Assembly: GCF_026930205.1 (NCBI RefSeq)
Contig: NZ_JANHOI010000001.1
Span: 248,001 to 312,000 of the forward strand
Origin: Bartonella sp. 220B
GTDB lineage: Bacteria; Pseudomonadota; Alphaproteobacteria; Rhizobiales; Rhizobiaceae
DNA length: 64,000 bases
Direction: 5' to 3'
Numbering within the stretch: the first letter of the stretch is position 1; the number at the start of each line of letters is the position of its first letter. The notes beneath the pieces were generated by a model, which saw nothing but the letters and a program-made list of their open reading frames with translations, searched no databases and had not been told where the DNA came from. The translations under genes and the position numbers were made by a program. Positions 1 to 64,000 of this stretch are shown here, piece by piece.

Positions 1-1206
1 GATGTTGGAACACCTTTTTATTGCTATTCAGCCAATGCACTCCTTACGCATCTTAAAGACTATCAGAATGCATTTCGAGATGTGCCTAGTTTGATTGCTT
101 ATGCGGTTAAAGCAAATTCCAATCAAGCGGTTTTACGACTTCTAGCCAATCATGGAGCGGGAGCGGATGTGGTTTCAGAAGGAGAACTACGGCGTGTTCT
201 TGCTGTTGGTATTCCTGCTCATCGCATTGTTTATTCTGGTGTGGGTAAAAGAGTTGAAGAGATGGATTTTGCTCTTGCACAGGATATTTGTTGTTTTAAC
301 GTTGAATCAGAACCAGAACTTGAACAATTATCAGCGCGGGCTGTTGCTCTTTCAAAAACAGCACGTGTTTCTTTGCGCATTAATCCAAATGTGGATGCTA
401 AAACCCATAAGAAGATTACAACGGGCAAGTCCGAGAATAAATTTGGTATTCCACTCTTGTTGGCTAGGGATGCTTATAAAAAAGCAGCCCAATTGCCAGG
501 TCTTGATGTTTGTGGTGTTGATCTCCATATTGGTAGCCAAATTTGTGACTTAAAGCCCTTTGAAGATGCATTTATGATTGCCGCAGATTTTGTGCGCCAA
601 TTATGGAATGATGGGTATGCAATAACCCATGTCGACATTGGGGGAGGGCTTGGTATTCCTTATGGTCATGAGCAGCATCCAATACCTTCTCCTTTTGATT
701 ATGCCGAACTGGTAAAAAAACATATTATGCCCTTAGGGATCAATATTATCCTAGAGCCTGGACGCAGTATTGTTGGGGAAGCCGGTGTGTTGGTGACATC
801 TGTTTTGTATTTAAAGAAAGGTGAAGGACGCAATTTTGTTATTGTTGATGCGGCAATGAATGATTTTATGCGTCCCACACTTTATGATGCGTGGCAGAAT
901 GTGATACCGGTGGAAAAAGCGCCGATGAATGCTCCATTGATCAATGCAGATGTTGTTGGTCCTGTTTGTGAAACAGGGGATTATTTGGCATTAAATCGCT
1001 CCATGCCGATTGTTGCGGCAGGTGATTTTCTAGCCATTACGGGAGCAGGTGCTTATGGTGCGGTGATGTCGAGTACCTACAATAGTCGACTTTTGGTACC
1101 AGAAGTTCTCGTTCAGGATATGCGTTATGCGGTTGTTCGTCCGCGTCTTGATTATGCTCAATTGATAGGTTGTGATCATATTCCAGATTGGATTGAACAT
1201 TGTTAA
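1..1206 (+). CDS. lysA: Diaminopimelate decarboxylase, 5' end cut by the window
   Basis: PLP-dependent decarboxylase that converts meso-diaminopimelate to L-lysine, the last step of lysine synthesis. The reading frame is open from base 1 and begins inside the conserved N-terminal part (VGTPFYCYSANAL), so the true start lies before the window. Fold-type III motifs are visible: AYAVKANSN with the PLP lysine, HIGSQI, the glycine-rich GGGLGIPY, EPGRSIVGEAG, and CETGD near the C-terminus, which supplies the active-site Cys and Glu. The C-terminal end (PDWIEHC) looks complete. A TIGR02302 gene follows on the same strand after a gap of about 390 bases. Confidence 0.96.
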   Translation, partial: DVGTPFYCYSANALLTHLKDYQNAFRDVPSLIAYAVKANSNQAVLRLLANHGAGADVVSEGELRRVLAVGIPAHRIVYSGVGKRVEEMDFALAQDICCFNVESEPELEQLSARAVALSKTARVSLRINPNVDAKTHKKITTGKSENKFGIPLLLARDAYKKAAQLPGLDVCGVDLHIGSQICDLKPFEDAFMIAADFVRQLWNDGYAITHVDIGGGLGIPYGHEQHPIPSPFDYAELVKKHIMPLGINIILEPGRSIVGEAGVLVTSVLYLKKGEGRNFVIVDAAMNDFMRPTLYDAWQNVIPVEKAPMNAPLINADVVGPVCETGDYLALNRSMPIVAAGDFLAITGAGAYGAVMSSTYNSRLLVPEVLVQDMRYAVVRPRLDYAQLIGCDHIPDWIEHC

Positions 1207-1596
1207 GCATTCTTTGTCTTATTTTTACTAAACTTTGGTGAAACAGTTTCGTATTTGGAAATTATTTTATGTGTGATTTATCCGGGGTGCCATAAAATAT
1301 TTTTCTTCAGTACAGTGATAAGGTGCATTCGTTCAGAGTAAAATACAAAGTTGTTTTTGTTTGATTTCAGTTTTTTTTGCCTCAACCAAGTGTAAAGCTA
1401 TAAAATTGAACGTAATATTCAAGGAAAGATGTATTTAGAGGGACTATGAATCACATCAGAGATCAACAGGTGCGGTTGATCTCGAGAGAAACCAATCTGA
1501 TTACAGAGGGATGCTGATTAAGAATCTTCATCCTTTAAAGTGAGAAGGAGATTAAGATCTCAGTTTACCGTTGTCAAAGGGGATATATGCTTGTCT
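1207..1596. other. Intergenic stretch with one strong hairpin
   Basis: No convincing gene is seen. AT-rich spacer between lysA and the TIGR02302 gene, holding a perfect 9-bp inverted repeat (listed separately) about 110 bases before the likely start of the next gene. Confidence 0.5.
1459..1483 (+). other. Inverted repeat, 9-bp stem and 7-nt loop
   Basis: GAGATCAAC and GTTGATCTC flank a 7-base spacer. No T-run follows on either strand, so an intrinsic terminator is unlikely. It could be an operator or a leader hairpin for the downstream TIGR02302 gene; the function is unknown. Confidence 0.4.
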
Positions 1597-4026
1597 ATGA
1601 GAAATGAAAACATCAAAAGTTTTGCAAGGATAAAACTTTTGTATGCGCGCGTTTTGATGTGGTTTATCCTCTCATTTGAGCGGATATGGGTTCGGTTGTT
1701 GCCGTTTTTTCTCATTCTCAGTCTTTTTTGTTCGATTAGTTGGTTGGGTATTTTTGGCATTCTAGGTTATTGGCCACATTTGCTTTTACTCGGAATTATG
1801 CTTTTTTTTGCTGCAGGGAGTTTGTTTTTTCTCATTCATTTTCGCTTTCCTACAACGAAAGAAATTAATCAGCACCTTGAACGAGCAAACGGTCTTAAAA
1901 ATCAACCTTTATGCGTTCAAACAGATCGTTTGTGTCTTGAGAATGATGAAGATTTTAGTGTGCTTGTTTGGCGTGAACATCAACGCCGTATGGCAAAGCA
2001 ATTATACCCTTTAAAAACTGGATTTATCTATCCTAATAGTGCAGCTTGTGATCCTCTGGCTCTCAGAGCTTTATGTGCTCTCCTTTGTGTGTGTGCTTTT
2101 AGTTTTTCTTTTGGCTCGTTAGGTGGACGTTTGGCAGATGCGTTCGATTTACGCCCTTTGGTCGATGAAGCATCAATGCGGATTGATGTTTGGGTAACAC
2201 CGCCTGCTTATACAGGCATTGCGCCTCTTTATTTAACACAAGGTGAGGCAACACAATTTGCAGTGCCTGAAGGGAGTGATTTGGTTGTCCGTGTTGTCAA
2301 CGGTGCGGGAGTTACAGTGAAAGCAAATTCTGAAGAGGATGCACAGGAAATTCTGCTTTCTAAGAAAAATGAAAAGGTGAATGATCCCATCATTCATTTT
2401 GAAACGCGCTTAGAACGTTCAATGAATTTAGAAGTGTCATCACGGCATAAAAAACAGCAATGGCATTTGCAAATGATTAAAGATCAAGTCCCAACAATTC
2501 GTTGGTTAGAAAAACCAGGGCGGATTTTGACGGGTTCATTAGAACTGCAGTATGAGCTCGATGATGATTATGGAGTGACAAAGGCTTTTGTTGAAATAGA
2601 ACCTTTTTTAAATCCGCATAAAAGTATTTCTTCTCTCTATAAGGCACCTGAAATAAAACTTCTTCTGCCCCGTGGAGGAAAAGGTAAAATGCGCACGGTA
2701 CAAGATGTATCAGGGCATCCTTGGGCTGGTTTAGAAGTTAAGATCACTTTGGCGGCAGAAGATGGTGCGGGGCAAAAAGGACGGAGTAAAACTTTTGTTA
2801 TGACGCTACCACAACGTGTTTTTTCAAATCCGGTTGCCCGCGCAGTAAGTGAATTGCGTCGAATGTTGGTTCTGGATGCTGCTAAAAAAGAACGTGTTCT
2901 TGATATGCTTGCTGCTTTGCTAGTGCGCCCAGAAGATGGGCTTAAAAATATCACACATTTTCTTGCTCTACAGAGTGCATGGACAAGACTTTCTATGGCA
3001 GAAACAGAGGATGATTTGCGAGATGTGGTTGATTATTTATGGCAAATTGCTTTGGGTATTGAAGATAATCAACTCGAATCCGTTCAGAAAAATTTAAAAC
3101 AAGCGCAAGCGGCTTTACGTGATGCTCTTCGTTATGGTGCTCCAGCTACAGAAATTGAACGGCTTATGGCAGATTTGCGGCAAGCTATGGATGATTATAT
3201 TCACGCTTTGGCTGAAAAAGCACAAGACAAGAAAAATCCCAGCAATCATAATCTTAGCCCTCCCAATCTTTCAGAGGATTCATTAGAAAAAAAGCTGGAT
3301 TTAATTGAAGAAATGGCCAAAACGGGCTCTTCTGTAGCAGCTGAACAGTTGTTGGCTGAAATTGAACAGACTCTTGATCATTTACAAGTTCAAAAAGGCA
3401 ATCAAGGTTCCAAACAAAATCAGAGCCAATCTGCACAAATGAAAGAGAAAATGGATAAGCTTGGAGATTTAATGCGTCGACAACAGGAAATCCTCAATGA
3501 AACACACCAATTAGAAATGGAACAACGACGGGGAGGAAATGTACCAGAAAAGCAAAAACAATCTTTACAAAAACGTCAAGCCGAATTGCAATCTGAATTA
3601 TCAACGTTAGAAAAAGAATTATCAGTGCAAGGATTTGAACCAAGTGACGCATTCAAAAAAGCAGAAGAAAAAATGAACTCTGCAGAAGATGCTCTTGAAC
3701 ATGGAAACAATCAGAAATCCATACAGAATCAGTCAGATGCTTTAGAAGCTTTGCGGCAAGGCGCACAAAATGTTTTAGAAAAAATGCGTGAAATGCTTAA
3801 AGAAGCCGGCGATAGTCAAAATGCTATGCGCGATCCTAAAGATCCATTAGGGCGTTCACTTTCTTCAAAATCAGATCAAGAAGGGCAAGAAGGTGTAGCA
3901 CTACCACAAGAAAGTGATCAAATGCGTGCGCGGCGGATTTTAGAAGAAATTCGCAAACGCCTTAGTAAGGAGCATATTTTGGAAGCAGAAAAAAACTATC
4001 TTGAAAGGTTGCTTCATTTTCATTAA
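1597..4026 (+). CDS. TIGR02302 / DUF4175 family membrane protein
   Basis: Large inner-membrane protein of an alphaproteobacterial family of unknown function. The N-terminal 200 residues hold hydrophobic segments (roughly residues 25-75 and 155-180). A periplasmic-type middle region follows (WVTPPAYTGIAPLYL; LQYELDDDYGV). The last 300 residues are Gln/Glu/Lys-rich and predicted coiled coil. The frame is open from a GTG at 1540, but an AAAGGGGA stretch at 1576-1583 suits TTG 1591 or ATG 1597; I use the ATG because the product then starts as relatives do, with a short basic tail before the first membrane segment. Family membership is from sequence pattern only. Confidence 0.8.
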   Translation: MRNENIKSFARIKLLYARVLMWFILSFERIWVRLLPFFLILSLFCSISWLGIFGILGYWPHLLLLGIMLFFAAGSLFFLIHFRFPTTKEINQHLERANGLKNQPLCVQTDRLCLENDEDFSVLVWREHQRRMAKQLYPLKTGFIYPNSAACDPLALRALCALLCVCAFSFSFGSLGGRLADAFDLRPLVDEASMRIDVWVTPPAYTGIAPLYLTQGEATQFAVPEGSDLVVRVVNGAGVTVKANSEEDAQEILLSKKNEKVNDPIIHFETRLERSMNLEVSSRHKKQQWHLQMIKDQVPTIRWLEKPGRILTGSLELQYELDDDYGVTKAFVEIEPFLNPHKSISSLYKAPEIKLLLPRGGKGKMRTVQDVSGHPWAGLEVKITLAAEDGAGQKGRSKTFVMTLPQRVFSNPVARAVSELRRMLVLDAAKKERVLDMLAALLVRPEDGLKNITHFLALQSAWTRLSMAETEDDLRDVVDYLWQIALGIEDNQLESVQKNLKQAQAALRDALRYGAPATEIERLMADLRQAMDDYIHALAEKAQDKKNPSNHNLSPPNLSEDSLEKKLDLIEEMAKTGSSVAAEQLLAEIEQTLDHLQVQKGNQGSKQNQSQSAQMKEKMDKLGDLMRRQQEILNETHQLEMEQRRGGNVPEKQKQSLQKRQAELQSELSTLEKELSVQGFEPSDAFKKAEEKMNSAEDALEHGNNQKSIQNQSDALEALRQGAQNVLEKMREMLKEAGDSQNAMRDPKDPLGRSLSSKSDQEGQEGVALPQESDQMRARRILEEIRKRLSKEHILEAEKNYLERLLHFH

Positions 4027-4123
4027 CCGTTTTTTTTCTTCGAGTTTAAAATATGAGAGCTTTTGTCATTGTGAAAAAAAGGGAGAAATCCATATAAATA
4101 GGAGATATGAAAGCTTGTGATGT

Positions 4124-4918
4124 TTGAAGTTTTTTTCTATACGGTATATTAAGTTGGATATAGTCACACTGAAAGATTTTTATGATTCTGCCCTTGGACA
4201 GCGCGTTCAGGTAACGTTATGTGAGCAGTTAAATTTATGGTGGCCCGACCTTGCTGATAAACGGGTTATGGGGTTAGGGTATGCGCTTCCTTATCTTTCT
4301 GTATTGCGTGCACGTGCACAACAATGTTTTGCTTTTATGCCAGCAGCTCAGGGTGCTTCACCTTGGCCTTGTGATGATAAGGTTGCTACGGCTCTTGTTT
4401 TTGAAGAAGATTTGCCGCTTCCTGATGCTTCGATTGATTGTATTTTATTGGTTCATGCACTTGAATATACAGAAAATTCCTTTGAAACACTGAATGAAAT
4501 ATGGCGCGTTTTAGCACCCAATGGAAACTTAATAGTTATTGTTCCTCATCGTCCTGGCTTTTGGGCGCGCAATGCTTGTACACCTTTTGGTTATGGTGAA
4601 CCTTATAGTCGGCAACAAATCGCTCGTTTGTTTGAAAAAACAAATTTTATTTCTGAATCGGTGCAAGAAATTATACATTATATGCCTTCTTCAGGTTATG
4701 CATCACGATTATTCTCTTTTTTTTATGAGCCGTTTGCACGTTATCTTTTTCCTTATTTTGGTGGGCTCTTAATGTGTCAGGCACAAAAACGTGTTTATCA
4801 AGGCTTGCTTGTGCAGCGCCGTCAATCACGGCGTGTTTTTATTCCTGCATTATCGCCACAAGCTTATGAAAACACTTCTCATTTTGTTTCTACTCCCTTT
4901 TCACAACGTTGCTCGTGA
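4124..4918 (+). CDS. SAM-dependent methyltransferase (class I)
   Basis: About 255-264 aa protein with a class I methyltransferase core. A degenerate motif I region lies around residues 48-60 (VMGLGYALPYL), an acidic loop with SIDCILLVHALEY corresponds to motif IV, and NEIWRVLAPNGNLIVIVPHR to motifs V-VI, as in UbiE/Methyltransf_11-like proteins. The substrate cannot be told. There is no ATG near the 5' end; the frame opens just after a TGA at 4118, and TTG 4124 or TTG 4154 are the candidate starts, the latter giving LDIVTLKDFYDSALG, which matches relatives best. Confidence 0.75.
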   Translation: MKFFSIRYIKLDIVTLKDFYDSALGQRVQVTLCEQLNLWWPDLADKRVMGLGYALPYLSVLRARAQQCFAFMPAAQGASPWPCDDKVATALVFEEDLPLPDASIDCILLVHALEYTENSFETLNEIWRVLAPNGNLIVIVPHRPGFWARNACTPFGYGEPYSRQQIARLFEKTNFISESVQEIIHYMPSSGYASRLFSFFYEPFARYLFPYFGGLLMCQAQKRVYQGLLVQRRQSRRVFIPALSPQAYENTSHFVSTPFSQRCS

Positions 4919-5231
4919 AGAATCTCAAAATCCATCAGGAACAACTTTTTCTTATGTAATGGTCCAGTGGCATTATCATTTTCTTTGGCTCGTTTTCCAT
5001 TTTTCCATGTTGTTTCTTTTTTTGTGGCGTGCAGGCAACTTTTTAATCCATGACAAGATGCGTATACAATGAGAAATATAACTTTCTTTAGAATGCTTAT
5101 TCAAAACACACCGTGATGAATGATCTTTATAAGTCAAAACTATTCTATTTTTTGGTTTCATTGTATTTCAGAGTAAGAATTGAGGATATCAAAATCGTTT
5201 TTGAACCAGCCCAGCTCATGTGAGAGAAATT
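4919..5231. other. Intergenic region between convergent genes
   Basis: Lies between the 3' ends of the methyltransferase (+) and the response regulator (-). Short open frames here have no recognisable product. I see no clear terminator. Confidence 0.4.
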
Positions 5232-5915
5232 TTAAAGGTTTAAGCGATAGCCATTTTGATCGGTAATGAGGATTTGTGCGTTGGAAGGGTCTTTTTCGAT
5301 TTTTTGTCGCAAACGATAGATATGGGTTTCTAAGGTATGGGTGACGACATTTTCATTGTAGCCCCAAATTTGTTCTAGTAGTGTTTCACGGTTCACAATT
5401 TTGTCATGGGTGGAAGAGAGGTATTTAAGAATCGCGGCTTCCTTTTCTGTGAGATGCGTTTTGTTATTATGTTGATCAATGAGGAGCCTTTGTTTTGGTT
5501 TAAAACTATAGGGACCAATGTGAAGAACTGTATCGTTGTTTTGCTCGTATTGGCGCAATTGAGCGCGAATCCGTGCCAATAACACAGCAAAGCGAAAAGG
5601 TTTTGTCACATAATCATTGGCGCCTGTTTCAAGATCTAAAAGAGTATCGCAATTTGTATCATGATTGGTAATCATTATAATGGGAGCACGAAATTCTTGG
5701 GAGCGTAATTTTTTAACAGCAGTACGACCATCAAGATCAGAAAATTCAATACCAAAAATAGCAAGATCAATATGTTTCTCTTGGGCTATTATTATTCCTG
5801 CTTCAGCTGTTTTTGCTTGTAAGACTTCAAATTCCTTATGTATTTGTAGTTGTTCTACCAAAATAGGGCGCAGATCATCATTTTCTTCAACAATTAAAAG
5901 GGTATAGCAGTTCAT
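5232..5915 (-). CDS. cenR: CenR-like OmpR-family response regulator lacking the phosphoacceptor Asp
   Basis: Two-domain response regulator of 227 aa. The receiver (about residues 5-118) has the N-terminal acidic pocket (VEENDD), the Thr region (IIMITNHD) and the conserved Lys (YVTKPFRFAVLLARIRAQLRQ). The OmpR/PhoB winged-helix domain (about 130-225) ends in THTLETHIYRLRQKIE. The linker and output domain closely resemble rhizobial CenR, a regulator of envelope and division genes. The phosphoacceptor Asp expected in a DLVIMDVxLPDMDG-type segment is replaced: here it reads DLAIFGIEFSDLDG, so residue 55 is Gly and the Pro is also lost. The DNA-binding half looks fully conserved, suggesting a working regulator that is not controlled by Asp phosphorylation. 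Naming it CenR rests on recalled similarity. Confidence 0.8.
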   Translation of the reverse strand: MNCYTLLIVEENDDLRPILVEQLQIHKEFEVLQAKTAEAGIIIAQEKHIDLAIFGIEFSDLDGRTAVKKLRSQEFRAPIIMITNHDTNCDTLLDLETGANDYVTKPFRFAVLLARIRAQLRQYEQNNDTVLHIGPYSFKPKQRLLIDQHNNKTHLTEKEAAILKYLSSTHDKIVNRETLLEQIWGYNENVVTHTLETHIYRLRQKIEKDPSNAQILITDQNGYRLNL

Positions 5916-6236
5916 TTTTTTCCTTATAAAATATATTGATGCACCAATTGGAGGAGAGTAGTTTCATGAAAAATGGGATTTCATGCAAGAGAAATTAAAA
6001 AAGAAAGCTTTTTAAAAACGAATTTTGTTGTTTCTCTGGTTATTCGCTGACAGGTAGAGAATTGCGGATGAAGTATTTTGTACGTTGATGAGAACTATTT
6101 TTGTGTTTTAGGGCGAGGCGTCTTTCTGCTTTTAAGGGTGAAGGAGATGGTACAACGTTTCTAGCATAGATGCGTTTTTAGAAGGATTTCTCTGTAATTT
6201 CTACTGTTTTTTCTGTGTTCGGTTTTGTTATGTCTT
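5916..6236. other. Intergenic region, possible gene remnant
   Basis: No intact gene. On the minus strand a stretch of about 45 codons (ending near 6045) is open, but it follows an in-frame stop and has no recognisable start or family. It may be the tail of a lost gene downstream of the EVE-domain gene. Confidence 0.3.
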
Positions 6237-6698
6237 TCAAGAGCGCTTTTGTAAAATGGAATTAGGAGCAACGAGAGATATTTCTTTAAAGTTGCCCATC
6301 AAACAGATTTCTTTCCATTCATCTTCTGATACGGGTTGTACTGATAAGCGAGAGGCATTAACCAGTACCATATTTTTCAGTTTTGGATTTGCTTTAATCT
6401 GTTTTAATGAAACAGGTGTTGGCATATCGCAGAGTGCACGGATATCTACACATTCCCAGCGTGGATCAGAAGTCGTGGAATCAGGATGTGCTTCAGCACA
6501 TATTTCTACAATGCCTACGATTTCTAATCCTTTATTTGAATGATAAAAAAAACCTTTATCGCCATATTTCATAGCGCGCATATTATTACGGGCTTGATAA
6601 TTGCGCACACCGTCCCATTGTTCACCAACAGCACCTTTTTGCTTTTGCATGTCCCATGACCATTTATGGGGTTCAGATTTAAAAAGCCAATAGGCCAT
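6237..6698 (-). CDS. EVE domain-containing protein
   Basis: 153-aa single-domain EVE (PUA-like) protein, full length for the thymocyte-nuclear-protein-1-like group. It opens with MAYWLFKSEPHKWSW and carries WDGVRNYQARNNMRAMKYGDKGFFYHSN, the family signature that forms the pocket for modified bases. EVE proteins are thought to bind modified nucleic-acid bases; the partner here is unknown. It precedes tsaD on the map in the same orientation. In many rhizobia gpsA and a YciI-like gene lie between these two, and both are absent here. Confidence 0.9.
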   Translation of the reverse strand: MAYWLFKSEPHKWSWDMQKQKGAVGEQWDGVRNYQARNNMRAMKYGDKGFFYHSNKGLEIVGIVEICAEAHPDSTTSDPRWECVDIRALCDMPTPVSLKQIKANPKLKNMVLVNASRLSVQPVSEDEWKEICLMGNFKEISLVAPNSILQKRS

Positions 6699-6931
6699 GA
6701 GACCTCCTTTTTATGAACTTTGATATTTTTTACAAGTCATATATATCTTTTTATAAGTCTCTGTATAACACACTATCAAGAGTGATTTTTAAAATGGGGT
6801 AAAGAATTGTATTATCAATTTGTTTCCTTTTTTAGAGTTACATTTTGTGACAGAAAAATGGGCAATCTTTTTTACCTCATAGGGTGCGTGAAAGCGCCGT
6901 GTGAATAATACAAGTAGCCAATTTGTTTTTC

Positions 6932-8026
6932 TTATGCTTTTGTTCCGCGGCGTCCCATTCCAATTAAGGGGGGGGATTTTTCATCTAATGGCCAGCGTGA
7001 ACGAGGAGCAATATCAAGAGAACTTGTTTCCCCTCGTGCGAGTTTTTGTGCACCAGCAAAAGCAATCATTGCAGCGTTATCGGTACATAAGGAAAGAGGT
7101 GGAGCTATAAATTCAAAACCATGTTGATGTGCAAGTTCTTGTAATGTCGATCGTATAGCTTGGTTGGCAGCAACTCCGCCTGCAACAACTAAAGCAGGAG
7201 GACGACGCCCTTGGTAATGAGAGAGCGGATACAAGTCAGTAAAGCGTTGTAGAGCTAAATGAACGCGATCATGCACGGTATCAGTAACTGCTGCTTGAAA
7301 ACTTGCAGCAATGTCGGCAACGTCGCTTTCTGTAAGAGGAGCCATAGCTGTTGCGGCTTGTCGGACAGCGGTTTTGAGGCCGGAAAAAGAAAAGTCTAAT
7401 CGTTTTTCCCCTTTTAAAGGGCGTGGAAGAGGAATACGATTTTTATCGCCCAAGAGAGCTATTTTTTCAAGTGCTGGGCCACCAGGATAAGGAAGCCCTA
7501 AAAGTTTAGCTGTTTTATCAAAAGCTTCTCCCAATGCATCATCAATAGTGGTTCCTAACCGCTGGTAATTGCCTATCCCGTGAACGAGGATTGTTTGCGT
7601 ATGACCGCCTGAAACCAATAGCAATAAATAGGGAAAATGGACATTATGTGTTAGTACAGCTGTTAAAGCATGTCCCTCTAGGTGGTTTACGGCAATAAAA
7701 GGTTTTCCCATGGCAAGAGAAAGTGCTTTTGCACTCATAACGCCTACTAAAAGTCCTCCTATCAAACCAGGACCACTTGTAGCAGCAATGGCATCAATAT
7801 CTTCTAATGGTGTGTTTGCTTCTGTGAGTGCTTTTAGAATTAAACTATCAAGAATTTCAACATGAGCACGGGCGGCAATTTCAGGAACAACACCGCCATA
7901 AGGTGCATGATGATCAATTTGACTCCAAACAATATTCGAAAGAATTCGGCTGTTTTCTTCATTGTTGTATTCAACAACAGCAGCAGCAGTTTCATCACAA
8001 CTTGTTTCTATTCCCAACAAACGCAT
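6932..8026 (-). CDS. tsaD: tRNA N6-adenosine threonylcarbamoyltransferase
   Basis: Kae1/TsaD/Qri7 protein that transfers the threonylcarbamoyl group to A37 of ANN-decoding tRNAs. It begins [19 protein letters not shown], the TsaD signature, and has the metal-binding HLEGHA (variant of HMEGH), [29 protein letters not shown], and the C-terminal [12 protein letters not shown]. The start is the ATG at 8026; an in-frame TTG at 8035 is a weaker alternative. About 364 aa, normal for the family. It is divergent from the mitofilin/hemY pair. Confidence 0.97.
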
Positions 8027-8409
8027 TTCAAACAAAACCTTATGTTAAAGTTCCTTTCTTGTCTGCGTATCATGGATAGGAAAAGATGCAAAGAAATTCT
8101 CTTGGAATTGATACCTCTATAAAGAGATTCATTATAATGCTTTCTCTATACGAAAAGCACTGTTTACCAAAAAAGAATGCTGTGTTTTTTAGTATAAAAT
8201 GTTGAGGATTTTCTAAAACTTTGTTGGTTAAAGTATATATTTATAAATGTTGCGGATAAAAATGTGGCGTTGAAAATTTATGTAAAGTTATACTCTTTGT
8301 AAAAAGATTATAAAACAAGCTATCATGTTTGAGAAAAGCTTCATTTTTAAAACTTTTTTCATTTTATTATTTTATCCTTATATAAAAATGTGCACAAAAA
8401 GTGACTAAA
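8027..8409. other. Divergent intergenic region; expected site of hemC and hemD
   Basis: No gene is seen. In most rhizobia hemC and hemD lie between tsaD and the mitofilin-like gene. Here only an AT-rich spacer remains, which must hold the divergent promoters. I find no recognisable hemC or hemD remnant. Confidence 0.6.
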
Positions 8410-9591
8410 ATGGTAGATTCTTCAAAACCAAAAGTTAAACCACATTATGTCGGTACGCGCCGTAAAAAGCCTGTGATTGAGCATGAAACTGTGCATCCTG
8501 ATTCAGAACACATAAAAAATTCAGCAGAATTGGATGCAATAGACAAACAAAACAAGAATATGCGGTTTCAATCCATATCGCACATGACTTGGCTGTATTT
8601 GTTTCTTTCAGGAATTTTAGGTGGTCTTATTGCTTTAGGTCTTTTCATGGGGTTGCAATGGGCGCGTGTGCTTCCTTCTTATTTCGTGGAAAATCGTGTT
8701 GGAGAAGAAAAAGCTTTGCAGATTGCTGAAATTGCAAAAAGTCAGGGTGAACAAACAATAAAGCAATTGGCATATGTGCTTCAAGAAATTGATACATTGA
8801 AAACAAAATTTTCTTCTTTTTCATCACAACAAGTTGAAACAATTCAAACTGATGAAATATCGCAAGAAGAAAGCAAAAAAGCTTTGACTGCTTTGGAAGA
8901 AAAAGTGAAAAGTCTTGAAGAATCTATACAATCTTTCGTTGAAGTATCAAAAGATATGGAAACGGCTTTGTCCGTTGGACAAAACAATGCAAGTACTCTT
9001 GCTCTCTTAAAGCAACGGTTAGAAACTGTACAGAAAGAAATTGCTGCTAAGGGTAGTGAGAAAAAAGAAATCAGCACTGCGCAGTTTATTGCGATCAGTT
9101 CTTTAAAAAATGCTGTAGAGCGTGGCGGATCTTATAGTGGTGAATTGAAAACATTACAGCAATTATCTCCTTCATTTGATGGACTTGATTTATTACAAGA
9201 AACAGCCACTATAGGTCTTCCAAGTTCTGCGCAACTTGCTATGCGTTTTGCTAGTGTTGCGGATGAAATTGTTCGTGTGCAAAATACTGTTGCTGCAGAT
9301 GCCGGTTTTTCTGAAAGGATTTTGGCATGGATAAAGAGTTTAGTTGTGTCACGTCCTGTTGGAAATGTTAAAGGCATGACGTTAGGAGCAATTGTAGCAC
9401 GAATGGAAGTTGCTATTCAAGCAGGTGATTACGAAAAAGCTTTGAGTGAATGGCAAACATTACCCCAAAATGCAAAAGATATTTCGGTGGACTTTGTTCA
9501 TCAACTTGAAAGACATATTGCTGTTCATCAGCTGCTTCAGAAGTTGCTATTCTCTGCACAGCAGGGATCTGTTAAGGCTCTGAAGAGGTAA
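8410..9591 (+). CDS. Mitofilin/Mic60-like inner-membrane protein
   Basis: About 393 aa. A hydrophilic cytoplasmic N-terminus (about 60 residues) is followed by one transmembrane helix (LYLFLSGILGGLIALGLFMG), a long coiled coil (about residues 95-215, rich in Glu, Lys, Ser and Gln) and a C-terminal mitofilin-type domain ending in LSEWQTLPQNAKDISVDFVHQLERH. This is the alphaproteobacterial relative of mitochondrial Mic60, usually sited before hemY. A GTG at 8401 is in frame nine bases before the ATG chosen; neither has a strong ribosome-binding site. Confidence 0.85.
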   Translation: MVDSSKPKVKPHYVGTRRKKPVIEHETVHPDSEHIKNSAELDAIDKQNKNMRFQSISHMTWLYLFLSGILGGLIALGLFMGLQWARVLPSYFVENRVGEEKALQIAEIAKSQGEQTIKQLAYVLQEIDTLKTKFSSFSSQQVETIQTDEISQEESKKALTALEEKVKSLEESIQSFVEVSKDMETALSVGQNNASTLALLKQRLETVQKEIAAKGSEKKEISTAQFIAISSLKNAVERGGSYSGELKTLQQLSPSFDGLDLLQETATIGLPSSAQLAMRFASVADEIVRVQNTVAADAGFSERILAWIKSLVVSRPVGNVKGMTLGAIVARMEVAIQAGDYEKALSEWQTLPQNAKDISVDFVHQLERHIAVHQLLQKLLFSAQQGSVKALKR

Positions 9592-9602
9592 ATAGGCGCA
9601 AG

Positions 9603-11162
9603 ATGATACGTGTTTTTATTTACAGTTTTGTTGTATGTTTGATCGGTTTAGCTTTTGGATGGGTTGCTAATCATAATGGTACTTTTGTTATAACATTTTT
9701 GCATTTTCGGTTTTCTGTCTCATTGTTAACGCTTTTGTGCGCATTTATTTTATTGCTCGGAGTGTTAGCGCTTTCATGGTGGCTTTTATCTGTTCTTTTT
9801 TCTGTACCTAGTGCTCTCTCTCATTATTTTTATCAACGTCGTAAAAAGCGCGGTTATCAAGCTCTTTCACAGGGTATTCTTGCCGTTTTTGCTGGCGATG
9901 GTGTTTTGGCACAACAAATGGAGGCACGTGTTGGAAAATATTTTGCAGATAAACAGGAACCGTTGGTAAAACTCTTACAAGCTCAAATCCTCTCTTTGCA
10001 AAATGACTCTGTTTCTGCCATCAATCTTTATGAGGAGATGAGAAAAGAAGCACCAACACAATTAGCGGGGCTCTATGGTTTGTTTCGTGAAGCTATAAAA
10101 AGCAAAGCCTATGAAGCAGCACAACACTATGCAGAAGAAGCATTGGCTTTATCACCAGCACTTTTGTGGGCAAATCAAGCTGTGCTTGATCGATTGAGTG
10201 TTGAGGGTGAATGGGATAAGGCACTTACTGTTTTTGAACGTGCACAAAAAGTTTTGCCACGTACAATCCGTTTAACTGCGGAACGTCAACATACGCAAGC
10301 TTTGTTGTTGTGTGGAAAAGCGCTTCATTTGTTTGAAACACATCCTGCGCAAGCACGGGCAGCCATTTTGAAAGCACATAAATTGGCACCTGATTTTGTT
10401 CCAATTGTAGTCATTGCTGCTGATATTCTTTATAAACTCAATGAAATGCGTAAAGCTGATAAAATGATTATTGCCACTTGGCAAAAGGAACCTCATCCTG
10501 ATTTGGGAGCGCTTTATCTTGAAAGAGAAGAAGGAGCTGTTGGACGGTTGAAAAGAGCCAAAACACTCGCTTCTTATAATAAAGATACATTTGAAGCAGC
10601 TTTCCTTATTGCCAAAGCTGCTTTGGATGCTGGTGAAACAGCATTGGCAAAGGAACAGGCTGAAAAAGCCCTTCAGTATCATCCGCGGGAAAGTGTTTAT
10701 TTATTGTTGGCAGATATTGAAGAGGCACAAGGAAACAATCAAGGAGCAGTACGTCAATGGCTTTCTTTGGCACTTCGTGCTGAACGCGATCCGGTGTGGA
10801 TGTGTGATGGGGCTGTCTTTCCTTCTTGGTCAGTGGTTTCTCCAATAACTGGTCGTTTGGGCTGTTTTGAATGGAAAGCGCCACCCCGTTTACCTCCTTT
10901 TACATTGGAGGCTACGAATATTGTATCAAAACAAGATAAAAAAGATATTGTGGAAAAAAGTGCTGATGTTGAAGCTAAGATGCTTGAAGAATTACCTCCT
11001 GTAGAGGATGCTCTTTTGCATCATGCACAAGTAAAAAAACAAGATACAGAAAATCAGGATATCAAGATATTCAATAAAACCCACTTAAATGTTGATGATC
11101 CTGGGGTTAAAGCAGAAGAAGAAGGTGCATTTTTGTCAAAAAAGAAATTTCGTTTCTTTTAA
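9603..11162 (+). CDS. hemY: HemY-domain protein with TPR repeats
   Basis: 519-aa protein with two N-terminal membrane helices (about residues 5-25 and 42-65), the HemY_N region and following TPR-like helical repeats (EEMRKEAPTQLAGLYGLFREA; YAEEALALSPALLWANQAVLDRLSVEGEWDKAL). The last 100 residues are hydrophilic and probably unstructured. HemY of this type is not protoporphyrinogen oxidase; it is an inner-membrane protein of uncertain role, often linked to heme synthesis by gene order. It starts 12 bases after the mitofilin gene, so the two probably form an operon. Its survival where hemC and hemD are missing is notable. Confidence 0.9.
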   Translation: MIRVFIYSFVVCLIGLAFGWVANHNGTFVITFLHFRFSVSLLTLLCAFILLLGVLALSWWLLSVLFSVPSALSHYFYQRRKKRGYQALSQGILAVFAGDGVLAQQMEARVGKYFADKQEPLVKLLQAQILSLQNDSVSAINLYEEMRKEAPTQLAGLYGLFREAIKSKAYEAAQHYAEEALALSPALLWANQAVLDRLSVEGEWDKALTVFERAQKVLPRTIRLTAERQHTQALLLCGKALHLFETHPAQARAAILKAHKLAPDFVPIVVIAADILYKLNEMRKADKMIIATWQKEPHPDLGALYLEREEGAVGRLKRAKTLASYNKDTFEAAFLIAKAALDAGETALAKEQAEKALQYHPRESVYLLLADIEEAQGNNQGAVRQWLSLALRAERDPVWMCDGAVFPSWSVVSPITGRLGCFEWKAPPRLPPFTLEATNIVSKQDKKDIVEKSADVEAKMLEELPPVEDALLHHAQVKKQDTENQDIKIFNKTHLNVDDPGVKAEEEGAFLSKKKFRFF

Positions 11163-11257
11163 ATAAAGAAAGGTGTAGTGAATATTGTTCGCTAAAATTA
11201 TTTTCTTATATTTGAAAAATGAAATTTGATTTTGTTGCAGAAGTGATTGGTTAAAAA

Positions 11258-11998
11258 ATGTTTCTACATCAAAGATGTCTTGATAAAAAGCAAAGAAAGT
11301 GCAAACCAAGAATTGCGGTGGTTATGCATCGTCACTCTACATATACTGGTCGTTTGGGAAAATTTTTGCAACAAAGTGGTTTTGTGCTTGATATTTATCG
11401 CCCTCTTTTAGGACAAAAACTCCCCGATACATTGAAGCATTATGCTGGTGTTGTTATTTTAGGGGGACCGATGAGTGTGAATGACAAGGACGCCTATATT
11501 GGTGAAGAAATCGATTGGATTTCCCTATCGCTGAAAGAAAATAAACCTTTTTTGGGTATTTGTCTTGGCGCACAAATGCTAGCGCGGAATCTTGGGGGGC
11601 GTGTTGGTACAAGAAGTGATGGAACTGTTGAAGTTGGTTGGTATCCGCTAGAAGCAACCTCACAAGGAAAGGCATTAATGGATTGGCCAGAAATGGTTTA
11701 TCATTTTCATGATGAAGGTATTTATGATTTACCTAAAGAGGTGGTGCTTTTGGCAACAGGACATACATATCCTACACAAGCATTCCGTTATGGAAAAAAT
11801 GCATGGGGTTTGCAATTTCATGCCGAATTTACGCGTGCTATGATGCGGCGTTTAGTGGCTCGTTCGGCACACAAATTGACCGAAAAAGGTGCTCAGCCTG
11901 CTTCTGCACATTTGAAAGGTCGTTTGATCTATGATCACGCTTTGAGCCAATGGTTTGAAAATGCATTGCAACAGATTTTTTGTGTATCTGTTACATAG
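11258..11998 (+). CDS. Class I glutamine amidotransferase (GMP synthase-like)
   Basis: 246 aa with a complete class I glutamine amidotransferase triad: nucleophile Cys in FLGICLGAQML, His and Glu in LQFHAEFT. GGPMSVND near residue 70 forms the oxyanion region. There is no ATP-pyrophosphatase domain, so this is a stand-alone GATase1 enzyme rather than GuaA. Such proteins in rhizobia are annotated as GMP synthase-like; the amido acceptor is unknown. The first 17 residues are basic and variable, so the start may be later. Confidence 0.88.
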   Translation: MFLHQRCLDKKQRKCKPRIAVVMHRHSTYTGRLGKFLQQSGFVLDIYRPLLGQKLPDTLKHYAGVVILGGPMSVNDKDAYIGEEIDWISLSLKENKPFLGICLGAQMLARNLGGRVGTRSDGTVEVGWYPLEATSQGKALMDWPEMVYHFHDEGIYDLPKEVVLLATGHTYPTQAFRYGKNAWGLQFHAEFTRAMMRRLVARSAHKLTEKGAQPASAHLKGRLIYDHALSQWFENALQQIFCVSVT

Positions 11999-12047
11999 GC
12001 GTAAAAATTAAGAAATTTGTTCATCTAAGATAAGGAAAGTTTTAATT

Positions 12048-13207
12048 TTGTCTATGTTTTCTTACTTGGCATCACTGCGAAAAAGCCTTTCTTTGAGCAC
12101 TTTGCTTGGTGGGCTCTTGTGTCTTATTCTGATACTTATTTATAGTTCACTCTGGTTTTTTTTTCACGTAAAATAGAGGACCATATTTCCAATCTATTCT
12201 CTAGGGCGTCCACTCATGATATGACGCTTGTGTGTGAGCATCTTAGCAAAAATGGTTATCCCTTACGTATTGGTGTTGTTTGTGATCAATTTCAGTTTGC
12301 TTGGCCTTTGCACGGGATTTCCTTATCAACGGAGCGTTTAACGGTTGGTGCACCAATTTATGCCCCTCATTTTGTAGAGTTTAATGTTCATTCCCCTACA
12401 TCAATTGTTTTTGCTGGAAAAGCGCCTATCGCATCACATTGGCGCAATCTGGTGATTGAAACGGAGCCTTATTGGAGGACAGGCAAGATATTTAAGCTTA
12501 TGGTTGAAGGGATTGAAATTTCTACTATCGCTTCATCTCTTGAAGAACAAAAATTTCAAAGAAAATTAGAACCACAAACGAAAAACAAAAAGGCAACACA
12601 AGAAAAGGCTGGAGAACAAGAAGCTTTGAAAGATGTTCCGGATGTGATTTTTCCTCCGTTAGATCAAAAAAATGTACCCCAAAAAATAACAGCAGAATTT
12701 TTGCGACTTGATCTTAAACATGAAAAAAATCATTTATCGGGGCATATTACTTTCGATGATTTTGATGCTTCTCTGTTTTTTGCACCTTATTTTATTGATT
12801 TTCCAAAAATTGATGGCAATTTGAAATGGATTTTCAATGATGTGGGTTATCTGTTTGAAAATGGAAAAGACATTTGGAAAAAGCGCTTATATAGGAAAAA
12901 TGGACTTTTAGAGCACGGTGAATTGATTTTTCATACAGGGGGTGTATTGCGTGTTAGTGGACCTTTTTCCTTCGATAATGAAGGATATTTGACAGCAAAT
13001 TTTGAGCTTGTCTTTGTTCGGCATATGGAGCTTCTTACGACTATGCAACGTTTGTTTCCCGAGCAAGCCAATAATCTGCAGACTTTATTTTTTGTTTTAG
13101 GTGTGATGCCTAAAAATGCAGATGGCAACCCTGTTCTCTCTTTGGTTATTAATCATGGATGGGCAAAATTAGGATTTTTAAAACTAGGACGTCTTGCACC
13201 GCTTTAA
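12048..13207 (+). pseudogene. DUF2125 family protein, frameshifted at a 9-T run
   Basis: The 5' part starts at TTG 12048 or ATG 12054, with AAGGAAAG upstream, and encodes a short basic N-terminus and one membrane helix (STLLGGLLCLILILIYSSLWFF). It then stops at TAG 12174. The main 3' part is open in another frame to 13207 and reads IEDHISNLFSRASTHDMTLVCEHLSKNGYPLRIG, a typical continuation of DUF2125 proteins. The break coincides with nine T residues at 12156-12164; one extra T would join the frames exactly. The gene is therefore a recent pseudogene, a slippage-corrected or phase-variable gene, or a sequencing error. DUF2125 proteins are envelope proteins of unknown role. From an internal ATG at 12221, 328 aa could be made without the signal anchor. 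Confidence 0.8.
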
Positions 13208-13258
13208 ATCTAAGGTGAGTTTTAAAATTATGCCATCAATTCTGCTACTAAGATAAAG
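13207..13258 (-). pseudogene. Decayed copy of the 3' end of the glutamate dehydrogenase gene
   Basis: This 52-base stretch aligns without gaps to 13374-13425, the C-terminal codons and stop of the adjacent NAD-GDH gene, at about three quarters identity by eye (for example TTTTAAA, CTGCT and TAAAG blocks in register). It looks like the end of an old tandem duplication. Confidence 0.5.
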
Positions 13259-13388
13259 TACTTTTAAGTGCTATGTCTCGCAGTGCAGATGGAAAGCTTC
13301 ATTCTTACTTTGGTGATTATCCTTGACTAGGAAAATGATGGCTTTTAAAACTTGATTATCTTGCTCTCTTTTCAATCTGAGGTATATT

Positions 13389-16300
13389 TTAAAGTTGTGC
13401 AATCATACCTGCTGCGAAGGTAAAGCGGGAAATATTGAGATCATTTTCAATAAGAGCACCAATGCGATTTGTTACATTATGAATTTGATCTTCTTTTGTC
13501 TTACTCCAAGCTGCGAAGGAATTCTCTTTCGCGCCATAATTTTTTAGGATTTTCAGAACAATTTTGCGTAAACTTTCAGCAATATTTTCTTTAGCTTGGC
13601 TTAAGGCCATACTATCATAATAATCAAGGACAGGAATTGTGCGACTTGCTTCATTAATGCGATTTATACGAATAATTTGCGCAAGTGAGAAATAGATCTC
13701 TGCTGTTTTAATAAGGTCGCTGTTGCTTTGTTTTGCAATCAAAGAAATGTCACAAATTATGGGAGCTGCATCCAAGAGAGCTAATTGCTTTGCTAAAGTC
13801 TTTGGTGCACCTTCTTCACTATAATGATTTGTTTTTTCTTTAATTTTTTGATTGATATCTTTATCATTGGAATGTGTCAGCAGTTCTTCAAGAACAGTAC
13901 GGGCTTGCTTTATTGTTTTTACAAGTTCTTCTAATGGAATCGAGAGATCCATATTACGCAAGCCCCAATTTGTTGTTTCAAAAAGCATTGACGTAATGGC
14001 TGCGTAAAATTTGTTTTGAACAAGACCTGGTATTTTATTATCAAGTTTATCAATTTGATCAGACAATTGGGGTATTTCAAAGCCATCACACAATGTGATG
14101 AAAACACGAATGATATTTTCAACCTTTTGTTCAGTGGCATCTTGGAGTCGACTCACAAAAGTAGTCCCTCCACGATTCACAATATCGTTGGCAATGAGGG
14201 TGGCAATAATATGACGACGCAATTGGTGGTTAATGATTTCTTTTTCAAAACTTGTCTGAATTTGCGTGGGGAAATAGTGTAATAAGATTTTGTCAAAATA
14301 ACTTTCATCAACAATGGCACTATGGGCGATTTCTTCTTTGAGGGTTAGCTTTGCATATGCCAAAATGACAGCGAGTTCTGGACGTATCAGTCCTTGACCT
14401 TGTGTTATTCTTTGCCGCAAAATTTGTTCATCAGGGAGAATTTCAACTCGGCGATCGAGAAGTTTCTTCTGTTCCAAATCATGCATAAAACGTATTTGAT
14501 AAGGTAAATCTGCAACGCTTTGGCTTTCAGCTAGAGAAAGAGCAAGGGGTTGTAGATAATTGTTGCGTAGGACTAATTGTTCAACTTGGGGAGTCATTTT
14601 TTTTAAGAGTTCATTACGTGCTTCGCGGGTGAGTGTTTTTGTACGAAGCGCTGACGCTAAAACAATTTTGATATTGACTTCAACATCTGAACAATTAACA
14701 CCTGCAGAGTTATCAATAGCGTCTGTATTGCATCGCCCACCATTTAAGACATATTCAATACGACCGCGTTGTGTGACACCAAGATTGGCTCCTTCACCAA
14801 TAACTTTTGCACGAACTTGATCACCCGTAATGCGGAGTGCATCATTTGCACGATCCCCTACTTGTGCATCCGTTTCTGTTGTTGCACGGATGTAAGTACC
14901 AATGCCGCCAAACCATAAAAGATCAACAGGTGCTTTGAGAAGAGCAGAGATAATTTCAAAGGGGGTTCCTGTTTGTTTTTCAAAACCAATCGCTTGCGCG
15001 GCTTCGGGTGAGAGAGTAATGGTTTTCATTGTCCGTGAGAAAATACCACCACCCTTTGATAATTTTGTTTGATCGTAATCCTGCCAACTTGAACGAGGAA
15101 GTTGAAAGAGACGCATACGTTCTGCATAGCTTTCACTTATGTTTGGATTTGGGTCGATAAAGATATCGCGGTGATCAAAGGCAGCAATAAGTTTTGTTTG
15201 TTTGGAAAGAAGCATTCCATTGCCAAAAACATCACCAGACATATCACCAACACCAATACAGGTGAAGGGGGTTGTTTGAATATCGTGATTAAAGGATTCT
15301 CGAAAATGTCTTTTAACGGCTTCCCACGCACCTTTCGCTGTAATCCCAATGGCTTTGTGGTCATAACCTGCTGAACCTCCAGATGCAAAAGCATCATCAA
15401 GCCAAAAGTGATTTGCTTGGCTAATGGTGTTAGCTGTATCAGAAAATGTTGCTGTGCCTTTGTCGGCAGCAACAACAAAATAAGGATCATGATCATCATG
15501 ACAAATGATATTGTGAGGAGCGCTTATTTCGCCGTTAACCAGATTGTCGGTGATAGAAAGCAAAGCTGTGATAAAGTCAATATAAGCTTGTCGTGCAGCT
15601 TCTATTATGACAGCACGATCATTCGTTTGAGGAAGGTGATGAGGATAAAATCCACCTTTTGCTCCAACAGGGACGATGACAGCATTTTTAACTTGTTGGG
15701 CTTTGACTAAGCTCAAAACTTCAGTGCGATAATCGAGTGCACGATCAGACCAACGGATTCCGCCGCGGGCAATAGGACCAAAACGCAAATGAACCCCTTC
15801 AACTTCTGGTCCATAAACAAAAATCTCTCTATAGGGGCGCGGTTCAGGTAAGCCTTCAATTTGGCGAGGATCTAGCTTGGTTGCTAAAATACGTCGTGGA
15901 TCACCATTTTCTAGAGGAGTAAAGGCATTGCTTCGTAAACTCGCATCGATAAGATTACGATAACGACGTAAGATGAGATCATCATCTAAACCGGATACTT
16001 TCTGTAATTTTTCTTCAATGCGTTGTTGAATAATCTGTTGATTCTTTTCTCGCTCTTTTTCTGTATGGCTTTGATGAAATTTCAAATGAAACAAAGCATA
16101 AAGATCTTGTGTAATATCAGGGTAAGCGTTTAAAGTTTGAGCAACGCGGTCTTGGGAATAAGGAATTCCAGCTTGTTGGAGATAACGTCCATAATGGCGC
16201 AAAATGACAATTTCTCGCCAATTAAGCTCAGCTGTCTGAGTTAAAGCATTAAAGGCATCATTATCCGCATTTTGCGACCAAATGGCTTCGAATGTTTCGG

Positions 16301-18077
16301 CATGCTTTTGACTGTTTTTATCAAAATCGATACAAAGTTGGAAAGCGCTTTCCAGTTGCATATCATGAAGATACACAGAGTGTCCGTTGCCATCTGGTAA
16401 TTCAAGCGTTTGTTCAGTAATGACCCGAAAACCCATATTTTCAAGAAGGGGTACACGTTTAGAAAGGGCAAGAGCTTCGTGGCGGTGAAAAAGCCGGAGA
16501 GAAATATTTCGTTTGTCTTTGTTGTGTGCATGATAAAAAGTAACAAAAAGAGGTTTTTTATCATTAAGGCTTAAAATATGTCCCGCGTCTTCAATGGCGT
16601 CTTCAGTTGAAAATAAATCACGATAGCTATTGGGAAATTGGCTCGCCAAACGCGTTTGCTGATCTGTCGCTTTGCGGGTTTGAGCTATGGTTTGAACACT
16701 GTCTTCCCAACTTTGTGCTATGGAACGAACGTTTTTTTCAAGTGTCATGCGTTCGATGACAGGCGCGCTTTCGCTTCCTTTGCGATGGATGATATAATGA
16801 ACACGGATAAGTGTGCTTTCTAAAAAGAGTGGATAGGATTCAAAAAAATCACCTTGGTAGGTTTCGACAAAATATTCGCCAATTTTTTCGCGAATGTTGC
16901 TGCTGTATTGATCACGGGGCACATAGACAAGTATAGAAACAAAGCGTCCAAAAGAATCCGTATGGGCAAGCACCCGTAAACGGGGGCGTTCATCTAATTG
17001 CAGAATAAGTTTGGCATTTTCTGTTAATGTATCAACGTCGGAACGAAACATTTCATCTCTGGGATAGGTTTCTAAAACACTAATGAGTGCTTTTCCAGAA
17101 TAGTCAGTGCGACTGTGTCCAAGGCGTTGAATGATGATTTTGGCTTTTTCTTTTAAGAAAGGGATTTGCAAAATAGAGTGTGTATAAGCTGAGGAGGTGA
17201 ACAATCCTACAATGCGCAATTCTCCACATAGCTTGTCTTCTTTATCAAAGATTTTAAGACCAATATAATCGAGCCAAACAGGGCGGTGAATTCTTGAACG
17301 ACTGTTTGCTTTTGTGACAATAAGCAAATTATCACTTTCCATAAAGGATAAAATTTCTTGGGGAGGTTCTTCTACACGTGCATCACCGATAATACGGATA
17401 GAGGCATCTGTAAGAATACCAAGTTCAACATCGCTGGCTATAAAGGCTTTTGTAGGTTCTTGGTTTTTGATGAAGTGATAAGTGCGCATACCAAGGAAGA
17501 TGAAATTATTGTCCATCAACCAGTGAAGAAACTCTATGGCTTTTTCACCCTCTTGTTTATAATGTTGTGGGAGGTTTGTTTGATAAATATGAATATGCTT
17601 TTCAACCTCTTTAAGCATAGGCTTCCAGTCTTGTACCGCTGCATTAACCTGTTCAAGAACGAGGGTAAGTTCTTCTTTGAGTGTTTGTCTTTGTTGTTCG
17701 TTTAAGAACTCGATATGAATTTGCATCAGGCTGATGCGTTGTCCAGAGGCGCAATCAAGTACGGGATGTGCAATCAAATAAATGTGGTTTTTGTTCTGAT
17801 TAAAGACATTTAAAATAGAATCGAGCAAGAAAGGCTTGTTATCGTTTACAAGGGTAATAACAGTTATAGGTTTATTGTTACGTGTTAAGTTTTGTTCAAA
17901 GCAGATGATCGTTTTTCCTGCTTGATGGCGATTGAAAGCTTCAACAGCAGTGGTGGCGGCTTTTTGAAGTTCTTCGTCTACATAACAGACGATATCTTCT
18001 TTATCGGTATGAGCAAAAAGGATTTGTTCTATTTCATTTTGATTGTTTTTTGTTTCTGCTGCTTTTTGTTGTAACAC
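13389..18077 (-). CDS. gdhB: NAD-specific glutamate dehydrogenase, large 180-kDa type
   Basis: 1562-aa enzyme that oxidatively deaminates glutamate to 2-oxoglutarate with NAD. The long N-terminal region (about 1-650) holds ACT-like regulatory segments (IVCYVDEELQKAAT, ITLVNDNKPFLLDSI). The catalytic part (about 700-1200) includes LRFGPIARGGIRWSDR, KNAVIVPVGAKGGF with the active-site lysines, and the dinucleotide-binding GVGDMSGDVFGNGML. The C-terminal 350 residues are helical. The length fits the L_180 class. Bartonella catabolises amino acids such as glutamate and succinate, and the sdh genes lie 22 kb away. The gene stands alone on its strand. Confidence 0.96.
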   Translation of the reverse strand: MLQQKAAETKNNQNEIEQILFAHTDKEDIVCYVDEELQKAATTAVEAFNRHQAGKTIICFEQNLTRNNKPITVITLVNDNKPFLLDSILNVFNQNKNHIYLIAHPVLDCASGQRISLMQIHIEFLNEQQRQTLKEELTLVLEQVNAAVQDWKPMLKEVEKHIHIYQTNLPQHYKQEGEKAIEFLHWLMDNNFIFLGMRTYHFIKNQEPTKAFIASDVELGILTDASIRIIGDARVEEPPQEILSFMESDNLLIVTKANSRSRIHRPVWLDYIGLKIFDKEDKLCGELRIVGLFTSSAYTHSILQIPFLKEKAKIIIQRLGHSRTDYSGKALISVLETYPRDEMFRSDVDTLTENAKLILQLDERPRLRVLAHTDSFGRFVSILVYVPRDQYSSNIREKIGEYFVETYQGDFFESYPLFLESTLIRVHYIIHRKGSESAPVIERMTLEKNVRSIAQSWEDSVQTIAQTRKATDQQTRLASQFPNSYRDLFSTEDAIEDAGHILSLNDKKPLFVTFYHAHNKDKRNISLRLFHRHEALALSKRVPLLENMGFRVITEQTLELPDGNGHSVYLHDMQLESAFQLCIDFDKNSQKHAETFEAIWSQNADNDAFNALTQTAELNWREIVILRHYGRYLQQAGIPYSQDRVAQTLNAYPDITQDLYALFHLKFHQSHTEKEREKNQQIIQQRIEEKLQKVSGLDDDLILRRYRNLIDASLRSNAFTPLENGDPRRILATKLDPRQIEGLPEPRPYREIFVYGPEVEGVHLRFGPIARGGIRWSDRALDYRTEVLSLVKAQQVKNAVIVPVGAKGGFYPHHLPQTNDRAVIIEAARQAYIDFITALLSITDNLVNGEISAPHNIICHDDHDPYFVVAADKGTATFSDTANTISQANHFWLDDAFASGGSAGYDHKAIGITAKGAWEAVKRHFRESFNHDIQTTPFTCIGVGDMSGDVFGNGMLLSKQTKLIAAFDHRDIFIDPNPNISESYAERMRLFQLPRSSWQDYDQTKLSKGGGIFSRTMKTITLSPEAAQAIGFEKQTGTPFEIISALLKAPVDLLWFGGIGTYIRATTETDAQVGDRANDALRITGDQVRAKVIGEGANLGVTQRGRIEYVLNGGRCNTDAIDNSAGVNCSDVEVNIKIVLASALRTKTLTREARNELLKKMTPQVEQLVLRNNYLQPLALSLAESQSVADLPYQIRFMHDLEQKKLLDRRVEILPDEQILRQRITQGQGLIRPELAVILAYAKLTLKEEIAHSAIVDESYFDKILLHYFPTQIQTSFEKEIINHQLRRHIIATLIANDIVNRGGTTFVSRLQDATEQKVENIIRVFITLCDGFEIPQLSDQIDKLDNKIPGLVQNKFYAAITSMLFETTNWGLRNMDLSIPLEELVKTIKQARTVLEELLTHSNDKDINQKIKEKTNHYSEEGAPKTLAKQLALLDAAPIICDISLIAKQSNSDLIKTAEIYFSLAQIIRINRINEASRTIPVLDYYDSMALSQAKENIAESLRKIVLKILKNYGAKENSFAAWSKTKEDQIHNVTNRIGALIENDLNISRFTFAAGMIAQL

Positions 18078-18342
18078 GATAATCTTCCCTTTTTGCTTTT
18101 AGGGTCTTTTCTTCATGGAAATAGACCATTATATCATCTTTTCCACTGTAACATCTTCTGCCCAAAGAGAATAGTTATTTATTCTGAGAAAGTCTGAAAA
18201 AGGGTAAACTTGTTTCTTCTATTGTACAGTAATAATCTTTTATCTTAAGGGAATAATTATGCATAGATGAAAGGATATTTTTAGTATTTTTCTATGTTAA
18301 GAATTTGTTTTGCACAATAGATATAATGAAAGTAAGTAAAGA

Positions 18343-18987
18343 ATGACGCGTTTACCAGAAAGACTTTTAAGCGGTTACCAAACTTTTATAAAAAATCACT
18401 TTTCATATAAAAGGACGCATTATCAACAATTGGCGCTTGAAGGGCAGAAACCTGAAGTTTTGGTCATTGCGTGTTGTGATTCGCGGGCAGTACCAGAAAC
18501 GATTTTTGATGCCAAACCTGGTGAAATTTTTACACTGCGCAATGTAGCAAATTTGGTCCCCCCTTTTTCTCCTGATAACCAATATCATGCAACATCTGCA
18601 GCTCTTGAATATGCTGTAAAATTGCTTGAAGTTAAGCATATTGTTGTTTTTGGTCATGCTCATTGTGGAGGGGTGAGTACTGCTCTTAAAGAGACGTACA
18701 AGTCTTTATCATCAAAAGACTTTATTGGTCAGTGGATCGATCTTTTGGCACCAGCTGCACAAACGGTTGTAAGTAATAAATCTCTAACTATGTTAGAACA
18801 GCAGATCGCATTAGAGCAGCTTTCTATTCATCATTCGTTAAAAAATTTAGAGACATTTCCGTGGATAAAGACGCGCAAAGATCAGGGTGTTTTGACATTA
18901 CACGGGGTTTGGTTCGATATTTCAAGCGGTGAATTGTGGAGTATAGAACAAGAAACAGGTTGTTTTGTGCGTGTTGAGGTTGGGTAA
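18343..18987 (+). CDS. Beta-class carbonic anhydrase
   Basis: 214-aa enzyme that interconverts CO2 and bicarbonate. All zinc ligands and the catalytic dyad are present: Cys44, Asp46 and Arg48 in ACCDSRAVPE, and His105 and Cys108 in VFGHAHCGG. RNVANLVPPF and SAALEYAVKLLEVKHIVVFGH are typical of the beta class. It probably helps growth under varying CO2 in host blood. It is monocistronic by spacing. Confidence 0.96.
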   Translation: MTRLPERLLSGYQTFIKNHFSYKRTHYQQLALEGQKPEVLVIACCDSRAVPETIFDAKPGEIFTLRNVANLVPPFSPDNQYHATSAALEYAVKLLEVKHIVVFGHAHCGGVSTALKETYKSLSSKDFIGQWIDLLAPAAQTVVSNKSLTMLEQQIALEQLSIHHSLKNLETFPWIKTRKDQGVLTLHGVWFDISSGELWSIEQETGCFVRVEVG

Positions 18988-19080
18988 TTTTGAAGTGTAA
19001 CATTCTCTTTCTTTCATAAAATAACTTTAAAAGTGAAGCTATTATATGATAAATCTTGACAAAGGTAGGGTTTTATTGTT

Positions 19081-19203
19081 TGAAAGAACAAGCTTTCAGT
19101 GACCAAATTAATTTTGGAGCAACCGACTGAGACCCCAATTCTGAGGGTATAAAGAGATCTCAGAGGTCAACATCCGACGGCGCGGTGCGTTCTCGGATGT
19201 CAT
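19081..19203 (+). promoter_or_regulatory. Hairpin-rich leader upstream of ffh
   Basis: Four possible hairpins lie in about 120 bases before ffh. TGAAAG/CTTTCA spans 19081-19098. CCAAA/TTTGG spans 19103-19117. CTGAGA (19127-19132) pairs with TCTCAG (19158-19163) around an inner CCC/GGG. A perfect 8-bp stem ACATCCGA/TCGGATGT (19170-19200) has a GC-rich loop. The local GC content is higher than the surroundings. The last hairpin ends 55 bases before the ffh ATG. It could be an attenuator, a structured RNA or a small RNA gene; it matches no RNA family I can name and lacks the 4.5S RNA core motif. Confidence 0.45.
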
Positions 19204-19255
19204 TTTGGTTCGTTTGTTATGCAGTCCTGTTTGTTATGCAGCAATGAGGTAGAGA

Positions 19256-20824
19256 ATGTTTGAATCCTTACAAGAGCGGCTTGGTTCCATACTGTCTCAT
19301 TTGACAGGGCGTGGAGCTTTGTCGGATCAGGATGTAGTAGAAGCGTTGCGCGAAATTCGTCGTGCTTTGTTAGAAGCCGATGTTGCACTTGATGTCGCAC
19401 GTTCTTTTACCGATAGGGTTCGTGAAAAAGCTGTTGGGGCCGAAATTGTTAAATCAATTAAACCGGGCCAAATGGTTGTTAAAATTGTTCATGACGAATT
19501 GGTTAATGTCCTTGGAAATGAAGGCGTTCTGAGTGATTTAAATGCGCCGGCACCTGTTGTTATCATGATGATTGGTTTGCAAGGTTCCGGAAAAACAACA
19601 ACGACAGCAAAACTCGCAAAGCGGTTAACTGACAAAAATAATAAAAAAGTTCTCATGGCGTCATTAGATACACGCCGTCCTGCAGCGCAAGAGCAACTGC
19701 GCCAGTTAGGAGAGCAGGCAGAACTTGCAAGTTTGCCTATTATTACGGGGCAGTCTCCTGTTGATATTACGTCACGTGCTGTACAGGCAGCAAAATTGGG
19801 TGGTTATGATGTGCTGATTCTTGATACAGCGGGACGTAACCATATTGATGAAGCTTTAATGCTCGAATTGGCTGAAATTAAAGCGTGTTCCCTGCCTCAT
19901 GAAATTATGTTGGTTGCTGATAGTCTTACGGGTCAAGATGCTGTTCATCTTGCACGCTCTTTTGATGAGCGGGTGGGAATTACAGGTATTATTTTAACAC
20001 GTATGGATAGTGATGGTCGCGGTGGTGCTGCTCTTTCAATGCGTGCCGTGACTGGAAAACCGATTAAAGCAATTGGAATCGGTGAAAAAATAGAGGCTTT
20101 AGAGGAGTTTCATCCTCGTCGTATTGCCGATCGTATTCTTGGAATGGGCGATATTGTTTCTTTGGTTGAAAAAGCTGCGGAAACAATGGATCATGAAAAG
20201 GCGGCTGCTTTTGCAAAAAAAATGCAGGCAGGAAAATTTGATCTTAATGACCTTGCAGAACAATTGCAGAAAATGAAAAAACTGGGTGGAATGGGCGGTA
20301 TTATGGGAATGCTACCGGGTTTAGGGAAGGTAAAAGATCAAATTGCTGCGGCGGGACTTGATGACCGTTTGTTTAATCGTCAATTGGCTATTATTTCGTC
20401 CATGACACCTTTAGAGCGCGCTAATCCTGAAATTTTGAAACATAGCCGTAAACAACGAATTGCTAAAGGATCTGGTACAAGTGCTGCGGATATTAATAAG
20501 CTTTTGAAAATGCATCGCCAAATGGCTGATATGGTCAAAGCTATAGGGGGTAAAGGCAAGGGTGGTTTGATGGGGAAAATGTTTGGGGCACTTGGTTCTA
20601 AAATGGGATTTGGTGGTATGGGAGCTGTTGGTGGGGATTCTGCAGCACTACCTGATTTATCGGGATTCGATTCAAAGCAATTTTCAGTACTTCAAAAACA
20701 AATTGAAGGTGGTAATGGGGGCAAGGTCTTACCTGGTCTTCCAGGGCGTGGACTTACATTTCCTGGTCTTTCCAATGGTAGTGCCGATAGGGGAAATTTT
20801 CCTCAGCATCCCAAGAAAAAATAA
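19256..20824 (+). CDS. ffh: Signal recognition particle protein Ffh
   Basis: 522-aa GTPase that binds 4.5S RNA and delivers nascent membrane proteins to FtsY. The N domain (1-100) is followed by the G domain with GLQGSGKTTTTAKLAKRL (about residue 107), DTRRPAAQEQL, DTAGR and TRMDSDGRGG. The C-terminal M domain is rich in Met and Gly, including GGMGGIMGMLPG and the RNA-binding SRKQRIAKGSG. It heads a cluster with chorismate mutase and rpsP. Confidence 0.98.
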   Translation: MFESLQERLGSILSHLTGRGALSDQDVVEALREIRRALLEADVALDVARSFTDRVREKAVGAEIVKSIKPGQMVVKIVHDELVNVLGNEGVLSDLNAPAPVVIMMIGLQGSGKTTTTAKLAKRLTDKNNKKVLMASLDTRRPAAQEQLRQLGEQAELASLPIITGQSPVDITSRAVQAAKLGGYDVLILDTAGRNHIDEALMLELAEIKACSLPHEIMLVADSLTGQDAVHLARSFDERVGITGIILTRMDSDGRGGAALSMRAVTGKPIKAIGIGEKIEALEEFHPRRIADRILGMGDIVSLVEKAAETMDHEKAAAFAKKMQAGKFDLNDLAEQLQKMKKLGGMGGIMGMLPGLGKVKDQIAAAGLDDRLFNRQLAIISSMTPLERANPEILKHSRKQRIAKGSGTSAADINKLLKMHRQMADMVKAIGGKGKGGLMGKMFGALGSKMGFGGMGAVGGDSAALPDLSGFDSKQFSVLQKQIEGGNGGKVLPGLPGRGLTFPGLSNGSADRGNFPQHPKKK

Positions 20825-20848
20825 GATGCAAAGAGGGAAGGAAATATA

Positions 20849-21157
20849 ATGCAGGAAAAAATGTTGGATGAATTAGCGCATTTGCGGGCATCCATTGATA
20901 ATTTTGATGCAGCGTTGATTCATATTTTGGCGGAGCGGTTTCGCTGTACAAAAGCCGTTGGGTACTTAAAAGCCCGTTATGATTTGCCTGCAGTGGATCC
21001 CCAGCGTGAGCAGAGCCAAGTTGCGCGGTTGCGACAATTGGCGAAAGAGAGTCATTTCGATCCCGATTTTGCTGAAAGATTTTTGAAGTTTGTTATTAAA
21101 GAGGTTGTACGTCAGCATGAAATTATTGCTGAAGGACAAAGAAGTGAATCAATTTAA
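20849..21157 (+). CDS. Chorismate mutase, AroQ class
   Basis: 102-aa all-helical monofunctional chorismate mutase that converts chorismate to prephenate. It has LRASIDNFDAALIHILAERFRCTKAVGYLKA (N-terminal helix with Arg and Asp of the active site), the DPQREQSQVARL segment and a C-terminal helix FLKFVIKEVVRQHE. It lies 24 bases after ffh and 33 before rpsP, an order kept in many Rhizobiales. Confidence 0.92.
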   Translation: MQEKMLDELAHLRASIDNFDAALIHILAERFRCTKAVGYLKARYDLPAVDPQREQSQVARLRQLAKESHFDPDFAERFLKFVIKEVVRQHEIIAEGQRSESI

Positions 21158-21190
21158 ACGAAAGCCAGGACTGACAATAGGAGATAAAAT

Positions 21191-21556
21191 ATGGCATTAA
21201 AAATTCGTTTGTCCCGTGGAGGTTCAAAAAAACGTCCTTACTATCATATTGTTGTTGCGGATGTTCGTAGTCCGCGCGATGGGCGTTTTCTTGAACGTGT
21301 TGGTGCATGGGATCCAATGTTGCCTAAAGATGGACCGCGTGTAAAACTTGATGAAGAACGTATCCAATATTGGCTTGGCCAAGGGGCGCAGCCAACAGAT
21401 CGCGTTTTACGGTTTTTAGATGCAGCTGGCTTAAAAAAGCGTCCAGCGCGCAATAATCCACGCAAAGGTGAGCCTGGTAAAAAAGCACAAGAACGTATAG
21501 CTGCTGCAAAGCAAGCTGCTGAAGAAGCTGCTGCTGCAGGAGCAGAAGAAGCGTGA
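21191..21556 (+). CDS. rpsP: 30S ribosomal protein S16
   Basis: 121-aa S16 beginning [24 protein letters not shown], with the family RVGAWDPM segment and an Ala/Glu-rich C-terminal extension ([18 protein letters not shown]) common in alphaproteobacteria. GGAG lies nine bases before the ATG. In most rhizobia rimM, trmD and rplS follow at once; here they are 16 kb away. Confidence 0.97.
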
Positions 21557-21616
21557 TAATTGAAAATATATCAATTGTAGCCTTTAAAAGCTTTTATAAA
21601 GAAGAACGATTATTAT

Positions 21617-21639
21617 CCGTTTTTGTTTATCAAAAACGG
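21617..21639 (+). terminator. Hairpin after rpsP
   Basis: Perfect 9-bp stem CCGTTTTTG/CAAAAACGG with a 5-base loop, about 60 bases after the rpsP stop. The T-rich arms lie inside an outer partly paired AAGAAG/CTTCTTT. It is a probable intrinsic terminator for the ffh-rpsP transcript. Confidence 0.6.
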
Positions 21640-21654
21640 AACTTCTTTAAGGGG

Positions 21655-21680
21655 CGATTGATTTTTTTAAAAATCAATCG
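21655..21680. terminator. Symmetrical hairpin over the end of the SDHAF4-like gene
   Basis: CGATTGATTTTT pairs with AAAAATCAATCG around two bases. The T- and A-rich arms suit a bidirectional terminator between convergent rpsP and the SDHAF4-like gene, whose stop codon lies within it. Confidence 0.55.
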
Positions 21681-21882
21681 TGCGGCCTTTAATTTCCCAG
21701 TCTCCATAACGTGAAGGGTCTTTGCCGCCGCGTCCACCAGTTTCTAAAGGTTTTTTTTCATGGATTTCATTTTTGCGTCTTTCTTCAGCTTCGTTTAAGG
21801 CGCGTTGTGCTGCGGCACAAAGGGATTGCTGTTTATCAACTATTGCGTTTTGTTTGTTTTTTTGCTCGTCTTTTTTAGCCAT
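21667..21882 (-). CDS. DUF1674 / SDHAF4-like succinate dehydrogenase assembly factor
   Basis: 71-aa hydrophilic protein ending in GGRGGKDPSRYGDWEIKGRTIDF, the DUF1674 signature shared with mitochondrial SDHAF4. That factor binds flavinylated SdhA and helps its assembly with SdhB. The N-terminal half is Lys/Gln-rich and variable. Its likely client, sdhCDAB, is at 40.3-43.8 kb in this window. It is divergent from htpX. Confidence 0.88.
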   Translation of the reverse strand: MAKKDEQKNKQNAIVDKQQSLCAAAQRALNEAEERRKNEIHEKKPLETGGRGGKDPSRYGDWEIKGRTIDF

Positions 21883-21963
21883 TTTATCCCTATTCCTTGA
21901 AGAAGCAGAAAGAAAACCCCATCATATAATATAAATTGATTTTTATCATGGAGTTTTTGAGTA

Positions 21964-23004
21964 ATGAACATAATGCGTACAGCTATGCTTTTGGCTTTTA
22001 TGACCGCTCTTTTTATGGGAGTTGGTTATCTTGTTGGGGGGGGCGGGGGTATGATCATTGCGCTCTTGATGGCAAGCGGTTTAAATTTTTTTTCTTATTG
22101 GAATTCGGATAAAATTGTTTTACGCATGTATGGTGCGCGTGAAGTTGATCAGAATTCATCACCGATTTATTATAAAATTGTAAGCGATTTGGCTAGGAGA
22201 GCTTCTCTTCCTCAACCAAAAGTTTATGTTATTGAGAGTGCACAGCCAAATGCTTTTGCGACAGGACGCAATCCTCAAAATGCGGCCGTTGCTGCAAGTA
22301 CTGGATTGTTGGAGAAGTTGAGTGCAGAGGAAATTGCCGGTGTTATGGCACACGAGCTAGCACATATTGAACATCGTGATACCTTAACAATGACCTTGAC
22401 TGCAACGATTGCCGGAGCGATTTCGATGCTTGGTAATTTTGCTTTTTTTATGGGCGGGCAGCGTCATTCTTCAGAACATTCTCATGGTGGAGGGCTTGGC
22501 AGTATTATAGCTCTGCTTGTGGCGCCTTTTGCAGCAATGCTGGTGCAAATGGCGATTAGTCGCACGCGTGAATATGCTGCTGATCGTCGCGGGGCTGAAA
22601 TATGTGGAAATCCATTATGGTTAGCTTCGGCATTGCGTAAAATTGCCGATAGTGGACGAGGAATCTATAATGAAGAAGCGGAGCATAATCCAGCAACAGC
22701 GCATATGTTTATTATTAATCCCTTGAGTGGTGAAGGAGCTGATAGCCTTTTTTCTACCCATCCGGCAACGGCAAATCGCATTGCTGCTCTTTATAGGCAA
22801 GCGGAAGAAATGAAGGAAAAAATAGTTAAAGATATGGGATGGAATGGAGAAGGTGATTTGCAGGAAAAAAGCACGGGATTAGATTATGGGTATCTGAATC
22901 GTGGTGCTGAAACCCATCTATCAAGTGATCGTGAAAATAATGGCTTTCAACGCGTTACAAAGCGTCCTTCTTGGCTTCGTTATAAAGATACAAAGAAATT
23001 TTGA
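21964..23004 (+). CDS. htpX: Membrane zinc metalloprotease HtpX
   Basis: 346-aa M48B protease for quality control of membrane proteins. N-terminal membrane segments span about 7-50. The zinc site HELAHIEH follows (motif HExxH, about residue 130), then two more hydrophobic stretches and the third ligand Glu in [11 protein letters not shown]. The C-terminal 80 residues are hydrophilic. An ATG nine bases later (21973) is an alternative start. The stop at 23004 abuts the rsmB region, so the two probably share a transcript. Confidence 0.95.
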
Positions 23005-23045
23005 TCATAGAGTTCTGGGGGAAACAAAGGTGTAAGGGTATTGAT

Positions 23046-24413
23046 TTGAAACACAAGAAAGCGGGGTATGTGTCCGAAAGAAATGTTCCTGGATTAGCTG
23101 TTCGGCAGGTATGTGTTCGTCTCTTGGGAGCGGTGCTTGATAAGAAGGCGTCTCTTGCTGGTTTAACAGATAATGAACATGGGCATCCACAATATTTAGG
23201 GCTTTCACAACGAGATCGCTCGTTGTGTCGTGCTATTTTGACAGTGGCTTTGCGTCATCGAGGGCAGATTACAGCTGCTTTATCACGTTTTTTGATGCGG
23301 ACTTTGCCTGCGCAAGCACTTGCACTTCAGCATCTTTTGCATGTTAGTGTGGCGCAAATTCTCTACCTTGATATCCCTGATCACGCTACTCTTGATTTAG
23401 CTGTACGTGTAGCCAAAATTGATCCGCGTATGCGCCGTTTTTCAGGAATGGTAAATGCTCTTTTGCACAATGTCGCGCGTGAGGCGGTGTTGTTGCGCCA
23501 ACAAGTTTCTACCATGAAAGGGATTCCTGCGTGGTTTTCGCAGCTTTTGGTTTCAACTTACGGAAAAGAAAAAGCGAATCAAATTTTGGCTGTTCAAAGT
23601 ACGCCGCCGCCCTTCGATTTGACCGTTAAATCCGATAGTGTTGGGTGGGCTAAACGGCTTGATGGTGTTGTTTTGCCTAATGGTTCCGTTCGGTTAAACC
23701 GTTTGGATTGTTCTGTTACTGATTTACCAGGTTATACAGAGGGGGCTTGGTGGGTGCAGGATTTTGCTGCGGCGTTGCCTGCTTATTTACTTGGGGATAT
23801 TCAAGGGAAAAATGTTGCGGATCTTTGTGCAAGTCCTGGTGGAAAAACAGCACAATTGGCTTTGCAAGGGGCTAAGGTGACAGCAGTCGATCTGTCTGCT
23901 AATCGGGTAGCGCGTTTAAAAGCAAATATGGAGCGGCTTCATTTTACAGTTCGCACGTGGTTGGGGGATATGAGAGATTTTCATCCCCAACAGCTTTTTG
24001 ATGCTGTTCTTCTTGATGCCCCCTGTTCTTCTACTGGAACAATACGCCGTCATCCAGATATTTTATGGACGAAATCAATGAACGATATCGCCAAATTGGC
24101 GGCATTGCAATATGATTTGCTTGTCGCGGCAATTGCTTTGGTGAAAAAGGGAGGACTTATTGTTTTTTCCAATTGTTCCCTAGCAAAAGAAGAAGGTGAA
24201 GATCTCATTGAGAAAATTTTATCGGAACGGGATGATGTTGTTTTAGAACCTATTTGCGCAGAGGAAATGGGCGCAATGGCGCATTTGCTCTCTGTTAAAG
24301 GGACTTTGCGAACAACACCTGCTGATTCTTGTCAGCAAAATTTTGACGCTGAAAAAAACCTATTTTTAGGAATGGATGGTTTTTTTGCGGCACGCCTGCG
24401 GAAAGTGGCTTAA
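23046..24413 (+). CDS. rsmB: 16S rRNA m5C967 methyltransferase RsmB
   Basis: RNA cytosine-C5 methyltransferase. The N-terminal NusB-like RNA-binding domain (about residues 15-140) is followed by the catalytic domain with VADLCASPGGKTAQLA (SAM motif I), DAVLLDAPCSSTGTIRRHPDI (motif IV, release Cys) and IVFSNCSLAKEEGED (motif VI, nucleophile Cys). The frame is open from 23001, overlapping htpX. I choose TTG 23046 because AAGGG lies seven bases before it; GTG 23070 is another option. About 455 aa. Confidence 0.9.
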   Translation: MKHKKAGYVSERNVPGLAVRQVCVRLLGAVLDKKASLAGLTDNEHGHPQYLGLSQRDRSLCRAILTVALRHRGQITAALSRFLMRTLPAQALALQHLLHVSVAQILYLDIPDHATLDLAVRVAKIDPRMRRFSGMVNALLHNVAREAVLLRQQVSTMKGIPAWFSQLLVSTYGKEKANQILAVQSTPPPFDLTVKSDSVGWAKRLDGVVLPNGSVRLNRLDCSVTDLPGYTEGAWWVQDFAAALPAYLLGDIQGKNVADLCASPGGKTAQLALQGAKVTAVDLSANRVARLKANMERLHFTVRTWLGDMRDFHPQQLFDAVLLDAPCSSTGTIRRHPDILWTKSMNDIAKLAALQYDLLVAAIALVKKGGLIVFSNCSLAKEEGEDLIEKILSERDDVVLEPICAEEMGAMAHLLSVKGTLRTTPADSCQQNFDAEKNLFLGMDGFFAARLRKVA

Positions 24414-24477
24414 TTAATGGTTCATTTACTAAAATGGCCGAAATTGTACGCGATTCGGTACGTACGGAGTTGAAATT

Positions 24478-26175
24478 GTGGCGGTCGCAGTAAAAGGTTA
24501 TCAGGTAAAGGCGTCGGACTTTGGGTATAGGGTACACCAATTGATACGGCGTTTATCCGTTGGTCCTCTGTTTCGTTGGCGGTTTTCGGGGTTTCGTCCC
24601 CATAAAATTTTAGCGCATCCCATTGATTTGCATCTAGCTGATCCGGTGATGGCGCATGAATTTTATCACGGTCGTTTTGCTTTTGCTGGTCATGTTGTTC
24701 ATGCTGGCGCTGTTTCACCTTTTGCGTTGGTTCCACCAACGCCTGAATGGGAGGAAGCGCTTCATGACTTTCATTGGTTGCGACATATGGCGGCAGCGGA
24801 GAGTGATTTGGCTGTAGCACATGCGCGTTCTCTCTTAGAAGATTGGCTTGATCATGGTGGAAAAAAAGTCAAGGGGCTTGCTTGGAGTAGACCGGTTGTG
24901 GCACGGCGTTTAATTTCGTGGATTTGCCATTCAAAAATGTTGTTGCAAGGGGCAAGTGAACGGTTTGAAAAACGCTTTTTGCGTGCACTTGGTTTTCAGT
25001 TTCGTTATTTGCGCACAACGATTTATAGTATGGAAAGCGATGATCAACGTTTACAAGCCGCTGCCGCTTTGACATTTGCCTCTCTTGCTTTGCCTGTTTC
25101 TGCGGCAATAAAAAAGAAGGTGCAGACTTTTCTTATAAAGGAGCTTTCACACCAGATTTTGATTGATGGTGGTCATATATCACGTAGTCCTGCTATTTTG
25201 CTCGACTTGTTATCGGATTTATTGTCGTTACGTCATCTGTTTGTGAAGATTCATGAAACAGCACCGCGTATTCTCATTGATTCTGTTGAGCGTATGTTGC
25301 CGGCATTACGGTTTTTTATCCACGAAGACCAAACATTGGCGCATTTTAATGGAGTTGGACCACTTGTTTCTGAACGCTTATCAACTGTTTTAGAACTTGA
25401 TGAAACAGCCGGGTATCCTTTTAGCTATGCACGTTATTCAGGGTTTCAACGTTTACAAGCGCATCAGACGACAGTGCTTGCAGATACAGGAAAATTTCCC
25501 CCACGTTCTGTTGCGCAACATGCTAGTTCGGGATGTTTGTCGTTTGAAATGTCTTCACGAGGAAGCCGCTTTATTATTAATACAGGCGTTAATCCTTATG
25601 GGCGTGAAGAATATCGACATTTAGGACGTGTGACTGCAGCACATTCAACGGCAACAGTTAATGATTGTTCGGTAGGTGTTTTTCATAAAAAAGGGAAACG
25701 AGATGCTTCACTTTTGCTTAACGGACCAACGGATGTCAAAGTCCGTCGTCTAGAGGATGCAGAGAAAACGGGTTTTATTGCAAGCCATGATGGCTATGTA
25801 AAACCTTTTAATCTCATTCATGAGCGTGGTCTTATTTTAGCAACAAATGGAACAATGATCGAGGGTTTTGATCGCTTTTTTACACCACCCAAGGGGCTTT
25901 CAAAAAGACATCAAGTAGATCAAAATGAGCAGAATAATGTTGCTGTAAGATTTCATCTTCATCCACACATTGAAGTAAACTATGATGGTAGTGGTGTGCG
26001 TTTAGCTGCTAAAGACGGACAGGAGTGGTATTTTATGTCACCTGACGCTGATATTTTTCTTGAGGACTCGATTGATTTTGCTGAATCTACAGGTCCGCAA
26101 CGCACACAACAGATCGTTTTGTATTTCCGTCCTGCACTTCAAGAAAAAGTTCGTTGGCGTTTTACATGTTGTTAA
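24478..26175 (+). CDS. Heparinase II/III-like protein
   Basis: 565-aa protein of the heparinase II/III family (alginate-lyase-like N-terminal helical domain, about 60-300; C-terminal beta-rich heparinase_II_III domain, about 310-540). Signs include FHWLRHMAAAESDLAVAHARSLLEDWL and, in the C-terminal part, HASSGCLSFEMSSRGSRFIINTG and HSTATVNDCSVG. No signal peptide is evident. The substrate is not known; relatives occur between rsmB and purH across Rhizobiales, suggesting a conserved cell-wall or polysaccharide role. The start is GTG 24478 with GGAG upstream. Confidence 0.87.
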   Translation: MAVAVKGYQVKASDFGYRVHQLIRRLSVGPLFRWRFSGFRPHKILAHPIDLHLADPVMAHEFYHGRFAFAGHVVHAGAVSPFALVPPTPEWEEALHDFHWLRHMAAAESDLAVAHARSLLEDWLDHGGKKVKGLAWSRPVVARRLISWICHSKMLLQGASERFEKRFLRALGFQFRYLRTTIYSMESDDQRLQAAAALTFASLALPVSAAIKKKVQTFLIKELSHQILIDGGHISRSPAILLDLLSDLLSLRHLFVKIHETAPRILIDSVERMLPALRFFIHEDQTLAHFNGVGPLVSERLSTVLELDETAGYPFSYARYSGFQRLQAHQTTVLADTGKFPPRSVAQHASSGCLSFEMSSRGSRFIINTGVNPYGREEYRHLGRVTAAHSTATVNDCSVGVFHKKGKRDASLLLNGPTDVKVRRLEDAEKTGFIASHDGYVKPFNLIHERGLILATNGTMIEGFDRFFTPPKGLSKRHQVDQNEQNNVAVRFHLHPHIEVNYDGSGVRLAAKDGQEWYFMSPDADIFLEDSIDFAESTGPQRTQQIVLYFRPALQEKVRWRFTCC

Positions 26176-26339
26176 TGAAAGCAATGATGGGATTCTTTAC
26201 ACGAATAAAAATAAAATCATTCTTTGTGCGTTAAAAAATATATTCTTTTCTTTTAGTGTATTTTGATAAAGGCATGTGCTATAAAGATTAAGGGCGTTTT
26301 TCTCGAATTATCACCGTTTTTATTTTTAGGATTCCTCTT

Positions 26340-27956
26340 ATGGGTATTGTTGCAAAAAGTTTTCCCATACCTGATCTTCATCGGGTTCGTCGTGCTCTTC
26401 TTTCCGTATCAGATAAAACAGGTTTGGTTACATTTGCACAAGCTCTTCATTCTTATGGTGTTGAATTGATTTCAACAGGAGGAACAGCGAAAGCTTTAAT
26501 GGCTGCGGGGTTAGCTGTCAAAGATGTTGCAGAAATTACAGGATTTCCAGAAATAATGGATGGGCGTGTTAAAACTCTTCATCCTTTGGTTCATGGCGCT
26601 CTGTTAGGTGTAAGACAGGACCCTAGCCATAGGGAAGCTATGGAAAAGCATGGTATCCATGAAATCGATCTTCTGGTGGTTAATCTTTATCCTTTTGAAG
26701 AAACTTCTCAATCTGGAGTTGATAGACAAACAATCATTGAAAATATTGATATTGGTGGACCGGCAATGATTCGTGCGGCAGCAAAAAATCATGCCTATAC
26801 TGGTGTTATTACAGCAGTGAGTGATTATGATGCTGTCCTTGCGGAATTAAAGACGCATGATGGATGTTTAAGCTTGTCTATGCGACGTCAGTTAGCAATG
26901 CGCGCTTATGCACATACAGCTGCTTATGATGCAGCGGTAGCGGCGTGGTTTGCACAGGATTTAAAAGTTGAAACGCCATCATGGCAAAGTTTTTCGGGTC
27001 ATCTTGAAAGTGTCATGCGTTATGGAGAAAATCCACATCAACAGGCGGCATTTTATCGCAGTCGTGAGAAACGTTTTGGTGTTGCAACAGCTAAACTTTT
27101 GCAAGGCAAAGAACTCTCTTATAACAATATGAATGATACAGATGCGGCATTCGAACTGGTAGCAGAATTTGATCCTCAAAAAACTGCTGCTGTTGCTCTT
27201 ATTAAACATGCAAATCCTTGTGGTGTTGCAGAAGGACAGAGTTTGAAAGAGGCTTATTTGAAAGCTCTTCTGTGTGATAATGTCTCGGCGTTTGGTGGAA
27301 TTGTTGCGTTAAATCAAACCCTTGATGAAGAATGTGCAGAAGAGATTGTCAAAATTTTCACGGAAGTGATTATTGCTCCTGATGCGACAATGGCGGCACG
27401 TGAAATTATTGCTAGGAAGAAAAACCTTCGTTTGTTGGTAACTGGGGGTGTGCCTGATCCACGTTGTAAAGGTCTTATTGCTAAAACGCTTGCCGGTGGC
27501 ATGTTAGTACAGTCGCGTGATAATATGGTGGTTGATGATCTCAAACTGCAAGTGGTGACAAAGCGAGAACCAATTCCAGAGGAAATGCGTGATCTTCAAT
27601 TTGCTTTTCGGGTGGTGAAACACGTGAAGTCAAATGCTATTGTTTATGCAAAAAATAGCGCAACTGTTGGGATTGGGGCCGGCCAAATGAGCCGTGTTGA
27701 TTCTGCGAGAATTGCTGCGCGTAAAGCTGAAGAAAGTGCTCAAAGAGCAGGCTTAACAGAATCTTCTGCAAAAGGGTCTGTGGTTGCATCAGATGCATTT
27801 TTTCCTTTTGCAGATGGTCTCTTGGCAGCTGTTGAAGCTGGTGCAACAGCGGTTATTCAACCGGGTGGATCAATGCGTGATGAAGAAGTTATTGCAGCAG
27901 CTGATGCACATGGTTTAGCCATGGTTTTTACAGGTGTGCGGCATTTTCGCCATTAA
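26340..27956 (+). CDS. purH: Bifunctional AICAR formyltransferase / IMP cyclohydrolase
   Basis: 538-aa enzyme for the last two steps of IMP synthesis. The N-terminal MGS-like cyclohydrolase domain has [29 protein letters not shown] and [17 protein letters not shown]. The C-terminal formyltransferase has [26 protein letters not shown] with the catalytic Lys and His, and [10 protein letters not shown]. The length is standard. Confidence 0.98.
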
Positions 27957-28097
27957 TATTTTGCATCTTGCCTTTTTGAATAAGAAAAGTTTCTCATGTG
28001 ATAAACGCATATCTGTTATGTCGTTATAGCACAACTCTTTTTTGTAATTTGCTCTACCTTATCGCTTAGGGGAGAACTATATTAAAGGTTGAGTAAT

Positions 28098-28250
28098 ATG
28101 AGTATTCTACGTTCTTATAGTAATTGGCGTCGTTATCGGCGGACAGTTAATGCGTTGAGTCATCTTTCAGCAGATGAGCTGAATGACCTTGGTATTTACC
28201 GTGGCAATATTAATTCAGTTGCGCGGTATTATTCACGCAAGTCTTTTTAA
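28098..28250 (+). CDS. Small DUF1127 protein
   Basis: 50-aa basic protein, MSILRSYSNWRRYRRTVNAL at the start and an Arg- and Tyr-rich tail. LSHLSADELNDLGIYRGNI is the DUF1127 (YjiS-like) core. Such small Arg-rich proteins are common in Rhizobiales, and some help RNA turnover or phosphate and stress responses. AAAGGTTGAG precedes the ATG at good spacing. It lies alone between purH and a repeat-bearing region. Confidence 0.85.
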   Translation: MSILRSYSNWRRYRRTVNALSHLSADELNDLGIYRGNINSVARYYSRKSF

Positions 28251-29059
28251 AATTTGCTTTCTCAAATTTTTTTGTGAGAGCATTTAAGAGGCTACTTTGT
28301 GAGAGGAGGGAGAAGAATTTGTAATTGAGCATTTTTTCTTCATTTTAGGTATATTAAGAAAGAGCATCTGTAAGAGGGGCATTTGTCTGTTTACAGTTCG
28401 CGGTTTTTTTAAGAAATATTTCTCAATGCTTTCAAGTTCTTTATTTTACGAAAAGCCCGTGAATGGTGTAAGGCGAGAGCTATGCGGTGCCATCATCTTT
28501 ACGTTTATGATGCATGCAAGTCGGTAGCGTCATTCTATATTCTGTTTTTTAGCTCCAATATTACAATAATCCTTGCATTAAGGCGGGATTCAGGTAGTTC
28601 AGAGGATGCATTTTCCTCCTTATCTCAAAACTTTTTTATCTCATGCTAACTTTGCTTGTGATGTGCAAGCAAGGGATTTATCTTGACGCAATATGAGAGC
28701 ATTTGAGGTGAAGAAATCTTACAATATTCAGGGCTATGACAGAAGTTTAAAACGATGATTTATCTTTATAAAATAAATTAATGCGTTGACAATAATTTCT
28801 ATCATACGCTGTTTTTGAGAAAGAAAGTACAGTGGCGTATGAAATTCTCGATAAATAGAGTGAAGATATGCTCTGGTATGAAACGTATGCTTTTTTGAAG
28901 ACTGAATATCAGCCGTTCTCATCAACGTGTATATTTGCCTCCTATAAAAGCACTCACTCAAAAATCAATAGTAAGATGTTGCTTTTGAAAAAGATGCGCA
29001 TCGAAAAGTCATTTAACTACACATGCTTCATGAGGTGGAGATTTTGTTTTGTATCTTTT
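28251..29059. other. Non-coding stretch carrying a dispersed repeat
   Basis: No gene is supported. Short open frames on both strands in 28734-29077 lack any family or good start. The middle (28512-28795) is a copy of a repeat also found at 34386-34650. Confidence 0.55.
28512..28795 (+). repeat. Dispersed intergenic repeat, copy 1
   Basis: Diverged copy of the element at 34386-34650. Shared blocks in the same order include CAATAA-CCTTGCATT, GCATTTT-CTCCTT, TTTTTATCT, CTTGTGATG-GCAAG, ATGAGAG, TTATCTTTATAAA and AATGCGTTG. It contains no open frame of note. Confidence 0.65.
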
Positions 29060-29845
29060 TTAGCTTTTTTGTCGTAGCAGAAAAAGAAAGCCCCCTAAGA
29101 CACCAGCAGCTAAGGTAAACCACGTAAGAGCATAGACAAGGTGATTATTTCGGAAGTGTACAACAGTTAAGCCCGCAATGGGTAAGCTTTTTTGCGGAGC
29201 TGTTTTTTTTCCGGCGTCAATAAAATAAGGGGCAACGCTGGATAAACCAAGTTTTTGTGCCATAGCCGGAAGATCGCGTGTATACCACAAATTAGTATCC
29301 GGATTGTTTTTGCGTGGAAAGAATCCATTTTTTTCGCTCATCCGTAACAAACCTATAACCGTGGTTTGTTCGGTGTTTTTCGCAGAATATTGTTGAGGAG
29401 AGGCATCTGTATGTGATTGCTCTGCGTTTTGAAAGTTTTGGCGCGCATCCATGGGGATAAAACCGCGATTCACAAAGGTTAGGGTATTGTCGGCTGTTTG
29501 TAGAGGGGTTAAAACCCAGTAGCCCGTGGTATTTTGAGCAACAGCAGTGACAAAAATATTTTTATCTGTCAGAAACTTTCCTGTAATGACGACAGGGCGA
29601 TACTCATCTTTCTCAAAAGTAACGTCTCTCCATTGATTTTGCGGTGGTGCTTTGATGGGAGGCAAGTGAACGCGTTGATTGGCACTGGTGATAAGATTTG
29701 TTTTCCAGTTTAATCGTTGTATTTGCCATACACCTAGTGCGCTAAAGAGAAGGAAAAAGCACGTCAATAAAAAGCCAAAGAGAAATGAAGAAAAGCGGAT
29801 ATGCTTTTCTTGAAGCTCTGTCATGGATGAAACTGTTTTATTCAT
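29060..29845 (-). CDS. surf1: SURF1 family cytochrome c oxidase assembly protein
   Basis: About 261 aa. Membrane helix 1 (FLFGFLLTCFFLLFSALGVWQIQRL, with the SURF1 signature Gly-x-Trp-Gln) and a C-terminal helix (LVYALTWFTLAAGVLGGFLFLL) flank a large periplasmic loop with FVNRGFIP and GLLRMSEKNGFFPRKN. SURF1 aids heme a insertion into subunit I of aa3-type oxidase. The start is ATG 29845, which has AGGGGAAG upstream; the longer frame to 29878 is unlikely. In most relatives it follows the cox genes; here it stands alone. Confidence 0.93.
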   Translation of the reverse strand: MNKTVSSMTELQEKHIRFSSFLFGFLLTCFFLLFSALGVWQIQRLNWKTNLITSANQRVHLPPIKAPPQNQWRDVTFEKDEYRPVVITGKFLTDKNIFVTAVAQNTTGYWVLTPLQTADNTLTFVNRGFIPMDARQNFQNAEQSHTDASPQQYSAKNTEQTTVIGLLRMSEKNGFFPRKNNPDTNLWYTRDLPAMAQKLGLSSVAPYFIDAGKKTAPQKSLPIAGLTVVHFRNNHLVYALTWFTLAAGVLGGFLFLLRQKS

Positions 29846-30114
29846 GATTAACACTTCCCCTTTTAGAATGATAAGCATCCTTTTAGCACTATTGGGCGTT
29901 AAAAAAAATATTTTGTACGTTTTTTATGGAAAATCATGCAAAAATTCGCTTACAAGAGACGCAAAAGGTTCTATAAAAGACTTGACCTTTTGTTGTCGAC
30001 ACCCTATTAGAAACATACTTTCTCAATAATGTCCGTTTAAGGGAGCTCTTTGCGTTGTTCTGTTTTTTCGGCTGTTGAGATTGAAGAGTTTCTTAGAGTT
30101 TAAAGGTGAAGTTT

Positions 30115-30420
30115 ATGTCTCGTGCCTGCGAATTGACAGGGAAAACAGTTCTTTATGGTAATAATGTGAGCCATGCGAACAATAAAACCCGTCGTCGTTT
30201 TTTACCAAATCTTTGTAATGTGACACTGATTTCTGAGGTGTTACAGCAAAGTTATCGCTTGCGCGTTTCGGCAAGTGCTTTGCGTTCTGTTGAGCATCGC
30301 GGTGGCCTTGATAGCTTTTTGATCAAAGCCAATGATAAAGAATTGTCGCAACGTGCGCGTTTGTTAAAACGCCAAATTATTAAGAAAAAAGCTGAACATG
30401 CGGCTGAGAAAGCAGCCTAA
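30115..30420 (+). CDS. rpmB: 50S ribosomal protein L28
   Basis: 101 aa, [26 protein letters not shown] start and [16 protein letters not shown], the L28 signature. The alphaproteobacterial C-terminal extension ends in [22 protein letters not shown] lies before ATG 30115, which is preferred to the ATG nine bases earlier. Confidence 0.97.
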
Positions 30421-30543
30421 TTCTCTTTGGTTTATTAACAGAGTTGGATCAACTCCTCCTTATGCTAAGGATGCGTTGTTCTTTTGGCTTTTTACTTATT
30501 TGATCGCTGTATTTTATTGGTTCCATATCCCAGGTTAAAAAAA

Positions 30544-31206
30544 ATGTCTTCAGCGTCCGATCTTTTATTCCCACAGAAAGAGAGAAACTTTATTGCTTTC
30601 TCTATCTTTGCCATGTGCCTTACTGTGGCTGCTTCTAATATTTTGGTTCAGTACCCTGTCTATTGGTTTGATTTGAATGAATTGTTGACCTATGGTGCTT
30701 TTACGTATCCGATCGCTTTTCTGATCAATGATTTGACCAATCGTTTTTATGGTCCAGCAGCCGCACGGCGTGTGGTTTATGCTGGTTTTTGTTCTGGTGT
30801 TTGTGTTTCTTGGATTTTGGCAGCACCGCGCCTTGCAATTGCTTCTAGTTTAGCATTCTTATTTGGACAGCTTCTCGATATTGTTGTTTTTACTCCTTTG
30901 CGGCGTAAAGCATGGTGGAAAGCGCCTTTAGCAGCGGCATTGGTTGGTTCAGCTCTGGATACGGTTTTATTTTTTTCTCTTGCTTTTTGTAGCCTTTTTA
31001 CCTTTATCGATCAGATGACGGGTTATGCGAATAGTTCGCTCTTTGGGAGTGTGTTTTTCTTCGAGCTTGAAGTTCCAGTTTGGCTCTCACTTGCTTTTGG
31101 TGATTTTTCAATAAAAATTATTATGAGTTTTTTGATGCTCATCCCTTATGGAACAATTCTTAAAGCTATGAGACGTCCGCTTTATAAAAGTCATGCAAAA
31201 GATTAA
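30544..31206 (+). CDS. Queuosine precursor transporter (YhhQ/VUT family)
   Basis: About 220 aa with six hydrophobic segments. LTYGAFTYPIAFLINDLTNRFYGPAAARRVVYAGF and the closing helices match the vitamin-uptake-like YhhQ family, which imports preQ0/preQ1 for queuosine in tRNA. ATG 30544 gives the family's usual length; the frame itself is open from 30484. It follows rpmB, as in other Rhizobiales. Confidence 0.88.
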   Translation: MSSASDLLFPQKERNFIAFSIFAMCLTVAASNILVQYPVYWFDLNELLTYGAFTYPIAFLINDLTNRFYGPAAARRVVYAGFCSGVCVSWILAAPRLAIASSLAFLFGQLLDIVVFTPLRRKAWWKAPLAAALVGSALDTVLFFSLAFCSLFTFIDQMTGYANSSLFGSVFFFELEVPVWLSLAFGDFSIKIIMSFLMLIPYGTILKAMRRPLYKSHAKD

Positions 31207-31362
31207 TACTTCTTCGTTGAGGGCGAGTAAAAACCTTTATCTTTTTATTTTTGCAGATGAAAAGATTGCATGTTGTGTCTTTTGTGAAAACAGCATTTTA
31301 GGGTCATATTCGAAGATATTTTCGATAGCTGTCTTCAGTGTCTAAACATGATTTTAGGCACT

Positions 31363-33252
31363 TCATTGAGAAGATTTTTTATTGCTAAAGAGCATTTCTA
31401 ATTGTTTTGTTATAGCATTGCCAAGCTCTTCGGCATTCATAATTGTGACAGCGCGCTGATAATAGCGTGTGACATCATGACCAATGCCAATAGCAATGAG
31501 TTCTATAGGAGAATGGGTCTGGATTTCTCGAATCACCGCGCGTAAATGTTTTTCCAGATAATTGCTGGAATTGACCGATAGTGTTGAATCATCAACAGGG
31601 GCTCCATCAGAAATGACCATGAGAATACGGCGTTGTGCATGCTGTGATAAAAGGCGTTGATGCGCCCAGATCAACGCTTCACCATCAATATTTTCTTTCA
31701 GCAATCCTTCCTGCATCATTAAACCTAAATTGCGCCGTGCTCGACGCCATAGGGTATCTGCACTTTTATAGATGATATGGCACAAATCATTGAGGCGCCC
31801 TGGATTATGGGGTTTGTTTTGACTAAGCCACTGTTCGCGTGATTTTCCGCCTTTCCAAGTTTTTGTGGTAAAGCCTAAAATTTCAACTTTGACACCACAA
31901 CGCTCAAGAGTTTGTGCTAAAATATCTGCACAACTTGCTGCAACAGTAATGGGTCGTCCACGCATTGATCCCGAATTGTCTATCAGCAGTGAAACAACCG
32001 TGTCACGAAATTGGGTGTTGCTTTCCATTTTAAAAGAAAGTGGTTGCAGGGGATCAATGATAAGGCGGGGGAGCCGCGCGGTATCGAGATATCCTTCCTC
32101 AAGATCAAAATTCCAATTGCGGTTTTGTTGTGCTATAAGGCGGCGCTGTAGGCGATTTGCTAAGCGCCCAACAATGTTTTGGAGATGATTGATTTGCTTA
32201 TCAAGATAATGGCGTAGGTGATCCAATTCGCTTTCAGAACAAAAATCTGTCGCTTCCAAAACTTCATCAAACTGTCGGGTAAAAACTTTATAATCGTTGA
32301 GCTTTTCCATTTGTTCTGAAATGGCAAAAAGACGTTTGGATTGGCTCGATTTTTCTTGCCAAGGACTTCTGTCTTGTTCTTCGTCAGTTTTATCATTGTC
32401 ATTTGATTGTGTTGCTTGCGTTTTTCCTTCGTCTTGCGCATCGCTTTCATGTTCTGTTGTTGTTTGTTCGTCACTTTGTGTTTTTTTTTCGTTATTGCTT
32501 TCTTCTTCTGATTGATTTTGAGGTTCTCCCTCGTTTTTTAATGTTTTATTGTTTTCGCTGTCAGAGGTTTCTTCTCGTTGGACTGACATTTTTAAGGCAA
32601 AAAGCATTTGACGAACAATGCGTGCAAAAGCGTGTTGGTTGTGAATATGATGTGTCAATTCGTTCAGTTCTGCTGCGGCTTTTTGTTCGATTTCTTGACG
32701 CCATAACTCTAAGACAGGGCCAGATTCTTTTGGGGGAGGGCGTTTTGTTATTTTTTCGCGCAATAAAAGCGCCATGGCTTCTTGAATGGGGGCTTCACTT
32801 TGGCTACTGATTTTTTGATAGTGCGCTCTTTTATATTTATCAGCAAGCATTCCATCAAGATTTTGTGCAATTCCTTCCATGGCTAAAGTGCCAATTGCTT
32901 CAACCCGTGTTTGCTCCAGAGCATCAAAGACAGCACGAGCTTCTGATTCTTGTGGAGCAAATTGTGCATGAATGCGATGATCATGCCATGCTGTGCGCAG
33001 AGCCATGGAATCGCCTAATCCACGTGTAATCGCTATATCTTTGCCAGTTGCTTGTTGGGGCAATTCCGGTAAACGCGCATCATTTTTGCTTAAAGATGGT
33101 CTGTTATGACTGAAGGAAACTTCAAGGTTGGGCGTAGCAGCAATAGCACGCATACAGCTGGAAAGTGCTTTTTTAAAAGCGGCAGCATTAAGAGTATTAC
33201 TAGAAGAATTATTTACGAGATTTTTGCTATTGTTGCCAGATTCGGTCGTCAT
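31363..33252 (-). CDS. cobT: CobT-like cobaltochelatase subunit
   Basis: About 629 aa. The N-terminal domain (1-220) is followed by a highly acidic Ser/Glu/Asp-rich linker (about 225-310: [15 protein letters not shown] and similar) and a C-terminal von Willebrand A domain with a MIDAS motif, [13 protein letters not shown], and [15 protein letters not shown]. CobT pairs with CobS and CobN to insert cobalt into hydrogenobyrinate diamide in aerobic B12 synthesis. cobS lies 14 bases upstream in the same direction. No cobN or other cob gene is in the window, so the role here is open. Confidence 0.92.
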
Positions 33253-33266
33253 GATTGACATATTCC

Positions 33267-34253
33267 TTAAGGCAAAACACCATGAATGAGTGATTCAGGA
33301 AGCTCTTCTCCAAAGGCACGTTGATAAAATTCTGCGACAGTAGCACGTTCGAGTTCATCACATTTATTGAGAAAGGTTAACCGAAAGGCAAAGCCCACAT
33401 TTTGAAAAATGACCGCATTTTCTGCCCAAGTGATGACTGTACGTGGGCTCATGACGGTTGAAAGATCTCCATTAATAAAAGATTTCCGTACCATATCAGC
33501 AACATGAACCATTTGTGAAATTGTCTTTTTCCCCTCTGTTGTTTGAAAAGATTTAACCTTTGAACAAACAATATCAACCTCTTTATCATGGGGTAAATAA
33601 TTAAGTATTGTCACAAGTGACCAGCGGTCCATTTGGGCTTGATTAATTTGTTGTGTACCGTGATAGAGGCCTGTTGTGTCACCAAGACCAATGGTATTTG
33701 CAGTTGCAAAAAGACGAAATGCGGGATGAGGCGTGATGACACGACTTTGGTCAAGCAAGCTTAGTCGCCCACAAGCTTCAAGGACGCGTTGGATGACAAA
33801 CATAACATCGGGACGGCCGGCATCATATTCATCGAAAACGAGAGCAATATTGTTTTGATAAGCCCATGGCAATATGCCTTCTTTAAATTCAGTGATTTGT
33901 AAGCCATCTTTTAAAACAATGGCATCTTTTCCTACCAGATCAATGCGGCTAACATGACTGTCGAGATTAATGCGGATACAAGGCCAATTAAGACGTGCAG
34001 CAACTTGCTCGATATGTGTTGATTTCCCTGTACCATGATAACCAGAAATCATAACACGGCGATTAAAGGCAAAACCTGCTAAAATTGCTAAAGTTGTTTG
34101 TTGATCAAAAAGATAATCAGGATCTATATCGGGAACGTGAGGGCTTTTTGTGCTAAAAGCAGGAATTTTCATATTCGCATCAACATTGAACATATCACGA
34201 GCACAAACTGTGATATCGGGCGTATTTTCAACTGTAAGTTTTTTTTCTGTCAT
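33267..34253 (-). CDS. cobS: CobS-like AAA+ ATPase
   Basis: 328-aa AAA+ ATPase. Walker A is [18 protein letters not shown], Walker [20 protein letters not shown], and sensor 1 LFATANTIG. The N-terminus ([22 protein letters not shown]) and the C-terminal lid are of the CobS type. It forms a chaperone-like complex with CobT. It probably leads the cobS-cobT operon, with the promoter in the 34254-34690 gap. Confidence 0.94.
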
Positions 34254-34690
34254 TGTTTTTCCGGAAGGGAAAGGACGCTTTTTTCATTGGTTAGAAAACG
34301 ATACAAGAGTTAGAGCATTTATGCAATGCTCTATCATGAGATCTTAGATATCAAAGACGCCTTTTATCAGATATTCTCTCTATCTTGCAACAAGCCGGCA
34401 CCGTCACACTATTTTCCAGCTTAAAATATTGCAATAACCCTTGCATTTAGACGATTCATTAAAGGCATTTTACTCCTTTCTTTCTCGTTTTTATCTATAC
34501 GGATAGTCTTACTTGTGATGCGCAAGGGGTGGTTTTGATTGATTCAACATTAGCAGGATTAAAATGAGAGAATCTGAGGATATTCAAGTCTCTCATTCAA
34601 CAGAAAAAATGATAAATTATCTTTATAAATCAATGCGTTGGTTGAAAATATGCTTCGTAAAAGCATGGGTTCGCACGGGGATGCGTTCTT
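34254..34690. other. Intergenic region upstream of cobS, with a repeat
   Basis: No gene. The cobS promoter should lie near 34254-34330. The rest is copy 2 of the dispersed repeat. Confidence 0.5.
34386..34650 (+). repeat. Dispersed intergenic repeat, copy 2
   Basis: Homologous to 28512-28795 in the same orientation: TGCAA, GTCA, ATATT-CAATAA-CCTTGCATT, AGGCATTTT-CTCCTTTCT, TTTTTATCT, ACTTGTGATG-GCAAGG, AAATGAGAG, AATTATCTTTATAAAT and CAATGCGTTG are in register with small gaps. Confidence 0.65.
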
Positions 34691-35311
34691 TTAGCACAAA
34701 CCAGATTTTTTGAGCAGATTATAAGCGTGCAAAACATCACGAAAGCGTTCTTCTGAAGAACGGTTGCCACCATTGGAATCAGGATGGTGTTTTTTTACCA
34801 GCTCTTTATATTTTGCTTTGATATCTTCAGATGAAGCATTTGCTGCTAATCCCAAGGTATCAAACGCTTTGGCTTCTAAAGGTTTTAATTTCCGTGAGGA
34901 ATTTTTGGTTGCATGACGTTGAGTAAAGAGCGTGAATGGATCACGCATACGGTTTTGGTAAGCTGCTGTGCCAGAGCGAATTTGTGCGTAATGCGCAGCT
35001 GTTTTTTTTGATGTGCCATTGCTAAAATCCGTAGTCCATGTTGGACGATGTCCTGTGAGCGCATCTTTTTGGAACTTGGCAATATCTTTATCACTAAGAC
35101 CAGAAAAGTAATTAAAATTTTTATTATAAGCACGTACATGTTCGATACAAAAATACAGATATTGACCTTCGTGATTTCGACCTGCTGGTGCTTTATGGGC
35201 GCCTGCTTTTTCACAGCCTTCCCATTGACATTGTTGGGCTTGTGATTCAGCCTGCCCCTTTTTTTGAGAGCTAATTCGAATTGAGTCAAATAATTTAGAT
35301 GTTGTTACCAT
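34691..35311 (-). CDS. DnaJ-domain protein (cob-associated)
   Basis: About 206 aa. It begins VTTSKLFDSIRI, the usual start of this rhizobial family. A Cys/His cluster follows (CQWEGCEKAGAHKAPAGR, YFCIEHVRAYNKNFNYF), and the C-terminal J-domain has KKHHPDSNGGNRSSEERF with the HPD motif. The gene is conserved upstream of cobS/cobT and beside bolA in Rhizobiales. The frame extends to 35431, but that would leave two bases to divergent bolA; ATG 35311 is more likely, with ATG 35404 as an alternative. Probably an Hsp70 co-chaperone; the client is unknown. Confidence 0.85.
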   Translation of the reverse strand: MVTTSKLFDSIRISSQKKGQAESQAQQCQWEGCEKAGAHKAPAGRNHEGQYLYFCIEHVRAYNKNFNYFSGLSDKDIAKFQKDALTGHRPTWTTDFSNGTSKKTAAHYAQIRSGTAAYQNRMRDPFTLFTQRHATKNSSRKLKPLEAKAFDTLGLAANASSEDIKAKYKELVKKHHPDSNGGNRSSEERFRDVLHAYNLLKKSGLC

Positions 35312-35433
35312 GTCTTTAGGTTTATGCAAAATCAATTGATTTGACAAGAATTGACTTTTGAAAAATTTATTCCACACTTCTTTTACAGATCTAAAGAGAC
35401 TCATTCCAGAATTTATTTTGTTAAGGAACAAAA

Positions 35434-35712
35434 ATGTCTACCCCGATTCAAACAATAATTAAGATGAAACTCCAAGATGCTTTTCATCCGCAAAAACTTG
35501 AAGTCATTAACGAGAGTCACCTTCATGAAGGGCATCTTCATAAAGAGCATGCTTTTGATGGGAAAGGGGAAACACATTTTCGGGTGAAAATTTTTTCTTC
35601 TTCTTTTGTCGGCATGACGCGTGTGGAAATCCATCGAGCAATTTATCAAGTTTTACAAAAAGAGCTAGCTACCTGTGTTCATGCTTTGGCGCTTGAAGTT
35701 TCTTCTGTTTAA
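35434..35712 (+). CDS. bolA: BolA family protein
   Basis: 92 aa with the BolA fold: FHPQKLEVINESHLHEGH (conserved His), THFRVKIFSSSFVGMTRVEIHRAIYQVL (the FxG-type loop and helix). BolA proteins partner monothiol glutaredoxins in iron-sulfur trafficking and affect envelope genes. It is divergent from the DnaJ-like gene and convergent with xerC. Confidence 0.94.
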   Translation: MSTPIQTIIKMKLQDAFHPQKLEVINESHLHEGHLHKEHAFDGKGETHFRVKIFSSSFVGMTRVEIHRAIYQVLQKELATCVHALALEVSSV

Positions 35713-35726
35713 TTTCCTTTTTCCAT

Positions 35727-36704
35727 TCAAGTTTTTTCAGAGCGAGGATGTGCTTTTTGATAAATTTCTAATAAGTGGTCTGTATCAACATGGGTATAGG
35801 CTTGAGTGGTGGAAAGACATGTATGACCAAGAAGTTCTTGAATAGTGCGTAAATCTCCCCCGCGGGATAAAAGATGGGTGGCAAAAGAATGGCGTAAGGT
35901 ATGAGGTGTCGCTGTCTCTGGTAAACCAAGGCTTGCACGTAGATTTCGAACGGCTTGTTGAATAATAGCTGGCTGCAAAGGGCCTCCTCGCGCACCGCGA
36001 AACATGGGTTGGTTGTTCACTAAAGGATAGGGGCAGCATTTGAGGTAATTCTGTACTGTTTCGTAAACAATTTTTATGAGGGGAACAAGGCGTGTTTTTT
36101 GACCTTTTCCCGTGATAAACAAGCTTTTTTTTTCAGGATCAGCAAATTGCTCTGGTGTGAGTGCTAAAGCTTCTGATATTCGCATGCCACAGCCATAAAG
36201 GAGCATCAAAACAGCAACATTGCGGGCAGTAATCCATGCTTCATCTTCCTGTTGATTTTCTTGTTTAACAATATGAAGAGCAGATTTTATCGCCAAAGGT
36301 TTTGGCAGCGATTTTGGCTGTTTTGGGGTTCGGATAAGCTTAGCAGCTGGCACATTGACAATGCCTTCTTGCGATAAATATCTGAAAAAAGAGCGTAAAC
36401 CCGCCATCCCTCGACTTAAAGAGCGGGCGCTTATGTTATTTGCTCTGCGATAAGCCAAATAAGCGCGTAAATCGAGAACGCGCAAATTGGCAAGATCATC
36501 AAAAGTTGGCTCATACCCTAAATGTTGACAGAGAAAAAACAAAAACTGTCTCGTGTCACATTCATAAGCTTGTGCTGTTTTTGTTGCCATGCGCCGTGTT
36601 CGGACAAGATCTTCTAACCAATTTTTCCTTGCCGTCAAAATGGCATGGTTGGCTGGAATCAGGAAGACATTTTCGTCTTTTCTACCGTCTTTTTTTATAG
36701 GCAT
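35727..36704 (-). CDS. xerC: Tyrosine recombinase XerC
   Basis: 325-aa site-specific recombinase that resolves chromosome dimers at dif with XerD. The N-terminal SAM-like core-binding domain spans about 22-115. The catalytic set is complete: Arg175, Lys200, His268, Arg271, His294 and nucleophile Tyr303. GGDLRTIQELLGHTCLSTTQAYTHV is more XerC- than XerD-like. It nearly abuts the SapC-like gene upstream, so the two may be cotranscribed. There is no sign of a mobile element here. Confidence 0.92.
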   Translation of the reverse strand: MPIKKDGRKDENVFLIPANHAILTARKNWLEDLVRTRRMATKTAQAYECDTRQFLFFLCQHLGYEPTFDDLANLRVLDLRAYLAYRRANNISARSLSRGMAGLRSFFRYLSQEGIVNVPAAKLIRTPKQPKSLPKPLAIKSALHIVKQENQQEDEAWITARNVAVLMLLYGCGMRISEALALTPEQFADPEKKSLFITGKGQKTRLVPLIKIVYETVQNYLKCCPYPLVNNQPMFRGARGGPLQPAIIQQAVRNLRASLGLPETATPHTLRHSFATHLLSRGGDLRTIQELLGHTCLSTTQAYTHVDTDHLLEIYQKAHPRSEKT

Positions 36705-36706
36705 TT

Positions 36707-37528
36707 TTAGTTGAGAGTCTCTTTCTTTTTCACTGTGTTATTTTCAGAGCTGCTATTTTTCTTTTGCTGTGCTTCTTCGTGATTCATGATGCGCTTTTCA
36801 CCTTTTAAAGAGAGTATTTTTAAAAGATTATGCGTTGACATCAGATGCGCAAAGATTAGCCCTAAAAAGCCGTTTTTATGGAGTTTAGCAAGTTGACTTG
36901 CAGAAAGTTTATTTAATTTTTCTTCATCAACAACCCAAAAATGTTCCAATTGCGCCGAAAGACCTTGGTCATTTTTTACATTAATGGATTTTTGACTGAG
37001 AAGATCCATCTCTACAAGGGCGTCAATAAATACAGTGGTTTTTTCCATAGCGATTTTAAAGCTTTCTAGGAAATGAATACGCTCTTCCATAAAAGGCGAA
37101 ATAGAACCATCCGAATTAAAAAGTTCTGTTCCGGCAACTTCATTAAACATTCCTGATTGCGGATCAAAGCAAACAGAAAGCTCTTTTTCATTTTGAAGTT
37201 GTGCAAGTACAAAAGGATAACGACGAACAAAGGCGGGGACATAAGTATTGCGTTCCCAATTTTTATCAGAGGTGATGTAATCATTTTCATCGTTAGATAG
37301 ACCTACAAGAGCAGCGGATGTATAGTGTTTTTTCTTTTGTTCATCTTCTGCGCACATAAACAAAATAGGGTAGTGTAGAGCAGCTTGAAAATATTCACTG
37401 CTTGCTAAAGGAACCCAATGCGTATCTTTCGCAAAGGACATGTCACTTGGAGGAGAAAATTTGAGATTTTTATGAGTAACTTTATTAATTGGGGTAATAT
37501 CTTTGTAAAACAGCATAATATTTGCCAT
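36707..37528 (-). CDS. SapC family protein
   Basis: About 273 aa with the SapC domain (PF07277-type): HWVPLASSEYFQAALHYPILF, ALVGLSNDENDYI, YVPAFVRRYPFVLA and FCFDPQSGMFNE-like CFDPQSGMFNEVAGTELFNSDG. AAGGAGAAG at ideal spacing supports ATG 37528. The function is not established; it was first named after an S-layer-linked gene in Campylobacter. A hydrophilic tail of about 25 residues closes it. Confidence 0.85.
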   Translation of the reverse strand: MANIMLFYKDITPINKVTHKNLKFSPPSDMSFAKDTHWVPLASSEYFQAALHYPILFMCAEDEQKKKHYTSAALVGLSNDENDYITSDKNWERNTYVPAFVRRYPFVLAQLQNEKELSVCFDPQSGMFNEVAGTELFNSDGSISPFMEERIHFLESFKIAMEKTTVFIDALVEMDLLSQKSINVKNDQGLSAQLEHFWVVDEEKLNKLSASQLAKLHKNGFLGLIFAHLMSTHNLLKILSLKGEKRIMNHEEAQQKKNSSSENNTVKKKETLN

Positions 37529-37652
37529 AAGACTTCTCCTTTTATTCATTTGTTTTTGTTACCAAGAAAGGTCTTTTTGTGAAGATTTTGATGTGGCAAC
37601 AAGGTTTAATAGCCAAAATTTAAGGAATCATTTTGAAGAGATGATATTTCAT

Positions 37653-38222
37653 ATGGAACATAATAAAAAAAAGCCTAAAAATAAAGTCTATCTTGCCATT
37701 ATTGGTTTGCCTCATGGCATAAAAGGAGACATTTTTGTTAAAGTTTTAAATGGTGAACCACAGAGTTTAAAAACTTATGCTACTCTTTATGATGATATGG
37801 GGCGTACTTATGAAATTATAAGACTTCGTGTGCAAAAAAAGAATGCAATTGTGCGTTTTAAAGGGATTGACAACCGCAGTGTTGCTGAAAGTTTAAAAGG
37901 GATTCGCCTGTATGTTGCTCGTGAGCAATTGGTAAATGATTTGGACGAGGATGAATTTTATCAGTTTGATCTCATTGGACTTGGTGTTCAAGATTGTGTC
38001 GGTCGAATCTTGGGGGAGGTACATGGTTTTTTTAATTTTGGAGCTGGTGATTTGCTTGAAATGCGTTTGAATACGGGTAAAACGGTGCTTATTCCTTTTA
38101 GTAAGGCAGCTGTTCCAAAAATTTGCATTGCTTCTGGTTTTCTTGTTGTTGATCCAGTGGCTGCTGGTTTAAGCGATAAGGAAGAGAATGCGGTGGAGAG
38201 TAGTGATTTGAAGCAAAAATGA
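37653..38222 (+). CDS. rimM: Ribosome maturation factor RimM
   Basis: About 189 aa. The N-terminal RimM barrel (VYLAIIGLPHGIKGDIFVKVL, KNAIVRFKGIDNRSVAESLKG) and the PRC-like C-terminal domain (DEFYQFDLIGLGV, GAGDLLEMRL, VLIPFSKAAVPKI) are seen. It helps 30S maturation near S19. Upstream in-frame starts (GTG 37593, ATG 37641) exist; ATG 37653 best fits the family. It leads the rimM-trmD-rplS cluster. Confidence 0.93.
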   Translation: MEHNKKKPKNKVYLAIIGLPHGIKGDIFVKVLNGEPQSLKTYATLYDDMGRTYEIIRLRVQKKNAIVRFKGIDNRSVAESLKGIRLYVAREQLVNDLDEDEFYQFDLIGLGVQDCVGRILGEVHGFFNFGAGDLLEMRLNTGKTVLIPFSKAAVPKICIASGFLVVDPVAAGLSDKEENAVESSDLKQK

Positions 38223-38285
38223 AGCTGTAGGAAAATGACAAAAGTGGAAAGTGAAAAAAGGCAAGACTAAATTTCCCAACAAATT

Positions 38286-38430
38286 TATTAGCACTTTATC
38301 CTAAAATATTTTAGGACTTCTGAAGTAGAGCAATTTTAAAAGCAGGGATATGGTGAGACAGTGTAAATGAGGAATTATATGTTGGATAAAAACATAAGGT
38401 TGAGAATACACCTGTTGGTGTTGCCTGTTA
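38286..38430 (+). pseudogene. Decayed copy of the trmD 5' region
   Basis: Matches about 38493-38650 of trmD in order and orientation, with small deletions: TTA-CACTTTATCCT-AAAT, TTAAA-GC-GGGATATGG, GAGACAGTG-AAAT-AGG, TTGGATAAA-ACA (TTAGATAAACA in trmD) and ATACACC-G-TGGTG. The frame is broken. It lies between rimM and intact trmD. Confidence 0.7.
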
Positions 38431-38469
38431 ATGTTGATTGAGTATGCTTGGGATATAAGGCGAGGATGA

Positions 38470-39168
38470 ATGAAGTTTCAAGCACGCATTTTAACACTTT
38501 ATCCTGAAATGTTTCCTGGTTTTTTAGGGCATTCGTTAGCAGGGCAAGCTTTAAAGCGAGGGATATGGTCACTGGAGACAGTGCAAATTAGGGATTTTGC
38601 GTTAGATAAACACCATAGCGTTGATGATACACCGGCTGGTGGTGGGGCGGGTATGGTGATGCGCGCAGATGTATTAGCGGCTGCACTTGATAGTTGTCCA
38701 GATGATTCGCCAAGATTGTTGATGAGTCCACGAGGGCGGATTTTTAACCAAACCATTGCGCGCTCTTTGGCGTGTGAATCAGGGGTGACACTGGTTTGTG
38801 GGCGCTTTGAAGGTGTTGATGAGCGCGTTATAGAAGCGCGGGAATTAGAAGAGATCTCTCTTGGAGATTATATTCTTTCAGGGGGGGAAACGGCAGCACT
38901 GGTTCTTTTGGATGCCATTATCCGTCTTCTTCCTGGCGTTATGGGAAATGCACTTTCTGGGAAATGTGAAAGTTTTGAGAATGGTTTGTTGGAGCACCCA
39001 CATTACACGCGTCCTGCTCTTTTCGAAGGACGCAGTATTCCTCCTGTATTGACATCAGGTCATCACAAGGCTATCGCTGATTGGCGTCAAAGCCAAGCCG
39101 AATTGTTAACACGCCAACGTCGCCCCGATCTTTATGCGCGTTATCATAAAAATCATCAGAAAACTTGA
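38470..39168 (+). CDS. trmD: tRNA (guanine37-N1)-methyltransferase
   Basis: 232-aa SPOUT methyltransferase that makes m1G37. [52 protein letters not shown], and the knot [27 protein letters not shown] that binds SAM are all present. [14 protein letters not shown] is the tRNA-contact region. Complete and normal in length despite the degenerate copy upstream. Confidence 0.98.
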
Positions 39169-39378
39169 TTCACATTGTAAGGTGGTGTATTGCATGACTC
39201 TCTTTATATAAGAGTTTTTCTGTGAAGGGTTTTCTATCGTTCCAAGATAATGAAGAAATGGTGTATTCGCTCCTGCATAAAGCATAGCCTAAAGAACTCT
39301 TTATCTTTGTAGAAAAAGTTTTTTAGGTAAGAGTTGAGCGCTCTGACTGTTCGATAAAGAATATGAAGGATAAAGGAA

Positions 39379-39819
39379 ATGAATATTATCGCACAGCTTG
39401 AAGCTGAACAATGTGCAAAAATTGAAGCAAAACGCCAATTACCGGCCTTTCAACCAGGGGATACGGTTCGTGTCATGGTTCGTGTAACTGAAGGAACACG
39501 TACACGTGTTCAAGCTTATGAAGGAATTTGTATTGCACGTTCAGGTGGTGGGTTGAATGAGACCTTTACAGTGCGTAAGATTTCTTATGGTGAGGGTGTT
39601 GAACGTGTCTTTCCAATTTATTCTCCTTTAATTGAAGCTGTTGAACTTGTGCGTCGAGGTAGAGTGCGTCGCGCAAAACTTTATTATCTTCGCGGTTTGA
39701 GAGGTAAAGCTGCGCGTATCGCTGAAAAAAGAGAGTATCGGAAAAAAGGTGAAAAGCTTGCTAACAGTGTAGAAGTAACAGCTGTTGTTTCAGATGCAGA
39801 AGCGCAGGTTACTGAATAA
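39379..39819 (+). CDS. rplS: 50S ribosomal protein L19
   Basis: 146 aa. [52 protein letters not shown] and [18 protein letters not shown] define L19. The C-terminal tail is longer than in E. coli, as usual in alphaproteobacteria. A 210-base leader separates it from trmD. Confidence 0.98.
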
Positions 39820-40329
39820 TCGAGTCGGTGGCTGCATCTACTAGAATTTATGTAAAATCGGCTTTTCTGTTGTTCTTTGTGCTTTCCGTGATTCGTGTTT
39901 GCACTTAGATTAAGGGGCGTTGAGGGATCTGCGTGTGCATGAGAATGTTGTATCTCTCAAAATTTCTGTGTTCTATTTCTCTTGTAACTATAACTGTAAT
40001 CTGAAACTTAAAACCTCAGAAAACATATTGTTGATATTGAAAAACGAAAATGCCTATACTTGAAAAAATATATGTTTCTCTTTGAGAAAAGATGTTAGAC
40101 CTTTGACGTGAAGATAAAATTGTATTAAATTAAAGTGCGTTTTACAGATTGTATCTGTGAAAAAATCGGTTTTTTTAAGCGTGACCTTTAATCCGTTATT
40201 TGAGATAACCGACCTGTAATATTGGTGTGTTTGAGACGCCAAATTAAATGGAAATGATAATGCATTTAGTCGTTTTATGCGATTTTATCGCGCATGATGC
40301 GGTTGCAGTAAAACCAGGTCAGGATGTTT
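39820..40329. other. Intergenic region before the sdh operon
   Basis: About 510 bases with no supported gene. It must hold the rplS terminator and the sdh promoter. A small ATGCG/CGCAT stem occurs near 40276-40295; nothing else is clear. Confidence 0.4.
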
Positions 40330-40731
40330 ATGACAGAGACAATTAGGATGAAAGAGCGCCCTCGTTCTCCCCATGTGAGCATTTATCGCTGGACCATCAC
40401 GATGGCGATGTCTATCGCACATCGTATCACCGGTATGGCTCTTTATTTCGGTATCGTCTTTCTTGCGCTTTGGTTGGTTTCAATTGCTTGTGGAGCTGAG
40501 GTGTTTAGAGCCGTGAATGAGATTTATGGATCTGTACCCGGGCTTTGTATCTTATTCTTTTATACCCTTGCTGGAGTTCATCATATGGTGGGTGGTATTC
40601 GTCATATTGTTTGGGATCTAAAACCTTGCCTTTTGGCTAAAAAAAAGGCAACAGTGATTGCATGGGCAACAGTGTTTATTTCTCTTATTGTAACCTTCGC
40701 CATTTGGATTATTGGGTATAGCATCGTTTAG
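40330..40731 (+). CDS. sdhC: Succinate dehydrogenase cytochrome b556 subunit
   Basis: About 133 aa with three membrane helices. RPRSPHVSIYRWTITMAMSIAHRITG is the SdhC signature for the quinone and heme region, and HHMVGGIRHIVWD carries the heme-ligand His. The in-frame ATG at 40324 is an alternative; AGGA sits better for 40330. First gene of sdhCDAB. Confidence 0.96.
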   Translation: MTETIRMKERPRSPHVSIYRWTITMAMSIAHRITGMALYFGIVFLALWLVSIACGAEVFRAVNEIYGSVPGLCILFFYTLAGVHHMVGGIRHIVWDLKPCLLAKKKATVIAWATVFISLIVTFAIWIIGYSIV

Positions 40732-40749
40732 CTGGGGGTAGAGAGGGCT

Positions 40750-41136
40750 ATGAAAAAAGATTTTCGAACAGAACTTGCAAAAGTACGCGGACGTGGAAGT
40801 GCCCATGAAGGAACAGAGCATTTTTGGTTACAGCGTTTGACAGGTTTTATCAATCTACCGCTTTTGGTATTTTTTATTGTTCTTATTCTCTCACTTGTTG
40901 GAAAGGACTATAGCATTGTGCGTGCGCGGTTTGCCCATCCTGTTGTTGCTGTTTTAATGGGGTTGATGACACTTTCGGTCCTTTATCATATGAAACTTGG
41001 AATGCAGGTGGTTATTGAAGATTATATTCCACGTGAAGGTTTCCGTATATTCTTTTTGACATTAAATATTTTGTTTTGTTTTGTTTGTGGCGGTGTCACC
41101 ATTTTTGCTCTTTTGAAAATTGCATTAGGGGGTTAA
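40750..41136 (+). CDS. sdhD: Succinate dehydrogenase membrane anchor subunit
   Basis: 128 aa, three helices. It begins with a hydrophilic stretch rich in Arg and Gly ([20 protein letters not shown]) followed by [16 protein letters not shown], which carries the second heme-region His and the conserved Asp-Tyr. It anchors SdhAB with SdhC. It lies 18 bases after sdhC. Confidence 0.95.
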
Positions 41137-41140
41137 ACGT

Positions 41141-42985
41141 ATGGTGAATACAGGATCATCTCTGGGTGCTAAAGCAGGTAATGCCCCGTATCATTTTGTG
41201 GATCATAAATTTGATGTTGTGGTTGTAGGGGCAGGTGGTGCTGGTTTGCGTGCTACGCTTGGTATGGCCGAACAAGGATTAAAAACAGCTTGTATTACGA
41301 AGGTTTTTCCAACCAGATCACACACGGTTGCAGCACAAGGGGGTATTGCTGCTTCACTTTCCAATATGGGACCTGATAATTGGCAATGGCATTTGTATGA
41401 TACCGTCAAAGGGTCTGATTGGTTGGGCGATACCGATGCAATGGAATATTTGGTGCGTAATGCACCTGCTGCTGTATACGAATTAGAGCATTATGGCGTG
41501 CCTTTTTCACGGACGGAAGAAGGAAAAATTTATCAACGTCCCTTTGGGGGGCATACAACACAGTTTGGTGAAGGTCCACCTGTCCAACGTACTTGTGCCG
41601 CAGCCGATCGTACGGGGCATGCTATTTTGCATACACTTTATGGACAGAGTTTAAAACATAATGCGCAGTTCTTTATTGAATATTTTGCACTTGATTTGAT
41701 TATGACGGATGGTGTGTGTACCGGTGTTGTGGCGTGGAATCTTGATGATGGTACAATACATCGTTTTTCGGCAAAGATGGTTGTTCTCGCAACAGGTGGT
41801 TATGGGCGTGCTTATTTTTCAGCAACATCGGCACATACCTGTACCGGTGATGGCGGGGGAATGATTGCACGTGCAGGGTTGCCTCTTCAGGATATGGAGT
41901 TCGTTCAATTTCATCCTACAGGGATTTATGGTTCCGGCTGCCTCATTACAGAAGGAGCGCGTGGTGAAGGCGGTTATTTGGTGAATTCTGAGGGAGAGCG
42001 TTTTATGGAGCGATATGCGCCTTCCTTTAAAGATTTGGCTTCACGAGATCTCGTTTCACGCTGTATCACGCTTGAAATTCGTGAAGGACGTGGTGTTGGT
42101 CCGAAGAAAGATCATATCCATTTGGTCCTTAACCATATTGATCCCGCTATATTGCATGAGAGGTTGCCGGGAATTTCTGAATCAGCACGGATTTTTGCTG
42201 GTGTTGACGTGACAAAGGAACCTATCCCCATCCTACCAACGGTTCATTACAATATGGGTGGTATTCCTACCAATTATTATGGAGAAGTACTCAATCCAAC
42301 AGTTGATTCGCCTGATCGTGTTCAACCAGGTTTGATGGCTGTTGGAGAGGCTGGATGTGCCTCTGTCCATGGGGCTAATCGTTTGGGGTCAAATTCATTG
42401 ATTGATCTTGTGGTGTTTGGACGTGCTGCTGCAATTCGTGCTGGTGAAGTCATTGATCGTGATGCAGAAATTCCACCAATTAATGAGGGAGCTGTTGACA
42501 AAATTATGGCACGTTTTGATCGTTTGCGTTTTGCCAAAGGAGGAACACCAACTGCTGTGTTGCGTGAAAAAATGCAACGGACTATGCAAGAAGATGCTGC
42601 GGTGTTCCGTACCGAAGAGTCTCTGCAACAAGGATGTCAGCGGATAAGCCAAATTTGGGATGAATTGTCTGATCTTAAAGTGACAGATCGTTCATTAATA
42701 TGGAATTCCGATTTGGTTGAAACATTAGAGCTTGAAAATTTGATGGCTAACGCAATTACAACCGTTTATTCCGCAGAAGCACGTTTAGAAAGTCGTGGTG
42801 CGCATGCACGTGAAGATTATCCAGAGCGTGACGACAAAAATTGGCGGAAACATACCCTTTCACATTTGTCAAAAGAAGGTAAGGTAACTTTGTCCTATCG
42901 GCCTGTTCATGTCAATCCATTAACATCTGAAGCAGATGGTGGTATCGATTTAAAGCGTATCGCACCTAAAAAACGTGTTTATTAA
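41141..42985 (+). CDS. sdhA: Succinate dehydrogenase flavoprotein subunit
   Basis: 614-aa catalytic subunit oxidising succinate to fumarate. FAD-binding [20 protein letters not shown], covalent-FAD His in [33 protein letters not shown] with active-site residues, [10 protein letters not shown] and [21 protein letters not shown] are present. It lies four bases after sdhD. The SDHAF4-like gene at 21.7 kb is its probable assembly partner. Confidence 0.98.
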
Positions 42986-42999
42986 GGGGAGAATGAATT

Positions 43000-43779
43000 A
43001 TGGTGCAAATTAAGCTTCCCAAAAATTCTCAAGTCAAACCAGGAAAAATTTGGCCTAAGCCTGAAGGTGCTACTCAACTAACAGAATTTCATGTTTATCG
43101 TTGGTCTCCTGATGATGAGAAAAACCCTCATCTCGATACTTATTATGTAGATCGTTCAGCTTGCGGACCGATGATTCTCGATGGGCTTTTGTTTATCAAG
43201 AATCATATTGATCCAACTTTGACACTTCGTCGTTCATGCCGTGAAGGAATTTGTGGTTCATGCGCCATGAATATTGATGGAACCAATACCTTGGCTTGTA
43301 CCAAAGGGATGGATGATGTGAGGCATCCCATTAAAGTATATCCTTTGCCTTCCATGCCCGTTGTCAAAGATTTGGTTCCTGATTTGAAGCGCTTTTATGC
43401 GCAACACCGTGTGATTGAACCTTGGTTGCAAACTGTTTCACCAGAACCTGCAAAAGAATGGTTACAAAGTCATTCTGATCGCCAAAAAATCGATGGTCTT
43501 TATGAGTGTATTTTGTGTGCTTGTTGTCAAACATCCTGCCCGAGTTATTGGTGGAATGGTGATCGTTATTTAGGCCCAGCGATTTTGCTCCAAGCTTATC
43601 GTTGGATTGCTGATTCACGTGATGAGATGTGTGGTGAACGTCTTGATAATTTAGAAGATCCTTTCCGGCTTTATCGCTGTCATACAATTATGAATTGTAC
43701 ACAAACTTGTCCAAAGGGATTAAATCCAGCTAAAGCAATTGCTGAGATTAAAAAACTCATGGTTGAACGTCGCCTTTAA
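43000..43779 (+). CDS. sdhB: Succinate dehydrogenase iron-sulfur subunit
   Basis: 259 aa. The N-terminal plant-type ferredoxin domain has [22 protein letters not shown] (2Fe-2S). The C-terminal domain has [12 protein letters not shown] and [17 protein letters not shown] (4Fe-4S and 3Fe-4S). It passes electrons from SdhA to quinone. Last gene of the operon. Confidence 0.98.
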
Positions 43780-44179
43780 AAACTTAACAATTAATAAGAG
43801 ACATGGGAAAAACCAAAAGGGATGCATATTTTTTGGCATGATGCACAAGATTCAGGCTGAAAAATTGGCTTTGTATGAAAAAAAACACTTATCACTTCTT
43901 AAAAAGAAGCTTTTATTTCTTAAAATAAAAGAGATCCTTTCATTGAAAAATACATGTTGAATCTGCATAGGCTATAACTGATTGGTATTCTAGACGAATT
44001 CAACGGTCATAGAAATTATATCTCATTTTATGGATTTTCATGGGCACTCATTTTACATTCTTTTTTATCCATGAAAAATAGATGTTTGCGGTAGTTTTGG
44101 TTTTTGCTTTATCATTGAATTTTCTTATATGTTTCTTGCGGGTAAGTGCAAGAAATTTTTTTGAGCAACACAAAATGCC
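43780..44179. other. Intergenic region between sdhB and the trw side
   Basis: No gene is supported. An AT-rich stretch with several Lys-codon-rich open frames that look accidental. It marks the left boundary of the trw region. Confidence 0.4.
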
Positions 44180-44401
44180 TCATTTCTTTCCAATGTGAAG
44201 AGGAGGCCCTATAGCAACTGTAGAGAGTATGATTAAGTATTGTTTGTATTGTTCAAGTTCATGTTGCTTAAAAATAAATAACAAAATTATTAAAAGAAAT
44301 AAAATTGTGTGCACTAAAAAGCTTGTGCGTGATTTTGTTTTTCCATTGCAGAGATAGTTATCAATGATTCCTTTGCTGTAAAAGGCTGAAAGATTCAACA
44401 A
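44180..44401 (-). CDS. Small hydrophobic protein, function unknown
   Basis: 73 aa, not recognised. After 28 polar residues comes one strong membrane segment (FLVHTILFLLIILLFIF), then a polar stretch and a weaker hydrophobic stretch (YLIILSTVAIGPPL). It lies beyond the trw terminator in the same direction as trwD. It may be an accidental open frame in AT-rich DNA. Confidence 0.3.
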   Translation of the reverse strand: MLNLSAFYSKGIIDNYLCNGKTKSRTSFLVHTILFLLIILLFIFKQHELEQYKQYLIILSTVAIGPPLHIGKK

Positions 44402-44441
44402 AGTGGCAGAAAAGGGAGGGAATGTTTTAAAAAGATCAAAT

Positions 44442-44465
44442 AAAAAGCCGCAACAAATTGTTGCG
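44442..44465 (-). terminator. Intrinsic terminator of the trw operon
   Basis: On the minus strand CGCAACAA pairs with TTGTTGCG across a single base, followed by GCTTTTTATTT. It lies about 43 bases after the trwD stop and is a convincing rho-independent terminator. Confidence 0.75.
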
Positions 44466-44508
44466 ACTGTTATTATTTTATCTGATTCTTCTCAGAAAAG
44501 AGCCTTAT

Positions 44509-45570
44509 TTACACTATCTTCGATTTAGAAAAAATGGGATCATAAAAGACTTCAGAGAGCTTTCTATCCTTGAAAAATAATACCACATCCACTGTAGTGT
44601 AAAGCACTATCTTTATCATTTCTATATCAAGTTGACGTCCAATCTCTGATCGTTTGATCAATGTTGCACATCGTTCAAATGTTTGCAACGCATTGTTGGC
44701 ATGGGTTGTTGTAATTGATCCAGGATGCCCAGTATTCAACGAATTGAGATATTCCCATGCTTCATTGCCACGTAGCTCAGCAAGAAAAATACGATCAGGC
44801 GATTGACGCATACAGGCATCAAGACATTCCTCAGCCGAAACACGCCCCACTCCATCACCATAAAGCATATGCACATGATTAGGATGGTTGGGAAGAAAAA
44901 GCTCATGGACATCTTCAATGGTAATAATACGTTCTTCTACAGGCACCTTTTCAATTAAAGAACGGGCAAATGTTGTTTTCCCTGATCCCGTTTTGCCGGC
45001 AATGATGATGTTGCGTTTATTTAGAACGCATTTTTCTAAAAATTCAAGAATTTTACCTTCACGCTTTAATTGCAGGAGTTGTGCTTCAAACGGTTCTAAT
45101 CGTGTGAAATCCTGTTTTGAAAGTAAGTCATTTGCTTCCTTCTCTGAAGGTTTATTAAAGCTTACATCGGCAAAATCACTAAATGCTCCTTCACTATTGA
45201 GTTCGTCTAGTGTTTTAACCGTGAGAGAATGCTTACGAATCATAAAAGAGAGCGAACCATCGATGACAGCTGGCGTTTGTATAATCGTGCCTCGTTGTCC
45301 TCCAGGTAATTGCACGTAATTGATGCTTTTGGGAGCCATACCGTTATAGACGATAATAGCTGTGATAAGCGTCTGTAAAAAAGCAGATGTTAACTCCGGT
45401 ACGCTATGTACTTGCCATCCCCCCAAGCTTTTTGTCCATACTTCACAGGGACGGCAGATTGATAATTCCGTAATTTTGGGATCTTCTAAGAAATGATCAA
45501 GTGGTTGCAGAAGTTGTGCAACTGCTTGATCTTTCTGTATTGGGTTAGCGTGTAACGAGGCTGTAGACAT
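44509..45570 (-). CDS. trwD: Trw T4SS ATPase TrwD (VirB11-like)
   Basis: About 353-aa hexameric ATPase at the cytoplasmic base of the Trw machine. The N-terminal domain (about 1-150) is followed by Walker A GKTGSGKTTFARSL (about residue 193), the Asp box TIEDVHELFL, Walker B-like DRIFLAELRGNEAWEYL, and the His box NTGHPGSITTTHAN. I choose ATG 45570 (MSTASLHANP), which overlaps trwE by 26 bases; the frame opens further up to 45597. Last gene of the operon, followed by a terminator. Confidence 0.95.
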   Translation of the reverse strand: MSTASLHANPIQKDQAVAQLLQPLDHFLEDPKITELSICRPCEVWTKSLGGWQVHSVPELTSAFLQTLITAIIVYNGMAPKSINYVQLPGGQRGTIIQTPAVIDGSLSFMIRKHSLTVKTLDELNSEGAFSDFADVSFNKPSEKEANDLLSKQDFTRLEPFEAQLLQLKREGKILEFLEKCVLNKRNIIIAGKTGSGKTTFARSLIEKVPVEERIITIEDVHELFLPNHPNHVHMLYGDGVGRVSAEECLDACMRQSPDRIFLAELRGNEAWEYLNSLNTGHPGSITTTHANNALQTFERCATLIKRSEIGRQLDIEMIKIVLYTTVDVVLFFKDRKLSEVFYDPIFSKSKIV

Positions 45571-46708
45571 CACTGAAATCCAGATCACGAGCAACAAAAA
45601 TATTCACTCTTTCCCCTTGGTTTTTGTAGAGTGTTGGTGGGATGTTAATGGAGTTTTGAATAAGGTCGTTCACAACGGATTCAGCACCTTGCACATTTTG
45701 AGATTGTGCCTTTTCCTTATTTCCTTGGCCGACTTTTTCTTTTATCCACTCTCCTAAATCACCGATTATGCTCACCATGACGGCTCCACCAAATCGTTGC
45801 CAAAAATGTGTATCGACCCAACCACCAATACCCGATTCACCAAGTGGGCCTGTGCCAGGTGAGTCAAGATTGACGATAACACCAGAAGGTGTTTCAATAC
45901 GTGACCATTGTACAAAAACACGCGTTTGTCCTTGTTGTATGCCGCTTTGGTAAAAACCAACGACTTTAGAACCACGATCTAACAGGACAACACGGCCACT
46001 CGTAGAATAAACATCACGTGTTAAATGACATGTCGTCATCCCCGGTTGTGTTGTGATAATTTTTGTTTCCAATGTGCAGTCAATTTGCGTACCCTGCGTA
46101 ATCAAGAGATCACGGTTATGAAGTTGAACGGCGTGTGATTGACCTAAACGCACAGGCTGCAGCTGGTCGAATAATTCACCACTGCTTCTATCACTTTCAG
46201 ATGTCTTATTTTTTGAATGTTCTGTCGAGCCTTCGCTACCACTACCATTGTTAAGACCTGAACTGAACATACGTTTGCGCGCTAATTCTTCAGAATCTTT
46301 GAGCAAATGTGGCGGAATGGTTGTTTGAAGAAGCTTTGCTAAGGCCGGTGGAATTTCAAGTGCTGAGTCCTCTGTTTGTGTTGGTTTGTCTACTTCTTCT
46401 ACAACTTTAGGCTCTTCTATAACTCGAGGAGTGTAGCTAGGAATAATTTGTTGCACTGTTTGTTGTGGCTTCTCTTCATCAACGTCTACGGCATTGCGCA
46501 TTTTTAAAGCCTTCCAAGTCAGAGCAATTGGCACTGCCACTATGACAACGAGGCCTACCATTAATAATGCGCGTGCACCTGGAACTGTTGGACGACGTTC
46601 TGCACTTAATTCAGAGCTACCATAGGCACCTTCAATGTGTTTTTGTTCGATGTCGTCAAGTTTTCCGCTTTTTTTATTCTCATCTCCTTTCTTATTGTTG
46701 AACATCAT
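45545..46708 (-). CDS. trwE: Trw T4SS core protein TrwE (VirB10-like)
   Basis: 387 aa. A cytoplasmic N-terminus (1-45), one inner-membrane helix (ALLMVGLVVIVAVPIALTW), a periplasmic Pro/Glu/Val-rich linker (VIEEPKVVEEVDKPTQTEDSALEIPPAL), and the conserved C-terminal beta-barrel domain with LITQGTQIDCTLETKIITTQPGMTTC, VLLDRGSKVVG and LDSPGTGPLGESGIGG. It spans both membranes and links energy to the outer pore. It overlaps trwF by four bases (ATGA). Confidence 0.96.
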   Translation of the reverse strand: MMFNNKKGDENKKSGKLDDIEQKHIEGAYGSSELSAERRPTVPGARALLMVGLVVIVAVPIALTWKALKMRNAVDVDEEKPQQTVQQIIPSYTPRVIEEPKVVEEVDKPTQTEDSALEIPPALAKLLQTTIPPHLLKDSEELARKRMFSSGLNNGSGSEGSTEHSKNKTSESDRSSGELFDQLQPVRLGQSHAVQLHNRDLLITQGTQIDCTLETKIITTQPGMTTCHLTRDVYSTSGRVVLLDRGSKVVGFYQSGIQQGQTRVFVQWSRIETPSGVIVNLDSPGTGPLGESGIGGWVDTHFWQRFGGAVMVSIIGDLGEWIKEKVGQGNKEKAQSQNVQGAESVVNDLIQNSINIPPTLYKNQGERVNIFVARDLDFSDVYSLVTR

Positions 46709-47511
46709 TTTCCTCCTTTATTGATACGGTGAACCACCGAAGATATTGTTCCAGTTGTGTTTGGTATACCATTGGGGTCATAGGCTTCATTGAAAATAGC
46801 TAAAGCACTTTTGCCAAGCCGTATGAGCCACTTGGGGTTGACCTTATGAACAGCGATGATATCATTAGAACTACCTACAACAGTACGTGGTATTAGGCTT
46901 TCATTGCCTTCAGCATCCACTACGTAAATTGATGGCATATCCATGTTGGTAGGAAATTTGAAATAGGTAATACGTCCATTATCCCAGGCGTTTATCGGGG
47001 CAATATTTTGGTTGCCGCTCATGGTGTAGCTCAGATTATATCCATTCACGACTTTGTGGAAACCACGTTCAAGGGCAAGGCGTTGCTTGTTTTCCTCTAA
47101 TTTTTGAGAATCGCTACTGGGATAATGGAAAGCTAATTCGTAAGTAGCTCCAGCACGGTCATTGCGAAATTGTAGCCGAAATTTGTAGCTCCGTTTATCA
47201 GTAATAACGATAAGGTTTGTATTGGCGAGTTCCGCTTTGGGTTTAATAAAAATATGCCGTCCTTTATGGGCAAAAGCATAGGCATCCGAATCACCAAAAG
47301 CGTGGGTGATATATTGTTCACCTTCTTCAAGGATAATATGTGTTGCTACACCAAGAACCGTCTCAATTTGCACTACATCAGCTACGTTATATGTTACATA
47401 GCGTATACGATGATCATATTGCGAGTTAGATGGGGTTTTGAGCGCCTGCACGGGTAGCGTATAAAGAGAAGAAAATGAGTACAGTAAGACAACGAATGCA
47501 AGTTTTTTCAT
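46705..47511 (-). CDS. trwF: Trw T4SS core protein TrwF (VirB9-like)
   Basis: About 268 aa with a signal peptide (KKLAFVVLLYSFSSLYTLPVQA). The N-terminal VirB9 domain (DHRIRYVTYNVADVVQIETVLGVATHI, FIKPKAELANTNLIVITDKR) and the C-terminal CagX-type domain (AWDNGRITYFKFP, PSIYVVDAEGNESLI) form the outer-membrane core ring with TrwH and TrwE. ATG 47511 is preferred to TTG 47520 because AAGGA is 10 bases before it. Confidence 0.95.
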   Translation of the reverse strand: MKKLAFVVLLYSFSSLYTLPVQALKTPSNSQYDHRIRYVTYNVADVVQIETVLGVATHIILEEGEQYITHAFGDSDAYAFAHKGRHIFIKPKAELANTNLIVITDKRSYKFRLQFRNDRAGATYELAFHYPSSDSQKLEENKQRLALERGFHKVVNGYNLSYTMSGNQNIAPINAWDNGRITYFKFPTNMDMPSIYVVDAEGNESLIPRTVVGSSNDIIAVHKVNPKWLIRLGKSALAIFNEAYDPNGIPNTTGTISSVVHRINKGGK

Positions 47512-47524
47512 AATAATCAATTCC

Positions 47525-48223
47525 TTAATTATTCAACAGTATTTCCGGGTCAGCGCGGTAACTTGTCACTTGGAAACCAAGGGGGTTAAGCAATCGATCA
47601 GATGATTTCATTGGTGCACCGACATAGGTGTAGCCAATTGTTGCGATCTGGTGTTGTTTCTGTCCAACGGCACCGGTAGCGTCGTGTTGTTGCGTCGTAA
47701 AGCGCACTGTTGCTTGCCCACGTCCATTCGGTTGGATTGAACGCACTTTCACTGTAATGCGCGCTTTGTTAGAAAGCACTTTGTCACGTGCATCCTCACC
47801 TTCATAGATCTTATAAAATTCCTGTTGAACAGTTGGTGCGCTCAAAAGCGCTGTAGTGTCATAATTTAGCTGAATGGTATCGTAGTCATAAGTTTCACGG
47901 TTAAGAATATATTGATTGAGCCAATATCTGTCCACAACTTCGCCATAGCTGGTTTCATGCTCGCGCATCACAGAAATCACATCAACCGCACCCGTTGTGT
48001 TATCGACACGTAGCACCAAAGGTGTTGGAGCTGGTTGGGAAAAGCCGACAACTCCACATATCATTCCAAACAACCCAAAGACCCCAACAACACCTGCTAC
48101 ACGCCACGCTGTTTTCCGTGATTTTATAAATTCGCCAATAAGATCACGCTCTAATCCTCGGCTTTCTTCGTAATAACTTTTAAGTTGTTCGGCTTTTACT
48201 GGTTTAGCTTGATTTTTTCTCAT
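47525..48223 (-). CDS. trwG: Trw T4SS inner-membrane protein TrwG (VirB8-like)
   Basis: 232 aa. A cytoplasmic tail of about 40 residues (SYYEESRGLERDLIGEFIKSRKTAW region), one membrane helix (VAGVVGVFGLFGMICGVVGF), and a periplasmic VirB8 domain with VVDRYWLNQYILNRETYDYDTIQLNY and the conserved NPLGFQVTSYRADPE near the end. It is an assembly factor between inner membrane and core. Its ATG overlaps the stop of trwH by four bases. A 42-residue duplicate of its 5' end survives at 50439-50567. Confidence 0.95.
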   Translation of the reverse strand: MRKNQAKPVKAEQLKSYYEESRGLERDLIGEFIKSRKTAWRVAGVVGVFGLFGMICGVVGFSQPAPTPLVLRVDNTTGAVDVISVMREHETSYGEVVDRYWLNQYILNRETYDYDTIQLNYDTTALLSAPTVQQEFYKIYEGEDARDKVLSNKARITVKVRSIQPNGRGQATVRFTTQQHDATGAVGQKQHQIATIGYTYVGAPMKSSDRLLNPLGFQVTSYRADPEILLNN

Positions 48224-48363
48224 ATTGTTTCTCGCTGAATTTCGGCAGGGATTGTTTTATTCACAGGCACACGGTTCCAATTATTTGGTTTTTTCAGCTG
48301 TGGTGCGGATATACAAGCTGGTAAAAGGCTTGTGATCAAAATTGTCAAAATGATGTGTTTCAT
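48220..48363 (-). CDS. trwH: Trw T4SS lipoprotein TrwH (VirB7-like), copy next to trwG
   Basis: 47-aa lipoprotein. The signal peptide ends in the lipobox LLPAC, so Cys17 is lipidated, leaving a short periplasmic peptide with KKPNNWNRVPVNKT, a segment that contacts VirB9-type proteins. The stop overlaps the trwG ATG (ATGA). It differs from the other copy at nine of 47 residues, mostly in the signal peptide. Confidence 0.9.
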   Translation of the reverse strand: MKHIILTILITSLLPACISAPQLKKPNNWNRVPVNKTIPAEIQRETI

Positions 48364-48552
48364 TTTTTAATTTCCTCTTTTTGCCGCAATATAAAATTCT
48401 AATATTTATGTCATTATTTCAATTTTGATTAAAAAGTAAAGAGCATAGTTTGTAATTGCTTCTCTTTTCTTAATTTCATTTTTATTTACAGAAATATTTA
48501 ACTACAGCATAAATATATTTTTTACTGGATTGTTGGATATTTTTGTTAGTTC

Positions 48553-49820
48553 ATTATGTCGATTGCTACCGAGAAATTACTTTCTACTTGCTGTATCTAA
48601 TTTCCAGAGATGCCCAAATGTAATGCCTTTAGCCAAAGCATTGGCAATGCTTGACAGTTTGAGCAATAGCACGATGGATATAATGGATAAGATGAGGGCA
48701 CCGCCAAGCGCGTAACTCACATTTTGCTGTCCATCGAATTTTAGATCTGTCATATAATTTGCAAAGATGTTCATCATCAAACTAAATACGGTAGCTAGAA
48801 GTACAATGAGAATCGTATAGCTTAAAATTTGAGCTATCCATTGTTCAAAAAAGCGATAGGTTGGTTGCCAGAGCAAGGCAATGATAAAGAGTGGTCCGAG
48901 TCCTACGAGGAGTACAAGTGCGACTTTAGCAAGCAGAATGAATGCCCCACCAATTGCTGTTAGGAAGCTTGTAGCAAGCAAGATAAGGATGCCGAAGAGG
49001 CCATAAAGTAGTCCGTCAGCATTCAAAAAAGCCGCTTCTTCGAAAGCTTCACTTGCACGTGTGAATCCATTTGCAGCTACTTTGTCAATCAAACTGATTA
49101 ATTGGCTTTCTTTTGATGGATTTGGCATCAACGCATTTGATAGGTCCTGTGGCATTTTTATTATCACATTTGCGATGTCTTGCTGATATAGTCCTGCGGA
49201 CAATGCTATTGAAGTAATAATGCTTATTCGCAAGCAACGGCTTAAGAAGCTAGAGACTGGCATATCGACGACACTGCGAATAACGAGCCATCCATATACG
49301 ATGAAAGCGATACTGAGTCCGATTGATATGAAGGGTGTAATTGTAACAATTGTTTTTGAGGAAATATCCGTGACATATGTATTTGTTACTTGATCAATTT
49401 GATTGAAAAGTTGTGTGAACATATTGAAGCTCATGGCATTCCTCTTTAGCGAATTTTTAATTTTTCATTTTTTTAGAATATTGGTGCATGCTGCAATTTT
49501 CTTTGTGTTTACACGATTTGCCAAAAATATTTTTTGGGTATTAATTGGGCATTAAGATAATTAATTTTACACGTTCTTTCAGTCTGTTGGGACTGCACTA
49601 GGCATTTCTTTTTTCAAAGAACAGAGAACGTTGATGATATAAGCTGTGTTATTATAAAACTTTATTGTATAGCCATCACTCACCGTATCTTTACAGTAGG
49701 CATTTGTGTATTTTTATGGTTTAAAATTTGTATATTGCGTTTATATTTTTGCTGGCGGATTAATGCTTGTTCTGCATTGCGTAAATGTGCAACCATTTGC
49801 AATTTTGTCGCTTCATTTTG
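48553..49820. repeat. 1,268-bp duplicate block, copy A
   Basis: Identical as far as I can read to 50894-52161 (offset 2,341 bases). It covers all of trwI, the spacer and the last 45 codons of trwJ. Identity stops sharply at both ends. Confidence 0.9.
48577..49434 (-). CDS. trwI: Trw T4SS membrane protein TrwI (VirB6-like), copy A
   Basis: 285-aa polytopic inner-membrane protein with about six hydrophobic segments. IGGAFILLAKVALVLLVGLGPLFIIALLW is the conserved VirB6/TrbL core. The periplasmic loop (about residues 85-120) contains NALMPNPSKESQ. It forms the substrate and pilus platform. GAGGA precedes ATG 49434. The amino-acid and DNA sequences are identical to copy B. Confidence 0.94.
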   Translation of the reverse strand: MSFNMFTQLFNQIDQVTNTYVTDISSKTIVTITPFISIGLSIAFIVYGWLVIRSVVDMPVSSFLSRCLRISIITSIALSAGLYQQDIANVIIKMPQDLSNALMPNPSKESQLISLIDKVAANGFTRASEAFEEAAFLNADGLLYGLFGILILLATSFLTAIGGAFILLAKVALVLLVGLGPLFIIALLWQPTYRFFEQWIAQILSYTILIVLLATVFSLMMNIFANYMTDLKFDGQQNVSYALGGALILSIISIVLLLKLSSIANALAKGITFGHLWKLDTASRK

Positions 49821-50402
49821 AATCATGGCGAATGTACTTTTTATGTGGACTTGTAATTCAGCAATGCTTTTCAGATCTTGTGTATCTCTGACCTCCATTA
49901 AATATTGTGCGATTTGCATAAAACGACTGTCGGCCTCTTCAAAAACTTGCAAACTTACAACCTTATCTAAAATAGCTGCATATTGGGTACGTAGATCAAT
50001 AAGTTCACGTGTTTCATGGACCGTATTTTTTTGAGAATACTCTTCTTCTCGTGCTTGAATATCCTTAATGAATTTAGGAAATTTTGAGGAAATCTCTGCT
50101 TCTTTATTCTCATTATAGATGTGTTGTGGCGCCTCAAGTAGAAGATCACCCTCATCTTTTTTCATGGTGCTTTGTATTCGTACGCCTGTTATAGAATCAT
50201 GTATTTGTTGAATGCGAAAAAGCTGTTTATTTGATATATTAACTTGATTTTCCATAGCTTCGAGTAATTGAGTTCGAAATGCTTCTTCACTCTCTTCTAC
50301 TGCCTTTTCTGCTACCTTTTTTGTTATCTCTTCTGCTCTTAATGTTGGGTTTGATGTTATCAATGACGCACTTATTGCTGTTGCAATAACCAGCTTTTTC
50401 AT
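49680..50402 (-). CDS. trwJ: Trw T4SS minor pilus protein TrwJ (VirB5-like), copy A
   Basis: 240 aa with a signal peptide (KKLVIATAISASLITSNPTLRA). A helical, charged body of VirB5 type follows, with a C-terminal TRVR-like stretch ending NHKNTQMPTVKIR. VirB5 proteins sit at the pilus tip; in Bartonella they are candidate adhesins for red cells. The last 45 residues equal those of copy B, while the rest is clearly different. It starts 36 bases after the truncated trwG. Confidence 0.9.
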   Translation of the reverse strand: MKKLVIATAISASLITSNPTLRAEEITKKVAEKAVEESEEAFRTQLLEAMENQVNISNKQLFRIQQIHDSITGVRIQSTMKKDEGDLLLEAPQHIYNENKEAEISSKFPKFIKDIQAREEEYSQKNTVHETRELIDLRTQYAAILDKVVSLQVFEEADSRFMQIAQYLMEVRDTQDLKSIAELQVHIKSTFAMIQNEATKLQMVAHLRNAEQALIRQQKYKRNIQILNHKNTQMPTVKIR

Positions 50403-50438
50403 ATTTTTCTTCTCTTAATTTTATGTATTACAGGAATA

Positions 50439-50567
50439 TTAAAAGTTGTATTGCGTTCTCCGTGATTTTATAAATTCACTAATGAGATCACGCTCTAAAC
50501 CTCGGCTTTCTTCATAGTAACTGTTAAGCTGTTCCGCTTTTACTGGTTTAGCTTGATTTTTTCTCAT
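50439..50567 (-). pseudogene. Truncated trwG, first 38 codons then stop
   Basis: Encodes 42 residues, MRKNQAKPVKAEQLNSYYEE and onward to FIKSRRTQYNF. The first 37 or so match the cytoplasmic tail of TrwG with two changes, then the frame ends before the membrane helix. It retains the ATGA overlap with trwH copy B. It marks the join of a tandem duplication unit. Confidence 0.85.
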
Positions 50568-50707
50568 ATTGTTTCTCGCTGAATTTCGGCAGGGACAGTT
50601 TTATTCACAGGCACGCGGTTCCAATTATTTGGTTTTTTGAGTTTTGGAGCTGATGCACAAGCTGATAAAAGACTGGCGATCAAAATTGCAAAAATGACTG
50701 ATTTCAT
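50564..50707 (-). CDS. trwH: Trw T4SS lipoprotein TrwH (VirB7-like), second copy
   Basis: 47-aa lipoprotein with lipobox LLSAC (Cys17). The mature part matches the other copy almost fully (KKPNNWNRVPVNKTVPAEIQ). It is intact, so two VirB7 variants can be made. Confidence 0.9.
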   Translation of the reverse strand: MKSVIFAILIASLLSACASAPKLKKPNNWNRVPVNKTVPAEIQRETI

Positions 50708-50893
50708 TTTAACACTCCTCTTTTTCGCATAATATAAAATTTTGATATTTTTGTCATTATTTCAATTTTGATTAAAAAGTAAAGAGCATAGTTTGTGATT
50801 TTTTCTTTTTTCTTAATTTCGTCTTTTATTTATGAAAATATTCATCTGCAGTGGAGATGTTTTTACTGGACTGTTGAGTATTTTTGTCAATTA

Positions 50894-52161
50894 ATTATGT
50901 CGATTGCTACCGAGAAATTACTTTCTACTTGCTGTATCTAATTTCCAGAGATGCCCAAATGTAATGCCTTTAGCCAAAGCATTGGCAATGCTTGACAGTT
51001 TGAGCAATAGCACGATGGATATAATGGATAAGATGAGGGCACCGCCAAGCGCGTAACTCACATTTTGCTGTCCATCGAATTTTAGATCTGTCATATAATT
51101 TGCAAAGATGTTCATCATCAAACTAAATACGGTAGCTAGAAGTACAATGAGAATCGTATAGCTTAAAATTTGAGCTATCCATTGTTCAAAAAAGCGATAG
51201 GTTGGTTGCCAGAGCAAGGCAATGATAAAGAGTGGTCCGAGTCCTACGAGGAGTACAAGTGCGACTTTAGCAAGCAGAATGAATGCCCCACCAATTGCTG
51301 TTAGGAAGCTTGTAGCAAGCAAGATAAGGATGCCGAAGAGGCCATAAAGTAGTCCGTCAGCATTCAAAAAAGCCGCTTCTTCGAAAGCTTCACTTGCACG
51401 TGTGAATCCATTTGCAGCTACTTTGTCAATCAAACTGATTAATTGGCTTTCTTTTGATGGATTTGGCATCAACGCATTTGATAGGTCCTGTGGCATTTTT
51501 ATTATCACATTTGCGATGTCTTGCTGATATAGTCCTGCGGACAATGCTATTGAAGTAATAATGCTTATTCGCAAGCAACGGCTTAAGAAGCTAGAGACTG
51601 GCATATCGACGACACTGCGAATAACGAGCCATCCATATACGATGAAAGCGATACTGAGTCCGATTGATATGAAGGGTGTAATTGTAACAATTGTTTTTGA
51701 GGAAATATCCGTGACATATGTATTTGTTACTTGATCAATTTGATTGAAAAGTTGTGTGAACATATTGAAGCTCATGGCATTCCTCTTTAGCGAATTTTTA
51801 ATTTTTCATTTTTTTAGAATATTGGTGCATGCTGCAATTTTCTTTGTGTTTACACGATTTGCCAAAAATATTTTTTGGGTATTAATTGGGCATTAAGATA
51901 ATTAATTTTACACGTTCTTTCAGTCTGTTGGGACTGCACTAGGCATTTCTTTTTTCAAAGAACAGAGAACGTTGATGATATAAGCTGTGTTATTATAAAA
52001 CTTTATTGTATAGCCATCACTCACCGTATCTTTACAGTAGGCATTTGTGTATTTTTATGGTTTAAAATTTGTATATTGCGTTTATATTTTTGCTGGCGGA
52101 TTAATGCTTGTTCTGCATTGCGTAAATGTGCAACCATTTGCAATTTTGTCGCTTCATTTTG
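50894..52161. repeat. 1,268-bp duplicate block, copy B
   Basis: Twin of 48553-49820. The flanking trwH and trwJ 5' sequences have diverged, so the identity is local. Confidence 0.9.
50918..51775 (-). CDS. trwI: Trw T4SS membrane protein TrwI (VirB6-like), copy B
   Basis: 285 aa, identical to copy A in protein and DNA, with the same ribosome-binding site. Flanked by its own trwH and trwJ, so each unit is J-I-H in transcription order. Confidence 0.94.
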   Translation of the reverse strand: MSFNMFTQLFNQIDQVTNTYVTDISSKTIVTITPFISIGLSIAFIVYGWLVIRSVVDMPVSSFLSRCLRISIITSIALSAGLYQQDIANVIIKMPQDLSNALMPNPSKESQLISLIDKVAANGFTRASEAFEEAAFLNADGLLYGLFGILILLATSFLTAIGGAFILLAKVALVLLVGLGPLFIIALLWQPTYRFFEQWIAQILSYTILIVLLATVFSLMMNIFANYMTDLKFDGQQNVSYALGGALILSIISIVLLLKLSSIANALAKGITFGHLWKLDTASRK

Positions 52162-52851
52162 GAACACGGCGTTTGTACCTTCAACGTATGCTTGTAATTC
52201 AGCTATCCCTTTCAGATCTTGTATATTTTTAATATCAACTAAAGGTTTTTTGACTTCCCTAGAGCGATTTTCTACTTCATCAAAAACTTGCAAACTGATG
52301 GCTTTATCAACAATCGCTGCATATTGGCTGCGTTTTTCGATAAATGCACGTGCTTCAGGAATTGAAAGAAAGTTAATATTTTGCTCTATTATTTGGTCTA
52401 TTATACTTTCTTGCATTTTAGCAGAATCTGGAATATCTGTTTTAGCATGCATCGGAAGGTTTTTCTTATCAAACCTATTTTTATTGTAGATAGAGTGAGG
52501 ATTTTTAAAATATTGAGCATCTATGTTAACTGCTTTCAAAATATAAAAATCACGATTGCCCGTTATATTTCGGTGTATTTCATCATGTTTTTGAAATTGT
52601 TCTTTTATGGTTTGAAGCTGTTTTTTTGCTAAAACAACAATCCTCTCTTTTTGCGATAGTTTTGTCTGTTCTTCTTCGGAAACTTCCAATGTTTGCTTGG
52701 AGTTATGACTTGTTTCTGCCTCTTGTTGTATATCTTTTACAGAAGTAGGAGGGGAGCTGTCTTGTAGCAAAGAACTTTCATCAGCTCTCAGATTTGTGCT
52801 CTGTATTCCAAAAACTGTTGCTATTACTACTGAAATAATAGTTTTTTTCAT
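52021..52851 (-). CDS. trwJ: Trw T4SS minor pilus protein TrwJ (VirB5-like), copy B
   Basis: 276 aa, the longest of the three. The signal peptide (KKTIISVVIATVFGIQSTNLRA) is followed by a Ser/Glu/Gln-rich insertion and then the helical VirB5 body. The C-terminal 45 residues equal copy A. Only scattered blocks of the middle are shared, such as QYAAIVDKAISLQVF. Confidence 0.9.
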   Translation of the reverse strand: MKKTIISVVIATVFGIQSTNLRADESSLLQDSSPPTSVKDIQQEAETSHNSKQTLEVSEEEQTKLSQKERIVVLAKKQLQTIKEQFQKHDEIHRNITGNRDFYILKAVNIDAQYFKNPHSIYNKNRFDKKNLPMHAKTDIPDSAKMQESIIDQIIEQNINFLSIPEARAFIEKRSQYAAIVDKAISLQVFDEVENRSREVKKPLVDIKNIQDLKGIAELQAYVEGTNAVFQNEATKLQMVAHLRNAEQALIRQQKYKRNIQILNHKNTQMPTVKIR

Positions 52852-53319
52852 GTTATTTTTCTCTTTGTAATTATTTTACAATTTTAGCATATATCCATTA
52901 TAATTTCAATTTTGATTGTAAATTATATATTTTAATCATTTGTACTTTTATTCATTGAAATATCCACGTGCAATGTTGATATTATCTTTTAAGTTGTTGA
53001 ATGTTGGTTATCTGAATTACTAAAGAGAATATTTCCTACTAGATCTAATTTACAAATTTCCAAATGTAATATCTATCTTTTCCCAACGAATATGTTTGCG
53101 GTGTAGCTTTAGTAATAATATGATGAAAGCGTTGAAAGGGCGAGATCCTCTCTTCAAGCAATAGTTTGCGTTTTTGCATGTAGCTTGATTTCTGTTAACT
53201 ATTTGTAGATTACATAGGTATAAAAATACTTCATTATAAAATTGGATATGGTCACTAAAAGAAATACAGTTAAATACAAATAGAAAAAGCTTATAATATA
53301 AGCAAATTATCATGAGTTT
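52852..53319. other. Decayed part of a third J-I-H unit
   Basis: Lies between trwJ copy B and trwJ copy C, where a trwI and a trwH would be expected. The 52890-53030 part resembles the trwH-trwI spacer of the intact units (for example TTTCAATTTTGATT). Only a trwI remnant is recognised. Confidence 0.6.
53015..53145 (-). pseudogene. Remnant of a third trwI (3' end)
   Basis: Shares in order with the trwI 3' end: TACTAAA-AGA-TATTTC (from ctaccgagaaattactttc), TAGATCTAATTT, TTTCC-AAATGTAAT and AGTAATA-ATGATG-like blocks. The coding frame is ruined and most of the gene is gone. Confidence 0.6.
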
Positions 53320-54081
53320 TTAACGTATAGAGCGTATTGTTGGCATTCCTTTATTTTCACTATTAAGAATTATCATATTGCGTTTTTGCTTTTGTTGGTT
53401 AATAAGTGCTTGTTCTGCTTTGCGTGAATATGCAACCATTTGCAATTTCGTTGCCTCATTCTGAATCATAGCCAACATACCTTTTATGCGTGCCTGTAGT
53501 TCAGCAATGCTTTTTAGATCGGTTGTTGTGTTTATTTGTTCTACTAGCTCTGAGATTTGTTTAAAGCGATTTTCTGTTTCTTGAAAAGTTTGTAAACCTA
53601 TAGCCTTATCAATGGCGGTTGCATATTGGATGCGTTGACCGATAGAATTACGAGATTGACGAATAGAAGTAGAAATCTCCTCTTCTTGCAAAATACCTGC
53701 AAGCAATGCGGATATATTTGGTTGGCCATTTTTATAAATTAATTCTGGATTTTTTAGAAAAAAGCTGGTGTGATCTGTTTTTATAGCCTTGGATTTTGAA
53801 CCACTCATAATAGAGCTCTGTATTTTTTGTTCTTGCTCAAACTGTTTTTTGTTTATCTCAAGTTGTTGTTTTATTAAATTAATGAGCTCTACATAATGCT
53901 GCGGTGGAGGGTTTTTTTGGGGTGATGTCTTTTTCTTGGACGAACTCCAAGAAAACAACTTAGGTAAAGATGGAACTGATCGCCCTAAATCCACTGCCCC
54001 AGCTCCAAACGTAAAAGCGTTTGCAGCATTTGCTGTCGCTAAAACTGCTGCTATTGCTATTGATATGACTTGCTTTCTCAT
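53320..54081 (-). CDS. trwJ: Trw T4SS minor pilus protein TrwJ (VirB5-like), copy C
   Basis: 253 aa, next to trwK as in R388. The signal peptide (RKQVISIAIAAVLATANAANA) is followed by a Lys/Pro-rich stretch (SSSKKKTSPQKNPPPQHY) and the helical body with SIAELQARIKGMLAMIQNEATKLQMVAYSRKAEQALINQQKQKRN. It is the most diverged of the three at the C-terminus (MPTIRSIR). Start overlaps the trwK stop by four bases. Confidence 0.9.
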   Translation of the reverse strand: MRKQVISIAIAAVLATANAANAFTFGAGAVDLGRSVPSLPKLFSWSSSKKKTSPQKNPPPQHYVELINLIKQQLEINKKQFEQEQKIQSSIMSGSKSKAIKTDHTSFFLKNPELIYKNGQPNISALLAGILQEEEISTSIRQSRNSIGQRIQYATAIDKAIGLQTFQETENRFKQISELVEQINTTTDLKSIAELQARIKGMLAMIQNEATKLQMVAYSRKAEQALINQQKQKRNMIILNSENKGMPTIRSIR

Positions 54082-56549
54082 GTTACCCTCCTATCATTTT
54101 TTACTTTTTGTAAAAAAACTGGTAACCATACTGCTGGATCATCGCCTACTTCAGCGATAGTATTTTCTGCTATCTCTGCATTGTCGGGTGTACCCGATAA
54201 CACGAGGAGCTCGTCACTAAAGTCGCGTTCAATAGTTTTCCCATCGATTGTTACATGGAACTTGCCGAGATTAAGCTCTGCAAGTGCAGATTGATCACCC
54301 TGTTTTATGAGAAATTGACGACTAAATTCACCAAGTCCTTTGATCAATTCAAACTCAGCATCTGTGAGTTTAAAACCTTCTGTATAATCTTCATAATTTG
54401 CCTTGGGATTGGCTAGAAAAATATAGGTTGCGCACTGTTGAATAAGCGTTTTAGCGATATTGCTTTCTAGGGCATCACCGGGTTCTTGTGTAGCGTAAAC
54501 AAAAATACCATTTTGTTTACGGATGGTTTTTTGTTTATTTTTTGCCAAATCCTCAAAGTACGGATCTTGTAAAGGTTTCCAAAATTCATCGAAGATATAC
54601 ATAAACCGTTGACCGCTAATCATTCCTTCCGTGCGGTAAAGTAAATACATCATTACCGGAGTACGAGTCTCTGGATTGTCTAAGAATTCTGTAATATCAA
54701 AACCGTAAATTTGATGTGTTGAAAGATCAAGTGCATCGTGCGGATTATCAAATAACCATCCATAATCACCACCTTCACACCACTTTATTAAACGAGCATG
54801 GACAGATGGATGCGCGTTATATTCATTCAAATGTGGATTTGGTAAGAATTGCACCAGAAAAGATAAACGACGTAGTGATCTATCAATGTTTTTGCTCATA
54901 ATAGATGTAACAGCTTGGTTAATTTCCTCCTCGTCATGGTGTGTGACTTCACCACCAGCTTCCGCCAATTTCTTAACAAATTGTTTTAGAAAAATTAGGT
55001 TCTCTTGTGTCGGTGGGAGTTGGAACGGATTAAAACCACTCGGTTTTCCAGCTTTAAATGACAAATAGCGACCTCCCATCGCCCGAATGGCAATTTCCAT
55101 ACCACGATCTTTATCAAAAACAACGGTTGTTGGCTTGAATTTTTGCGCTTGCGCTAATAAAAACCCGAGAAGAACAGTTTTACCGGAACCAGATTGTCCG
55201 ATGAGTGCGGTATTACCAAGTAATCGTTTGTCCGTTGAATCCTCTTCAATTTTTGAAGCGTGAAAATTGAAATAAAGAGGTGTTTTACTAGTTGTTTTAA
55301 GAATTGTGACTGCTGGCCCCCATGGGTTTCCAGTTGGTTTACCTGACATAAAATTATGAAAGGATGAAAATGACAAAAAGTTCAGCGATGTAATTGGTGC
55401 AGGACGTGGTCGCCATTTCCAATTTGCAGGAAGTTGTGCCCAATAACCAGCCTCTATGGCTAAATCTACAGGTTTTGGCAATACTGCAACGTCTAGCAGT
55501 GCAGCACTCGCTTTTGCCATATGGTCGCGAACTTGTTGAGCTGTATTGCCGTAAAGTGTTAGTGTGCAATGATGTTCACCCATGACAAAATGCCCACTTA
55601 TAAGCTGGTTAAGTGCTTCGTCAATTTGTTCAATTTGACTTGTTGCAACATCGCGAGCATCGATAAGATTACGTTGATGCCGCTGTAAATAATCCTTGGC
55701 AGCATGCCTCGAGAGTACTGAAAAGCTCTGTGTTAGCACAAATTCGAAATCACTTTCCAATAAGACATTCAATTGGCCTGGTTTTGTTGTCGTGTCGTAC
55801 TCCTTAATTTCCAACATGCCAAATCGACGCATTCCACTGGTTGTACGCAGTTCACCAAGAGCACCCCATTTTGAAAAAAAAGGACGATTGATAGACATAT
55901 AATCAGCAAAACGGTCATGACATATCGGCATAGGACGATATTCACCATTGACCAACATTCCAAGAAATTCGAGTGCAGAAGAATAAGCATGGCCATTTTT
56001 TTCATAAGCACCAAGAAGCTCAGCACCGTAACGTTTTAGCGATTGACTTAAGGTATTGTTAATATCATTGAGAGCCTTTATAGATGATTCCTGCCGCATC
56101 TTTTTTTGATCAAGCGTTTCACGTTCATGCTGGGAAAAGAATGACATAATTTTATCAGCTATAGGTTGGTAAACGACAGTCAGATACAAGTCATTGACCA
56201 TTAGATTATAACCAGTAAAGCTTTGCTGGTATTTTTCATCAAGCTGATAGCAAAACATTTGATCAAATGTTGAATCAGGATATTCATAAACACGCCGGCG
56301 TACAATATGAGTCCATAGTGATAAGTTAGCTGATGCAATACCGCGTAGGGTATTGTTTAGCTCTTTTGTCCATTGAAAAATATCCTCTTCCGAAGCGCTT
56401 TGATGCGAACGTCCATCAATTTTCCAGATCGACAAATACTCTGCATTTTTTGTAGAGATGATGGTATCTGTAACGTGGTGTGAATAGGGGATGAACAAGC
56501 TTACTGGTGTCTCTGATGCAAGTCTTTTGCTACTTTCGACAGCTGTCAT
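54078..56549 (-). CDS. trwK: Trw T4SS ATPase TrwK (VirB4-like)
   Basis: About 823 aa, the largest ATPase of the machine. The N-terminal VirB4 domain spans about 1-430. Walker A is IGQSGSGKTVLLGF (about residue 450), then VVFDKDRGMEIAIRAMGGRYL and Walker B FMYIFDEFWKPL, with ATQEPGDALESNIAKTLIQQC. It energises pilus assembly. AAGGAGATAAAC before ATG 56549 fixes the start; the upstream in-frame start at 56567 would overlap trwM. Confidence 0.96.
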   Translation of the reverse strand: MTAVESSKRLASETPVSLFIPYSHHVTDTIISTKNAEYLSIWKIDGRSHQSASEEDIFQWTKELNNTLRGIASANLSLWTHIVRRRVYEYPDSTFDQMFCYQLDEKYQQSFTGYNLMVNDLYLTVVYQPIADKIMSFFSQHERETLDQKKMRQESSIKALNDINNTLSQSLKRYGAELLGAYEKNGHAYSSALEFLGMLVNGEYRPMPICHDRFADYMSINRPFFSKWGALGELRTTSGMRRFGMLEIKEYDTTTKPGQLNVLLESDFEFVLTQSFSVLSRHAAKDYLQRHQRNLIDARDVATSQIEQIDEALNQLISGHFVMGEHHCTLTLYGNTAQQVRDHMAKASAALLDVAVLPKPVDLAIEAGYWAQLPANWKWRPRPAPITSLNFLSFSSFHNFMSGKPTGNPWGPAVTILKTTSKTPLYFNFHASKIEEDSTDKRLLGNTALIGQSGSGKTVLLGFLLAQAQKFKPTTVVFDKDRGMEIAIRAMGGRYLSFKAGKPSGFNPFQLPPTQENLIFLKQFVKKLAEAGGEVTHHDEEEINQAVTSIMSKNIDRSLRRLSFLVQFLPNPHLNEYNAHPSVHARLIKWCEGGDYGWLFDNPHDALDLSTHQIYGFDITEFLDNPETRTPVMMYLLYRTEGMISGQRFMYIFDEFWKPLQDPYFEDLAKNKQKTIRKQNGIFVYATQEPGDALESNIAKTLIQQCATYIFLANPKANYEDYTEGFKLTDAEFELIKGLGEFSRQFLIKQGDQSALAELNLGKFHVTIDGKTIERDFSDELLVLSGTPDNAEIAENTIAEVGDDPAVWLPVFLQKVKNDRRVT

Positions 56550-56551
56550 GT

Positions 56552-56860
56552 TTATCTCCTTTTGCAATAATTAGAAGGACTGTAACTTGATGCGCCCCAA
56601 AAGCCTTTATTACGATTGCGGAATTTGGTATCAATCCACAACCACCAGATACGGAATGCTTTATCATCGTTCTTGGTAATTTGCACCATAACGAACCATA
56701 ATGGCGGTGCGATTACCCACAAAAAGATATTTACCGTCATAGCAATAGTAGCAACACCTACAACCATAACAATAAGTGGCATCATAGGCACACCCCAAAT
56801 TGTTGGAACACGGGTTGCTCCTTTAAATAAAGGAAATGCTTCATGTTTTTGTATTTTCAT
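56552..56860 (-). CDS. trwM: Trw T4SS protein TrwM (VirB3-like)
   Basis: 102 aa inner-membrane protein with two adjacent helices (VPMMPLIVMVVGVATIAMTVNIFLWVIAPPLWFVMVQI region) and the VirB3 tail DDKAFRIWWLWIDTKFRNRN. It works with VirB4 at the base of the pilus. Two bases separate it from trwK. Confidence 0.93.
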   Translation of the reverse strand: MKIQKHEAFPLFKGATRVPTIWGVPMMPLIVMVVGVATIAMTVNIFLWVIAPPLWFVMVQITKNDDKAFRIWWLWIDTKFRNRNKGFWGASSYSPSNYCKRR

Positions 56861-56872
56861 GAACTGCTCCTG

Positions 56873-57184
56873 TTAGGTGATATAAAACAATAGAGCGCTA
56901 ATATAGAATGCTGCGCCTGCGACGATAACACTGAATGACCATCGTATAAACGTAGCCTTTGAAATGATGCGAAATAGATAAATAAGCAGTAGAAATAAAA
57001 AAATAACAGCACCAGCAATGGGAATAACCATACTTAACCCATATTGCATACCTATAAAAATATCTATAAATTTGGTTGTCGTTTGAGCATATGCCTGTTG
57101 AGTCAGTAAAAACATAATCAATGTTATGAAAAAATCGCGAATCCTTTTGCAAGTTTCTGCTTGAAGAGTATTTAATTGTTTCAT
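56873..57184 (-). CDS. trwL: Divergent TrwL (VirB2-like pilin)
   Basis: 103 aa from ATG 57184 (GAAGG upstream). Signal segment FFITLIMFLLTQQAYA, then two hydrophobic helices. The pattern TFIRWSFSVIVAGAAFYISALLF aligns with TFVRWAVGVVIAGSAVQLTTMLF of the other copies, but AIGYAGRYIEKD is replaced by LIYLFRIISKA. Closest to trwM, and possibly the ancestral or structural subunit. Confidence 0.82.
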   Translation of the reverse strand: MKQLNTLQAETCKRIRDFFITLIMFLLTQQAYAQTTTKFIDIFIGMQYGLSMVIPIAGAVIFLFLLLIYLFRIISKATFIRWSFSVIVAGAAFYISALLFYIT

Positions 57185-57313
57185 ATTTTTACCTTCATTA
57201 TGATTGAAATCACTATAAATAAAATCTCTTTTTACAGCATCATTACCGTCACATCTACAACCAATTGATATGGCTATTAAGAACATTTCATGCATTTAAT
57301 TTCATATTTGGCT

Positions 57314-57622
57314 TTATTTAGGTGTAAATAACATCGTGGTAAGTTGAACTGCCGACCCAGCAATAACAACCCCAACAGCCCACCGTACAAAGGTATCTTT
57401 TTCAATATAACGCCCTGCATAACCAATTGCTAAGCATAAAAGTATAACAGCAGCTGCGGTAGGGATGATGTTATCAATCAGGTCGGTTTTCAGTTTTTCT
57501 AAAGCGTCTTTAACTTTCAATTGAGCATATGCAGGGTGAGACATAAAAAATGCAGTTACAGCCGCAGATATTGTGATGATTTTGTTATCATTTTTTAATT
57601 TGATATTATTAAATCGTTTCAT
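57314..57622 (-). CDS. trwL: TrwL (VirB2-like pilin), copy 4
   Basis: 102 aa from ATG 57622 (GAGG before it; the frame runs up to 57652). Signal peptide ends HPAYA. AAVILLCLAIGYAGRYIEKD and FVRWAVGVVIAGSAVQLTTMLFTPK form the two pilin helices. The C-terminal half is identical in sequence to copy 3; the variable part is about residues 31-50. Confidence 0.9.
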   Translation of the reverse strand: MKRFNNIKLKNDNKIITISAAVTAFFMSHPAYAQLKVKDALEKLKTDLIDNIIPTAAAVILLCLAIGYAGRYIEKDTFVRWAVGVVIAGSAVQLTTMLFTPK

Positions 57623-57735
57623 TTTTTCCTCTAAGGTTTTTATTATTCTCAATAATTAAGTGAGACTATTTAAATTGATAAATAATCGCCATATTAAAAA
57701 ACATTTTGCATTTTAACTACCTTTTACAGTCAGCT

Positions 57736-58047
57736 TCAAACAGGTGTGAACAACATCGTAGTAAGTTGAACTGCTGACCCAGCAATAACAACCCCAACAG
57801 CCCACCGTACAAAGGTATCTTTTTCAATATAACGCCCTGCATAACCAATTGCTAAGCATAAAAGTATAACAGCAGCTGCTACAGGGATAATGTTTTTAAT
57901 AAGATCTTCCTGCAGCTTTTCTAAAGCCTTTTTAGCAGGTTCTAGCGTTGCATGTGCAGGATGAGTCATAAAGAATGCAGTTACAGCTGCGGATATTGTG
58001 ATGATTTTGTTATTATATTTTGATTGGGAATTATTTAATCGTTTCAT
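57736..58047 (-). CDS. trwL: TrwL (VirB2-like pilin), copy 3
   Basis: 103 aa. Signal peptide ends HPAHA. The short variable stretch TLEPAKKALEKLQEDLIKNIIPVAA precedes the two invariant helices. Spaced about 425 bases from its neighbours, start to start. Confidence 0.9.
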   Translation of the reverse strand: MKRLNNSQSKYNNKIITISAAVTAFFMTHPAHATLEPAKKALEKLQEDLIKNIIPVAAAVILLCLAIGYAGRYIEKDTFVRWAVGVVIAGSAVQLTTMLFTPV

Positions 58048-58149
58048 GTTTTTCTCTAAGGATTTTATTTTCTCAATAATTAAGTGAGACTGTCATTAGT
58101 TTATTTATAAGTTATACATATCATGTTAGTGATATGAAAATTAACTACA

Positions 58150-58473
58150 TTATGATGTTAGTAACATCGTAACAAATTGGCTTGCCGATCCAGCGATGAT
58201 AACCCCGACTGCCCATCGCACAAATGTATCCTTTCCGATATAGCGCCCTGCATAACCAATCGCTAAGCATAAAAGGATAACAGCAGCCGCGGCAGGGATG
58301 ATATTTTTAATAAGATCGTTCTCTAGAGCTTTTAAAGCTTTTTTAGCATTTTGCAGCTCTGCATATGCAGGATGAGTTATAAAAAATGCAGTTATAACTG
58401 CAGACATTGCAATAATTTTATTATTATATTTTGATTGGAAATTATTTAATTGCTTTATATTCTTCTTTAACAT
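58150..58473 (-). CDS. trwL: TrwL (VirB2-like pilin), copy 2
   Basis: 107 aa, basic N-terminus MLKKNIKQLNNFQ, signal ending HPAYA. Differs in the conserved helices at a few sites (RYIGKD, GVIIAGSASQFVTMLLTS). It has a weaker ribosome-binding site than the other copies. Confidence 0.9.
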   Translation of the reverse strand: MLKKNIKQLNNFQSKYNNKIIAMSAVITAFFITHPAYAELQNAKKALKALENDLIKNIIPAAAAVILLCLAIGYAGRYIGKDTFVRWAVGVIIAGSASQFVTMLLTS

Positions 58474-58569
58474 TTTTGTGTTCTCAATATTAAGTGACGT
58501 TATTTAAGTTGATAGATAATCATCCCTTTGAAAAATATTTTATCTTCTATTGCTTTTTTATAATCATCT

Positions 58570-58887
58570 TCAATTTGGTGAAAATAACATCGTGGTAAGT
58601 TGAACTGCTGAGCCAGCAACGACAACCCCAACAGACCACCGTACAAATGTATCTTTTTCAATGTAGCGCCCTGCGTAACCAATTGCTAAGCACAAAAGTA
58701 TGATGCCAGCGGCTATAGGAATAATTATATCCAATTCCTTTTTCAATTCGTCTAAGGCCTTTTTTGCATTACCTAATGTTTGTGTTTGAGCATATACAGG
58801 ACAAGCCATAAGAAATACGGTAATAGCTGCAGTAGTCGCAATGATTTTATTATGAACTTTTGTTTGAAGAATATTTGATCGTTTCAT
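58570..58887 (-). CDS. trwL: TrwL (VirB2-like pilin), copy 1
   Basis: 105 aa. Signal ends CPVYA. Variable segment QTQTLGNAKKALDELKKELDIIIPIAAG, then the two helices. Its ATG overlaps the stop of the upstream small gene by four bases, so it is translationally coupled. Confidence 0.9.
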   Translation of the reverse strand: MKRSNILQTKVHNKIIATTAAITVFLMACPVYAQTQTLGNAKKALDELKKELDIIIPIAAGIILLCLAIGYAGRYIEKDTFVRWSVGVVVAGSAVQLTTMLFSPN

Positions 58888-59150
58888 GTTCTTTCATCCT
58901 GGTTAAGTTTAAAATTTCCATAAATAACTCCTCTTTCATGAAGAAATTTAAAGAGATATTTTGGATCAGCCCAAGTTCTTAGTTTTCCTCTTTGCGTAAG
59001 AAGTGTGTATTTATTTGGTTTTCCAGTTACCGGATCATCGGCAACAAATGTAAAATACCATTCTCTCTCTGAGAGCATCACAATTGTAATTTCGCGTGCT
59101 GCCTTTTGATTGAATGCTATATCAACACTGTTTTGCTCTATCATTTTCAT
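58884..59150 (-). CDS. Small plasmid-type protein between trwN and trwL
   Basis: 88 aa, probably alpha/beta: EITIVMLSEREWYFTFVADD, then KYTLLTQRGKLRTWADPKYLFKFLHERGVIYGNFKL. The end recalls small conjugative-plasmid proteins of unknown function with an LRTW/F-type strand before a helix. In pKM101 and R388-type loci a kor regulatory gene can lie near this place, so a regulator is possible, but I see no clear helix-turn-helix. GAGGG precedes ATG 59150. Stop overlaps trwL copy 1. Confidence 0.65.
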   Translation of the reverse strand: MKMIEQNSVDIAFNQKAAREITIVMLSEREWYFTFVADDPVTGKPNKYTLLTQRGKLRTWADPKYLFKFLHERGVIYGNFKLNQDERT

Positions 59151-59214
59151 TGTTTTTGCCCTCAATTAGAAGATATTTTATTAATCTTACTAATTTAGAG
59201 CTTTAACATTTCTT

Positions 59215-59244
59215 TATCTACTGTTCATTACTATACTCTATCAA
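59215..59244 (-). promoter_or_regulatory. Candidate promoter of the trw operon
   Basis: On the minus strand TTGATA (59244-59239), an 18-base spacer and TAGATA (59220-59215), about 65 bases before the start of the small gene that precedes trwL. It lies in the only sizeable gap between trwN and trwL. Confidence 0.45.
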
Positions 59245-59277
59245 AATTGTAGTTTTCATTTATAAATAGCGTAATCC

Positions 59278-59745
59278 TCATTCCTGTTGCTTTTGGAAAG
59301 AGGTATCTTCTGCTGTAAAAATATCATGAGCACCACTTATCTTATGCGCAAATGCATCCACTCGTTCTTCTGAAGAGGAAGGAAGAGCTTCTGTTTCTCC
59401 TATTTGATCTGACCTTTCCGCATGAGATTGTATAGTTTCTTGCGTTTTGTCATCTGAGAGTGTATGAGTTTCCACTTCGATAGAGGAAACAACTTTCTTT
59501 ACAGAAGATTCAATGAAACCGTTTTTCAAAGATACGTCAGGATTATGTCTATTTTCTGTAAGATGTTTAGTTGTTACGATTGCTTTTGTAGTTGTGAATG
59601 ATTGACGTGATAATTTATAATGATCATTTATATTTATTGCATAGATATCATCCAGTGATTTTTGCATAACAACAGTTGAAATCGTTGCAGGATGTACAGC
59701 GGATGCGCATACAGCAGAAAGCGTTATAAAGTTTGGAATACTCAT
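59278..59745 (-). CDS. trwN: Degenerate TrwN (VirB1-like transglycosylase) lacking catalytic motifs
   Basis: 155 aa. The start resembles VirB1-type lytic transglycosylases: FITLSAVCASAVHPATISTVV corresponds to the CAPxVHPxTLxxIV signature, and IYAININD to PYAIxVNx. The catalytic Glu of the following VES motif is Lys29 here (MQKS). RHNPDVSLKNGFIES corresponds to GxNxDxGLGQINxxN but has lost GQIN. The C-terminal 70 residues are acidic and Ser/Glu-rich. ATG 59745 overlaps the stop of the upstream gene by four bases. It is full of open codons, so it is a retained but probably non-enzymatic relative. Assignment rests on motif order, not a search. Confidence 0.6.
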   Translation of the reverse strand: MSIPNFITLSAVCASAVHPATISTVVMQKSLDDIYAININDHYKLSRQSFTTTKAIVTTKHLTENRHNPDVSLKNGFIESSVKKVVSSIEVETHTLSDDKTQETIQSHAERSDQIGETEALPSSSEERVDAFAHKISGAHDIFTAEDTSFQKQQE

Positions 59746-60371
59746 AAGCAACATACCTGATGATAAAAAATTCTATTGAGGTAAACATAAACTCTGCAAA
59801 GCACTCCTGATTGCTGCCATGCTAAATTTCTATAAATCGGTGAAATGAAATCGTTCAGTTTAAAACGTTTCTTACAATCACAAATTTGATTTTTTCCGAG
59901 AACATTTTTAATATATGCCAATATCTGACCAACTATATAAATATGTAGAGAAAAACCGAACATATTATACCAATCAATATTATTATAGTTATTACGTTTA
60001 TAAAAAGAGACATTGTTCTCAACGGATAACTGTTTTTGGAAGTTTATAGAGGTTGATTGTGTAGTATAATTTCTTGATTGTTCGAATTCTTCTAGAGAAT
60101 ATTGATATGAAGGAGAAGACCGCTGTATATGAATGTATTTTTTATTGTTAAAACGAACTGCACTCTCATTATATTTAGAGGGCTTGTTCTTTAACATAGA
60201 TTGCCATAATTTATAAAATGGTGATTTATATTCACTTTTGACCACTGGTTCACAGGTGTCAGAGAGGTATGATAAAATTTGTATGCTCCGCTTACCAATC
60301 TCAGTGAGCGAACTGAAAAAGGATGTAGCTGTGAAAGCTAAGATACAAATCAATAACTCTTCGTGGTCCAA
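59742..60371 (-). CDS. Uncharacterised 209-aa protein, coupled to trwN
   Basis: Not recognised. A hydrophobic N-terminal stretch (ELLICILAFTATSFFSSL) may be a signal or anchor. The middle is Asn/Ser/Tyr-rich (SPSYQYSLEEFEQSRNYTTQ), and a second hydrophobic segment (WYNMFGFSLHIYIVGQILAYI) precedes a Cys-bearing tail. TTG start with CGGAGAT at good spacing, and an ATGA overlap with trwN, both support translation. It heads the trw gene run on this strand. Confidence 0.55.
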   Translation of the reverse strand: MDHEELLICILAFTATSFFSSLTEIGKRSIQILSYLSDTCEPVVKSEYKSPFYKLWQSMLKNKPSKYNESAVRFNNKKYIHIQRSSPSYQYSLEEFEQSRNYTTQSTSINFQKQLSVENNVSFYKRNNYNNIDWYNMFGFSLHIYIVGQILAYIKNVLGKNQICDCKKRFKLNDFISPIYRNLAWQQSGVLCRVYVYLNRIFYHQVCCL

Positions 60372-60424
60372 AGTATATCTCCGTCAAAGTGATATATTCA
60401 TCATAATTTTAATTTTGATAACAA

Positions 60425-60446
60425 ATAGACAGAAATCGTCTATAAT
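60425..60446 (+). promoter_or_regulatory. Inverted repeat over a -10 box, upstream of the H-NS-like gene
   Basis: ATAGAC and GTCTAT flank seven bases (60425-60443), and the right arm overlaps TATAAT (60441-60446). A TTGATA lies at 60415-60420, a rather long 20 bases upstream. It is placed between divergent trw-side and H-NS-like genes, as expected for a repressor operator. Confidence 0.4.
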
Positions 60447-60499
60447 TGTGTTTAAAATATGGCAAAGCACAATTCTTTTTTGCAAGGGGAGTAATTAAG

Positions 60500-60787
60500 G
60501 TGAATGATCTCAAAAATATGAACTTCGATGAGTTACAAGAGATGCGTGCCAAAATTGATGTGGAATTGAAAAAACGGCAAGCAAAAGAGAAGCAAAATGC
60601 GCGGCGAAAAATTCTTGAAATTGCTAGTGCACATGGAATTGATATCGCTGATCTTGTAAGTAAAGAACGTCATTATAGAAATCCCAACAACCAATGGGAA
60701 TTGTGGAATGGACGTGGGCGTAGACCTAAGTGGATTAAAGAATGGTTGGAGAATGGTTATGCACTTGAAGAACTAGAAATAACATAG
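60500..60787 (+). CDS. H-NS-like DNA-binding protein
   Basis: 95 aa. The N-terminal coiled-coil oligomerisation part (FDELQEMRAKIDVELKKRQAKEKQNARRKILEIA) is followed by the H-NS-type C-terminal domain, YRNPNNQWELWNGRGRRPKWIKEWLENG, with the W-x-GRGRxPxW loop that enters the AT-rich minor groove, as in HvrA-type proteins of alphaproteobacteria. GTG 60500 has AAGGGGAG eight bases before it. It is divergent from the trw gene run and may silence it. Confidence 0.88.
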   Translation: MNDLKNMNFDELQEMRAKIDVELKKRQAKEKQNARRKILEIASAHGIDIADLVSKERHYRNPNNQWELWNGRGRRPKWIKEWLENGYALEELEIT

Positions 60788-61678
60788 TGCATATGCAATA
60801 TTTGCAAAGCTATAAAAATATCAAGAAACAAGAATTCAAGCAGTGTATTCTTTTGGGAATTTGATATATCAAAATGTTGCACTGATATCTTAAGAAGTGA
60901 GCGATTATAAAACTATAGGAAGCGCAAATGCGTTTATATGAAGGGTGCGCGGTTATATCGAGATTATACACTATGTTGGTGAAGCAGTCTTTACGTATAA
61001 ATAAGCATTACATTTGTAATTTTTATTGCGATAGATTGCCAATTCTCATAGTTTTAATCAGTTGGTAACTGTAACTGCGTTGAGGAAAACCGATTCTTGC
61101 AAACGAAGGTTTGTTCTTAATATTTAGGGCTTATGTAGAACCTCAGTGAGGTTCTACAGCAGGTTAGACAGCATAATTAATAGGTTTCCACATCATCGGC
61201 GTTCAAATGTTTAGAAATTGTATCTGCTGCTAGAGAATTTTGATAGGACTTCAGTATATCAATTTGGTCCGTTAATGCTGAGTAAGCCAAATGCCGAACT
61301 ATACCTACATTGTAGCTATATTGGGGGATGAGTGTTTTTCTGTTTATTGTTTTTTTGTAAATCTTAAGCCCATGATTATTTGTTTAGAGATTTTGATGAG
61401 CTTTCGCTCATTGTTATGTGTTTCGACATAAGTATTAATCCTTTATCAAGACAAATCAATCCTTTCTCTAATCGTGTTTAAAGACAGATAACTATCCGTA
61501 GGAAATTATATTTCTTATGAGAGAGAATATATTTGCAAGCTATAAAATTTTATTGAAAATCTCTACTTCACTACCGACTTTAACTTATCATGGAGACGTA
61601 TAAAATCAAAATTGAATCAAACGGTTCGATAAAGAGAAACATATTTTTTTAGGTTTCTTTACAAACCACTCTTGAGTT
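60788..61678. other. Non-coding stretch right of the trw locus
   Basis: About 890 bases, AT-rich, with no supported gene. A near-perfect palindrome at 61135-61157 is listed separately. Confidence 0.5.
61135..61157. repeat. 23-bp palindrome
   Basis: GTAGAACCTCA pairs with TGAGGTTCTAC around one central base. No T-run follows. It could be an operator, a recombination-protein site or a relic of a mobile element. Confidence 0.5.
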
Positions 61679-62220
61679 TTAAGAATGCAATTTACTGCGA
61701 TAAGACTCATCGAGTATTGTTTGTTTTTTTACACACCAGAATATTATCCAATTTTCCGTTTTAAAGGACTCTGCAAAAAGAATAAGATGCTCAATACGCT
61801 CTGTTATTTTACAATCAAAAAATTCTGACACATTCCCTTCTAGAATAGATCTATCACTTTTAAAAGTTTCCATATTACCAAGTAGAATTTTTGCAAGGGC
61901 AGAATGATTGGTAGTTTCTTCACGTAATTTTTGTTCAGTATCCTGTGTGCATTCATGCAATCACTCTATTTAAGGTTGCTTCGATCTGATTTTTCGTAAG
62001 TACTCGTGTGTAACCGCGAAATTTTCTTCCGCAAAAAGCAACATATCATCATATTCATAATGTGATTGTTCATCATTATTGTACTCTTTGAAAAGGCAAT
62101 AGACCGCGGTGGTGAGAACAACTTATAACCGAAAATCCTTGCCATGCCATTCTCTCCATAATCTACAAAATTCAAAATCATGGAGAATAGGCCCAATACG
62201 ATGGGGGAGATGATAATCAA
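61679..62220 (-). pseudogene. Broken gene of unknown family
   Basis: Two neighbouring open frames (61679-61960 and 61966-62220) look like pieces of one ruined gene. In another frame the right half reads YHLPHRIGPILHDFEFCRLW and later CLFKEYNNDEQSHYEYDDML, with an in-frame stop between them, and in a third frame the left half reads HSALAKILLGNMETFKSDRS. No family is recognised. Confidence 0.4.
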
Positions 62221-63073
62221 TAATCCTCTACTTCATAATGATATGTTTTTCAGCTAAACCTTTTCAGAATTTCTATCGCGTTTTTAGTTTGCATCATGAT
62301 TTACTTTTTGAATAATTTGTAAAATTAGAGAGAGTATAAGTTTTCATGTATTATTCTCTGCATAATCCTTAATTCTTTTGCATAAAAGTTACTTGCGTAA
62401 CAATGTGAAGATCAAGATGAGACCCTAAGATAAAGTGGATATTCATCATTCCAAAGTTGAGAATAATCAAAATACAATGTCTCACAAAAAACCGTTCTGC
62501 TATGGTTTTGCTAAACCGTTTTTTGTGTAGTTTAAGTTTTTGTATTTTAACAATTATGAGGAAATAAGGATATAAACCAACACTCTATGGTCTTATAGAT
62601 CATTTGTCTGTCAGAAACCGATTTTTATCTTGTCGGTATGGATGTAAGGCTAAAAAATTGCCGCTTCATTTCCTGGCAAGGAGATGTCTTTATTGTTTGT
62701 GCATCATAATCGTAATAAAAATACTGTGCTTATTTGAAAAAAGTTAGCAATGTGTTCTGTTTTTTAATCTGTACAGAGCAGATTTCTGCGAGAATTTTGT
62801 TGTTTTAATGAAATTGCCTTTAAAAAAAGCAGGAAATAAAAGGCTTATTGATTAAAAACGATGAAAACTTACATAAGCTTGAGAAAATACAAGTTGAAGA
62901 CCAAAAAGATGTGATTATTTTCTAGCTTTTGTTTGTTTTCTGTGTATTGCGCAGGGAGAGGGGACTGCAGTATTCATCAAAATAGAATAGAGTGTAGATC
63001 GTTTTGTTGTATATTTCCATGGATTTCTCCAGAAATTTTGGTATGTCAGAATAAGCAAGAGAATTCTCTTGTT
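62221..63073. other. Non-coding, probably decayed DNA
   Basis: No supported gene. An imperfect inverted repeat (CACAAAAAA with TTTTTTGTG, about 62483-62528) may be a terminator. The rest gives no signal. Confidence 0.45.
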
Positions 63074-63155
63074 CAAAACGTCTCCAGCTTTGATAGCGCT
63101 CTAAAGCAATGAGGGATTCAATATCAAGGACTCATCGTACTGTTTGAAAGAAAGG
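63074..63155 (-). pseudogene. Decayed duplicate of part of the UbiH-type gene
   Basis: About 80 bases match 63391-63472 (offset 317) with roughly seven differences and no gaps: CAAAACGTCTCCAGC, TTTGATAGCGCTC, AAGCAATGAGGGA and CAATATCAAGG are exact. This corresponds to the GSLIALERYQSWRRFE region. The copy has in-frame damage and stands alone. Confidence 0.8.
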
Positions 63156-63196
63156 CTTATTCATAGGCTATAAAAGCGGAATGGTGTGATTTTTAT

Positions 63197-64000
63197 TCAA
63201 AGTGGGAGCCCGTGAAGGAGACGAGGTGCATTGGGAGTGAGACCGGAAGCTTCTTGAATGAAATATTTCTTTATTTTAGGTGCCTGATTGATAATTCCAA
63301 GACCAGCATCTCGGAGCAAGCGTAAGGGAAGATTATCATTGGAAAAAAGGCGATTAAGCCAATCATTACTCAAAGCCATACGTACAATTTCAAAACGTCT
63401 CCAGCTTTGATAGCGCTCTAAAGCAATGAGGGAGCCAATATCAAGGCCTAATCGTGCTGTTTCAATAACAACTTCAGCAAGTGCGGCGCTATCGCGTAAT
63501 CCTAAGTTCAGTCCTTGTCCTGCAATCGGGTGAATTGTGTGGGCTGCATCACCAACGAGAGCAAAACGAGATTGAATGCATTGTCGTGTTAAAGAAAGGC
63601 TTAAGGGAAAAATTTGTCGCTCTCCATTCCAAGAGAGTTTTCCAAGTCGATGACCAATACGTTTTTCGAGTTCTGTTTCAAAAATAACAGCATCAGCCTT
63701 GAGGTAATATTGTGCAGTTTTATGATGTTCATTCCATACAATAGCAGAGCGATTGCCTTTAAGAGGGAGAAGAGCAAAAGGTCCAGCAGGTAAAAAATGT
63801 TGAATTGCTTGACCATGATGGGGTTTTTCATGGTCAATTGTGCAGATGATTGCTGTTTGTTTATAGGAATGAGAAAAATTTTTAAGACCTGCTTTTTCGC
63901 GTAATTTCGAATGGGCTCCGTTGGCGGCAATAAGCAACTTCGTTTGCCAAATTTCTTCATTGCTTAAAGTGACAGCTGTATGTTGATCTTCTTGATAAAA
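63197..64000 (-). CDS. UbiH/VisC-type FAD monooxygenase, 5' end beyond the window
   Basis: C-terminal two thirds of an FAD-dependent hydroxylase of the UbiH/UbiF/VisC family that hydroxylates the ubiquinone ring. The frame is open to the window edge (VTLSNEEIWQTKLLIAANGAHSKLREKAG), so the start lies outside. The second FAD motif FALVGDAAHTIHPIAGQGLNLGLRDSAAL is intact. KLSWNGERQIFPLSL and LERYQSWRRFEIVRM are typical. The member of the family cannot be fixed without the N-terminus. Confidence 0.9.
   Translation of the reverse strand, partial: FYQEDQHTAVTLSNEEIWQTKLLIAANGAHSKLREKAGLKNFSHSYKQTAIICTIDHEKPHHGQAIQHFLPAGPFALLPLKGNRSAIVWNEHHKTAQYYLKADAVIFETELEKRIGHRLGKLSWNGERQIFPLSLSLTRQCIQSRFALVGDAAHTIHPIAGQGLNLGLRDSAALAEVVIETARLGLDIGSLIALERYQSWRRFEIVRMALSNDWLNRLFSNDNLPLRLLRDAGLGIINQAPKIKKYFIQEASGLTPNAPRLLHGLPL

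What the first reader, a model, noticed from the sequence alone, without database searches (positions are those of the whole stretch)
48553..52161. Identical 1,268-bp blocks in two trw units point to recent homogenisation of trwI and the trwJ tail
48553-49820 equals 50894-52161 base for base as far as I can read, covering all of trwI, the spacer and the last 45 codons of trwJ. Just outside, the trwH copies differ at 9 of 47 residues and the trwJ N-terminal parts are barely alike. Whole-unit duplication alone would not leave identical cores with old flanks, so gene conversion (or a recent local copy event) is likely. It keeps the platform protein and TrwJ docking tail constant while the exposed TrwJ body diversifies.
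Basis: partly seen in the sequence, partly recalled or inferred. Interest (0 to 1): 0.72.

Follow-up and report, generated by a model that had tools for sequence, protein, structure and literature searches.

The report
Bartonella trwI copies kept identical
In this Bartonella genome two old tandem copies of a secretion-system gene unit share one perfectly identical stretch, most likely because recombination between the copies recently overwrote it, a process already described for this gene cluster in other Bartonella species.

Summary
48553-49820 and 50894-52161 agree in 1,268 of 1,268 bases and the identity stops abruptly at both ends. The block holds 24 nt past the trwI stop, all of trwI, the 245-nt spacer, and the trwJ stop with its last 46 codons. 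Outside it the units differ: 33/185 in the trwI-trwH spacer, 20/144 nt in trwH (9 of 47 residues), 10/113 in a trwG 5' relic, and TrwJ bodies are 37% identical.

Recombination between copies (gene conversion or repeated unequal exchange) is well supported. The two TrwJ bodies pair separately with the two TrwJ bodies of another Bartonella genome, G010 (98% each; sisterhood rejected, AU p = 0.012), yet trwI is identical within each of these genomes and diverged between them. So the duplication is older than the species split and the core was overwritten in each. In 11 of 14 multi-copy genomes trwI groups by genome. The trwH-side flank agrees but is not significant.

That this keeps a TrwJ docking tail constant is not general. 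A new instance of a known kind; low interest.

The parts
48553..49820 (-). homogenised core, unit c: 24 nt past trwI stop, trwI, 245-nt spacer, last 46 codons and stop of trwJ-c
   Evidence: 0 of 1,268 differences to the other copy
50894..52161 (-). homogenised core, unit b: same content with trwJ-b
48577..49434 (-). trwI (VirB6), unit c, 285 aa
   Evidence: Pfam TrbL/VirB6, 159.6 bits; R388 TrwI 7o3v_F E 6.4e-115
50918..51775 (-). trwI (VirB6), unit b, 285 aa, identical to the other
49680..50402 (-). trwJ-c (VirB5), 240 aa
   Evidence: Pfam T4SS PF07996; R388 TrwJ E 3.4e-27
52021..52851 (-). trwJ-b (VirB5), 276 aa
   Evidence: Pfam PF07996
53320..54081 (-). trwJ-a (VirB5), 253 aa, no trwI of its own, tail not homogenised
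   Evidence: Pfam PF07996; tail match 77%; gap without trwI
48220..48363 (-). trwH, unit c, 47 aa, outside the core
   Evidence: ORF with lipobox-like motif (motif recalled); no Pfam match
50564..50707 (-). trwH, unit b, 47 aa, 9 residues different
50439..50567 (-). trwG 5' relic, 42 codons
47525..48223 (-). trwG (VirB8), 232 aa
   Evidence: Pfam VirB8, 157.7 bits
52852..53319 (-). gap between trwJ-a and trwJ-b without trwI or trwH

Best explanation
This is the trw type IV secretion locus of a Bartonella, with an old tandem array of trwJ-trwI-trwH(-trwG') units. Homologous recombination between units (gene conversion, or unequal exchange with the same net effect) recently overwrote one 1,268-bp core with the other, so trwI, the spacer and the trwJ 3' end became identical, while the trwJ bodies and the trwH side stayed old paralogues. 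In trwJ the tract ends at a conserved motif (QNEATKLQMVA), upstream of which the paralogues are less alike. Shown: the identity, its sharp limits, the conflict in age between core and trwJ bodies, the same pattern in other Bartonella genomes. Inferred: that the end of homology sets the limits, that RecA-type recombination did it. Unknown: which unit was the donor.
For: Exact identity with sharp limits. Silent and non-coding sites identical inside; 14-18% different in trwH and the trwH-side spacer. J-body tree: Jb with G010 copy 1 and Jc with G010 copy 2, 98 each; Jb+Jc as sisters rejected, AU p = 0.012. trwI tree: the window pair and the G010 pair are each clades at 100. dS between the window copies 0.000; lowest dS to 49 copies of other genomes 0.401. 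Of 14 multi-copy genomes, 11 have a trwI pair at most 1% different and 11 have all copies in one clade. J-side limit within two codons of that in G010.
Against: The trwH-side flank tree agrees but sister flanks are not rejected (AU p 0.084 to 0.148 in five tests). Three of 14 genomes (G003, G019, G046) keep diverged trwI copies (dS 0.06-0.31), so homogenisation is not constant; G019 is among the nearest relatives. The key comparator G010 is a draft of about 160 contigs with its array at a contig end. Reads of this genome were not available.
Confidence: 0.9

Rival explanations
1. Plain recent duplication of a whole unit, with trwJ and trwH then diverging fast under selection.
For: TrwJ is the variable surface protein and is reported to diversify fast (PMC2883598, passages). 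Sister trwH-side flanks are not rejected.
Against: The non-coding trwI-trwH spacer differs at 33/185 while the trwJ-trwI spacer differs at 0/245. TrwJ bodies are trans-species paralogues, sisterhood rejected at p = 0.012.
Confidence: 0.04
2. Assembly artefact: two similar trwI copies given one consensus, or a repeat misjoined.
For: Draft genome of 66 contigs; no reads to inspect.
Against: Two different left and two different right flanks inside one contig, no N. Five single-contig genomes (G012, G035, G051, G056, G057) show trwI pairs at most 1% different.
Confidence: 0.04
3. Purifying selection alone holds the two copies identical.
For: TrwI is a structural base protein in R388 (PMC9259494, section 6).
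Against: Silent sites and a 245-nt spacer are identical too, and trwI differs by 14.5-17.4% from six copies of four near relatives.
Confidence: 0.01

Closest known systems
Concerted evolution of trwJIH in Bartonella (Nystedt et al. 2008, Mol Biol Evol 25:287, pmid 18065487)
   Same: Co-amplified trwJ-I-H units. Its title, with the words diversifying selection and concerted evolution, was seen in reference lists; that its abstract names gene conversion, homogenised TrwI and divergent TrwJ is recalled. Citing papers, seen in passages, report co-amplification, recombination and selection on TrwJ.
   Different: The paper is not held, so its genomes and tract limits could not be compared. In this window trwH lies outside the tract; in most other genomes with alike trwI, trwH is alike too, G045 copy 6 being another exception.
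[quoted passage not shown]
   Same: TrwI E 6.4e-115 and TrwJ E 3.4e-27 against R388 chains. In R388 a TrwJ/VirB5 pentamer sits on a TrwI/VirB6 pentamer (PMC9259494, section 6).

Membership tests
Bartonella trw locus | Collinear trwL(n)-M-K-J-I-H-G-F-E-D with tandem trwL and trwJIH | tested here: met
   ORFs and order; Pfam for K, J (three), I, G and two of the five trwL-like proteins, one of these two just below the cut-off; trwM, F, E, D and trwH named by position and recall
Concerted evolution / gene conversion | Paralogous cores more alike within a genome than to orthologues | tested here: met
   dS 0.000 within, at least 0.401 to 49 copies of other genomes; clade at 100
Concerted evolution / gene conversion | Older, trans-species history of the trwJ-side flank | tested here: met
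   J-body tree, 98 twice, AU p = 0.012
Concerted evolution / gene conversion | Older, trans-species history of the trwH-side flank | tested here: inconclusive
   Tree agrees; AU p 0.084-0.148
Concerted evolution / gene conversion | Non-reciprocal transfer as opposed to unequal crossing-over | not testable with these tools
   One genome's final sequence cannot separate them
   7 of 11 genomes with alike trwI have at least one such pair with clearly different tails

The most novel reading that the evidence does not exclude
The trwI-plus-tail core acts as a recombination chassis: a conserved TrwJ motif is a recurrent exchange point, so that variable TrwJ heads are reshuffled as cassettes on a constant TrwI base, recalling pilin cassette systems.
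Probability: 0.2. Interest if true: 0.45.

Novelty: new member of a known kind. Interest (0 to 1): 0.2.

Why it matters
It is a clean example of how a tandem secretion-system array can hold its base protein constant while its surface protein diversifies, with both limits of the copied tract resolved to the base. It also suggests that the array once had at least three units here, and that the shared TrwJ tail is better read as a by-product of where homology ends than as a requirement.

Tried and rejected
Selection alone was rejected because non-coding and silent sites are identical. Plain duplication was rejected on the J-body tree. The trwH-side flank was treed first and tested five ways (one, four) without significance, so it is not used as proof. 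A trwI relic in the gap 52852-53319 was looked for; the best trwI match is 30 nt at 80%, E 0.042. A promoter scan gave no excess (45 found, 44.8 expected). Rfam gave one match below its gathering score (26 against 45 bits).

Rows dropped before counts: trwI copies without an ATG at the expected start or under 250 codons (both G039 copies, near contig ends; three partial or interrupted copies in G046; fragments in G036, G042, G023, G022), leaving 51 units. From the J tree: G035 copy 1 and two proteins outside 150-400 residues (G027, G028 copy 2). TrwH was not found by my pattern in 10 of 51 units and was short in 2. TrwJ starts were set by a simple rule and some may be wrong. The tail comparison is ungapped from the C-terminus and overstates differences where tails differ in length; the tails are printed. 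The match list was cut at its weak end.

Full report
WHAT IS THERE. The window carries the trw type IV secretion locus of a Bartonella on the minus strand. In transcription order: five trwL-like genes, trwM, trwK, trwJ-a (53320-54081), trwJ-b (52021-52851), trwI (50918-51775), trwH (50564-50707), a 42-codon trwG relic (50439-50567), trwJ-c (49680-50402), trwI (48577-49434), trwH (48220-48363), trwG, F, E, D. Pfam supports K, the three J, I and G; of the five trwL-like proteins two were scanned, one above and one just below the cut-off (26.3 against 27.9 bits); trwH had no match. trwM, F, E, D and trwH are named by position and recall. Solved relatives are R388 TrwI (7o3v_F, E 6.4e-115) and TrwJ (7o3v_A, E 3.4e-27). 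By sdhA the nearest of 60 other genomes drawn from the genus are 91-92% identical. They include G019, whose contig length (217,356) equals that of a Bartonella vinsonii subsp. berkhoffii record.

THE OBSERVATION. 48553-49820 equals 50894-52161 in 1,268 of 1,268 bases and cannot be extended by one base on either side. It runs from 24 nt downstream of the trwI stop, through trwI and the 245-nt spacer, into the last 46 codons of trwJ. Outside the block the units remain alignable (48111-50016 against 50455-52357, 93.5% over all) but differ: 33/185 in the trwI-trwH spacer, 20/144 in trwH, 10/113 in the trwG 5' part, 56/196 in the trwJ stretch next to the block. With 124 difference columns in 1,907, none of 2,000 random placements left a clean run longer than 205.

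WHY IT IS RECOMBINATION. First, the identical core includes silent and non-coding sites: trwI 0/858 and spacer 0/245, whereas six trwI copies from four near relatives (three of them in G019) differ at 14.5-17.4% and 30-38%. The lowest dS to 49 trwI copies of other genomes is 0.401. Second, the J side is old. In a tree of 51 TrwJ proteins without their last 46 residues, TrwJ-b groups with copy 1 of G010 and TrwJ-c with copy 2 of G010, both at 98; forcing the window's two together is rejected (AU p = 0.012). Yet trwI is identical within the window's genome and within G010, and each pair is a clade at 100 on a long branch. So the J duplication predates the split of these species and the core was homogenised separately in each. 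G010 is a draft with its array at a contig end. Third, the pattern is common: of 14 genomes with at least two full-length trwI copies (window included), 11 have at least one pair at most 1% different, and in 11 all copies form a clade; the exceptions to the clade are G019, and G045 and G049, which intermix. G003, G019 and G046 keep diverged copies (dS 0.06-0.31). The genus search found a TrwI-like match in 46 of 61 genomes, but many of the matches are only distant VirB6-type relatives at about 24-36% identity, and the list was cut at its weak end.

WHAT IS WEAKER. The trwH-side flank tree puts window unit b near G019 copy 3 (support 52-81) and unit c with the B. vinsonii flanks (90-99), as expected of old paralogues, but sister flanks are not rejected (p 0.084-0.148). 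Which unit was donor, and whether it was conversion or repeated unequal exchange, cannot be told from one genome. Reads were not available. Both copies lie inside one contig with different flanks on both sides, and five single-contig genomes (G012, G035, G051, G056, G057) show trwI pairs at most 1% different, so an artefact is unlikely.

THE TAIL. In R388 a TrwJ pentamer does sit on a TrwI pentamer, one VirB5 binding between two VirB6 subunits (PMC9259494: section 6 read; other passages). But of 11 genomes with alike trwI, 7 (G012, G016, G028, G045, G049, G051, G056) have at least one such pair with clearly different TrwJ tails, and trwJ-a in this same operon has its own tail. The J-side limit lies at a conserved motif, QNEATKLQMVA, within two codons of the limit in G010. 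The simpler reading is that the tract ends where homology between trwJ paralogues weakens (inference).

A THIRD UNIT. TrwJ-a groups with TrwJ of G019 copy 1 and of two B. vinsonii loci (92), and those are followed by trwI. Here it is followed by 468 nt without recognisable trwI or trwH. The array therefore probably had three units and lost one trwI-trwH (inference). Its own tail, 77% alike, fits the view that homogenisation spreads with trwI.

WHAT IS KNOWN. Nystedt et al. [quoted passage not shown] I saw its title in reference lists, could not read it and recall its abstract. Papers seen in passages cite it for trwJIH amplification, recombination and selection on TrwJ (PMC2883598, PMC3483213, PMC2610397, PMC2653234, PMC10936683), and PMC6299047 speaks of gene conversion at trw. 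The finding is a further instance of a known kind.

SIDE LEAD. A 19-nt AT-rich element 46-47 nt upstream of each trwH is conserved and complementary to codons 4-10 of trwH. On 28 sequences 87.2% of cells pair, against 30.8-54.5% when the partner is slid by 1-3 columns. Covariation support is weak: one pair with changes on both sides (422 of 500 shuffles reach this), covariation score reached by 82 of 500, cells with changes on both sides by 22 of 500.

Noticed in passing
48411-48429 and 50754-50772 (- strand), with trwH starts at 48335-48353 and 50679-50697: A conserved 19-nt element in the trwI-trwH spacer is complementary to the first codons of trwH, possibly an mRNA hairpin with the start site in its loop; conserved in 28 sequences, covariation weak.
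   Followed up: partly
52852-53319: Gap after trwJ-a without recognisable trwI or trwH; a diverged copy of the spacer element lies at 52898-52916 upstream of trwJ-b.
   Followed up: partly
50439-50567: 42-codon 5' relic of trwG at the end of unit b, a scar of the original unit duplication.
   Followed up: partly
56873-58887: Five tandem trwL-like pilin genes; repeat copies over four of them are 62-80% identical to a reference copy.
   Followed up: no
60401-60419 (- strand): A further two-mismatch copy of the 19-nt element, about 1.5 kb upstream of the first trwL-like gene.
   Followed up: no
L058 (G046), 8413-14098: Three partial or interrupted trwI copies beside intact ones in one array.
   Followed up: no
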